A DNA stretch of 45,107 bases. It comes from Eubacteriales bacterium. Its GTDB lineage: Bacteria > Bacillota > Clostridia > Monoglobales > Firm-18. Positions 1-45,107 of the stretch are shown here, one piece after another (the first letter of the stretch is position 1; each line of letters starts with the position of its first letter). Both the position numbers and the translations under genes were made by a program. The notes below the pieces were generated by a model. That model saw only the letters and a list, made by a program, of their open reading frames with translations, was not told the DNA's origin and did not search any database. Location of the stretch: positions 1 to 45,107 of the forward strand of contig JAQVDK010000006.1 of assembly GCA_028697835.1 (NCBI GenBank). Reading direction: 5' to 3'.

Positions 1-454
1 TATTAAGGTCAATGTCTGGCTGGTTAATAAGCTCTCTCATTTCATCGAGAGAATATTCCTTGCCATCCATCACGATTTTATAAATAAGCCTGTTGCCGTC
101 TTCGTCGATAATTCCCATTTTTACCAATGCATCAAACATTTCGCTTGCGGTTTCTTCACCGTATTCTTTAGAAACCTCATTAATAATGTTTAGCTTTGAA
201 GTGCTTTTTGCAGATACAGAAGAAGTATCAATACTGATATTCTCTGTAACGGTCTGTGTTCGGACAGGCAAACTGTCGGTTGATTCGTCAGTGTTTTGTA
301 AAGACTCCTCACCTCCCCTTGGTATTTCTGAACCTACATTTTCATAAGCTTGTGATTTTTCCTGTGTTTGCGCAGATGATACAATAACACCGGATGGTAT
401 TATGGTAAAAAACATGCACATAACAAGTAACATTGAAACTAATTTTTGTCTCAT
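1..454 (-). CDS. Secreted protein, N-terminal part only (runs off the window)
   Basis: Open frame on the minus strand from ATG at 454: MRQKLVSMLLVMCMFFTIIPSGVIVSSAQTQEKSQAYENVGSEIPRGGEES... with a signal-peptide-like N-terminus. Missing from the supplied ORF track because it is open at the edge. Confidence 0.75.
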   Translation of the reverse strand, partial: MRQKLVSMLLVMCMFFTIIPSGVIVSSAQTQEKSQAYENVGSEIPRGGEESLQNTDESTDSLPVRTQTVTENISIDTSSVSAKSTSKLNIINEVSKEYGEETASEMFDALVKMGIIDEDGNRLIYKIVMDGKEYSLDEMRELINQPDIDLN

Positions 455-502
455 CTTTGTAACCATTCCTCTCTAAAAGAATTTAGATTTACTGATGTAT
501 AA

Positions 503-1870
503 TTAATGTATTTTATAATATAACGGTTGTAAATTTGATATGCTATCCCACAAATAGAAAGTGGTTTTACCATTAAAGTTAAATGAAAAACTTTGCACAG
601 CTTTGCTCTTTATAGTATTTGCCTGATTTTGAATGCCGACAATGATATCTTCAGCCTTTGCGGTAAATATCCCTGTTGCGCTTATATCAGAACCCGAATT
701 ATTATATACCAAAACTGTTGAAACTCCATTATAATAATCTATCGGAGAAACAAAAATATTATGGTTTTCGAGCATTTTGCTTATTATCCTGCCAATATCT
801 ATTAAGCCATAACCATATTCTATGTCATATCCTGTTTCGCCTAAATCGGTTGAAGTTTGGCTTAGTATAGATTTGACTGTTTCGGTGTTAATATTATTAT
901 CTATATTTTTCAAAGCAGCTATTGCACCGGTAACTGTGAGTGCAGAAAAAGATGTTCCGTCTGCGATTATATATGAGTTGTTGTTACCAAGACTTATTAT
1001 CATTTCACCCGGCGCCGTAACAAATACCGAATTATTTCTTTGTGAAAAATCCGAAACTATACTATTTTTGTTTACCGAACCGACTCCGATAACGTTTCCA
1101 TATCCTGCAGGATAATAAGTTTGCGAGTTGCCATCATTACCTACTGAAGCAATAAATATAACTCCTTTTAATATCCCTTCGTTAATAACTGATTCAAGAG
1201 CAGCGGAATTGCTTGGCATCCCAAAGCTCATGTTTACAATATCGCAATCATATTTATTCATTGCATCATTAATCGCCAAGATTATTGTGTCAACATATGT
1301 TTTAATATTGTCATCAAAGCATTTTAGGGGAACAATTTGTGCTCTGTGTGCAATTCCTGCAATGCCAATATCATTCCACTGTGCTGCAATTATTCCACTG
1401 ACAGCAGTTCCATGACCCATATTGTCGGTAACATCAGTTGAATCATTCAAATAATTATACCCATTTAGCTTATTGTCTCTTATGTCATCGTGTTCGTATA
1501 AACCTGAATCTATAACGCCGATTTTTATATTGTTTCCATAACAACCAAGCTCCCATGCTTTTTCTGCGCCTATCATTTGCAAATTCCATTGATTTTGTAC
1601 AAAGGGGTCATCGGGTGCTGCAAACAACGTAACTTCATAGTTAGGCTCAATATACTCAATATCATATTGGCTTTTAATATTATTTAATTCGTTTTCGTCT
1701 CTTACAACGCAAATACCATCTGCTATTTGTTTATGCGAAGCAGAATTAAGCATTTTAAAATCCTTTGACTTTGCAATTTTTACTATATACCCGTCAGCAT
1801 TAGCCGCAAAAGCTGTTACTGTTAATAAGTAAAAATATAAAATACTGATAAAATAAGTTTTAGTTTTCAA
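503..1870 (-). CDS. S8 family subtilisin-like serine peptidase, secreted
   Basis: Catalytic motifs IGVIDSGL (Asp), DNMGHGTAVSGI (His) and DGTSFSALTVTGAIAAL (Ser); N-terminal signal peptide and an I9-like propeptide region. Confidence 0.93.
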   Translation of the reverse strand: MKTKTYFISILYFYLLTVTAFAANADGYIVKIAKSKDFKMLNSASHKQIADGICVVRDENELNNIKSQYDIEYIEPNYEVTLFAAPDDPFVQNQWNLQMIGAEKAWELGCYGNNIKIGVIDSGLYEHDDIRDNKLNGYNYLNDSTDVTDNMGHGTAVSGIIAAQWNDIGIAGIAHRAQIVPLKCFDDNIKTYVDTIILAINDAMNKYDCDIVNMSFGMPSNSAALESVINEGILKGVIFIASVGNDGNSQTYYPAGYGNVIGVGSVNKNSIVSDFSQRNNSVFVTAPGEMIISLGNNNSYIIADGTSFSALTVTGAIAALKNIDNNINTETVKSILSQTSTDLGETGYDIEYGYGLIDIGRIISKMLENHNIFVSPIDYYNGVSTVLVYNNSGSDISATGIFTAKAEDIIVGIQNQANTIKSKAVQSFSFNFNGKTTFYLWDSISNLQPLYYKIH

Positions 1871-1888
1871 ATTTTTTCACATCCCTTG

Positions 1889-2260
1889 TTAAATAGACTG
1901 CTTTTGATTCCATACTATGCTTTTAAACCCCATTAAAATACCGGGAATCAGATAGATAGGGCTTTTAATGGTTTTGTTATATGATGTAATAATCTGTTCG
2001 AATATTTGACAACTTATTTCAAACATATGCTTAGCTGTTTGTTCTTCAGGCCTTCCAATCTTTTCGTTATAACCGCTTTTGTGTAATTGTAATTCTTCCA
2101 ACGCCTTGTAAACAGAGTCTCTTTTTTTGTAAAGCACTTGATATGAGCCTGCAAACCACAGCACAATCAAAGTAAATGTACTTAAAGTGGCAGCCAAATA
2201 TACAATTGTGCTGCGCATATCCATCATATCCTCTCTTGTTTGCCTTATCTGTCTTATCAT
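1889..2260 (-). CDS. Small single-TM protein, possibly a reduced LemA-like protein
   Basis: One N-terminal TM helix followed by a helical region; the C-terminal YNKTIKSPIYLIPGILMGFK resembles the LemA YN...P.NLIA..FGFK motif. Confidence 0.5.
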   Translation of the reverse strand: MIRQIRQTREDMMDMRSTIVYLAATLSTFTLIVLWFAGSYQVLYKKRDSVYKALEELQLHKSGYNEKIGRPEEQTAKHMFEISCQIFEQIITSYNKTIKSPIYLIPGILMGFKSIVWNQKQSI

Positions 2261-2400
2261 ATCATGGAAAAAATGAAAATAACCGAATTTGGTCTGAAAT
2301 GTTAAATATTTGTCCTGAAATGTAAAAAAATATATTAATAGACTTTAAAACAAATGTGGGTGTAATATATTGTGTTTATTTTTGTTAAAATTAATCGTCT

Positions 2401-2455
2401 GCAGATTTAGAAACTCAAAAACCGTGTGCCAGGGTTCGAATCCTTCTGCCCCTGA
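2401..2455 (+). pseudogene. 3' tRNA remnant (T-arm plus 3' acceptor), likely Leu/Ser type
   Basis: gccaGGGTTCGAATCCttctgcccctgaca has a T-loop TTCGAAT and a 3' acceptor-like strand. No matching 5' acceptor (AGGGGCA) or D-arm was seen upstream. The overlapping ORF reads GAEGFEP, a typical artefact of translating a tRNA 3' end. Confidence 0.55.
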
Positions 2456-2464
2456 CATGAAAAA

Positions 2465-2497
2465 AAGCCAGTAACCACAAGGGGTTTTGGCTTTATT
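2465..2497. terminator. Hairpin just after the tRNA remnant
   Basis: aaAGCCAgtaACCacaaggGGTtttGGCTtt. Confidence 0.5.
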
Positions 2498-4064
2498 GGG
2501 TATTGTGTGTGGAGATTTTTCGAAGTGCTTTTTTAACCGGATTGGCAATCAAACCTTTTTCGTATTGATTCATTCCTAAAAGCCAAACAGAAGCAGAAAA
2601 CAAAAGCACATAAAAAGCCCCATAAATCAAAAAGAGTTGAACGCGATACAAGTCAACAAATGAAACTGTCAAAATTCCATATAGAATCGGAAGGATAAGG
2701 GATGGAAGTATTTTGAAGATGTTTATCCAAAAACACTTTATATCAAGGCCAATCCTCACATGGTAATACCAATTCATGCAAAAACCATTACCAATAATCA
2801 AGGCGATAAAAGTTCCGGCGGCTGCACCAACACCGCCATACCTTTTGGTAAGCGGAATGCTTAAACATATGTTGACAACTGCAACAGCAAAATAAATCCA
2901 AGACCGAAATTTGTGCATGTTTTTAGCTTTTTGTATTTCAATCCCCAAGGTTTGCGTCAAAGAAATAGTGACAGGAACAATAAGCAGCAAGGTAATAAGA
3001 TAGCTTTCACGATAATCCGCCCCTGCCCAAAATTCTATGAATGGTTTTCCGAAAAACACAAACCCGGAACAAATTAGCGAAAGTAAAATAAATTGCAGCC
3101 TGCCAATGCGTGTAAAAAGCTCTGTCAGCTCGCTGCTATTGTTAGAGACAGATACCATCCTGTTTATCCGTGGAATAAACACATTGGAAATGTTAGTGGA
3201 TAGTGTTATGTAATAGGTGTTTAATTGTGCGGCAAGTCCATATGTTGCTACGGCGGTTGTTCCTTTGAACCTGCCTATTATAAATTTATCCGAATTCCAG
3301 TTTATTTGGTCCACAATCATATTCAAAAATATATAGGAAGAAAAAACTGCTATCTCCTTCATTAGAGAAAAATCAAATTTTTTAAACGAGAATCTTATGT
3401 TAAGTTTGCGAATGCAAAAAGCAATATTTCCCATATGAATAATAAGATGAAGAATGGTTGATACAGTCACCATTCCTATGGATTTGTATCCCATCAGCAG
3501 CACAGGCAGCATAATAAAAGGGCTTAAAACAGTCCTTATAATTTGCAATAGGTTTTGAAAAACATACTGCTCATTAGCGGTTATATATGAATGAAATATA
3601 CTTCCCGGAAAGGAAATTGCAATATTAAATACCATAAACGCCATTAAAACTTTTGCAGTTGACAGCTCCTGGGCGCTTATCTTTTTGCCCAATATAACAT
3701 CAATATTAAAAACAAGCCCCAAACCTGCCAAAACAGCCACAAGCCCTAACCCTAAGTAAACAATTAAAAACATTCCGTTTAGCTTTTGGATGTTTTTTTG
3801 GTCATCTTTGGCTTTGTAAATGGAATAGTATCTTATATATGCGCTGCCAAATCCAAAACTAAGAAGCCCCAAATAGCTTACCACCGAATTTACCAGATTA
3901 TAAAGTCCATATTCGCTTTGCCCCAAAAGCCGAAGCATAATTGGTGTGTAAACGATGGAGATAATATAGCCGATTCCCATTGAAACATATGATAAAACAG
4001 CGCCTAATTTTAATTGATTTGCTTTCAAGTAAATTCTCCTTTGAAAAATATTTTTCATAGGCAA
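2493..4064 (-). CDS. Polysaccharide/lipid flippase (MOP superfamily, Wzx-like)
   Basis: 523 aa polytopic membrane protein; N-terminal LSYVSMGIGYIISIVYTPIMLRLLGQSEYGLYNLVNSVVSYLGLLSFGFGSAYIRY. Confidence 0.88.
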   Translation of the reverse strand: MPMKNIFQRRIYLKANQLKLGAVLSYVSMGIGYIISIVYTPIMLRLLGQSEYGLYNLVNSVVSYLGLLSFGFGSAYIRYYSIYKAKDDQKNIQKLNGMFLIVYLGLGLVAVLAGLGLVFNIDVILGKKISAQELSTAKVLMAFMVFNIAISFPGSIFHSYITANEQYVFQNLLQIIRTVLSPFIMLPVLLMGYKSIGMVTVSTILHLIIHMGNIAFCIRKLNIRFSFKKFDFSLMKEIAVFSSYIFLNMIVDQINWNSDKFIIGRFKGTTAVATYGLAAQLNTYYITLSTNISNVFIPRINRMVSVSNNSSELTELFTRIGRLQFILLSLICSGFVFFGKPFIEFWAGADYRESYLITLLLIVPVTISLTQTLGIEIQKAKNMHKFRSWIYFAVAVVNICLSIPLTKRYGGVGAAAGTFIALIIGNGFCMNWYYHVRIGLDIKCFWINIFKILPSLILPILYGILTVSFVDLYRVQLFLIYGAFYVLLFSASVWLLGMNQYEKGLIANPVKKALRKISTHNTQ

Positions 4065-4234
4065 AGCTTTTATATGACAGAAATTATTAATCTGGTTGTT
4101 TTAAGCCTTGTTGCAGGCGGTTTGCTTAAAAATACACTCCGTATCAATATGTCAATAAACATTATCATAAATATATCACAAGGCAAGTTTTTTGTCTATA
4201 TCTTATTTTTTAACCGTTTTATGTTAAAAAACAT

Positions 4235-4278
4235 GGCTGTGGGCAAAATTCGCAAAAATGCGGATTTTCCCCACAGCC
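4235..4278 (-). terminator. Rho-independent terminator of metY
   Basis: Inverted repeat GGCTGTGGGcAAAATtCGC...GCGgATTTTcCCCACAGCC just past the metY stop. Confidence 0.75.
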
Positions 4279-4295
4279 TAAGATTTTATATGTTG

Positions 4296-5585
4296 TTAGA
4301 TTTGCGACAGGGCGTTTTCGATATCTTCGATAAGGTCATGCACATTTTCCGTTCCAATGGACAGGCGAACCATTTCGGGAGTAACCCCTGCGGCCCTTTT
4401 TGCCTCGTCGGAAAGCTGCTGATGGGTGGTGGAGGCAGGGTGTATTACAAGGCTTTTCGAGTCCGCAACATTTGCAAGCTGGGAGAATATTTCCAGGCGG
4501 TCGATAAATTTCCTTGCATCGGATTCCGTGCCCTTAATGCCTATGGTGAAGATGGACCCTGCACCCTTGGGCAAATATTTTTCAGCTAAGTCATAGTATT
4601 TGTTTCCCGGAAGGGACGGATAGTTAACCCAAGCCACTTTTTCATGGTTTGCCAGGTGCCGGGCAATCTTTCTGGTGTTTTCCACATGCCTCTCTACCCT
4701 TAAAGACAAGGTTTCAATGCCCTGCAAAAGCAAAAAGGCGTTAAAAGGGCTTATGCAAGCACCGGTGTCACGCAAAAGCTGGACACGCACCTTTGTAACA
4801 TATGCGGCAGGCCCTACGTCTTTTGCATAGGAAATGCCGTGATAGCTTTCGTCGGGCTCTGTAAGGGAGGGGAATTTGCCGCTTGCTATCCAGTCGAATT
4901 TTCCGCCATCCACAATTATTCCGCCTATGGAATTGCCATGCCCGCCTAAAAACTTGGTGGCCGAGTGCACCACTATATCTGCGCCGTGTTCAATTGGGCG
5001 GACAAGATAAGGTGTGCCGAAGGTATTGTCTATAATAAGGGGAATTTTGTTGTCGTGGGCAATTTTAGCGATTTTTTCTATATCAATAATGTTGGTTTGA
5101 GGGTTTCCTATGGTTTCCACGAAAATTGCCTTTGTTCTGTCGTCTATCGCCTTTTCATAGCCTTCAAAATCATCAGGGTCAACAAACTTTGTATTAATTC
5201 CGTATTTAGGCAATGTTACCATAAAAAGATTATGGGTTCCGCCGTAAATTGTGTTTGCGGAAACAATGTTATCACCCGCTTGTGCAAGGGCTAAAACCGC
5301 ATATGTAATTGCCGCCATGCCGGAGGACACCGCCAAAGCCGCCACGCCGCCTTCAAGCGCCGCCACACGCTGCTCCAGGACATCGGTGGTGGGGTTCATA
5401 ATCCTTGTATAAATGTTTCCCGTATCCTTTAGTGCAAACAAATCCTCTGCATGAGTGGTGCTGTCAAACACATAAGATGTGGTTTGGTAAATAGGCACCG
5501 CCCTGGATTTTGTAAGCGGGTCAACGGTTTGCCCTGCGTGAAGCTGTTTTGTTTCAAACCTTAGTTCCTTTTTCATACACATCAC
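4296..5585 (-). CDS. metY: O-acetylhomoserine aminocarboxypropyltransferase (sulfhydrylase)
   Basis: PLP-dependent Cys/Met metabolism family: [51 protein letters not shown]. Confidence 0.93.
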
Positions 5586-5712
5586 CCTTTCATATATTTC
5601 ATATATATATTAATTACAAAAAACTATAACAGATATTTACTACCATGTCAATAGGAAATATTACACCAAAATAGGCTGATAATTTTTTCCTGTTTTATAT
5701 ATACTTACAAAA

Positions 5713-5744
5713 AAGGCAGGAAATACTTTTGCATCCCCTGCCTT
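5713..5744 (-). terminator. thrS terminator
   Basis: AAGGCAGG...CCTGCCTT followed by a T-run on the minus strand. Confidence 0.7.
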
Positions 5745-5753
5745 GTGCAAGAT

Positions 5754-7523
5754 TTAAAGCCTTTTGTTTTCCACTTCGTCTTTAAGTTTTGCAATAAATT
5801 CATCCAAAGGTATAGCACCCATCTCGCCTTCTTTTCTGGAGCGGACCGAAACGGTTTCCTCCTCTGATTCCTTGTCGCCCACAATAAGCATGTAAGGAAT
5901 CTTTTGTTTTTGGGCTTCGCGGATTTTATAGCCGATTTTTTCGCTTCGGGAGTCATTTTCGACCCTAAAGCCAAAGCCCAAAAGTTTTTCCGTTACCTTT
6001 GCGGCATATTCTGCATGCTTTTCACTGATTGGCATAACCCGTGCCTGAACAGGCGCCAGCCAGGCCGGAAATGCGCCTGCATATTTTTCGATAAGCAAGG
6101 CAAGCGTTCTTTCGTAACAGCCAATGGAAGTCCTGTGAATAACATATGGGTGCTTCTTTTGCCCGTCTGCATCGGTGTATTCCATTTCAAACCGCTCTGC
6201 AAGCTGAAAATCAATCTGAACGGTGATTAGGGTATCTTCCTTGCCGTAAACATTCTTAATTTGAATGTCCAGCTTGGGACCGTAAAAAGCCGCCTCGCCG
6301 TCGGCCTCTACATAGTTTATGCCGATATGGTCAAGGATTTCTCTCATTTTGTTTTGGACATTTTCCCACTCCTGCGGTGAGCCAATGTATTTGTCCCTGT
6401 TGCTCTCATCCCATTTGGAGAAACGGTAGCTTACGTCCTCCTCAAGCCCCAAGGTTTTTAAAACATAAATAGCCAAGTCCACGCTGTTTTTAAATTCGTC
6501 TTCAAGCTGGTCCGGTGTGCAGGCTATATGACCTTCGGAAATTGTAAACTGCCTAAGCCTTATAAGCCCGTGCATCTCGCCGGATGCCTCGTTTCTAAAC
6601 AAGGTGGAAGTTTCGTTATATCTTAAAGGAAGGTCCCTGTAGCTTCTGGGCCTGTTTAGGTACGCTTGAAACTGGAAGGGGCAGGTCATGGGACGAAGGG
6701 CAAAAACTTCTTTGTCTTTATCTTCATCGCCCATAATAAACATGCCTTCTCGGTAATGGTCCCAGTGTCCCGAAATTTTATACAAATCGCTTTTTGCCAT
6801 AAACGGAGTTTTAGTAAGCAGATACCCTCTTTTTTGCTCCTCGTCTTCAATAAAGCGTTGCAGGATTTGAATAATCCTTGCGCCTTTGGGAAGAAGAATA
6901 GGAAGCCCCTGACCTATATACTCGCTGGTTGTAAAAAGCTCAAGCTCTCGGCCAAGCTTGTTATGGTCGCGCTTTTTCGCTTCCTCAAGAGCGGTAATGT
7001 AAGCGTCCAAATCCTCACGGTTTGTAAAGGAGGTGCCATAGATGCGCTGGAGCATTTTGTTTTTTTCGTTTCCGCGCCAGTAAGCGCCTGTAACGCTAAG
7101 CAGCTTGAATGCCTTAACTTCCGATACCTTTTCAAGGTGGGGACCTGCGCAAAGGTCAACAAAATCCCCTTGCTTGTAGAAGGTGATTGCTTCGTCTTCG
7201 GGAAGCTCGCCTATAAGCTCTATCTTATAAGGCTCATCCTTCATAAGCTCCATAGCTTCCTCCCTTGAAAGCTCGAATTTTTCCAGCTTATGCCCTTCTT
7301 TGATGATTCTCTTCATTTCTTTTTCTATTTTTTTTAAATCCTCGCTTGTAAGAGGAGTAGCGGTATCAAAATCATAATAAAACCCGTTCTCAATAGCGGG
7401 TCCTATTGCAAGCTTTGCATCCGGGTACAATCTTTTTACAGCTTGCGCCATAATGTGGGATGTGGTATGCCAAAAAGCCTTTTTCCCGCCACTGTCAAAA
7501 ACCTCTTTTTCCATAAATATCAC
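5754..7523 (-). CDS. thrS: Threonine-tRNA ligase without a TGS domain
   Basis: Editing-domain motifs HTTSHIMAQAV and DLCAGPHL; class II core RPMTCPFQFQAY, RNEASGEMHGLIRLRQFT. The protein begins at the editing domain. Confidence 0.95.
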   Translation of the reverse strand: MIFMEKEVFDSGGKKAFWHTTSHIMAQAVKRLYPDAKLAIGPAIENGFYYDFDTATPLTSEDLKKIEKEMKRIIKEGHKLEKFELSREEAMELMKDEPYKIELIGELPEDEAITFYKQGDFVDLCAGPHLEKVSEVKAFKLLSVTGAYWRGNEKNKMLQRIYGTSFTNREDLDAYITALEEAKKRDHNKLGRELELFTTSEYIGQGLPILLPKGARIIQILQRFIEDEEQKRGYLLTKTPFMAKSDLYKISGHWDHYREGMFIMGDEDKDKEVFALRPMTCPFQFQAYLNRPRSYRDLPLRYNETSTLFRNEASGEMHGLIRLRQFTISEGHIACTPDQLEDEFKNSVDLAIYVLKTLGLEEDVSYRFSKWDESNRDKYIGSPQEWENVQNKMREILDHIGINYVEADGEAAFYGPKLDIQIKNVYGKEDTLITVQIDFQLAERFEMEYTDADGQKKHPYVIHRTSIGCYERTLALLIEKYAGAFPAWLAPVQARVMPISEKHAEYAAKVTEKLLGFGFRVENDSRSEKIGYKIREAQKQKIPYMLIVGDKESEEETVSVRSRKEGEMGAIPLDEFIAKLKDEVENKRL

Positions 7524-7547
7524 CCTTTCTTATGGTATATAACTATA

Positions 7548-7576
7548 ATTATAAATCTTATAAGATTATGTGTCAA
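7548..7576 (-). promoter_or_regulatory. Consensus SigA promoter of thrS
   Basis: Minus strand TTGACA (7576-7571), 17 nt spacer, TATAAT (7553-7548). Confidence 0.85.
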
Positions 7577-7585
7577 GTAATTTCC

Positions 7586-7614
7586 TTGACAAAACACTCT
7601 TAAAGTTATATTAT
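7586..7614 (+). promoter_or_regulatory. SigA promoter of the DUF554-type gene
   Basis: TTGACA (7586-7591), 17 nt spacer, TATTAT (7609-7614). Confidence 0.75.
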
Positions 7615-7645
7615 AAATCATACACAATACATACGGAGGTTATAT

Positions 7646-8368
7646 ATGAAAGGATTGGGTACCATAATAAATGTTGCCGCGGTTGTTTTGGGAAGTCTAA
7701 TCGGCATTTTGCTAAGGGGCGGTATTCCCAAAAGGTTTCAAGATACGCTTATGCAGGTTTTGGGACTTTCAACCATTTTTATAGGAATTTCAGGGGCAAT
7801 GAAGGGGCTTTTAACCCTTACAGGCGGAAAGGTGGACACTCAAAACACGCTTATTATGATACTTTCCATGGTGTCGGGCGCCGTAGTTGGCGAAGCCTTT
7901 GACATAGAGCAAAGGCTGGACGATTTTGGCGGCTGGCTGAAGGATAAAATGAGGTCGGGCAGCTCTCGCTTTGTGGAAGGATTTGTAACCGCCTCCCTTG
8001 TAATATGCGTCGGCGCCATGGCAGTTGTAGGCTCCCTGCAGGACGGTCTCACAGGGGACAGCTCCATGCTTGCGGCAAAATCCATGCTGGATTTTGTAGT
8101 GGTAATAATATTTGCCTCCACTTTGGGGATTGGGGTTTTGTTTTCCGCCATTCCCTTAGGGATATATCAGGGAACAATCACCGCCTTTGCGGGGCTTTTG
8201 GAGCCTGTCCTAACAGAAGGCGCCATACTTAATATGTCATTTATCGGCTCAATACTTATTTTTGCAGTGGGGATAAACCTTTGCTTTGGCAAAAAAATAA
8301 AGGTTGGTAATATGCTTCCTGCTTTAATTTTCGCAGTTTTATTCAGCTTCCTTCCGTTTTTGAAATAA
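7646..8368 (+). CDS. DUF554 family membrane protein
   Basis: MKGLGTIINVAAVVLGSLIGILLRGGIPKRFQDTLMQVLGLSTIFIGISGA; polytopic; typical DUF554 N-terminus. Confidence 0.85.
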   Translation: MKGLGTIINVAAVVLGSLIGILLRGGIPKRFQDTLMQVLGLSTIFIGISGAMKGLLTLTGGKVDTQNTLIMILSMVSGAVVGEAFDIEQRLDDFGGWLKDKMRSGSSRFVEGFVTASLVICVGAMAVVGSLQDGLTGDSSMLAAKSMLDFVVVIIFASTLGIGVLFSAIPLGIYQGTITAFAGLLEPVLTEGAILNMSFIGSILIFAVGINLCFGKKIKVGNMLPALIFAVLFSFLPFLK

Positions 8369-8369
8369 A

Positions 8370-9077
8370 TTATTTTTTTCGCTTTAAAAGAAGCCTTTCC
8401 ACCCAGCCTTTTTTATATTTAAGCGAAATATAGCCGGCTATGGATATGACCAAGGCTCCTATGCAGTCAACTATAAGGTCCTTCATTGTATCATCAAGTG
8501 CGGCGCGCCCTATAAGCTGCTCGCCGCTTTGTGTTGCAAACTTTTGCATATTAAGCCCTAAAAGTCCGTCAAAGGTATATTCGTATATCTCCCATAAAAT
8601 GCCCATGGTAACAGCAAAGCAAAAAGAAAAAATGGCCACGAAGGCCGCGCTCAGCTTTATAGGGGCCCTGTCAATATTATTCAAAAGAACTACGAAAGAA
8701 AAGCCCAAAGCCCCAAGCATTCCACCGCTTAAAGCATGCAAGATTGTATCCCAATAGGGGATTATAAAATAAAAATTCCTAACCTCGCCCAAATATATGG
8801 CGCCAAACAAGAAAAGGGAGTACATAATAAGCATTCGGGACGGTATGATAACCCTGATTTTATGCTCAATAAACCCCGGAAGGAGCATTGCAAAAATCCC
8901 TAAAACACATTGCAGAAGCATTAGGGCATAATCTGTTTTTGCTCTGTCATCTAAAATGTTTTCGTCGCCTGTGCTGGGGGAAAATGCAATCATAATGCTT
9001 ACATAAACAGCCGACAGCACCAAGGAAACAAAAACTGCGGTTGTAATAACTTTTTCCCAATTAATTCTATTTTTCAT
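8370..9077 (-). CDS. Integral membrane protein of unknown function
   Basis: 235 aa, multiple TM segments, DTILHALSGGMLGALGFSF motif. Confidence 0.75.
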   Translation of the reverse strand: MKNRINWEKVITTAVFVSLVLSAVYVSIMIAFSPSTGDENILDDRAKTDYALMLLQCVLGIFAMLLPGFIEHKIRVIIPSRMLIMYSLFLFGAIYLGEVRNFYFIIPYWDTILHALSGGMLGALGFSFVVLLNNIDRAPIKLSAAFVAIFSFCFAVTMGILWEIYEYTFDGLLGLNMQKFATQSGEQLIGRAALDDTMKDLIVDCIGALVISIAGYISLKYKKGWVERLLLKRKK

Positions 9078-9080
9078 ATC

Positions 9081-9770
9081 TCACACCTTTATGTATTCCT
9101 TTATACGGTCATATATATTCCGCGAAATACCTTTTATTCTCATTATTTCTTCAATTGACTTAAAATTTCCAACTTCCCTGCGGTATTGCAAAATTCTGTT
9201 GGCATAGGCAGGACCTATGCCCGGGAGCGTAATAAGCTCATCAAAAGTGGCAGTGTTTAAGTTTATAGCTTTAGGAGCTGTTGATGGGGCAGGTTTTGGG
9301 GAAGCAGCCTTTTTGGAAGAAGATTTTTTGGTGCCCTCTTTTTTTGTATCATCAAAAGAAGGGATAAAAATTTCGTCCTCGTCTTTTAACTTTTGCGCAA
9401 GGTTAATACCGTTAATGTCTGCCCTTTCCGTAGTGCCGCCTGCCAAATCAATGGCATCGTTAACCCTGCACCCGTCCTCCACCTCATAAAGGCCGGGGTT
9501 TTTGACCTCGCCTTTGATGTGCACCAAAATTTTTTGGTTTTCCTCTTTTTCGCCATCTTTGACATTATCGGCATAAGCGAAGTTTGGCTCACTTTGGCTG
9601 TAGGTGCCTTTATTTCGATAGGCGGCGATAAAATAAGAGGAAACAAGCACTACGATGACAGTAAGAAGAACAATGGCAATTGCGGACGCAGATTTAAGCT
9701 CTGCAACATCAAAGAAACCTTTAACATAATTTTTAATATTATTACCTCTTGGCATAATTCTATCCTCCAA
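9081..9770 (-). CDS. comEA: ComEA-family competence/DNA-binding protein (SLBB + helix-hairpin-helix)
   Basis: N-terminal TM, SLBB-like VHIKGEVKNPGLYEVEDGCRVNDAIDLAGG, C-terminal INLNTATFDELITLPGIGPAYANRILQYRREVGNFKSIEEIMRIKGI. Confidence 0.9.
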   Translation of the reverse strand: MEDRIMPRGNNIKNYVKGFFDVAELKSASAIAIVLLTVIVVLVSSYFIAAYRNKGTYSQSEPNFAYADNVKDGEKEENQKILVHIKGEVKNPGLYEVEDGCRVNDAIDLAGGTTERADINGINLAQKLKDEDEIFIPSFDDTKKEGTKKSSSKKAASPKPAPSTAPKAINLNTATFDELITLPGIGPAYANRILQYRREVGNFKSIEEIMRIKGISRNIYDRIKEYIKV

Positions 9771-9883
9771 AACGGAAAATTTAATTATGTCGGATTTTGT
9801 AAAATTGTGTATTTAAAATATATCACATTTTAAAGCTTTTAGCAATACCCGGGCAGTTTAATTGCGTTTTTACGCAAAACAAA

Positions 9884-9914
9884 AAAAGGCGCCGAAAAAA
9901 TCGGCAGCCTTTTA
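9884..9914 (-). terminator. Terminator of the FNR-like gene
   Basis: AAAAGGCgCCGA-aaaaaa-TCGGCaGCCTTTT. Confidence 0.7.
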
Positions 9915-9923
9915 TGCAACGTT

Positions 9924-10610
9924 TTATTCAAGGATGGCTTCTTTAAGCCTGCTTTTTTCTTTAATTACAATTTTCCGATGTCCTTTAAGCTCAATTAGTC
10001 CTTCCTCTTGAAAGTCCGCAAGCTTGCGGCTTAGGGTTTCCTGGCTCATACCAAGCTGGGAAGCAAGGTCGCTTTTGGACATGGGCAAAACAATCTCCTT
10101 TTTGCCGCTTGACAATTCCAATATAACCTGCGCTACCCGCTTCGTTACAGGGCTTAGGCTGATGGCTTCAATTTGGCTTTCCGCCTTTTCCAGCCGTCGG
10201 GACAGCTCGTCCATTACCTTTAAGGCAATTGACGGATATTTTGTCATCAGCGCTTTTAGCCTTTCCCCTTGAAGCACGCACATTGTGGTATCCTCTAAGG
10301 CTTGCGCAAAGTCGGTCAGCGCAAGGGATGAAAAAAGCGAAAGCTCGCCAATAAACTCGCCCGGTCCAACTACACGCAGAACCTGCTCTTTGCCGCTGCT
10401 GCTTAAACGATATAGCTTTACACGCCCTGTATGTAGTATAAATAAAGTGCCGCCTTTGTCCCCTGCCCGGTAAACCATTTCTCCTTTTTTAAGGCTGCGG
10501 GAGATGGAAATTTGGGCAATTTCCGCCATTTCCTCGTGTGTAAGACCTTTAAAAATAGGCACATTCTCAATGCAGCTTGCATGGTGACCGCAATTTTGGC
10601 AATTTTGCAT
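9924..10610 (-). CDS. Crp/Fnr family regulator with an FNR-like N-terminal Cys motif
   Basis: cNMP-like domain FKGLTHEEMAEIA...AGDKGGTLFILHTGRVKLYRLSSSGKEQVLRVVGPGEFIGELSLF; HTH DLASQLGMSQETLSRKLADFQEEGLI; N-terminal CQNCGHHASC. The ORF-track start at 10691 lies upstream of the likely promoter, so MQNCQNC (10610) is the probable start. Confidence 0.9.
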   Translation of the reverse strand: MQNCQNCGHHASCIENVPIFKGLTHEEMAEIAQISISRSLKKGEMVYRAGDKGGTLFILHTGRVKLYRLSSSGKEQVLRVVGPGEFIGELSLFSSLALTDFAQALEDTTMCVLQGERLKALMTKYPSIALKVMDELSRRLEKAESQIEAISLSPVTKRVAQVILELSSGKKEIVLPMSKSDLASQLGMSQETLSRKLADFQEEGLIELKGHRKIVIKEKSRLKEAILE

Positions 10611-10649
10611 TTTCAACCCTTCCTTTCCGGCGCAGTTTCCTTTTTGATA

Positions 10650-10679
10650 ATTATATCTTGATAAACCGGCAAATGTCAA
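10650..10679 (-). promoter_or_regulatory. Promoter of the FNR-like gene
   Basis: Minus strand TTGACA (10679-10674), 18 nt spacer, TATAAT (10655-10650). Confidence 0.7.
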
Positions 10680-10684
10680 TGTAT

Positions 10685-10717
10685 AAAACACCCAATGAAA
10701 AGGTCATTGGGCGTTTT
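10685..10717 (-). terminator. Terminator of the cupin gene
   Basis: AAAACaCCCAATGA-aaagg-TCATTGGGcGTTTT. Confidence 0.75.
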
Positions 10718-10727
10718 ATGCCATCTG

Positions 10728-11171
10728 TTAGCTGTGGTCGTCTTTTTCGGCCGCCATAGCTTCCGCTTTTGTTTTGTGTATTGTTCCGTGGGGGTGCTGG
10801 GGCGGTGCATAAATAGAATACAGCTTTATGGGCTTGCTTCCCGTATTAATCAAATTATGCCACTTTCCTGCGGGTATGATGATAATATAGTCATCAAAAA
10901 CTTTTTCATGAAAATCAAGTTTGTCCTTGCTGTCGCCCATTTTAACAATTCCCTGCCCTTGCTCAATGCGAATGAATTGGTCAAGGTTGGGGTGCATCTC
11001 CAAGCCGATATCCTCCCCCGGTTTTATGCTCATCAATGTAAGCTGCAAATGTCTCCCGGTCCATAGCGCAGTGCGAAAAGCATAGTTGCGTTTTGTAATT
11101 TTGTCAATATTGACCACAAATGGCTGTGGGCCATAGTCTTTAATCTTGATAAACGATTTCCATATGTTCAT
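10728..11171 (-). CDS. Cupin domain protein
   Basis: 147 aa; MSIKPGEDIGLEMHPNLDQFIRIEQGQGIVKMGD...IIIPAGKWHNLINTGSKPIKLYSIYAPPQHPHGT. Confidence 0.88.
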   Translation of the reverse strand: MNIWKSFIKIKDYGPQPFVVNIDKITKRNYAFRTALWTGRHLQLTLMSIKPGEDIGLEMHPNLDQFIRIEQGQGIVKMGDSKDKLDFHEKVFDDYIIIIPAGKWHNLINTGSKPIKLYSIYAPPQHPHGTIHKTKAEAMAAEKDDHS

Positions 11172-11377
11172 GCTGTTTGTGCTACCTCCGTTTTTTATTT
11201 TTTATCATTATAATATATGAGGTGGCTTTTGATAATGTGTATAAGCAAAAGCCTCCTCGGTTTGTGGGCACGTCTTTGAGATTCGCAGTCCAATAAAATA
11301 TTTTTATTTTAGTGATTTAGTTATCCGGGCAGTGCTTTTTATTTTTTGTAAAAAGGATTGCATGGTCCCGGATAATG

Positions 11378-11578
11378 TCAAAGGGAGCTGAAGCAAAGCT
11401 GTGCTGGCTTCCCTTCGCTTATTAGCTTTAGCATATCTGTATACTCCAGACTTCCTTCTTGTACAACAAAGCCTTCTTTCTCGAGCAATTTTACAAAACG
11501 TTTTATTCTACCGTCTTTTTCACACATAGGTTTACAAACTTCGTTTATATTTGAGTATATTTTGTCAATATCATTCAA
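11378..11578 (-). CDS. Small hypothetical protein
   Basis: 66 aa ORF MNDIDKIYSNINEVCKPMCEKDGRIKRFVKLLEKEGF...; upstream aaGGAG-like RBS; no family recognised. Confidence 0.45.
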   Translation of the reverse strand: MNDIDKIYSNINEVCKPMCEKDGRIKRFVKLLEKEGFVVQEGSLEYTDMLKLISEGKPAQLCFSSL

Positions 11579-11672
11579 TTTAATAACTCCTTGTTTATTA
11601 TATGTTGCGTATTAAGTGCAGGTGATTTAGCATATAGACCAATTATGTAAGATGAGAAACGTTGTAAAAAGT

Positions 11673-11723
11673 AAAAGGCCAGCTGTTATCAAGCTTTTTA
11701 TGCTTGATAACAGCTGGTCTTTT
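11673..11723. terminator. Long hairpin, bidirectional terminator
   Basis: AAAAGGCCAGCTGTTATCAAGC-tttttat-GCTTGATAACAGCTGGTCTTTT, ~22 bp stem, A/T flanks on both sides. Confidence 0.85.
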
Positions 11724-11737
11724 ATGCTTTTGTGTTT

Positions 11738-11971
11738 TTATTTATCCTTCACTCGAGATTTTTTTACCTCGTATCCCATCTTGGTTATGGCATTTTCAAT
11801 ATCGTTTATAGTTATTTTTTCATCGTCAAAGTTTAAGATTACCTTGCTTGAGTTAAACAGCACATCTGTGCTTTCTTTGTCCACTCCCTCTAAGGCTTTT
11901 ATTGCGCCTTCGATTTTTTGTATGCATGATGGGCAGGTTAATGCTTCCAATTGAATTGTTGCTTTTTTCAT
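11738..11971 (-). CDS. Stand-alone heavy-metal-associated (HMA) domain protein
   Basis: 77 aa, MKKATIQLEALTCPSCIQKIEGAIKALEGV with CxxC metal-binding motif. Confidence 0.88.
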   Translation of the reverse strand: MKKATIQLEALTCPSCIQKIEGAIKALEGVDKESTDVLFNSSKVILNFDDEKITINDIENAITKMGYEVKKSRVKDK

Positions 11972-11995
11972 TTTTATCCTTCCTTTCTTATATAA

Positions 11996-13849
11996 TTAAT
12001 ATTTTAATCTGTATCGAAGAAGCCTCATTCCGTTTATAATGACCGCTAAAATGCTCGCTTCGTGTACCAGCATGCCGATGGACATATTCATCCACTCGCC
12101 AAATAACACGCTGGCAAGCAGGACAAGCACTACTCCTACTGCAATAATAATATTTTGACGCATATTCCTTGCAGTTGCTTTTGCCAAGCCCAGCGCATGG
12201 GGCAGGCGGTCAAACTCTGAATTCATAAGCACAACATCCGATGTTTCAATGGCTACGTCGGTGCCGTTTCCCATTGCAATTCCAATTTGCGCCAAGGCAA
12301 GCGACGGGCTGTCATTGACGCCATCTCCCACGAAGGCAACAATTTTTCCTTCGTCCTTCAATTTTTCGATATATTCGGATTTGTCCTTTGGCAGCATGCC
12401 CCCATAAGCCTTTGTAAGCCCCAGCTCTTGCGCTGCCAAGTCAACTGCTTTTTGGTTATCCCCCGACAGCACTACCAAGCTTTTTACGCCCAGCTTTTTT
12501 AGCTTTTTGAGGTTTTCTGCAACTTTTGGGCGGATTTGGTCGCGAATTCCCACAAGGGCTTTAAGCTGGCCGTCAATAGCTGTAAGAACAAGGGAGCTTC
12601 CGACATTTTCAAACCTTTGAATATCCGACAGCGCTTTTTCGCTCAGCTGCACATTTTCCTGTTCCATTAGAAAAACATTGCCAACCGCCACCCTGTGTCC
12701 GTTTACACGTGCCACAACCCCGCCGCCTTTTATAACGTCTGTTTTTTCGACCGAATATAGCTTGATATTCCCTATATGCTCTACAATTGCTTTGGCAAGC
12801 GGATGGTCGGATTCGCCTTCAACGCTTGCAAGATATGCCAAAACCTCATCGCTGTTTTGCGCATATATTTGCATGTCCACTACCTTCGGCTTTCCAACCG
12901 TTAATGTTCCTGTTTTATCAAACACAATGGTGTCTGTCCTGCTAAAATCGTGAATTACCTCGCTGCCCTTTAGCAAAACCCCATGCCTTGCCCCGTTTCC
13001 AATGCCTGCAACGTTTGAAACCGGCACGCCAATTACAAGGGCTCCCGGACAGCCTAAAACCAGCATTGTAATTGCAAGCTCGGTATTTCGTGAAAATATC
13101 CACACAACAGCGGAAAGTACCAAAACCACAGGAGTATAGTATTTTGAAAATTTATCAATGAAACGCTCGGCTTCGGACTTGGAGTCCTGCGCCTTTTCCA
13201 CCAGCTCGATAATTTTTCCGAAGGTGGTGTCCTCGCCTACACGGTCGGCAATAATTTGAATTGTTCCGTTTTCTAAAATTGTTCCGGCATATACCTTCGA
13301 GCCTTTCTTTTTGCCTACGGCAGCAGCCTCGCCGGTAATGCTTGCTTCATTGATATGTCCCTCGCCTTTTAAAACAGTTCCGTCAACAGGTACCTTTGCA
13401 CCGGTTTTAACAAGCAAAATGTCCCCCACATCAACCTCGTCCACGTCCACTTCTTCAAACTCGCCGTTTTCCACCTGTTTTAAGGCGCTCTCCGGCGCCA
13501 TTTCGGTCAATTCCTTTATGGCGGAGCGTGTTTTGCTTAGTGTGCGCTGTTCCAAAAATGAGCCGAATAAAAACAAAAAGGTGACAATGGCGGACTCTTC
13601 AAGGTTTTTAATTAAAAATGCTCCAATCACCGCAATGGTAACCAAAACATCAATGCTGACAACCTTTACCAAAAGCGCTTGATATGCTTGGATTGCAATT
13701 GGCGCAAGCCCCAATAAAGAGGCGATGGCAAGGGGCAGGGTGGCGGCGGTTTCATTTTTAAACCCTAACTTTGCGATAAATCCAATTACAATTAAAATTG
13801 CACTGATAAGCGTTATATGATTTTTTCTTTTTAATATAAATCTTTGCAA
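11996..13849 (-). CDS. P1B-type heavy-metal translocating ATPase with CPG motif
   Basis: DKTGTLTVGKP phosphorylation site, SDHPLAKA, VGDGVNDSPSLALAQIGIAMGNGTDVA; TM motif LGCPGALVIGVP; no N-terminal HMA domain. Confidence 0.92.
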   Translation of the reverse strand: MQRFILKRKNHITLISAILIVIGFIAKLGFKNETAATLPLAIASLLGLAPIAIQAYQALLVKVVSIDVLVTIAVIGAFLIKNLEESAIVTFLFLFGSFLEQRTLSKTRSAIKELTEMAPESALKQVENGEFEEVDVDEVDVGDILLVKTGAKVPVDGTVLKGEGHINEASITGEAAAVGKKKGSKVYAGTILENGTIQIIADRVGEDTTFGKIIELVEKAQDSKSEAERFIDKFSKYYTPVVLVLSAVVWIFSRNTELAITMLVLGCPGALVIGVPVSNVAGIGNGARHGVLLKGSEVIHDFSRTDTIVFDKTGTLTVGKPKVVDMQIYAQNSDEVLAYLASVEGESDHPLAKAIVEHIGNIKLYSVEKTDVIKGGGVVARVNGHRVAVGNVFLMEQENVQLSEKALSDIQRFENVGSSLVLTAIDGQLKALVGIRDQIRPKVAENLKKLKKLGVKSLVVLSGDNQKAVDLAAQELGLTKAYGGMLPKDKSEYIEKLKDEGKIVAFVGDGVNDSPSLALAQIGIAMGNGTDVAIETSDVVLMNSEFDRLPHALGLAKATARNMRQNIIIAVGVVLVLLASVLFGEWMNMSIGMLVHEASILAVIINGMRLLRYRLKY

Positions 13850-13871
13850 AATAGTCCCCCCTTTTTTTCAC

Positions 13872-14174
13872 CTATGAGTGATATGCCCTGTCCATTTCCT
13901 CAAGCATATTATATACCGCCTCATAGCTTTCGCATACATCGTTGGGCACTGCATATCTGTCAGTAACTTCACGAAGCTTTGCAAACTCCACATCAAGATT
14001 TGGTTTTTCTGTGCCCGCTTCTTTGATTTTCTCGGCGATTTTTTCAAAAACTTCTCGCACCTTGTGAAATTCCGGATGACTGCCCCCATGAACCCTTGAT
14101 ACAACAGGTACGTACTGACTTAACTTTTCAAGGTGTTTTTCCTTTGCCGTATTAAATATAACTTGATTTGACAT
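13872..14174 (-). CDS. Small protein related to RIC/hemerythrin-like iron-sulfur repair proteins (tentative)
   Basis: 100 aa; LSQYVPVVSRVHGGSHPEFHKVREVFEKIAEKI with conserved His residues; first gene of the operon with the ATPase and HMA genes. Confidence 0.55.
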   Translation of the reverse strand: MSNQVIFNTAKEKHLEKLSQYVPVVSRVHGGSHPEFHKVREVFEKIAEKIKEAGTEKPNLDVEFAKLREVTDRYAVPNDVCESYEAVYNMLEEMDRAYHS

Positions 14175-14207
14175 TTTTAATACCTTCTTTCTTGCTTTGT
14201 TGTTTAT

Positions 14208-14213
14208 ATTGTA
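14208..14213 (-). promoter_or_regulatory. -10 element of the RIC-like/ATPase/HMA operon
   Basis: Minus strand TACAAT; no good -35, as expected for an activator-dependent promoter. Confidence 0.5.
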
Positions 14214-14235
14214 TCACGGATTCAAAGAAAATAAA

Positions 14236-14249
14236 TTGACCTAAGTCAA
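14236..14249. promoter_or_regulatory. FNR/CRP-type operator TTGAC-N4-GTCAA
   Basis: TTGACCTAAGTCAA, perfect 5-bp dyad arms, 22 nt upstream of the -10, centre about -41.5 from the inferred start. Confidence 0.65.
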
Positions 14250-14280
14250 AAATTTATATAAATTTTGGCTAAAAGAAATA

Positions 14281-14319
14281 AAACCCCAAACACCGCATAA
14301 ATTAAGGCGTTTGGGGTTT
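14281..14319. terminator. Hairpin in the intergenic region between addA and the RIC-like operon
   Basis: AAACCCCAAACaCC...GGcGTTTGGGGTTT. Confidence 0.6.
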
Positions 14320-14447
14320 CAAAAGTGATTGTAGGTACTGGAGTTTTAGGTTTATAAAATTTCATCTAACCATATAAACACGAAAAAGAATATATTTCGG
14401 AAAATCTTTAGAAAAATTGTGTTATAAAGCCCTGCGTCATACATAAT

Positions 14448-14490
14448 GGGCAGCCCGCCATATGCTTTTCTTTCAGGCTGCCCTTTTTTT
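14448..14490. terminator. Hairpin at the addA 3' end
   Basis: GGGCAGCC...GGCTGCCCTTTTTTT. Confidence 0.65.
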
Positions 14491-17400
14491 AAATAAGCGG
14501 ATATACTACGGTTTCCTTAACAGGCTTCTTTAAAACCTTCGACAGCCCTTTTGCATAAAATTCCACTTGCTTTTCATACTCCGGTCTGTCTATGTTTCCT
14601 GTTTTATAGTCTATTATTACAATTTCCCCGTCCTCTTCAAAGTAGCAGTCAATAACACCCTGAAGGAGGACTGTTTCGTCTTTTACGCTCTCGTCAATGC
14701 CCGGGAAAATTTCCAAGGCGGAAACATCCGTAAAGAATTTAACCTCGCGTTCTATTTTGTCCGCGTTTTTCATGCGCATTCCTATATCGCTTTGGAAAAA
14801 GGCTAAAATTGCACCCGTGTCAAGGGCAAAAACAAAACTTTCGTCCAGCATGCCACGGTCCACCATGTCTTTTATTTGACCTTCTATCTCACCTAAAGAG
14901 TTGGTTTTGGCAAGGTCGATGTTTTGCATTACAAAATGGATTATGGTACCCCGCAGCGCCGCAGAAAGCCTGTTGGTTTTCTCGATAAAGTCGGGTTTTT
15001 TAAGGGTTGGAAGATACTCTGCGCCTTGGGCGGCCTTGCTTACAGGCAGCTTTGACGGAATAAACGCCGCATGTCTGTAAGGGTAAGTATAGCTTAAAAC
15101 CTCATCTGTCTGCTTTGAGTAGTGCGAAGGCGTTTCATCTTCAAAAAAGCTGACTTGGCTGTCTATTCCAACCCTGCTTTGCAGTATAATATCTTCTGCG
15201 GTGTGCAGATGTATATGTGTGTGCAGGCGGTCGCCCAAAGCAAGGGCAAGCCAGTCCAAAAAGGTGTTTTGCTGTGCCACAATGTATGGCGAGACGGATG
15301 TGTTTTCCCATTGCTCCATCTTTTTTTGAAGGTTTGCGCAGCTTCCCACAATAAACAGCATATCCTTCGGACGTGTTAGCGCCACATATAGGACACGCAT
15401 TTCCTCCGAAAGCATGGAATATAGCTTTTTTTGGCTTATGGCAAGCTTTGATACGGAAGGGTATCTGATATTTCTGTCCAAATCCGTAAAGTTCGCCCCT
15501 ATGCCAAGGTCCAAATCATGCAGTATATTGCCGCTTTGGTCCGACTTGTTAAACCGCTCGCCGCACCTTACCAAAAATACAACCGGAAACTCCAACCCCT
15601 TGCTTTTGTGAATACTCATCATACGCACTACATTGTCGTTTTCCCCCACAACCTTGGCAACGGTGTAGCTGGGGTTTTCTCTCATGGCGTCTATGTAGTT
15701 TAAAAATTCAAATATACTCTTGTACCCGTCGGCTTCAAACCGCCCTGCCCGCTCGCACAGCAAATTAAGGTTTGCCACCCTTGTTTTGCCGTCAGGCATG
15801 GCAGCAACAAAGGAAATATAACCCGTATCGCTAAGAATTGCACGAATTAAAAACTCTATGCTTTCCCTTGCCGCAATCTGGCGGTAGTGGTTTAGCTTTT
15901 CAAGGAATTTTTGGCATTTTTCCGTATCCGTTTTGCAAACTGCGTCATAGAACGACTCCTGGCTGTTTTGCCTGATATGGGCAAATTCTTCGTCCGTAAA
16001 CATAAACATGGGGCTTCGCATAACTGCCAGAAGGGGTATATCCTGCATTGGGTTGTCTATAATTTGTAAAAATGACAGCACTGTTGCTATTTCTATGGTA
16101 ACAAGAAAGTTTCCACCCTCGTCCTCACAGTAAAACGGAACTTGGTAGAGGGCAAGCTGCTGGGCAAAAATGTCCGACACTCCCTTGTTTTTTCGTGCAA
16201 GTATTGCAATATCACTGTATTGAATGGGGCGAGTCTGTCCCGTTTCCTCGTTTACTACAATATGGGGCTTTTCCACTTCAACAAGGCTTACAATCCTTTT
16301 TGCAACAAACATTGCCTCCCGCATGATTTCCGTGTATAAAAGCTCTTCCTCGGTAAACTCATTCTCGTCGTTTTCCTCCAGCTTTTTTTCGATGACATGA
16401 AACTCAACACCCTTGGGATGGATGCTGTGTTTTCGCCCGCAAACAAGGCTGTGCCCCTCGTTGTAGTCAACGCTTCCCACGCTTTTGCTCATAAGGCGGC
16501 CAAACACAAGGTTTACAAAATCAATAATGCTTTGGGCACACCTGAAATTATGGGAAAGGTTAATCTGCATTCCATGTGAGCTGTCCGATGCGTATTTGGC
16601 GGATTTTGAGGTGAATATGTTTGGCTGTGCGTTTCTAAAGCCATATATGCTTTGCTTAACATCGCCCACCATAAAAAGGTTATCCCCTCGGGATATGGAC
16701 TGAAAGAGAGCCTCTTGAACGCCGTTTGTGTCTTGATACTCATCAACCAAAACTTCCTCAAACCGCTCTTTTAGCTCGTTTTTTATATCCTCAAAGCTTA
16801 AAAGCTTTAGCGCAAAGTGCTCCAGGTCGTTAAAGTCCAAAAGGTTTTTGCTTCTTTTCAAAGCCGAGTAAACCTCGTCAAAATCGCTTACTATTTGGCA
16901 AAGCTCTTTTATAATGGGATAAAGGGCCGCATTGTCCTGCTTTAGCTGGTGGGACGTTGCATAAAATATGCTCTTTAGCTTTGCCACTTGCTTTTTGACG
17001 GTGTTTCGAATGTTTTGCACAAAAGAAACCGCCCACTCGTCTGCATCCCTATCCTTTCTTGGAAGGCGCTCAAAGGCAATGCCGTGTATAAAAGCCCTCA
17101 TCTCGTCCCATATGCCGCTCTCCATTTCGTAAAGCCTTTTTAGCTGACTTTGCTCAAAGATAAAATTCTCCAGGTAGCTGTCTATTCCATTTCCCCCTTG
17201 TATTACCTCGATTGCCTCGTCATATGCCGATACCATGCCGGAAATTTCGTCCTTTAGGGACGATATGATAAAACCGCTCCATTTTAAAAAGCCGTCCTGT
17301 GAAATATAGCTTTCGGCGGCGTCGGCAAGCCACCTTTGGGGGTCTGCCGTGCTTTTTGTAAAATTATATATACTTAAAACAAGATTTGACAGAGGGGTTT

Positions 17401-17902
17401 CGCTTTTTCGCTCGCCAAAGCCTGCCATTAAAACCTCGAAAGCAGGCGTTGAATTTTCGTACCTGTCGTTTATCACTATTTCCAAAGCCTGTTTTTGCAG
17501 TATGGAAAGCTGTGTTTGCTCGCCGATTTCAAAATCGGCACAAAGGCCTAATCTGTGAAAATTGTTGCGTACAAGGTCCTGGCAAAAGGAATGTACGGTG
17601 GAAATGGCTGCCTTTGGCAGCAGAGCAAGCTGTTTGGCAAGATATTCGTTGTCGGGATTACTGTCCAGCCTTTTTTTAAGCGCCTCGCGAATTTTTATCT
17701 GCATATTGTTGGCGGCGGCATTGGTAAAGGTAGCTATCAAAAGCCTGTCTATTTGTAAGGGGGTTTTGCTGTCGGTGATTTTTTGGATAACCCGCTCCAC
17801 TAAAACCGCAGTTTTGCCCGAGCCTGCGGCGGCGGAAACCAAGATGTTTTTACCACACGCTTCAATAGCTTTTTTTTGCGCCTCAGTCCATACTCGAGCC
17901 AT
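14489..17902 (-). CDS. addA: ATP-dependent helicase/nuclease subunit A
   Basis: UvrD-like Walker A VSAAAGSGKTAVLVERV, VDEYQDTN, MSIHKSKGLEFPVVF; C-terminal nuclease GVIDCYFEEDGEIVIIDYKTG. Confidence 0.97.
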   Translation of the reverse strand: MARVWTEAQKKAIEACGKNILVSAAAGSGKTAVLVERVIQKITDSKTPLQIDRLLIATFTNAAANNMQIKIREALKKRLDSNPDNEYLAKQLALLPKAAISTVHSFCQDLVRNNFHRLGLCADFEIGEQTQLSILQKQALEIVINDRYENSTPAFEVLMAGFGERKSETPLSNLVLSIYNFTKSTADPQRWLADAAESYISQDGFLKWSGFIISSLKDEISGMVSAYDEAIEVIQGGNGIDSYLENFIFEQSQLKRLYEMESGIWDEMRAFIHGIAFERLPRKDRDADEWAVSFVQNIRNTVKKQVAKLKSIFYATSHQLKQDNAALYPIIKELCQIVSDFDEVYSALKRSKNLLDFNDLEHFALKLLSFEDIKNELKERFEEVLVDEYQDTNGVQEALFQSISRGDNLFMVGDVKQSIYGFRNAQPNIFTSKSAKYASDSSHGMQINLSHNFRCAQSIIDFVNLVFGRLMSKSVGSVDYNEGHSLVCGRKHSIHPKGVEFHVIEKKLEENDENEFTEEELLYTEIMREAMFVAKRIVSLVEVEKPHIVVNEETGQTRPIQYSDIAILARKNKGVSDIFAQQLALYQVPFYCEDEGGNFLVTIEIATVLSFLQIIDNPMQDIPLLAVMRSPMFMFTDEEFAHIRQNSQESFYDAVCKTDTEKCQKFLEKLNHYRQIAARESIEFLIRAILSDTGYISFVAAMPDGKTRVANLNLLCERAGRFEADGYKSIFEFLNYIDAMRENPSYTVAKVVGENDNVVRMMSIHKSKGLEFPVVFLVRCGERFNKSDQSGNILHDLDLGIGANFTDLDRNIRYPSVSKLAISQKKLYSMLSEEMRVLYVALTRPKDMLFIVGSCANLQKKMEQWENTSVSPYIVAQQNTFLDWLALALGDRLHTHIHLHTAEDIILQSRVGIDSQVSFFEDETPSHYSKQTDEVLSYTYPYRHAAFIPSKLPVSKAAQGAEYLPTLKKPDFIEKTNRLSAALRGTIIHFVMQNIDLAKTNSLGEIEGQIKDMVDRGMLDESFVFALDTGAILAFFQSDIGMRMKNADKIEREVKFFTDVSALEIFPGIDESVKDETVLLQGVIDCYFEEDGEIVIIDYKTGNIDRPEYEKQVEFYAKGLSKVLKKPVKETVVYPLI

Positions 17903-20900
17903 AGCCTAAAAACTCCTCTCTGTTTATTTTTTTGATATTCCGATATTTGTTGCCCTCGAAAGCCGGGTCGAACTGGCACACACTGCCATATGGGCAAAAG
18001 TCGCAGGCGGTTTTTCCCGAAACTCGCACAGGGTTTATGTTTATACTGCCCGAAAGCACCCCTGTAAAGGCTTTTTTAAGCTGAGAGAAGGCATGCTCGC
18101 AAATTCTGTCTATTTCTTTGACAGAAGCCAGCGATTTTACGGCAAAGACAGTGTTTATACTTTTGTTTATAGCCTCGTGTTCTACGGTTATCCCCTGCAT
18201 TTTCAGTTTTTTTTGCAGCTCCTCCATAATTTTCTCGTCGGACATGTTTTGGTCCGCCAAAATTATGGGGGAGTCCAATTTATAATACAGCATTGCGGCC
18301 GGAATGGCCCTTACGCCTTCCTTTTTGGACAAAGCCTCACAAACAGCTTTTATATATACCGGCAGTTGAATTTGAACCCCGCACAGGATTTCGGAAAAAT
18401 CTATATTTTTGTTGCCGGACTTATAGTCCACAATACTAACGAAATTCCCTTGGTCGGTGCGCCAAATGTCCGCCCTGTCCACCTTGCCACGAAGGACCAC
18501 CTTTGTGCCGCCTATTTCAAGTTCTATGGGAGGAAAGTCGCCCCCTTCTTCAAAGCTAATCTCATATCCCAATGGTACAAAAGAAGACTTTTGATAAAAC
18601 CGGGTTATATGCCAAGCGGTGGTTGACATAATTTTTTCAACTTTTTTCAGAAGAAACGGAAAACCCGGGGCTTCTGTGTGAGTTTCGCTTAAATATTTGC
18701 TCAAAACATCATGGGTTATTTCTTTTATTTTTTCTTTGCAAAACTCCTCGGTCACATTTTGCCAATCTGCCTCTTTGGCGATTTTGGTGTAGTTTTCTAT
18801 AATCTCGTGCATAAAGGTACCTTCGTCAACCGCTTCTATGTTGTGCTTTTGACGCTCTTTTACCTTTAGGCCGTAGTTTAAAAAGTAGGCATACTGGCAT
18901 CTGCTGTACTGCTCCGCCCGGGAGATGCTTCCCTTTGGAGCGTCTGTATATAAAAGCCTTACCGCATCTTTAGAAAGCTTTTGCGGCATGTTGGTGTATT
19001 TTAGCGCTTTTTTCGCCTGATTTAGCCTTTCGGGGTTGTTTTTGGCAAACCATGCCTCAACCTGTGCATATGTTTTCCTGTCCAAAAGCATTTTGTTAAA
19101 AGTTGGCGTTATTCCTTCCACATAATCCATTGGGTTTTCTTTTTGGAATATATTATCCTCTGTTTTGATGTTTGGGAATATGCCAAGAAGCCGCTCGATT
19201 ATGGTGGAAGGGTATAAGGAGCCACCGTCGCTGTCCGCAATGGGATAAAAGAAAAACAGCTTGTCCGTGGCAGAGGTTATGGCAGAGTAGATAATCTGGT
19301 TTTCTCCTGCCTGCTTTGTAGCGGTGTCCTCGGCAAGGGATATCCCCTCCTTAGACAGAGCCGCCCTGTCCTTGTCCGATAAAAGCCCTTCGTTTGTATA
19401 GCTTGCAGGGAAAACCCCGTTTGTTACCCCTAAAATAAACACACATTTTACATCCTGGCTTTTAAACCTGTCAACAGTGCTGATTTGCACCTGGTCAACG
19501 GTGGGAGGGATTTGCCCAATCTCCATGCCGGCAAGACCTGATGTAAATATGGAATAGTATTTTTCAAAGGAAATATACTCGTCCCCCAAAAAGCTTACCA
19601 TGTTGTCCATGGTTTTGATTATTGCATTCCATACAGCCGCCTCTTGGTCACTTTTATCCTCTAATCCAAGCTTTCTGTATTTTATTATGTTTTCCTCTAC
19701 CACAAGGTTTGCGCCCGACTCATATAAAAAGTCAACAAAGGCTTGGGATATTTCCCGCACTGTTTTCCTTCCGGAAAACTTTTCCGTAAAGCTCTTTATC
19801 GGAGCGGCTACTTGCGGTCTTATGGCGTTTATTTTTTCCAAATGAGCCTGGGTAAAGCCTTTTGGAAGGTATGTCCACTCCCGGTCGCTTGTCCACATTT
19901 TTTTGGTGTTGCCGCAGGCTAAGACATAGTTTTCCAGCAAAAAGACGTCCTCTTTGTCCGCCGGGCAATAATCAGATTTAAGCCATGTAAAAATTGCCTC
20001 GTATTGAAAATTGTGTATAATAATCCTAAAAAGAGACATAATAGAGTGTGTAAGGGGATGGTCGAGGGCGGTATATTTTTGGTCCAGGTAAAAAGCTATA
20101 CCGTATTCGCTGAAAATGCTGCGAATAAGAGGTGCATAGGTGCTAAGCTCTTTAGTAATAACCGCAATATCTCGAAAACGATAACCCTCCTTTCGGCAGA
20201 GCCGCAAAATTTTTGCTGCTGCGCTCTCGACCTCTCCATAGTAATTATTTGCCCGAAATATGCTGATGTTTTCCGTAGCATCGTCAAAGGCTTCGGCGGG
20301 ATATTTGAAAAAATTACTCTCTAAATGTAAAAGCTCTTTGTTATCCTCAAACTTCATGCAGCAACCCGTGTAAACATTTGGAAGGATGGAAACATCCAAA
20401 TTGTGGGCGGCTAAAATAAGCCTGTTTGCTGTTTTTTTGGCGGCATAGAATATATCCGCTATATTGTCCGTTGGTTGAAGGCTGTCGGTGGTCAGCGAAA
20501 CCGTAACCGAGGGGCAGCGAATCATAAACTCCTCGATTATTGCCATTTGCTTTGCGGAAAAAGACGAAAAGGAATCGATAATAATATTGCATCCTCTAAA
20601 AAGGTCATGCCTTTTTATTTTTTCAAGAAGCACAGAAAGGTTGTCCTCCTCGTCGGCGTCTGGGTATGCGAAAAGCTTTAGGTATTTTTCGTATATCATT
20701 GCAACGTCCGCCAGCTTTAGCTTTAAAAAGCCCTCTGCCCTGTCTGCCGCCTCAAAAAGTGCCTGCGGCGTTACATTATATCTTTTAAATTCGCTTATGG
20801 TATCCAGAATAATTTTTGCAAAGCCTTCCGTTTGCGTTGCAAAGGAAAGGGCTGTAAGCTTATTTTTAAGGGAAAGCAAGGTTTTTTGCATAAGCATTTG

Positions 20901-21167
20901 CTTGGCGCAATCGTCTAAATACCTTGCAAAAACCGGTCCGACCTGCGAAAAGGTGCGCTCGGCAAGGCGTTCAAAGCTTAAAACGTCCACAAAACCGGAA
21001 GCGGCAGGAAAGCTTTCCAATATCCTCCGTTCCGTTTGCAGGGAATACTGCTCGGGCACTATAAAAAGTATGTTTTTACTGCCCTTTTCAATCAGCTTGC
21101 AGGCCGTATCCAAACAAGCCTTGGTTTTTCCACTTCCGGCCCGGCCGTATATAATTTGAAGTGACAT
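17883..21167 (-). CDS. addB: ATP-dependent helicase/nuclease subunit B
   Basis: Walker A IYGRAGSGKT; nuclease SIVDYKSGNK; Cys residues SRCQYAYFLNYGL and CDFCPYGSVCQFD fit the AddB Fe-S cluster; follows AddB-AddA order with a 20-bp overlap. Confidence 0.96.
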   Translation of the reverse strand: MSLQIIYGRAGSGKTKACLDTACKLIEKGSKNILFIVPEQYSLQTERRILESFPAASGFVDVLSFERLAERTFSQVGPVFARYLDDCAKQMLMQKTLLSLKNKLTALSFATQTEGFAKIILDTISEFKRYNVTPQALFEAADRAEGFLKLKLADVAMIYEKYLKLFAYPDADEEDNLSVLLEKIKRHDLFRGCNIIIDSFSSFSAKQMAIIEEFMIRCPSVTVSLTTDSLQPTDNIADIFYAAKKTANRLILAAHNLDVSILPNVYTGCCMKFEDNKELLHLESNFFKYPAEAFDDATENISIFRANNYYGEVESAAAKILRLCRKEGYRFRDIAVITKELSTYAPLIRSIFSEYGIAFYLDQKYTALDHPLTHSIMSLFRIIIHNFQYEAIFTWLKSDYCPADKEDVFLLENYVLACGNTKKMWTSDREWTYLPKGFTQAHLEKINAIRPQVAAPIKSFTEKFSGRKTVREISQAFVDFLYESGANLVVEENIIKYRKLGLEDKSDQEAAVWNAIIKTMDNMVSFLGDEYISFEKYYSIFTSGLAGMEIGQIPPTVDQVQISTVDRFKSQDVKCVFILGVTNGVFPASYTNEGLLSDKDRAALSKEGISLAEDTATKQAGENQIIYSAITSATDKLFFFYPIADSDGGSLYPSTIIERLLGIFPNIKTEDNIFQKENPMDYVEGITPTFNKMLLDRKTYAQVEAWFAKNNPERLNQAKKALKYTNMPQKLSKDAVRLLYTDAPKGSISRAEQYSRCQYAYFLNYGLKVKERQKHNIEAVDEGTFMHEIIENYTKIAKEADWQNVTEEFCKEKIKEITHDVLSKYLSETHTEAPGFPFLLKKVEKIMSTTAWHITRFYQKSSFVPLGYEISFEEGGDFPPIELEIGGTKVVLRGKVDRADIWRTDQGNFVSIVDYKSGNKNIDFSEILCGVQIQLPVYIKAVCEALSKKEGVRAIPAAMLYYKLDSPIILADQNMSDEKIMEELQKKLKMQGITVEHEAINKSINTVFAVKSLASVKEIDRICEHAFSQLKKAFTGVLSGSININPVRVSGKTACDFCPYGSVCQFDPAFEGNKYRNIKKINREEFLGYGSSMD

Positions 21168-21190
21168 ACAATCCTCCTTATTTATAAGAA

Positions 21191-21213
21191 AAATTGCCGT
21201 CTGAAAGACGGCA
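21191..21213 (-). terminator. Hairpin between spoVG and addB
   Basis: ATTGCCGTCT-gaa-AGACGGCAAT. Confidence 0.6.
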
Positions 21214-21251
21214 ATGGCGGGAAAGCAAAAAATGTGGTTTTTAGAAAAAAA

Positions 21252-21602
21252 TTATTCGGCAGGAATTTCCTCGAGAGCTTCTTCGGTGGAAGCTTCCAAA
21301 GAGGTTTCTTCGGCGCTGTCATTGGCAGCGGCTTCGGCAGCTTCAAGTTCCCTAACTTCTTCATATTTTGAAATGATGGCGCCTTGAAGTCTTTCTCTCA
21401 TAGTGGAATTGATGGGGTGTGCGATGTCCTTGAATTCTCCGTCGGGTGTCTTTCGGCTCGGCATTGCTACAAACAGTTTCTCCTGGCCCTCAATAACCTT
21501 GATGTCGTGCACAACAAATTCACCATCAAAGGTAACTGATACCACTGCTTTCATCCGTCCCTCAGAGTTGATTTTTCTTACTCGGATATCTGTGATTTCC
21601 AT
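21252..21602 (-). CDS. spoVG: Septation regulator SpoVG
   Basis: [39 protein letters not shown]...[27 protein letters not shown]. Start moved to ATG at 21602, preceded by AAAGGTGG. Confidence 0.96.
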
Positions 21603-21646
21603 GTTCTTTAAGCCCACCTTTCGCAAAAATAATATTGTTTGGCTAT

Positions 21647-21675
21647 ATTTTACTACATATTTCATAAAAAATCAA
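21647..21675 (-). promoter_or_regulatory. spoVG promoter
   Basis: Minus strand TTGATT, 17 nt spacer, TAAAAT. Confidence 0.5.
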
Positions 21676-21682
21676 TTTTTTT

Positions 21683-21711
21683 TTGATTTTTTTTGTAAAA
21701 TAGCATATAAT
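21683..21711 (+). promoter_or_regulatory. murC promoter
   Basis: TTGATT (21683-21688), 17 nt spacer, TATAAT (21706-21711). Confidence 0.6.
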
Positions 21712-21836
21712 ATATATTGGACTTCTTTTAAAAGCCTTTATTTACCACAAAAGGAGCGATTTTACAAAAATGTTTTTTTATGTAAGGTTTTTAAAAAAAG
21801 CTTAAAAAGTTTTAAAAAGAGAGGAAGTAGCTAATT

Positions 21837-23183
21837 TTGAATATGGAAAAGCTACATAAAAACGTACACTTTGTCGGCATCGGAGGCATTAGCATGAGCG
21901 CAATAGCGCATATTTTGATAGGTAGCGGCGCATCCGTTACCGGCTCGGACAGGAGCGACTCTGCCATAATCGAAAGCCTTAGAAAAAGCGGTGCCAAGAT
22001 TTTTATAGGTCACAGCAGTAAAAATATAGAAAATCCCGACCTGGTGGTTTATACCGCCGCCATTTCCCATGACAACCCCGAGCTTTCGGCGGCAAGAGAA
22101 AAAGGCATACCCACGATGGAGCGGGCGGAATTTTTGGGAAGGCTGATGGAGGAATATGAAATGCCTATTGCCATAAGCGGCACCCATGGCAAAACCACCA
22201 CAACGTCAATGCTATCTTGCACCCTTCTTGACGCAGGGCTTAACCCTACGATTTTGGTGGGGGGAGAGCTTTCGCAAATAAACGGAAATTTCCACTTGGG
22301 CTCTAAAAAGCATTTGGTCTTTGAAGCCTGTGAATATGTGGACAGTTTTCTGCACTTTAACCCATACTGCGCCATTGTTTTAAATATAGAGGCGGACCAT
22401 TTGGACTATTTCAGCGGAATTGAGCAGATTAAACAATCTTTTGGGAAATTTTTGTGCAAAATTCCCAAAGAAGGCTTTGCCGTTTTAAATGCTGATGATG
22501 AAAATGTTATGCAAGCGGCAAAGGACGCCAAATGCCGCAAGGTTTTATACGGAGATAAAGGCTTCTACAAGGCGGAAGATATTTCCTTTGACGAGAGGGG
22601 CTGCCCCCGGTTTACCGTCTGTTTTGGCGAGGAAAAGGAAAGGGTTAGCCTTAATGTGACCGGCACTCACAATGTATCAAACGCCCTGGCGACCTTTGCC
22701 ACCGCCCATAATTTAGGCGCTGCGCCAAAGATGATTGCCAAAGGAATAGAAAGCTTTACCGGAACGGCAAGGCGGTTTGAATACAAAGGAGATGTAGGTG
22801 GCGCAAAGGTTTATGACGACTATGCCCACCATCCCACAGAGATACAGGCAACCTTAGAGGCGGCGGGGAAAATTCCCCACGCCAGGATATGGTGCATATT
22901 CCAGCCCCACACATACACAAGGACAAGGGCGCTGATGGACGAGTTTGCAAAAAGCCTTTCTGTTGCAGACAAGGTTATTGTAACCGATATTTACGCCGCA
23001 AGAGAGCCAAACGACGGAAAAACCCACTCGTCCCAGTTGGCGAAAAAAATTGACGGTGCTATGTATATAAGTGATTTTGGGGAAATAGCGGAGTATGTAA
23101 AAAAGAATGTTACAAAAGACGACATTGTAATAACCATGGGAGCAGGAACAATTACCACTCTTTCGCAAATGCTATTTTCCTAA
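21837..23183 (+). CDS. murC: UDP-N-acetylmuramate-L-alanine ligase
   Basis: VHFVGIGGISMSAIAHIL, ISGTHGKTTTTSM, DDYAHHPTEIQATL. Start either TTG 21837 or ATG 21843. Confidence 0.97.
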   Translation: MNMEKLHKNVHFVGIGGISMSAIAHILIGSGASVTGSDRSDSAIIESLRKSGAKIFIGHSSKNIENPDLVVYTAAISHDNPELSAAREKGIPTMERAEFLGRLMEEYEMPIAISGTHGKTTTTSMLSCTLLDAGLNPTILVGGELSQINGNFHLGSKKHLVFEACEYVDSFLHFNPYCAIVLNIEADHLDYFSGIEQIKQSFGKFLCKIPKEGFAVLNADDENVMQAAKDAKCRKVLYGDKGFYKAEDISFDERGCPRFTVCFGEEKERVSLNVTGTHNVSNALATFATAHNLGAAPKMIAKGIESFTGTARRFEYKGDVGGAKVYDDYAHHPTEIQATLEAAGKIPHARIWCIFQPHTYTRTRALMDEFAKSLSVADKVIVTDIYAAREPNDGKTHSSQLAKKIDGAMYISDFGEIAEYVKKNVTKDDIVITMGAGTITTLSQMLFS

Positions 23184-23230
23184 AAAGTTTTATCACCCCT
23201 AACCTTTCATATATCAAAACTTTTTTTAAT

Positions 23231-24331
23231 ATGAATAGGGTAGGGGTGAAATATATGAGCGCAAAAAAAGTATCCGCCCTAAAGGCAGGGGCGGTATATA
23301 TCGGCACGGTGGTAGGGGCAGGATTTGCCACAGGACAGGAAATACTGCAGTTTTTTGCCAATTTTGGCGTAAAAGGATTGTGGGGGATAGGCATTTCCAC
23401 CGTTCTTTTTATATGCTTTGGATATATTATCATGTCCATAGGCTTTGACCGTGGGGCACGCTCGCACTTGGAAGTAATCGAAGGCGCGGGAAAGGCGTAT
23501 GTGACAGGATTTATGGATGTTGTTATAACGGTGTTTCTTTTCGGCTCCACCGCCGCCATGATTGCGGGCACGGGAGCGCTGATAAGTGAGCAGGTGGGGC
23601 TGCCTTCCATATGGGGAAGCGCTTTTATGGCTTTAGCTTCGGCGGCAACGGTGCTTTTTGGAATAGACGGGGTTGTAAATTCCATCAGCGTTGTTGTGCC
23701 TTTTTTGCTTGTTTGCGTAGCGGGGGTAAGCGGGTATTACATAATAAAAATGCCGCCCGATTTGCAGGCGGCAGAAAGTATATCCAAAAGTGGGATTATT
23801 TCAAACTGGTATACAGCGGCAATCCTTTACACCTCGTACAACACAATAATATCCGTATCGGTTTTGGGACCGCTGGGTGCAAAAATAAAGAGCAAAAAAT
23901 CTATATTAAAGGGCGCTGTTTTGGGCGGGATGGGCCTGGGACTGGGCAGCGCCCTGATTTATTTTGCGCTTTTGTCATGTGCCAAGGAGATATCCGTATT
24001 AGAAGTGCCTATGAGCTTTTTGGCAAGCGGAATATCGCCCGTTGTCAGAAATGTTTACGGTTTTGTGCTTATGGCTGAAATATACACAACCGCCATAGGC
24101 TCGCTGTATGGCTTTTCCGCAAGGCTTGCGGACGAGAAAGAGAGCCCAGCCAAAAACAAAGCAGTTGTGGTGATTGCCGCCACAGCCGCGCTGATTGTCA
24201 GCAGGTGGGGCTTTTCAAGCATGGTTGGAATTTTCTATCCCCTAATCGGCTATGGCGGAATTGTTCTTCTTGTGGGGCTTGCAAAATGTGTTATTTCAAA
24301 ACAACCTTATCGTCCACGAAATCAACGGTAA
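23231..24331 (+). CDS. YkvI-type membrane transporter-like protein
   Basis: [30 protein letters not shown]; ~10 TM segments. Likely initiates at internal [15 protein letters not shown] (23255). Confidence 0.85.
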
Positions 24332-26756
24332 TCTCGGAGCCTTCTTTAACCTGACCTTCCAGCATAGACTCTGCCAGAAAGTCCTCTATCTTGCTTTGGA
24401 TTGCCCGTCTTAAAGGTCTTGCGCCATAGGACGGGTCAAAGCCCACTTTTGCAAGCATTTCCAATGTTGCGTCGCTGAAGGATATTTTTATGCCAAGCTC
24501 TTTCATTCTTTCCTTCAGATTGTCCAGCATTTTGACCGCAATTTGCTTTATTTCTTCTTTTCCAAGGCTGTGGAATACGATAATGTCGTCAACACGGTTT
24601 AAAAATTCGGGTCTGAACATCTTTTTAAGCTCGCTCATAACATTGGATTTTATCTGTTGATGGTTTTTTTCCTTGTCGGAGTCTTGGGTGAAGCCAAGCT
24701 GTTTCCTCTCGAACATATCCCTTGCACCAACATTTGAGGTCATAATGATAATGCTGTTTCTAAAGTCAACCCTTCTGCCTTGGGCGTCGGTTAAAATACC
24801 GTCCTCTAAGATTTGCAGCAAAATGTTAAACACATCCGGGTGCGCTTTTTCAATTTCGTCAAACAATACTACGGAATAAGGCTTTCTTCGGATTTTTTCC
24901 GTAAGCTGACCGCCCTCGTCATAGCCCACATACCCCGGAGGTGAGCCTACAAGCCTTGATACTGTGTGTTTTTCCATGTATTCGCTCATGTCCAGGCGAA
25001 TCATTGCGTCCTCATCGCCAAACATCGCCTCCGCCAAGGCCTTGGAAAGCTCTGTCTTACCCACGCCTGTGGGGCCGAGGAATATAAACGAGCCTGTGGG
25101 GCGTTTGGGGTCTTTAAGACCTACTCTGCCTCGCCTTATTGCTTTTGCAACAGCGGTTACCGCCTCGCTTTGCCCTATTACCCTCTTGTGCAGAATCTCT
25201 TCCATTTTAAGCAGGCGCTCGCTTTCCTCTTGGGCTAAGGTGGAAACGGGTATGCCCGTCCAGTTGGATACAATTGCGGCAATGTCTTCCTCGTCTATGG
25301 ACAGGGAATCCTTTTGCTGCTTGCTTACCCATTTTTCCTTTGCTTTTTCAAGCTTTTCACGAAGAACCCTCTCGTCGTCACGAAGCTTTGCCGCTTTTTC
25401 AAAGTCCTGGGTTTTGATGGCCGCCTCCTTGTCTGCGGAAAGCTTGGCGATTTTTTCTTCCGTTTTCTTCAAATCAGGCGGTGCGGTGTAGTTTTTCAGC
25501 CTTATTTTGGAGGATGCCTCGTCAATAAGGTCAATTGCCTTGTCCGGCAAAAACCTGTCGGTTATATATCTTACGGACATGGTAACCGCAGCTTCGATTG
25601 CCTTGTCGGTGATTTTAACGCCATGGTGCGCCTCGTATTTGTCGCGAAGCCCTTTTAGGATTTCAATTGCTTCGTCCACCGTCGGCTCATCCACCATGAC
25701 AGGCTGGAAGCGCCGCTCCAGAGCAGAGTCTTTTTCAATATGCTTTCTATACTCGTCCAAGGTGGTAGCGCCGATTACCTGTATTTCGCCCCTTGCCAGC
25801 GAGGGCTTTAGGATGTTTGCGGCGTCTATGGCGCCTTCCGCCGCCCCTGCACCAATTAGGGTGTGCAGCTCGTCTATGAATAAAATGATGTTTGCGCTGG
25901 TGCGAACTTCGTCCAAGGCTTTTTTAAGCCTCTCTTCAAATTCGCCCCGGTATTTCGTTCCCGCAACCATAGAGGATAAATCCAAAGACAAAACACGCTT
26001 GTCTTTTAGTATTTCCGGAAGGTTTCCGTCAACAATTTTTTGTGCCAAACCTTCAGCTATTGCGGTTTTGCCCACGCCCGGCTCGCCAATTAGACAAGGG
26101 TTGTTTTTTGTACGCCTTGACAGAATCTGTATAACCCTGTCAATTTCTTTGCTTCTGCCGATTACAGGGTCTATTTTACCGTCCCTTGCAAGCTGTGTCA
26201 AATCCCTGCTGAACTTGTCTATTGTCGGGGTTTTGTCTGAAACATGCCCTCCCGTCATGGGCGAAGGTCCTTTGTTTTGGCTCCCTTGGCTGCTTGACAT
26301 AAATCCGGGTGAAAAGGTTTTTATAATTTCTTCATATATTTTACCGGGGTCTGCGTTAAGCTCGGTTAAAATCCTTATGGCAACGCTGTCGCCTTCACGA
26401 AGCAGACCTAAAAGAATGTGCTCTGTGCCAATGTAGCCCTGCCCCATACGCTGTGCCTCCAGCCATGCAAGCTCGATTACACGTTTGGTCCTTGGAGTCA
26501 TGCCGATAGGTACCGAAGGCTGGGCAGAAAACTGTGTGCCGATTAGCTCTTCTATCTTGCTGACTATCTTATCCTCGCTGATGTTGAAATTTGCCAGGGC
26601 TTTTGCGGCAACCCCCTCGCCTTCGCGAACAAGGCCTAAAAGGACGTGCTCTGTGCCAATGTAGCCATGCCCCATATCAATGGCGGAGCTGTTTGCAAGC
26701 TGCAGCGCCTTTTCCGCCCTTTCTGTAAATCTATTGTAAAAAGCCATATATATCAC
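24291..26756 (-). CDS. clpC: ATP-dependent Clp protease ATP-binding subunit ClpC
   Basis: Clp_N repeats, two AAA+ modules ([32 protein letters not shown]), UVR motif region, adjacent to mcsB-mcsA-ctsR. Confidence 0.96.
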
Positions 26757-27773
26757 CTATCCTTTCAAAGATAATTTTTCTCGTGCTAACTTAGCACGCA
26801 TTATATCCCTTTTTTCTGCAGATTCGCCGTCCTCGCCGCATAGGCTTGCAATGTGTGCCGCACCTACCTCGTAAGACAGCCGATTGATATCTGTAATATC
26901 CACATCTTTAATTATTCCCATATTTATTCCAAGTCTAACGTCCGAAATAAGCTTGAATGCCTCGTCGGAGGAGAGGATATAGGCATTTTTAAGAGTTCCC
27001 AAGGAGCGCATAACCATGTCTGTTATGCGGCTTTTCTGCTCGGCAAGAATGTTTTGGCGCATTTTCCGCTCCTTGTCCCCCACCATCAAAACCAGCTCCA
27101 CAAGGCGTTTTATAGTCTCCTCCTCGCTTATTCCGAGGGTAATTTGGTTTGAAATCTGATACAAATTCCCCAGCGCCTTCGTGCCTTCGCCATAGACACC
27201 CCTTATGGTAAAGCCGAGTTTGCCTACAGACGCCAAAAGGGTGTGAATAAAGCCGTTTGCAGTTAGTGCAGGAAGATGGAGCATGCACGATGCCCTAAGC
27301 CCCGTACCTGTGTTTGTGGGACAGCAGGTAGTGTAACCGTATTGAGGGTGGAATCCATAGTCCAAGGACTTTTCCAAAACATCGTCCACATGGTTTGCGC
27401 TTTTAAGGGCTTCCTGTAACCCCAGCCCCGGCATCATGGACTGAATTCGAAGGTGGTCCTCTTCGTTTACCATAACACTTATTTTCTCATCTTCCGAAAT
27501 AAGGACCGCTTTTGTGTCCACCGCCCCCAGCATTTCGGGGCTTATAATATGCCTTTCCATAAGCATTTGCCGATTTACGGGCGGCATGGCTTCCATGGAA
27601 AGGTACGTAAGCCCAAGGGGCTTTGCGGCGGCTTTAACCTTTTGTAAAACCTCCTTTGCCTGAGATTGCGACATTTTTGAGGCAAAGGGAAAATCCTTTA
27701 AATTACGCGCCAAGCGAATTCGTGAGCTTATTACCACATCTCCTTGTTTTCCTTGCTGCTCATACCATTTCAC
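26757..27773 (-). CDS. mcsB: Protein arginine kinase McsB
   Basis: Phosphagen-kinase fold motifs VISSRIRLARNLKDFPF, CPTNTGTGLRASCMLHLPAL, RGVYGEGTKALGNLYQISNQITLG. Confidence 0.96.
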   Translation of the reverse strand: MKWYEQQGKQGDVVISSRIRLARNLKDFPFASKMSQSQAKEVLQKVKAAAKPLGLTYLSMEAMPPVNRQMLMERHIISPEMLGAVDTKAVLISEDEKISVMVNEEDHLRIQSMMPGLGLQEALKSANHVDDVLEKSLDYGFHPQYGYTTCCPTNTGTGLRASCMLHLPALTANGFIHTLLASVGKLGFTIRGVYGEGTKALGNLYQISNQITLGISEEETIKRLVELVLMVGDKERKMRQNILAEQKSRITDMVMRSLGTLKNAYILSSDEAFKLISDVRLGINMGIIKDVDITDINRLSYEVGAAHIASLCGEDGESAEKRDIMRAKLAREKLSLKG

Positions 27774-28261
27774 TTTTTATCCCCCTCCTCAAGCTTTCTG
27801 ATTTCATCACGAAGCACTGCCGCTTGCTCGTAGTTTTCTTGGGCAATTGCATCTTCAAGCTGTTTTTGCAGCTTTGCAATTTGGTGTGCTGCGCTGCCGC
27901 TTCGTTTTGGAATTTTACCCATATGCTTTACGCTTCCGTGGATACGGTTTAGGGTGCTTTGTATTTTATCGCCGAAATCATCATAGCAAATGGAGCAACC
28001 AAGCTTGCCCGTTTTAGAGAAGTTATCGAAGGAAAGCCCGCAAGCGTGGCAGGTTAGCATGCTTGGCATTGCAACGGATGGCATTTGTGTAAAAAAGCTG
28101 TTTATAATATCTGAAACAGTGATGTCAAAATTATCTACCGAAGAAACTTCTTGGTTTGCGGCGGCACAGGTGTCACACAGGTGCATTTCTGTTTTAACGT
28201 CGTTTATAACCTTTACAAAGTGAACTGAAGCTGTTTTTTTGTTGCAGTTTTGACAAAGCAT
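27770..28261 (-). CDS. mcsA: McsA, activator of McsB (zinc-finger + UVR domain)
   Basis: MLCQNCNKKTASVHF, CDTCAA, CHACG, CSICYDDF, UVR LEDAIAQENYEQAAVLRDEIRKLE; 4-bp overlap with mcsB. Confidence 0.94.
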   Translation of the reverse strand: MLCQNCNKKTASVHFVKVINDVKTEMHLCDTCAAANQEVSSVDNFDITVSDIINSFFTQMPSVAMPSMLTCHACGLSFDNFSKTGKLGCSICYDDFGDKIQSTLNRIHGSVKHMGKIPKRSGSAAHQIAKLQKQLEDAIAQENYEQAAVLRDEIRKLEEGDKK

Positions 28262-28276
28262 AATATCCCTCCTTAA

Positions 28277-28732
28277 TTATTCTATTAATGTTATAAGCAT
28301 GTTTTTGAAAATCCTTGCCCTAATGCTGTCTCGCATGGGTTGTGGAATGTTTGAAAGCGAATTGTCGCTGATTGCGGCGGCTATCAAACCGGCGTCGCCA
28401 CCGTTTATCGCCCCGCCTTCAAGGCAGTTTGTAACAAAAACCTGTGCTTCGGCGGCGGAAATAGAGTTTCCGATAGAGTTTAGAATATGCATCAAAAACT
28501 CGTCCAAGCCAAGGTTAATGCGTGTAATCCTGATATATCCACCGCCACCGCGCCTGCTTTCTACAATGTAGCCGTTTTCAGTGGTAAAACGGGTGGAAAT
28601 AACATAATTTATCTGGGACGGGGCGCACCCTAACTGGCTTGCAAGCTCGTTTCGCTGAAGGTCGATGGTTCCGCCATGAGCCTCTGTTAAAAGCCGCTTT
28701 ATAAATTGCTCTATAATTTCCGTAACTTTCAC
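28277..28732 (-). CDS. ctsR: Transcriptional repressor CtsR
   Basis: VKVTEIIEQFIKRLL...NELASQLGCAPSQINYVISTRFTTENGYIVESRRGGGGYIRI. GTG start at 28732, preceded by AAAGGAGG; the ORF-track start (28819) is upstream of the promoter. Confidence 0.95.
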   Translation of the reverse strand: MKVTEIIEQFIKRLLTEAHGGTIDLQRNELASQLGCAPSQINYVISTRFTTENGYIVESRRGGGGYIRITRINLGLDEFLMHILNSIGNSISAAEAQVFVTNCLEGGAINGGDAGLIAAAISDNSLSNIPQPMRDSIRARIFKNMLITLIE

Positions 28733-28761
28733 ATTGCGCCCTCCTTTCGACAAAATTAGAC

Positions 28762-28778
28762 TTTGACTTTCTTTGACC
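28762..28778 (-). promoter_or_regulatory. CtsR operator of the ctsR operon
   Basis: Minus strand GGTCAAA-GAA-AGTCAAA, matching the CtsR heptad direct repeat; sits just downstream of a TATAAT -10 (28796-28791). Confidence 0.9.
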
Positions 28779-28985
28779 TTTGCTAAATATATTATACCAC
28801 CATGGTATGAAAAAATCAATAGCTAACGTCGCTATATTTTTAACAAAAAATATTTTTTCCAAAGGGAATATTTTGTAAAAATCAAACAAACTACTTTTCT
28901 GTTGCGGTTTTTTGGGAAGTATTGTATAATATTAGTCAGTTAAACAGCTTTTACTAAGATGTGCAGTTTTTGCAGGAGGGTAAAT

Positions 28986-31334
28986 ATGATTGATTTTAGC
29001 AAGGTTCTTTATTTTGACGGGGCTATGGGTACCATGCTCCAAAAAAAAGGTGTGCTTGGGGCAGGAGATTTGCCCGAGGACTTAAACCTTTCAAATCCTG
29101 ATGTTATATATGACATCCACAAGGCGTATATTGGCGCGGGGTGCGATATTATAAAAACCAATACCTTTGGTCTTAGCAGGCTTAAGTTCCCAAAAGAAGG
29201 CAAGGTGGAGGAAATTGCCAAGGCGGCAGTTGGCATTGCCAGGCGAGCCGCCGGGGATAAGATGGTTGCCATTGACATAGGCCCTACGGGAAAGCTTCTT
29301 GCGCCCTATGGCGATTTGAAGTTTGAAGAGGCTGTGTCTATTTTTGGCGAGGTTATAAGCTTTGGCGAAAAGTATGGGGCTGACCTTGTTTTGATTGAAA
29401 CCATGAACGACACATACGAGCTTAAGGCAGCAATTTTGGCGGCTAAGGAATACTCAAGCCTTCCTGTTTTTGCAACCGTTACCTTCGACGAGGCGGGCAG
29501 GCTTATGTCGGGGGCGGATGTGGCGTGCGCCGCGGCTTTGATGGAGTCCTTGGGTGTTTGTGCCATGGGCATAAACTGCGGTTTGGGACCAAAGCAAATT
29601 AAGGAGCTTTTTACCACCATGAGGGAGTATTCACAAATTCCCGTTATTCTAAACCCAAATGCAGGGCTGCCAAAGGTTATAGATGGCGAAACCGTTTTCG
29701 ATGTTTCCCCCGAGGAGTTCGCAAGGGATATGCATGGATTAATTGAAATGGGTGCAAATGTGGTGGGGGGCTGCTGCGGAACAACTCCTGAGCATATTCG
29801 TGCCATGATAGAAATGTCAAAGGGTATGACGCCCCTTCCTATTGGCAAAAAGGAGCATACGGTGGTTTCGTCTTACGGAAAGGCCGTGTTTATAGGTGAA
29901 AAGCCTGTTATAATAGGCGAGAGGATAAACCCCACCGGAAAAAAGCTTTTAAAACAGGCGCTGCGCACGGGGGACATGGACTATCTTGTGCAGGAGGCGC
30001 TAAAGCAGGTTGAGGCAGGCGCCCATATTCTTGATGTTAATGTGGGGCTTCCCGAAATAAACGAAGAAGAAACCATGGAAAAAGCCGTATCTGTATTGCA
30101 GGAGATAACCTCCCTGCCCTTGCAGATTGACAGCTCCAGCCCCAAGGTTTTGGAGCGTGCCCTTCGTATATACAACGGCAAGGCGCTTGTCAATTCCGTC
30201 AACGGAAAGAAAGAAAGCATGGAGGCGGTTTTTCCCCTTGTAAAAAAGTATGGGGGTGTGGTGGTTGCCCTAACCCTTGACGAGGACGGCATTCCCAATA
30301 CCGCCCAAGGCAGGCTTAAAATTGCCCGAAAAATCGTGGAAACCGCAAAGACCTACGGCATAGACAAAAAAGATATTATTGTTGACCCGCTGACCATGGC
30401 AATAAGCTCTGACGAGTCGCAAGGGAAGGTTACCCTTGAGGCTTTGGAGCTTATCAAAAATACCCTTGGTGTTAAAACCGTTTTGGGTGTGTCGAATATT
30501 TCCTTTGGTCTTCCAAAGCGTGAGATTATAACGGGAACATTTTTTGCTATGGCACTTCAAAAAGGTCTTGATGCGGCAATTATAAATCCTTGCTCACGCA
30601 CTATGATGGACGCATGGTATTCTTTTTGCGCCCTTGTTAATTTGGACCAAAATTGCAGGGAATATGTAAAAAGATATGCAGATGCCTCGGACGAGAGTGC
30701 GCCGGATTCGGTGCTGACCTTAAAAGACATAATTATAAAAGGTCTAAAGGAAAAAGCGGCCGGAAAAACAAAAGAGCTGCTTTCTTCCATGTCACCCATG
30801 GATATTATAAACGAGCAGCTTGTGCCGGCTCTTGACGTTGTGGGGGAAGGCTTTGAAAAGGGGACTGTGTTTTTGCCCCAGCTTCTTTTAAGCGCCGACA
30901 CTGCCAAGGCGGCATTTGATGCTATAAGGGACTTTATTGAAAGCAGCGGCATACAAGTGCAAAAAAAGGAGAAAATAATTATAGCCACCGTAAAGGGTGA
31001 TATTCACGATATAGGCAAGAATATTGTAAAGGTTATGCTTGAAAACTATGGATATGACGTGATTGATTTGGGCAAGGATGTGGATATAGACCGGGTTGTA
31101 AATGCCGCCTTAGAGGGTGATGTTTCCCTTGTGGGCTTAAGCGCCCTTATGACCACCACGGTTGCCTCAATGGGCGAGACCATAAAGGCGTTAAAGCTTA
31201 AAAAACCCGGCTGCAAGGTCATGGTTGGCGGAGCTGTGCTAACTAAGGAGTATGCCAAAATGATAGACGCCGACTACTATGCAAAAGATGCAATGGCGGC
31301 GGTGGCGATTGCACAAAAGCACTTTGGCAGGTAA
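28986..31334 (+). CDS. metH: Cobalamin-dependent methionine synthase-like (Hcy methyltransferase + pterin-binding + B12-binding)
   Basis: FDGAMGTMLQKKG, VGGCCGTTPEHIRAM, IIGERINPTGKKLLKQAL, GDIHDIGKNIVKVMLENYGYDVIDLG. No reactivation domain. ATG 28986 after GGAGGG. Confidence 0.93.
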   Translation: MIDFSKVLYFDGAMGTMLQKKGVLGAGDLPEDLNLSNPDVIYDIHKAYIGAGCDIIKTNTFGLSRLKFPKEGKVEEIAKAAVGIARRAAGDKMVAIDIGPTGKLLAPYGDLKFEEAVSIFGEVISFGEKYGADLVLIETMNDTYELKAAILAAKEYSSLPVFATVTFDEAGRLMSGADVACAAALMESLGVCAMGINCGLGPKQIKELFTTMREYSQIPVILNPNAGLPKVIDGETVFDVSPEEFARDMHGLIEMGANVVGGCCGTTPEHIRAMIEMSKGMTPLPIGKKEHTVVSSYGKAVFIGEKPVIIGERINPTGKKLLKQALRTGDMDYLVQEALKQVEAGAHILDVNVGLPEINEEETMEKAVSVLQEITSLPLQIDSSSPKVLERALRIYNGKALVNSVNGKKESMEAVFPLVKKYGGVVVALTLDEDGIPNTAQGRLKIARKIVETAKTYGIDKKDIIVDPLTMAISSDESQGKVTLEALELIKNTLGVKTVLGVSNISFGLPKREIITGTFFAMALQKGLDAAIINPCSRTMMDAWYSFCALVNLDQNCREYVKRYADASDESAPDSVLTLKDIIIKGLKEKAAGKTKELLSSMSPMDIINEQLVPALDVVGEGFEKGTVFLPQLLLSADTAKAAFDAIRDFIESSGIQVQKKEKIIIATVKGDIHDIGKNIVKVMLENYGYDVIDLGKDVDIDRVVNAALEGDVSLVGLSALMTTTVASMGETIKALKLKKPGCKVMVGGAVLTKEYAKMIDADYYAKDAMAAVAIAQKHFGR

Positions 31335-31346
31335 GCATTGGCTCTA

Positions 31347-31375
31347 TTGTCAAACGAGGAGCAAAATGCTATAAT
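31347..31375 (+). promoter_or_regulatory. Promoter of the TrxR-like gene
   Basis: TTGTCA (31347-31352), 17 nt, TATAAT (31370-31375). Confidence 0.75.
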
Positions 31376-31402
31376 GAATATATATCTTTTAGAAAGAAGG
31401 TA

Positions 31403-32299
31403 ATGGGTATGATTGATGTTGTTATTGTAGGCAATGGCCCTGCGGGCATATCCGCCGCCCTTTACACGCTTCGCTCCGGACTTGAAACAATGATTATCGG
31501 GCGTGATGAAGGTGCCTTGGCCAAAGCCGATAAAATAGAAAATTATTATGGCTTCTCCGAGCCCATTTCGGGAGTGGAGCTTATAAACAGGGGCATACAG
31601 GCTGCAAAGCGGCTTGGTGCAAAATTGGTGTCCGACGAGGTTTTAGGCATTCAATACAACGGAAATTTTATCATCAAAACCAAGCTTATGGAGGTAGAGG
31701 CAAAAGGAGTTATCCTTGCCACAGGGTCATCACGCAACACTCCCAAAATAGAGGGAATTAAGTCGTACGAAGGAAAGGGAGTAAGCTACTGTGCTGTTTG
31801 TGACGGTTTTTTCTTTAGAGGAAAGGACGTATGCGTCATAGGCGAGGGAAACTATGCCCTGCATGAGGCAGTGGAGCTTTCGGCAATGACAAAGGGGGTT
31901 ACAATCCTTACAAACGGCAAAACCCCCGAGTTTTCGCCTCCTTTCAATATTAATGTCATAACCAAAAAGATAGCCAAAATTGTTGGAAGCGACGATGCTG
32001 TAAGCGGTGTTGTTTTTGAAGACGGAGAAAGCTTAACAGTTCATGGAATTTTTGTTGCGGTAGGGGTTGCCGGCAGCAGCGAGCTTGCAAAGCAAATAGG
32101 TGCCGAAACAAAGGGCAATAAAATTGTGGTTGATGAAAGCATGGCAACCAATGTTCCCGGGCTTTATGCGGCAGGGGACTGTACGGAGGGAATGTTGCAA
32201 ATTGCAAAGGCAGTATATGACGGTGCCAAGGCAGGGACGGAGATAACTAAATATATCCGCAAAAATTCTCGTCATGAACATAAAGGTGCTGCAAACTAA
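31403..32299 (+). CDS. Thioredoxin-reductase-like FAD-dependent oxidoreductase
   Basis: FAD motif VVIVGNGPAGISAALYTLRSG, redox motif CAVCDG, C-terminal VPGLYAAGDCTEG. Confidence 0.9.
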   Translation: MGMIDVVIVGNGPAGISAALYTLRSGLETMIIGRDEGALAKADKIENYYGFSEPISGVELINRGIQAAKRLGAKLVSDEVLGIQYNGNFIIKTKLMEVEAKGVILATGSSRNTPKIEGIKSYEGKGVSYCAVCDGFFFRGKDVCVIGEGNYALHEAVELSAMTKGVTILTNGKTPEFSPPFNINVITKKIAKIVGSDDAVSGVVFEDGESLTVHGIFVAVGVAGSSELAKQIGAETKGNKIVVDESMATNVPGLYAAGDCTEGMLQIAKAVYDGAKAGTEITKYIRKNSRHEHKGAAN

Positions 32300-32331
32300 T
32301 GTGAAACAAGAGTTTTTGTGAGGTGATTGCA

Positions 32332-33009
32332 ATGCTAAGCGGAGAAAATTTGCAGTTTTTAAAAAACAGCCTGACTTTTTGGGATAAGCTTACCAAACAG
32401 CAGGCGGATTACATAGTGTCAAATACAAGCCTTTTGCAATACAGGCAAAAGGAGCATATACACAGCGGAATCCATGATTGTATTGGCGTTGTTGTTGTTA
32501 AAAAGGGGCGCCTTAGAAACTATATCTTGTCCGACGAGGGCAAGGAAGTCACTTTGTTCAGGCTAAACAGCGGCGAGGTTAGCGTTCTTACGGCCTCTTG
32601 CGCTGTGGAAAGCGTAAATTTCGACATTCAGGTTGATGCAGAGCATGACAGCGATATATTCATAATCAAGCCGGAAGTGTTTAAAAAGCTTTGCGCAGAG
32701 AATATCTATGTGGAAAACTATTTTTTCAAAACCTTGGCCTCTCACTTTTCCGATGTGATGGCGGCTATGGAGCAGATACTTTTCCTAAGCTTTGAAAAGC
32801 GTTTGGCGTTGTTTTTGATTAACCAGTCGGAGCTTGACGGCTGTGAATACATCCGCATGACTCACGAGTCCATTGCAAACCACATGGGAAGCGCCAGAGA
32901 GGTGGTCTCCCGCATGCTCAAATACTTCCAAAAGGAAGGAATAGTCGAGCTTTCAAGAGGAGATATCGGTATAATAAACCGAGAAAAACTGGAGCGTATC
33001 GCCGAGTAG
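32332..33009 (+). CDS. Crp/Fnr family transcriptional regulator
   Basis: Crp-type N-domain; HTH RMTHESIANHMGSAREVVSRMLKYFQKEGIVELSRGDIGI. ATG 32332 with upstream AGGTGA. Confidence 0.88.
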   Translation: MLSGENLQFLKNSLTFWDKLTKQQADYIVSNTSLLQYRQKEHIHSGIHDCIGVVVVKKGRLRNYILSDEGKEVTLFRLNSGEVSVLTASCAVESVNFDIQVDAEHDSDIFIIKPEVFKKLCAENIYVENYFFKTLASHFSDVMAAMEQILFLSFEKRLALFLINQSELDGCEYIRMTHESIANHMGSAREVVSRMLKYFQKEGIVELSRGDIGIINREKLERIAE

Positions 33010-33016
33010 AGTATGC

Positions 33017-33055
33017 AAAAAGCCGGCATTAGAGAATTTTCTAATGCCGGCTTTT
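33017..33055. terminator. Strong bidirectional terminator
   Basis: AAAAGCCGGCATTAG-agaatttt-CTAATGCCGGCTTTT. Confidence 0.88.
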
Positions 33056-33064
33056 GTGTTGGTT

Positions 33065-35350
33065 TTACCTTTCAGCTTTTGTGTTTATCTGCTCTTTTTT
33101 GTGGCATACAACCATAACGGAATTATCCTTGCTTAGTGTAACGGTAACCGTATCGCCTTCTTTAATTTGACCTGATATAAACATTTCTGCCAAAGTCGCT
33201 TCTATTTCTTTTGAAATAACCCTTCTCATGGGTCTTGCGCCGTATTTTTCGTCATAGCCTTTTTTGACTATATATGCTTTTAGCTCTTCGCTGAAAGCAA
33301 TTTTTATGTTCTTTTCCAAAAGACCTTTTTTCAAATCGTCCAGCATCAAGCTGCAAATATCGATAAGCTCTTTTTCTGTCAAATGGTCGAAGATTACAAT
33401 TTCGTCAACCCTGTTTAAAAATTCCGGGCGGAAAATTTCCTTAAGCGCCGAGCCTACCTTGTTTTTAACATCTTGGGTTTTGGAATGGCTAAATCCAAGG
33501 GAGGCGCCTTTTGCGTCCGTTCCGGCGTTGGAGGTCATAATAATTACACAGTTTTCAAAGTTTACAACCTTTCCATGGCTGTCGGTAAGCCTTCCCTCGT
33601 CCAAAATTTGAAGAAGAAGATTAAATATATCGCTATGCGCCTTTTCAATCTCGTCAAACAGGATAACGCTGTAGGGGCGGCGTCTTACCTTTTCGGTAAG
33701 CTGTCCTGCATCGTCATAGCCCACATACCCCGGGGGCGAGCCGATTATTTTTGAAACGGAGTGTTTTTCGGTGTATTCGCTCATGTCAAGGCGAATCAGG
33801 GCGTCCTCGTCGTCAAAAAGCTCTCTGGCAAGCTGCCTTACAAGCTCTGTTTTACCCACTCCCGTGGGACCGACAAATATGAAGGAAACCGGGCGCCTTT
33901 TTGCGGATATGCCCGAGCGGTTAATCCTTATTGCACGGGCAACGGCGTTTACAGCTTCGTTTTGACCGATAAGCCGCCTGTGCAGCCTGTTTTCAAGGTT
34001 TATAAGCTTGTTGGACTCAAATTCGCTAATGCGCTGGACGGGAATTTTAGTCCACATTTCAATAACCGCCGCTACGTCGTTTATTTCAAGCTCTGTAAAA
34101 AGAGCCTCCTTTTCCAGATTTTCTATTTCCCTAACAAGCCTGCACTCGTTGATTTTAAGGTCTGCAGCCTTTTGGTAATCCTCAATGGAATCGGCAAGGG
34201 CGGCGCTTTCTTTTTCCTCCTGCACCGCTTTAAGCTCCATTTTAAGCATTTCCAGCTCCGTAAGCTTGGTGTTATTCAAATTGGCACGAGAGCCTGCCTC
34301 GTCAATAACGTCTATAGCCTTATCCGGCATAAACCTGTCGGTAATATACCTGTCCGCCAAAACCACCGCCGTGCGGATAACGTCATCGCTGATTTTAACG
34401 CTATGGTGATTTTCGTAATAATCTTTTATGCCTTTTATAATTTCTATTGTTTCGTCAACGGAAGGCTCTTCCACTATAACAGGCTGGAACCTTCGCTCGA
34501 GGGCGGAGTCCTTTTCAATGTGCCTGCGGTATTCGTCCAAGGTGGTTGCGCCAATTACCTGAATATCTCCTTTGGAAAGGGCGGGCTTTAGAATGTTTGC
34601 CGCTCCCATTGCGCCTTCGGCGTCTCCTGCCGCCACTATGTTGTGAAGCTCGTCTATGACGAAAATAATATTTCCTCTTTTCTTGGCTTCTTCTATTATT
34701 GCCTTTAATCTGGCTTCAAATTGGCCCCTGAATTGAGTGCCTGCAACTACCGAAGTCAAATCCAAAAGATAGACTTCTTTATCCAAAAGCTTGTTTGGCA
34801 CCTGCTTTTGGGCAATTTTGACCGCCAGGCCTTCGGCTATTGCAGTTTTGCCAACGCCCGGCTCGCCAATTAAAACGGGGTTGTTTTTCTTTCTTCTGTT
34901 TAAAATTTGGACAACCCGCTCAATTTCCACATCCCTGCCAACTATTCTGTCGATTTCGTTGTTTTTTGCCTTGTTTGTAAGGTTTGTCCCGTATTGGTCC
35001 AAAACACTTTTCTTTTTAGGCGCTTCCTTGGTAGCTGTTTTTTGCGATTTGGAGCTGTTTTTTTCGTTGGAAGAGTCTTTGTCTTCCGTGCCGCCAAACA
35101 GGGACTGCATCATGGGCACCATGTTTTTCATCATTTCCGGATTAAGCTCGCTCCCTTCGCCAAGCAAACCCTTGCTAAGCTCGTCGAACTCCTCCTCGTT
35201 AATGCCCATTTGGTTTATAATATCGTTAATAGGCGCTATTCCAAGGCTTTTTGCACACGTCATGCAATAGCCTTCGTTTTTATGTTCGCCGCCTTCAACC
35301 TTCGTTATAAAAACTACTGCCATGTTTTCTTTGCACTTACTGCATAACAT
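33065..35350 (-). CDS. clpE: ClpE-like Clp ATPase with N-terminal zinc finger
   Basis: MLCSKCKENMAVVFITKVEGGEHKNEGYCMTCAKSLGI zinc-finger N-terminus, then two AAA+ modules ([35 protein letters not shown]). ATG 35350 preceded by GGAGG. Confidence 0.88.
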   Translation of the reverse strand: MLCSKCKENMAVVFITKVEGGEHKNEGYCMTCAKSLGIAPINDIINQMGINEEEFDELSKGLLGEGSELNPEMMKNMVPMMQSLFGGTEDKDSSNEKNSSKSQKTATKEAPKKKSVLDQYGTNLTNKAKNNEIDRIVGRDVEIERVVQILNRRKKNNPVLIGEPGVGKTAIAEGLAVKIAQKQVPNKLLDKEVYLLDLTSVVAGTQFRGQFEARLKAIIEEAKKRGNIIFVIDELHNIVAAGDAEGAMGAANILKPALSKGDIQVIGATTLDEYRRHIEKDSALERRFQPVIVEEPSVDETIEIIKGIKDYYENHHSVKISDDVIRTAVVLADRYITDRFMPDKAIDVIDEAGSRANLNNTKLTELEMLKMELKAVQEEKESAALADSIEDYQKAADLKINECRLVREIENLEKEALFTELEINDVAAVIEMWTKIPVQRISEFESNKLINLENRLHRRLIGQNEAVNAVARAIRINRSGISAKRRPVSFIFVGPTGVGKTELVRQLARELFDDEDALIRLDMSEYTEKHSVSKIIGSPPGYVGYDDAGQLTEKVRRRPYSVILFDEIEKAHSDIFNLLLQILDEGRLTDSHGKVVNFENCVIIMTSNAGTDAKGASLGFSHSKTQDVKNKVGSALKEIFRPEFLNRVDEIVIFDHLTEKELIDICSLMLDDLKKGLLEKNIKIAFSEELKAYIVKKGYDEKYGARPMRRVISKEIEATLAEMFISGQIKEGDTVTVTLSKDNSVMVVCHKKEQINTKAER

Positions 35351-35427
35351 AACCTCTGCCTCCAATCTGTATGGAAAATATATGAGAAAAAGCTTTTCTT
35401 TTGATTTATGAAAATAAAAATACATTC

Positions 35428-35540
35428 GGCGCAAAGATGGATATGATGAAATTCGCTTACACTCATTATATCATATCCTTTATTTAATTACGCCGTTGGC
35501 GCAAAGATGGATATGATGAAATTCGCTTATACTCATTATA
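35428..35540. repeat. 43-bp repeat present twice at 70-bp period
   Basis: GGCGCAAAGATGGATATGATGAAATTCGCTTA(c/t)ACTCATTATA at 35428-35470 and 35498-35540; one mismatch. Confidence 0.95.
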
Positions 35541-35579
35541 ACATAACAGATTGGATTTGGAAATAGTAGTAATAAACAT

Positions 35580-35936
35580 TTAAGATTTATCTTTTGGTCT
35601 GAAAATTAGTGCAAACGCATAACCAAAGAACATTGCCGCCGCAATCCCTGCAGCGGTGGCAGTAAGCCCGCCTGTAAAAATCCCTATAAGCCCCCTTTCG
35701 TCAACTGCCTTCATAACTCCTTTGCCAAGGGCATAGCCAAAGCCCGTCAGGGGTATTGTAGCGCCTGCTCCTGCAAATTTTACCAGCGGCTCATAAAGCC
35801 CAACTCCCGTAAGAATAGTGCCTATTACCACATAGGAAACCAAAATTCTTGCAGGCGTAAGCTTTGTTTTGTCAATAAGAACCTGACCTATGGCACAAAG
35901 CAGTCCGCCGATTAAAAAAACCTTTAAATATTCCAT
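35580..35936 (-). CDS. spoVAE: Stage V sporulation protein AE
   Basis: MEYLKVFLIGGLLCAIGQVLIDKTKLTPARILVSYVVIGTILTGVGLYEPL; adjacent to spoVAD. ATG 35936. Confidence 0.92.
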   Translation of the reverse strand: MEYLKVFLIGGLLCAIGQVLIDKTKLTPARILVSYVVIGTILTGVGLYEPLVKFAGAGATIPLTGFGYALGKGVMKAVDERGLIGIFTGGLTATAAGIAAAMFFGYAFALIFRPKDKS

Positions 35937-35940
35937 ACTA

Positions 35941-36969
35941 TCACTCCTTCGTATTGGAAATTGCCACAGCATGGGCTATACATGGAATGGACTCTCCCTG
36001 CTGGGTTATGGTAGGGCTCATAAGCGCACCTGTGCCCACAAACAAAACATTGTTTATAACCTTTTTCTGAAGCTGATTTAAAATATATCCGCAAAGGACT
36101 ATTGCACTGCACCCGCAGCCGCTGCCGCCGGCGTGCACATCCTGTTTTTCCTGGTCAAAAACCATCAGCCCGCAATCGTTATAGTTTTTGCCAAGGTCAT
36201 ATCCTGCCTCCGACATCATCTCCTGCACAATTTCAAACCCTATTTTCCCCAAATCTCCGGTAACAATAAGGTCGTAGTAGTCCGGTCCCCTTTTGGTATC
36301 GCTAAAGTGTGCCAAAAGAGTGTCCACCGCCGCAGGCGCCATTGCCGCACCCATGTTGGCAGCGTCCTTTATGCCCTTGTCAATAATTTTTCCTGTGGTT
36401 ATATGGGTGATATACGGGCCTTCCCCTTCGTTTGACAAAACCGCCATTCCCGCCCCTGTCACCGTCCACTGGGCGGTGGGCGTCCTTTGTCCGCCATATT
36501 CCATGGGAAAACGAAACTGCCGCTCGGCAGAGGCAAAGTGGCTGCTTGTTCCGCAAATTACATTTTCCGCAAACCCCCCGTCTATGGCCATTGCACCCAG
36601 CGACAGCGACTCCGCCATAGTAGAGCAGGCGCCAAACAGCCCATATATGGGCACCTCCAGCTCCCTTGCTCCAAAGCTGGAGCTTACGCATTGGTTTTGC
36701 AGGTCGCCGGAATAGATAAGGTTAATTTCCCCAAGAGGTTTGTTTGCCTTATGTGCGGCTTTTGTAATTGCCTCCCTTTGCATTTTGATTTCAGACTTTT
36801 CCCAGGACTCCTCTCCCCAGTGTCCGTCCTCCATAATAAGGTCGAAAGCTTCCCCGATAGGTCCTTCGCCTTCTTTTTTGCCTGCTATGGTGTACGCGCC
36901 TATTATTTTCACATCCCCCGAGATAAAAACACTTTGACGTCCCAGTCTTTTATTTGCCTGCATTAACAT
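35941..36969 (-). CDS. spoVAD: Stage V sporulation protein AD
   Basis: Thiolase-like: GPIGEAFDLIMEDGHWGEESWEKSE, YGLFGACSTMAESLSLGAMAIDGG, GSGCGCSAIVLCGYIL. Confidence 0.95.
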   Translation of the reverse strand: MLMQANKRLGRQSVFISGDVKIIGAYTIAGKKEGEGPIGEAFDLIMEDGHWGEESWEKSEIKMQREAITKAAHKANKPLGEINLIYSGDLQNQCVSSSFGARELEVPIYGLFGACSTMAESLSLGAMAIDGGFAENVICGTSSHFASAERQFRFPMEYGGQRTPTAQWTVTGAGMAVLSNEGEGPYITHITTGKIIDKGIKDAANMGAAMAPAAVDTLLAHFSDTKRGPDYYDLIVTGDLGKIGFEIVQEMMSEAGYDLGKNYNDCGLMVFDQEKQDVHAGGSGCGCSAIVLCGYILNQLQKKVINNVLFVGTGALMSPTITQQGESIPCIAHAVAISNTKE

Positions 36970-37035
36970 CCCACCTTGTCAAAACTTCTATTATTCTAAA
37001 TTATTATTGATTAAAGCGGAAATATTTATGCAAAA

Positions 37036-37075
37036 AAAGCCCTTTGTCAAACCTGATGATTTGACAAAGGGCTTT
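37036..37075. terminator. Strong terminator downstream of nagB
   Basis: AAAGCCCTTTGTCAAA-cctgatga-TTTGACAAAGGGCTTT. Confidence 0.88.
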
Positions 37076-37102
37076 AAAATATTTCGCATATAAAGCGGTT
37101 GC

Positions 37103-37822
37103 TTATGATAGTGCATCCTCATCGGCGATAAGGGTAACATCGCTGTGAAGGTTTAACATTGTTGACGGATTTTGGGTTGTAATTTTTCCTGAAAGAAGGC
37201 TTCTTACAGCCTCGGCTTTAACTTTTCCGCTTGCAAGTATAATGATTTTCCTTGATTTTAAGATTGTTCCCATGCCTGTTGTTAAGGCTTTTTTCGGAAC
37301 ATCGTCCATGCTGTCAAAAAACCTTGAGTTTGCTTCAATTGTGTTTTGGGTTAGGGAGGTGATGTGGGTTGCGCTTTCAAGGTAGTCGTCGGGCTCGTTA
37401 AAGCCAATGTGTCCGTTTTGACCTATGCCCAGTACCTGCAAATCAATGCCGCCTGCAGCCCCAATTGCTTCCTCATAGCGCACACATTCACCTTCGGGAT
37501 TGTCTGTTTCTCCGTTTGGAATATTAACATTTTCCTTATTTATATTAATGTGGTTGAAGAAATTTTCAAACATAAAATAGTGGTAGCTTTGGTTATTGTC
37601 TTTTGATATTGGAAAATACTCGTCCAAATTAAAGGTTTTTATCTTGGAAAAATCAAGCTTGTTTTCCTTGTTCATTTGAATGAGTCGGCTATACATTCCA
37701 AGGGGTGTAGAGCCTGTTGGAAGTCCTAAAATACAGTCAGGCTTCATTGTAACCTGTGCCGCCACAATTCTTGCGGCAGCTTCGGAAACTTCATCATAAT
37801 TTTTGCATTTTATTACTCTCAT
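37103..37822 (-). CDS. nagB: Glucosamine-6-phosphate deaminase
   Basis: LGLPTGSTPLGMYSRLI, NLDEYFPISKDNNQSYHYFM, GIGQNGHIGFNEPD, TTGMGTILKSRKIIILASG. Confidence 0.96.
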   Translation of the reverse strand: MRVIKCKNYDEVSEAAARIVAAQVTMKPDCILGLPTGSTPLGMYSRLIQMNKENKLDFSKIKTFNLDEYFPISKDNNQSYHYFMFENFFNHININKENVNIPNGETDNPEGECVRYEEAIGAAGGIDLQVLGIGQNGHIGFNEPDDYLESATHITSLTQNTIEANSRFFDSMDDVPKKALTTGMGTILKSRKIIILASGKVKAEAVRSLLSGKITTQNPSTMLNLHSDVTLIADEDALS

Positions 37823-38640
37823 AATACTGAACCTACTTTCTTTGAAATGTTATTTGCAAAATCTTGAACATACTTTAATATAAATTCTTTAATATCCAAG
37901 TTATGGTCACGAACTAAAGGGGTAAGGTCCATGGCGTAAGAGACCGCATTTACCTTATCTACCCCGTGGGATTCGCTGTATGTTGCGTTAGCAAGCCATC
38001 TTCCGACGGTTGCAAGGTCATAGCGCTTTCCGCCTGCTATTTGCGAGTCGAAAACGCCCAAAAGAGCAGCCCCTAAATTGTCACGCCCGGAAACGTCGAA
38101 TGAAACCTTGTGCTCATCGCCAAGCCAGTCCAGACCCCTCCAAACCTCACAGCCATAAACCGCCTTTGGGGTGTAGCCAAGCTCTCTTAAAGCCTTTATA
38201 ACCTTTACCGCCACGCCAATATGGGTATCGTGCTTGTCTGCCAGGTTGTGGGTGTATATATAATCAGGTGTTGACCTTTCGATTATGCTTTTGATGTCAT
38301 CTATAACGTCTGTGTTTGTTGGGGATTTAACCTGGCTGCTTGTGTAGTCAAGAAAAACCTGAGCGCAGTATTCGCCTACAAAAGCGGCCTTTTTTTGCTC
38401 CACCTTTCTGACAGCCTGCATTTGCTCATCGGTGTAGTGGGCGTAAATTCCGCTTCTTGGGCTTCCTGCACCGTTGGTCACAACAACGCCTGTAAAATGC
38501 TTATCATCTTTTCCAAAGCAATTTAAAATGCCGTCATACGCCATAATTTCTATATCGTCATGGTGGGCGGCAATCGCCAGGTGAGTGGTTTTTTCAAGCG
38601 CCTTATCCTCGCTGATTCCGCTTGGTATATAAATTTCCAT
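37819..38640 (-). CDS. PIG-L (LmbE-like) family deacetylase
   Basis: Zinc-binding AIAAHHDDIEIMAYDGI and YTHNLADKHDTHIGVAVKVIKAL; 4-bp overlap with nagB. Confidence 0.88.
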   Translation of the reverse strand: MEIYIPSGISEDKALEKTTHLAIAAHHDDIEIMAYDGILNCFGKDDKHFTGVVVTNGAGSPRSGIYAHYTDEQMQAVRKVEQKKAAFVGEYCAQVFLDYTSSQVKSPTNTDVIDDIKSIIERSTPDYIYTHNLADKHDTHIGVAVKVIKALRELGYTPKAVYGCEVWRGLDWLGDEHKVSFDVSGRDNLGAALLGVFDSQIAGGKRYDLATVGRWLANATYSESHGVDKVNAVSYAMDLTPLVRDHNLDIKEFILKYVQDFANNISKKVGSVL

Positions 38641-38676
38641 TGTTATCGCTCCTTTATGGCAACCAAAGAGCCAGAT

Positions 38677-39759
38677 TTAAATATATTTTTGCACAACTTT
38701 TTTCATGAAATCCATTTTTGTTTCCATGTCCGAAACCAATTTAAATTGGTTTCTTGCCCTGTCAAGATTATGGCTTGGGCGATGTATTTTAAAGTAATTG
38801 TCGCCGTCTAAATAGTCTGTTAAAAACCTGATTCCACATTCAAAGGTCATAAGCTTTGCGGAAAAAGCCATATACTCAATTTCTGCCGGGGCAAGAGTGT
38901 CCCCCACTACTTCCAAAAATCCTTTGGTGAATATTTCATAAAGTTCATCCCGCATAAAAACCTTTGATAAATCCGTTTCGTCCTCAAGGGCAGAGCTTGC
39001 GCCAAAACGAATGGAGTCGCCAAAGTCATATAAAAGCGAGCCGGGCATAACGGTATCAAGGTCAATAACACATATGCCCTCGCCTGTTTTGTTGTCTATC
39101 ATGATATTGTTATACTTTGTGTCGTTATGTGTTACGCGGACGGGAATGTCGCCTTTTTCTATAAGGTCAACTATGATTCCAACCTCGTCTTTTCGAGCCA
39201 TTGCAAACTCGATTTCAGCTTCAACCTCTTTTACCCTGCCGACTTTGTCAGCTTTGACTGCCTTTAGCAGGTTTTCAAAGCGTACTTTTGTGTTGTGGAA
39301 GTTGGGTATTGGCTCAAAAAGGGATTTGGCAGGAAAGTCTGCAAGCTGCCTTTGAAACAGTGCAAAGGATTTCGCAGCGTTGTAAAAATGAATCGGCTCC
39401 TGCACAAGCTGATGGCTTTTTGCATCGGTGATAAACACATAAATCCTGTAATATTCTTCGTCGGGAGTCATATAGAAATTCTCGCCGTCGTTGGTCTTTA
39501 TTATATTCAAGGTTTCCCTTTCGGGGTCCCCGCCTCGGGCTATAATTTGTTCCCTAAGGTGGGATGTTACAGCCGAAATATTTTTCATTATATTTTCGGG
39601 TGATTTAAAAATTTGGTTGTTTATCCTTTGAAGAATGTATTTTTTTGCGGTAGTTGTGACGAGGTATGTATCGTTAATGTGCCCCTCGCCATAAGGAACT
39701 ATGCTGGTTGGCTCTCCTTCTATTTTAAAATTTGATAAAATTTTCTCACATTCCATCAT
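38677..39759 (-). CDS. APH-fold kinase resembling N-acetylhexosamine 1-kinase
   Basis: PYGEGHINDTYLVTT...KKYILQRINNQIFKSP, VTHNDTKYNNIMID, CVIDLDTVMPGSLLYDFGDSIRFG, matching NahK/LnpB-type proteins. Confidence 0.82.
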   Translation of the reverse strand: MMECEKILSNFKIEGEPTSIVPYGEGHINDTYLVTTTAKKYILQRINNQIFKSPENIMKNISAVTSHLREQIIARGGDPERETLNIIKTNDGENFYMTPDEEYYRIYVFITDAKSHQLVQEPIHFYNAAKSFALFQRQLADFPAKSLFEPIPNFHNTKVRFENLLKAVKADKVGRVKEVEAEIEFAMARKDEVGIIVDLIEKGDIPVRVTHNDTKYNNIMIDNKTGEGICVIDLDTVMPGSLLYDFGDSIRFGASSALEDETDLSKVFMRDELYEIFTKGFLEVVGDTLAPAEIEYMAFSAKLMTFECGIRFLTDYLDGDNYFKIHRPSHNLDRARNQFKLVSDMETKMDFMKKVVQKYI

Positions 39760-40630
39760 ATAGCCCTCTTTCGATAAGTTCTTTTATTGCTTTTACCACC
39801 ATGGGTTTGTCTTCCTTATAGGTAATTCCATACCATTTATCGTCTGTTTGCAAAACATCAACCTTTGCTTTACCGCTTTTTATAAGGCTGTCCACAATCA
39901 AGGGTATATAATATTCCGACTTTATGAGGTCATTGGTAGTGTTTAAAAAGTCTATAAAGCCTTTTTCTATTTCCTCAAAAATAACCGGGGTAAAGCCCCA
40001 CATATTCATGGACACCACAGTATCCTGGGGAAGAGGAATCCAGTTTTCCCCGTCCTCGGTATATTTCAAATCTTTAATTTTGGTCCTCTCTACAATGCTT
40101 TTTAAGGTGTTGTTTTCAATTTCGCACACCCCTCGGGATACGGTGCCGTTTTCCGTTAAGGTGTTCTTTAGCTTATAGCCCACCATTGAAAAATTATATC
40201 CTGAGGTGGCTTTAAGATGGTCATTTAATATTTTAAAAGAGTTTTGCCCGTAATAATCGTCTGCGTTTATAACTGCAAAAGGTGTATCTATAATACTTTT
40301 GCAGGATAAAATTGCATGGGCTGTTCCCCAAGGCTTAACCCTACCTTCTGGGGTTTTGTACCCTTTTGGAAGGTCGTTTATATCTTGGAAGGCATATTCC
40401 ACCTTTATTTTGCTTTCGGCCCTTTTTCCGACCGTTTGCTTAAATTCATTTTCAAAATCCTTCTTTATAATAAATACAACTTTGTCAAAACCAGCCTTTA
40501 CCGCATCATAAATAGAGAAATCTAAAATAGTTTCTCCATTTGGACCTACGGGCTCGATTTGTTTCAGGCCGCCAAACCGGCTGCCCATGCCGGCTGCCAT
40601 AATTACAAGTGTAGTTTTATCTGTAGCCAT
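39746..40630 (-). CDS. Sugar-phosphate nucleotidyltransferase
   Basis: [49 protein letters not shown]. Start moved to ATG 40630. Confidence 0.88.
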
Positions 40631-41627
40631 TTGGATTTCCCTCCTGCCATCTCCATGTATCTGCACACATATCGTCTATGGTATGCACTGCTTTAAAACC
40701 AAGTTCTTTTTCCGCTTTCGACGGGTCGGCATAGCACATTCCTATATCGCCGGGACGTCTTTTTACTATTTTATAAGGAACTTTTCTGCCGCTTGCCCTT
40801 TCAAAAGCCTTAACCATGTCCAAAACGCTGTATCCCTGCCCTGTTCCCAGGTTATAAATCACCATGCCGGACTTTTTTGATATTTTTTCAATTGCCTTAA
40901 GGTGTCCGTCTGCCAAATCCATAACATGGATATAGTCGCGAACGCCGGTTCCGTCGGGGGTGTCGTAGTCGTCTCCAAAAACAGAAAGCTCTTTTAGCTT
41001 GCCTATTGCGACCTGTGAAATATAAGGCACAAGGTTGTTTGGAATTCCGTTGGGGTCCTCGCCTATAAGCCCGCTTTTGTGTGCCCCCACAGGGTTAAAG
41101 TAACGCAGTATGGCAATATCCCATTGGTTGTCGGATTTGCATAAATCTTTAAGTATATACTCGATTGTCAGCTTTGTCTGCCCATATGGGTTTGTGGCTG
41201 AAAGGGGGAAGTCCTCTTTAATCGGGACGGCGTGGGGGTCACCATATACCGTAGCCGACGAGCTGAACACAAGTTTTTTTACATTGTATTTTTCCATGAC
41301 TTTGCAAAGGTTAAGTGTGCCTGTTATGTTGTTATGGTAATAAGTCAGGGGAATTTGAACAGACTCGCCGACAGCTTTAAGGCCTGCAAAGTGTATGACA
41401 GCGTCATAGTTTCCGTTTTTAAAGATTTCGTCCATTGCCTCGCAGTCTAAAAGGTCGGCTTTGAAAAACCCAAAATCTTTTCCGGTAATCTTCTTTACAC
41501 GCTCAAGAGCAACCTCACTGCTGTTGGAAAGATTATCAACTACATCAATATCATAACCGGCTTCCAAAAGAAGCACACATGTGTGGCTTCCGATGTATCC
41601 TGCGCCGCCGGTAACCAAAATTTTCAT
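40617..41627 (-). CDS. galE: UDP-glucose 4-epimerase
   Basis: [68 protein letters not shown]. Confidence 0.96.
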
Positions 41628-41804
41628 GGCATTTCCTCCAAAAATATAGTATTTATTTTTATCATTTCAATTGTACATTAATCTTGTCAGAAAATCAAGT
41701 GAAAAAGTTTATAAAACTTTAATGCAAATAATAAAAATTTTCGGAATTTTCTCTTATAGACAAGCATAAGGTTGTTATAGGAGAAATTTGGAGGGAAAAC
41801 TTTC

Positions 41805-42437
41805 ATGATACGAAATATAAATAAAATGATTGCAGGGCATGTAAACGACAACTCGGTAAAATATTTTTTCCTGATACTTTGCTTTGCCGCAGGAATTGCA
41901 GCAGGCGCCCTTTTTGTCGGTGCTCTTCCTTCTGAAAAGTGCGAGGAGCTTATGACGGCTATAAGCGGCTTTGCAGCGTGGATTGACGATGGAGAAATAA
42001 AGCCGGTTTCAACCTTTCGCCTGTCCATGATTAATAATTTAAGAAGTGTTGCGCTTTTGTATGTTTGTGGAATGTCCCTTTACCTTTCTGCGCTTGCTTA
42101 TATACATATGATTGCAAAGGGCTTTGTAATCGGCTTTACGGTAGGGTTTATGTCCCTTTTTTTTGGCGGTAAGGGTTTTTTGCTTGCTGCCGTGTCGGTT
42201 TTGCCGCAAAGCGTGCTGCTTGTTCCCGCTCTTGCAATTATGTCGGTTTTGTCCATAAACCATGCCATAGCACGCTCCAAATTGCCCCGTCATGGCATAA
42301 TGCGCACCGACAACAGAAGAAGGCTTTTAAGGTACACATGCTCCACCGGTTGGATTTGCTGCCTGATTTTCTTGTCAGCATTGGTTGATGCCTTCGTAAT
42401 TCCTGTATTTGTAAAAACTGTTAGTGGTTTGTTCTAA
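41805..42437 (+). CDS. spoIIM: Stage II sporulation protein M
   Basis: 210 aa membrane protein; FAAGIAAGALFVGALP...NNLRSVALLYVCGMS...KGFVIGFTVGFMSLFFGGKGFLLAAVSVLPQSVLLVP; synteny with xerD-dacF. Confidence 0.88.
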   Translation: MIRNINKMIAGHVNDNSVKYFFLILCFAAGIAAGALFVGALPSEKCEELMTAISGFAAWIDDGEIKPVSTFRLSMINNLRSVALLYVCGMSLYLSALAYIHMIAKGFVIGFTVGFMSLFFGGKGFLLAAVSVLPQSVLLVPALAIMSVLSINHAIARSKLPRHGIMRTDNRRRLLRYTCSTGWICCLIFLSALVDAFVIPVFVKTVSGLF

Positions 42438-42633
42438 TTGCATATACAATATATTGTGTTTTGGAATATATTTGTGCAAATTCCAATAAATTTTTCGGCT
42501 TTTTTTAAAAAAACCCTGTACAAATCTTTAAAATTAAGGTATGATTATATTATATGCTGTTTACATAACGCAGGTTTTAGGGGGAGGTGTCCCTTTAAAG
42601 CCTATAACAATACATAGGAAGGAGTAGTTATAA

Positions 42634-43524
42634 GTGGAGCCGAATTTGGAGCTGTTTATTGACTACCTGGCAAATACCAGAAAGCTGTCTGTCAACACTA
42701 TTGAGTCATACAGGCGGGACATTGTTCAATATATTACATACGTACGAAAAAACAATATTGCAAAATACGAGAATGCATCACCTACGGTTATATTGGACTA
42801 TATGATGCATCTGAAAAATATAGGCAAAGCAGCATCTACCATATCCCGCAGCCTTGCGTCAATCAGGGCTTTTTACCGCTTTCTTGTGGACAGGCATATA
42901 AGCGAAACAGACCCAACCATGGACCTGCAATCCATAAGACCGGAGAAAAAGCTTCCTCAAATACTTACCAGCAGTGAAATCAACCTTCTCCTTGAACAGC
43001 CTTCAACCTCCGATGCAAAGGGAATCAGGGACAAGGCCATGCTTGAAGTGCTTTATGCCACGGGAATTCGTGTTTCGGAGCTTGTTTCCCTGCAAATGTC
43101 CGATGTTAATTTGGATTTGGGCTATATAATTTGTAGGAGTACGAAAAAAGAACGTATCATCCCCCTTTATGAGGAGGCTGTAAATACGCTAAGGATATAT
43201 ATGGAAAAAGCCAGAGGCACTATGACTGCAAATCCGGAGGAAAAGGCGCTGTTTCTAAATGTCAACGGCTCAAGGATTACAAGGCAGGGTTTTTGGAAGG
43301 TTGTTAAAAGCTACACCAAAAAAGCAGCCATTGATAAAGACATAACTCCGCACACCTTAAGGCACTCCTTCGCAGCGCACCTTTTGCAAAACGGGGCAGA
43401 CTTAAAGTCCATACAGCAAATGCTGGGGCATTCGGACATATCTTCAACCCAAATATATACCAATTTGATAAACAACAAGATAAAAAATGTTTACATAAAC
43501 GCCCACCCAAGGGCAAAAGCTTAA
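42634..43524 (+). CDS. xerD: Tyrosine recombinase XerD (chromosome dimer resolution type)
   Basis: SAM-like N-domain; catalytic YATGIRVSELVSL, TPHTLRHSFAAHLLQNGADLKSIQQMLGHSDISSTQIYT. GTG start with upstream AAGGAG. Confidence 0.92.
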   Translation: MEPNLELFIDYLANTRKLSVNTIESYRRDIVQYITYVRKNNIAKYENASPTVILDYMMHLKNIGKAASTISRSLASIRAFYRFLVDRHISETDPTMDLQSIRPEKKLPQILTSSEINLLLEQPSTSDAKGIRDKAMLEVLYATGIRVSELVSLQMSDVNLDLGYIICRSTKKERIIPLYEEAVNTLRIYMEKARGTMTANPEEKALFLNVNGSRITRQGFWKVVKSYTKKAAIDKDITPHTLRHSFAAHLLQNGADLKSIQQMLGHSDISSTQIYTNLINNKIKNVYINAHPRAKA

Positions 43525-43622
43525 GGCTTTTATTCTAAAATATAATATTTACGCATACCATTTATAATAGAACAACCTTTGCATGGGTTGTGCTTTGAAA
43601 TCATTGTGGGAGGTAATTTTCA

Positions 43623-44771
43623 ATGAAAGCTAAAGTCGGTATGCGTTTTTTTTGTGTGCTTATAGCACTTTTTTTGGCATGTCCTGCTATATATGCTGAA
43701 GATACCAAGGTTTTGGACCTTGAGACTGTGGGAGCGGTGCTGATGGACGCCGGCTCCGGACAGGTGCTTTACGAGGAAAACCCCCATGAGCGTGTGAAAA
43801 TTGCCAGCGTAACAAAGGTTATGACCATGCTGCTTATAATGGAGGCTATAAAAAGCGGAAAAATTACCATGGACGAGATGGTAACCGCCAGCGAATATGC
43901 ATGCAGTATGGGAGGCTCGCAAATTTATCTCGAGCCCGGGGAGCAAATGACAGTAGAGGATATGATAAAAGCAATTGCGGTAGCCTCTGCAAATGATGCC
44001 TCCGTTGCAATGGCGGAGCATATCATGGGAAGCCACGACGCTTTTGTTCAGGCTATGAACAAAAGAGCAAAGGCGCTTGGAATGAATAATACCAACTTTA
44101 TAAACAGCAGCGGCCTGGACGGAGAAAATCAATACAGCTGCGCATTGGATGTGGCGATTATGTCCAGGGAGCTTATGAAGCACGAGACAATATATCCTTA
44201 TCTTAAAATATGGACGGACAGCTTGCGCGGCGGTGAATTCGGTCTTGCAAACACCAATAAACTAATACGGTTTTACCAAGGTGCCACAGGCATAAAAACC
44301 GGTTCCACCGATGAGGCGAAATATTGCCTTGCAGCATCCGCCACCCGCGACAACTTGTCTTTAATTGCGGTGGTTTTGGGGTCCCCCACCTCTCAAATCA
44401 GGTTTAACAATGCCTCAAAGCTTTTGGACTATGGCTTTGCAAATTATGCCGTTGTGCAGGGCACTAAAAAAGGAGAGTCCTTTGGAAATGTCGATGTTTC
44501 AAAGGGAGCGCAGGATAATGTGGAGGCAGTGGCCCAGGAGGATTTCCAAAGGCTTGTCACCAAGGACAAAAAGGGGGCGCTTGAGGTAAAGCCCCAGCTT
44601 CCAAATCAGGTTATAGCCCCTGTAAATAAAGGAGATAAAATCGGAGAGCTACACATATATATAGAAGATGAAAAAGTAGGAACAGTGAATTTGATAGCAA
44701 AAGACAAGGTGGATAGAATAAAACCATGGGCAATGTTTATGGTCATGCTGAAAATGTGGACCATGAGTTAG
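43623..44771 (+). CDS. dacF: D-alanyl-D-alanine carboxypeptidase (S11, DacF/PBP5 type)
   Basis: Signal peptide; IASVTKVMTMLLIMEAI (SxxK), ANDASVAMAEH (SxN-like), ATGIKTGSTDEAKYCLAASA (KTG). Confidence 0.93.
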   Translation: MKAKVGMRFFCVLIALFLACPAIYAEDTKVLDLETVGAVLMDAGSGQVLYEENPHERVKIASVTKVMTMLLIMEAIKSGKITMDEMVTASEYACSMGGSQIYLEPGEQMTVEDMIKAIAVASANDASVAMAEHIMGSHDAFVQAMNKRAKALGMNNTNFINSSGLDGENQYSCALDVAIMSRELMKHETIYPYLKIWTDSLRGGEFGLANTNKLIRFYQGATGIKTGSTDEAKYCLAASATRDNLSLIAVVLGSPTSQIRFNNASKLLDYGFANYAVVQGTKKGESFGNVDVSKGAQDNVEAVAQEDFQRLVTKDKKGALEVKPQLPNQVIAPVNKGDKIGELHIYIEDEKVGTVNLIAKDKVDRIKPWAMFMVMLKMWTMS

Positions 44772-44783
44772 GCTTTAAAATTA

Positions 44784-44819
44784 AAAGTTCGGGCTTTTTT
44801 GAAGGCTCGAACTTTTTTT
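44784..44819 (+). terminator. dacF terminator
   Basis: AAAGTTCGgGC-ttttttgaag-GCtCGAACTTT + T-run. Confidence 0.85.
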
Positions 44820-44923
44820 GTTTAGGAGATTATTCACGTGCGAAAAGCGGCAATATTATATGAAGGATTTTTGTGCCCGAACAACCTTTCTAAAAAGTTT
44901 TTATAATTTTTTTAAAAAAGGTG

Positions 44924-44952
44924 TTGACAATGTGAAAAGTTCCTGCTATAAT
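44924..44952 (+). promoter_or_regulatory. Strong SigA promoter, likely an rRNA operon promoter
   Basis: TTGACA (44924-44929), 17 nt, TATAAT (44947-44952), preceded by an A/T-rich UP-element-like tract. Confidence 0.88.
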
Positions 44953-44959
44953 AGTTTTT

Positions 44960-45107
44960 GCGCTTGGGGAAAACAAGCGGTTTTGAAAGTATGAGCCTTG
45001 AAAAGTGAATAGCGTAAGATAGAGAATAAGTTCTCGTCAATTTGTCGGAGCATGTAAAGTGCTCTAAGAGAATTAATAAAAGTAATGAGCCAAAAAGCTC
45101 AAAGGTT
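44960..45107 (+). other. Probable pre-16S rRNA leader (mature 16S not reached)
   Basis: Contains GAGCCTTGAAAAGTGAATAG, similar to the boxA/TTGAAAACTGAATA motif of Firmicute rRNA leaders, plus several stem-loops; no ORF. Confidence 0.65.

Follow-up and report, generated by a model that had tools for sequence, protein, structure and literature searches.

A perfect FNR-type palindrome at 14236–14249, the three-gene operon preceded by it and the FNR-type regulator encoded at 9924–10610 belong together, with high probability, as one regulatory core, and the regulator looks like a dedicated local activator of this operon and not like a global FNR. This assignment is based on the architecture of the locus, its conservation, and the co-occurrence and co-variation of regulator and operator, all obtained by sequence analysis of a stretch of 45,107 nt (the window) in a 1.79-Mb assembly and of related loci.

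Architecture of the operon and its promoter

The relevant features, all on the minus strand, are:

14279–14321, minus strand: hairpin with U-rich tail, predicted terminator of an addA-like gene (-24.6 kcal/mol, z -6.9)
14236–14249, minus strand: FNR-type operator, minus-strand reading TTGACTTAGGTCAA, centre at -41.5, conserved in the 77-region footprint
14208–14216, minus strand: extended -10 TGATACAAT; the footprint regions are enriched in TGn-TANNNT at this position
14201, minus strand: putative +1, placed 7 nt after the -10
14183–14188, minus strand: ribosome-binding site AGAAGG before the ATG at 14174, read from the sequence
13872–14174, minus strand: short RIC-derived protein, 100 aa, without di-iron ligands
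11996–13849, minus strand: P1B-type ATPase, 617 aa, CPG in TM4 and HExS...N in TM6
11738–11971, minus strand: HMA (CopZ-like) metal-binding protein, CPSC motif
11679–11717, minus strand: predicted terminator hairpin closing the operon (-32.7 kcal/mol, z -10.6)
10728–11171, minus strand: cupin protein; homologues adjoin the module in other loci
10650–10679, minus strand: sigma-A promoter of the regulator gene, TTGACA-18-TATAAT, 12/12 match
9924–10610, minus strand: FNR-type regulator, Cys 4, 7, 13 and 111, recognition helix GMSQETLSRKL

The palindrome (TTGACCTAAGTCAA at 14236–14249) is separated by 22 nt (14214–14235) from a minus-strand TACAAT hexamer (14213–14208), exactly as described in a sequence-only reading of this DNA. 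With the last base of the -10 set at -7 and +1 at 14201, the dyad centre (14242.5) falls exactly at -41.5, where that reading had placed it at about 41.5 bp upstream of the inferred start; its statement that a recognisable -35 is lacking is borne out by the promoter listing of the window, which contains no TTGACA-like hexamer 16–18 nt upstream of this -10 on the minus strand. Class II sites of E. coli FNR are centred at -41.5, and the TTGA-N6-TCAA dyad at this position, the extended -10 and the weak or absent -35 are shared with FNR/CRP class II promoters. These systems differ from the present one, in which a single dedicated target operon is found, the regulator gene lies nearby and the FNR cysteines are incompletely conserved in the family. 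The operon itself extends from 14174 to 11738, as had been proposed, and ends in the strong hairpin at about 11717–11679. An addA-like gene lies upstream on the same strand, and the predicted terminator in between (14279–14321) insulates the operon from it.

Within 45 kb the dyad by itself is weak evidence and not decisive, and neighbours with two mismatches occur in the window at chance frequency. A second perfect TTGACN4GTCAA was not found in the 45-kb window; the only other perfect TTGAN6TCAA, at 16733, is located within a coding gene, so that the claimed lack of a further copy in the intergenic regions holds. The 1.79-Mb assembly contains two copies of the perfect TTGACN4GTCAA, the second within a murB-like ORF, and the perfect composite of dyad, 22 nt and TANAAT occurs once, at the operon promoter. 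When one mismatch was allowed, the composite gave one match in the home genome, equal to the reversed-pattern control, and we therefore claim no wider regulon. What makes the dyad significant is its position and its conservation.

Conservation of the operator

A 76-residue stretch around TM4 of the ATPase (CPGALVIGVPVSNVAGIGNGAR) retrieved 80 loci, which derive mainly from Bacillota, with a few from Spirochaetes and Fusobacteria, one each from Synergistetes and Anaerolineaceae and two from Methanoculleus; in most of them the short RIC-like protein, the ATPase and the HMA protein are encoded consecutively. Together with the window and one relative these loci provided 77 readable upstream regions, among which a perfect TTGAN6TCAA is present in 44 (mean of dinucleotide shuffles 1.5, maximum 5) and is followed at a distance of exactly 22 nt by a TATAAT-like hexamer in 35 (shuffle mean 0.025, maximum 1), these counts being non-independent as several loci are near-identical copies. 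The footprint comprises 43 distinct operator cores. The spacings also peak at 27 nt, mainly because another TANNNT shares one base with the first, and two loci (L067 and L106) show the 27-nt spacing without a close -10 at 22. Even the most distant relative checked (G056), whose ATPase is 50% identical and which encodes a full-length RIC, retains the -41.5 position with TTGATTTGCGTCAC and TACAAT.

In relatives, the same dyad/-10 arrangement is found upstream of fnr as well and, in the case of plasmids, upstream of dps. Three plasmid loci of Enterococcus and Listeria (L147, L148 and L152) carry independent FNR-type sites at -41.5 before dps and fnr and an additional site just upstream of the ATPase gene, all within about 5 kb. 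No dyad was found in L069, L094, L107 and the archaeal loci, though the operon is kept there, which implies that other control exists; the two Methanoculleus contigs (L137 and L141) contain the operon of short RIC, ATPase and HMA genes with neither dyad nor FNR homologue. The phylogenetic footprinting that had been suggested as a check thus lends strong support to the operator, and the recurrence of the same switch before the same genes in anaerobic and food-borne bacteria and on plasmids argues that it is very probably real.

The probable reader of the dyad

Three full-length CRP/FNR proteins are encoded in the genome. That at 9924–10610 combines a cNMP-binding-like domain (PF00027) with a Crp-type HTH (PF13545) and hence belongs to the CRP/FNR superfamily; its gene, on the strand of the operon and 1.1 kb downstream of it, has its own promoter, whose 12/12 match to the sigma-A consensus (10650–10679) is unusually strong for a regulator gene. 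A 66-aa ORF (11378–11578) with two cysteines (CKPMC) and no family match lies between the operon and the cupin gene. A second member of the superfamily adjoins hcp (see below), and the third (32323–33009) has a CRP-like AREVVSR helix with a predicted preference for TGTGA.

The locus set contains 26 CRP/FNR homologues at E<1e-25, nearly all of which adjoin the module. Co-occurrence was analysed in 47 genomes that carry the module without an adjacent regulator. At the same orthologue cut-off (E<1e-25), an orthologue of the regulator is present in 28 of 31 dyad-bearing genomes, compared to 4 of 16 dyad-less ones (p=1e-5), and three of these four exceptions (L116, L121 and L083) do carry a dyad on inspection, which had been missed by the first scan. 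A further link is provided by co-variation. An Arg at helix position 180 has been connected with G at operator position 3 (Rodionov et al., PMC1274295), and among 54 partly related regulator/operator pairs G3 half-sites were found post hoc in 4 of 9 pairs with Arg180 and in 0 of 45 without (p=0.0004). One Arg180 regulator (L082), for example, is accompanied by TGTGATCCAAATCACG at the same operator position. The window regulator itself has Gln at position 180, and its operator T at position 3. The code is loose, since five of the nine Arg180 regulators still face T-type sites. On these grounds the 9924–10610 protein is very probably the regulator reading the dyad, as had been surmised, and the suggested class II activation by an FNR-type regulator gains support from footprint, co-occurrence, co-variation and the placement of HcpR elsewhere. 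In the literature, we found no report of FNR or Flp control of this ATPase; the matches were general papers on Listeria plasmids and iron export.

The sensor and alternative interpretations

In the window regulator, C4, C7 and C13 (CxxCx5C) together with C111 occupy the FNR positions, and E-xx-SR is retained in the helix. These properties would suit a global FNR that senses O2 through a [4Fe-4S] cluster and has the operon among many anaerobically induced targets. Against this reading, which we consider unlikely, stand the single composite site in the genome, with one to a few in most relatives, and the 26 homologues, in which C13 and C111 alone are invariant and several have no N-terminal cysteine besides C13 but 6–10 histidines. 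The tail before C13 is often His-rich and ranges from CCHHC to ten histidines, and the NCBIfam FNR model scores the window regulator with 90 bits at a cut-off of 228. The anaerobic trigger envisaged in the sequence-only reading is therefore no more than a candidate, as the four FNR-like cysteines of the window protein are not matched by invariance in the family. Two FNR homologues with an N-terminal run of 6–9 histidines (L086:4436-5251 and L091:4445-5251) are divergent from the ATPase gene and share with it a common intergenic operator region. The sensor pattern fits the two-cysteine FLP proteins or direct metal sensing. A metal-responsive activator of the FNR fold, sensing directly via its Cys/His-rich N-terminus, is a version of our explanation in which the signal is fixed, and a doubtful one: the local, dedicated wiring to a metal pump, the variable His/Cys-rich tails before the invariant C13 and the same site at fnr and dps on plasmids speak for it, whereas no residue pattern beyond the two cysteines is conserved and two-cysteine FLP-type proteins are described as redox-responsive (PMC5039431), their cluster chemistry being disputed (PMC5039431).

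The dyad also resembles the HcpR1 consensus wyTTGACnnnnGTCAArw, and in some anaerobes the HcpR targets include RIC (dnrN) genes (PMC1274295); on this view the operon would belong to a nitrosative-stress regulon. This assignment is very improbable: the hcp gene of the same genome (C30:3476-5083) adjoins the other CRP/FNR protein, whose helix (ARPSLSR) is of the HcpR2 type and which comes with a perfect GTAACATTTGTTAC site; HcpR proteins are devoid of the FNR cysteines (PMC1274295) present in the window regulator, and the RIC-like protein is devoid of a di-iron site. HcpR was accordingly rejected as the dyad reader, given that hcp is accompanied by a separate HcpR2-type regulator and a GTAAC site of its own and that the window regulator has no hcp link. 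The nitrosative trigger, also envisaged earlier, becomes less likely with HcpR residing at hcp with its own GTAACN4GTTAC site. The unit in question (G000:C30:3476-5527; L035:1477-1490, L185:3539-3552) consists of the HcpR2-type regulator beside cupin-hcp with a perfect GTAACATTTGTTAC, in agreement with the 2005 HcpR2 prediction. The chance that the palindrome is fortuitous, or the -35 of a plus-strand promoter (TTGACC-17-TAAATT), is close to negligible, even if a promoter-like 9/12 match starts at 14236 on that strand and mismatched palindromes occur at chance rate in the window. A fortuitous origin was rejected on the basis of the 77-region footprint, with dyad and exact spacing conserved in dozens of loci, and the -35 because a plus-strand transcript would meet no coding gene ahead of the addA-like gene, which is oriented the other way.

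Products of the operon

For the short RIC-like protein, a helical bundle is predicted with confidence (pLDDT 95). Its sequence matches that of S. aureus ScdA, which also ranks first in a fold search, where the match is weak (E 0.005, TM 0.65). The di-iron ligands of YtfE are H84, H129, E133, H160, H204 and E208 (PMC9268430). None of the six is retained in the alignment: H84 is substituted, and the segments that hold H129, E133, H160, H204 and E208 are missing (YtfE numbering). The NCBIfam RIC model yields 47 bits at a cut-off of 205, and the conserved residues of the short family are H29, H33, E35 and C81. The first gene product is, judged by these data, a shortened RIC derivative that has lost all six di-iron ligands and not a working RIC/hemerythrin, which corrects the earlier label 'small RIC/hemerythrin-like protein'. 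Compared to the RIC proteins YtfE and ScdA, the relation in sequence and, weakly, in fold is thus opposed by a length of 100 aa and the missing ligand segments.

The ATPase scores 549 bits against TIGR01525 (cut-off 346) and contains DKTGT, TGE, GDGxND and a CPx-type TM4, which upholds its earlier designation as P1B ATPase. P1B pumps possess CPC or SPC in TM4. Here, TM4 reads CPG in all aligned members, in place of the SPC of P1B-4 enzymes, and is followed by a distinctive PVSNVAGIGNGAR segment. TM6, the last membrane helix, is closest to that of the P1B-4 CoaT (7qbz), with a closely matching VHExSxLxVxxNxxRLL and HEAS aligned with the HEGS of CoaT, a variant of the HEGxx motif. In the HMA protein, CPSC is invariant among the homologues.

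Plasmid-borne relatives and the putative metal substrate

A related ATPase is encoded on 451 of 72,556 PLSDB plasmids, mostly of Enterococcus, Lactococcus, Leuconostoc and Listeria. On plasmids of Enterococcus, Listeria, Leuconostoc, Lactococcus and Staphylococcus its gene adjoins FNR, Dps and HMA genes; in some loci FetAB and a cupin also lie beside it, and one Enterococcus copy is close to CadD as well. FetAB is an iron exporter. Globicatella, Enterococcus aquimarinus and two Clostridia-type MAGs share the module DNA at 98–99.5% identity, and across L070, L071, L072, L073 and L090 identities of 94–99.5% are observed between Lactobacillales isolates and Clostridia-type MAGs. These values indicate either contamination of the MAGs or recent transfer.

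Export of a transition metal is the most likely function of the operon. Fe(II) heads the candidates, given the Dps and FetAB genes found beside the operon in relatives; we rate the chances of Fe(II) as about even, and the HMA protein and its CopZ likeness could equally point to Cu, Zn or Cd. The P1B-4 ATPase PmtA of S. suis exports Fe(II)/Co(II) (PMC7012047).

Relation to known systems and proposed mechanism

With the FLP proteins (FlpS of Streptococcus suis, FlpA/B of Lactococcus) the regulator shares the FNR-like helix and a pair of invariant cysteines, of which the first is N-terminal and the second belongs to the effector domain; FlpS, however, controls arcABC (PMC5039431), whereas here a regulator with a Cys/His-rich N-terminus has a P1B ATPase operon as its target. 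The HcpR1 regulons have in common with it the operator consensus TTGACnnnnGTCAA and RIC-type targets (PMC1274295), but the present operon lacks hcp, its regulator has cysteines and HcpR is a different protein in the genome. Heavy-metal P-type ATPases of unknown substrate are described from Listeria plasmids (PMC8508797), and may include the related CPG-type ATPase, which is encoded on plasmids of Listeria and Enterococcus next to genes for FNR, Dps, FetAB and cupin; that paper mentions neither the regulator nor the operator.

From these data we infer binding, activation, signal, metal and transport direction in the following scenario. The 9924–10610 protein would be produced constitutively from its own consensus sigma-A promoter, and the operon promoter, a -35-less class II promoter with the dyad as its operator, would depend on it. 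The regulator might become competent once its Cys/His-rich N-terminal sensor is loaded, either with an O2-labile Fe-S cluster or with a directly bound metal. In the loaded state it would bind TTGACTTAGGTCAA at -41.5 and contact RNA polymerase at the extended -10, thereby turning on one operon for the short RIC-derived helical protein, the CPG-type P1B ATPase and the CopZ-like HMA carrier. Such wiring would represent a dedicated local switch rather than a global anaerobic regulon. Going further, we can only speculate that the ensemble is a self-contained metal-detoxification module which is mobile and widespread in Bacillota. Its FNR-fold activator, with a Cys/His-rich tail, would be a dedicated sensor of a metal, probably Fe(II), and would turn on both a CPG-type P1B exporter and a di-iron-less RIC that serves as partner of pump or carrier instead of in cluster repair.

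With a conserved operator, a named regulator and a fixed set of genes, both signal and substrate are accessible to direct tests. If the proposal is true, an FNR-fold protein would act as the local switch of one metal operon, and a member of a di-iron family would have been conserved after loss of its metal site.
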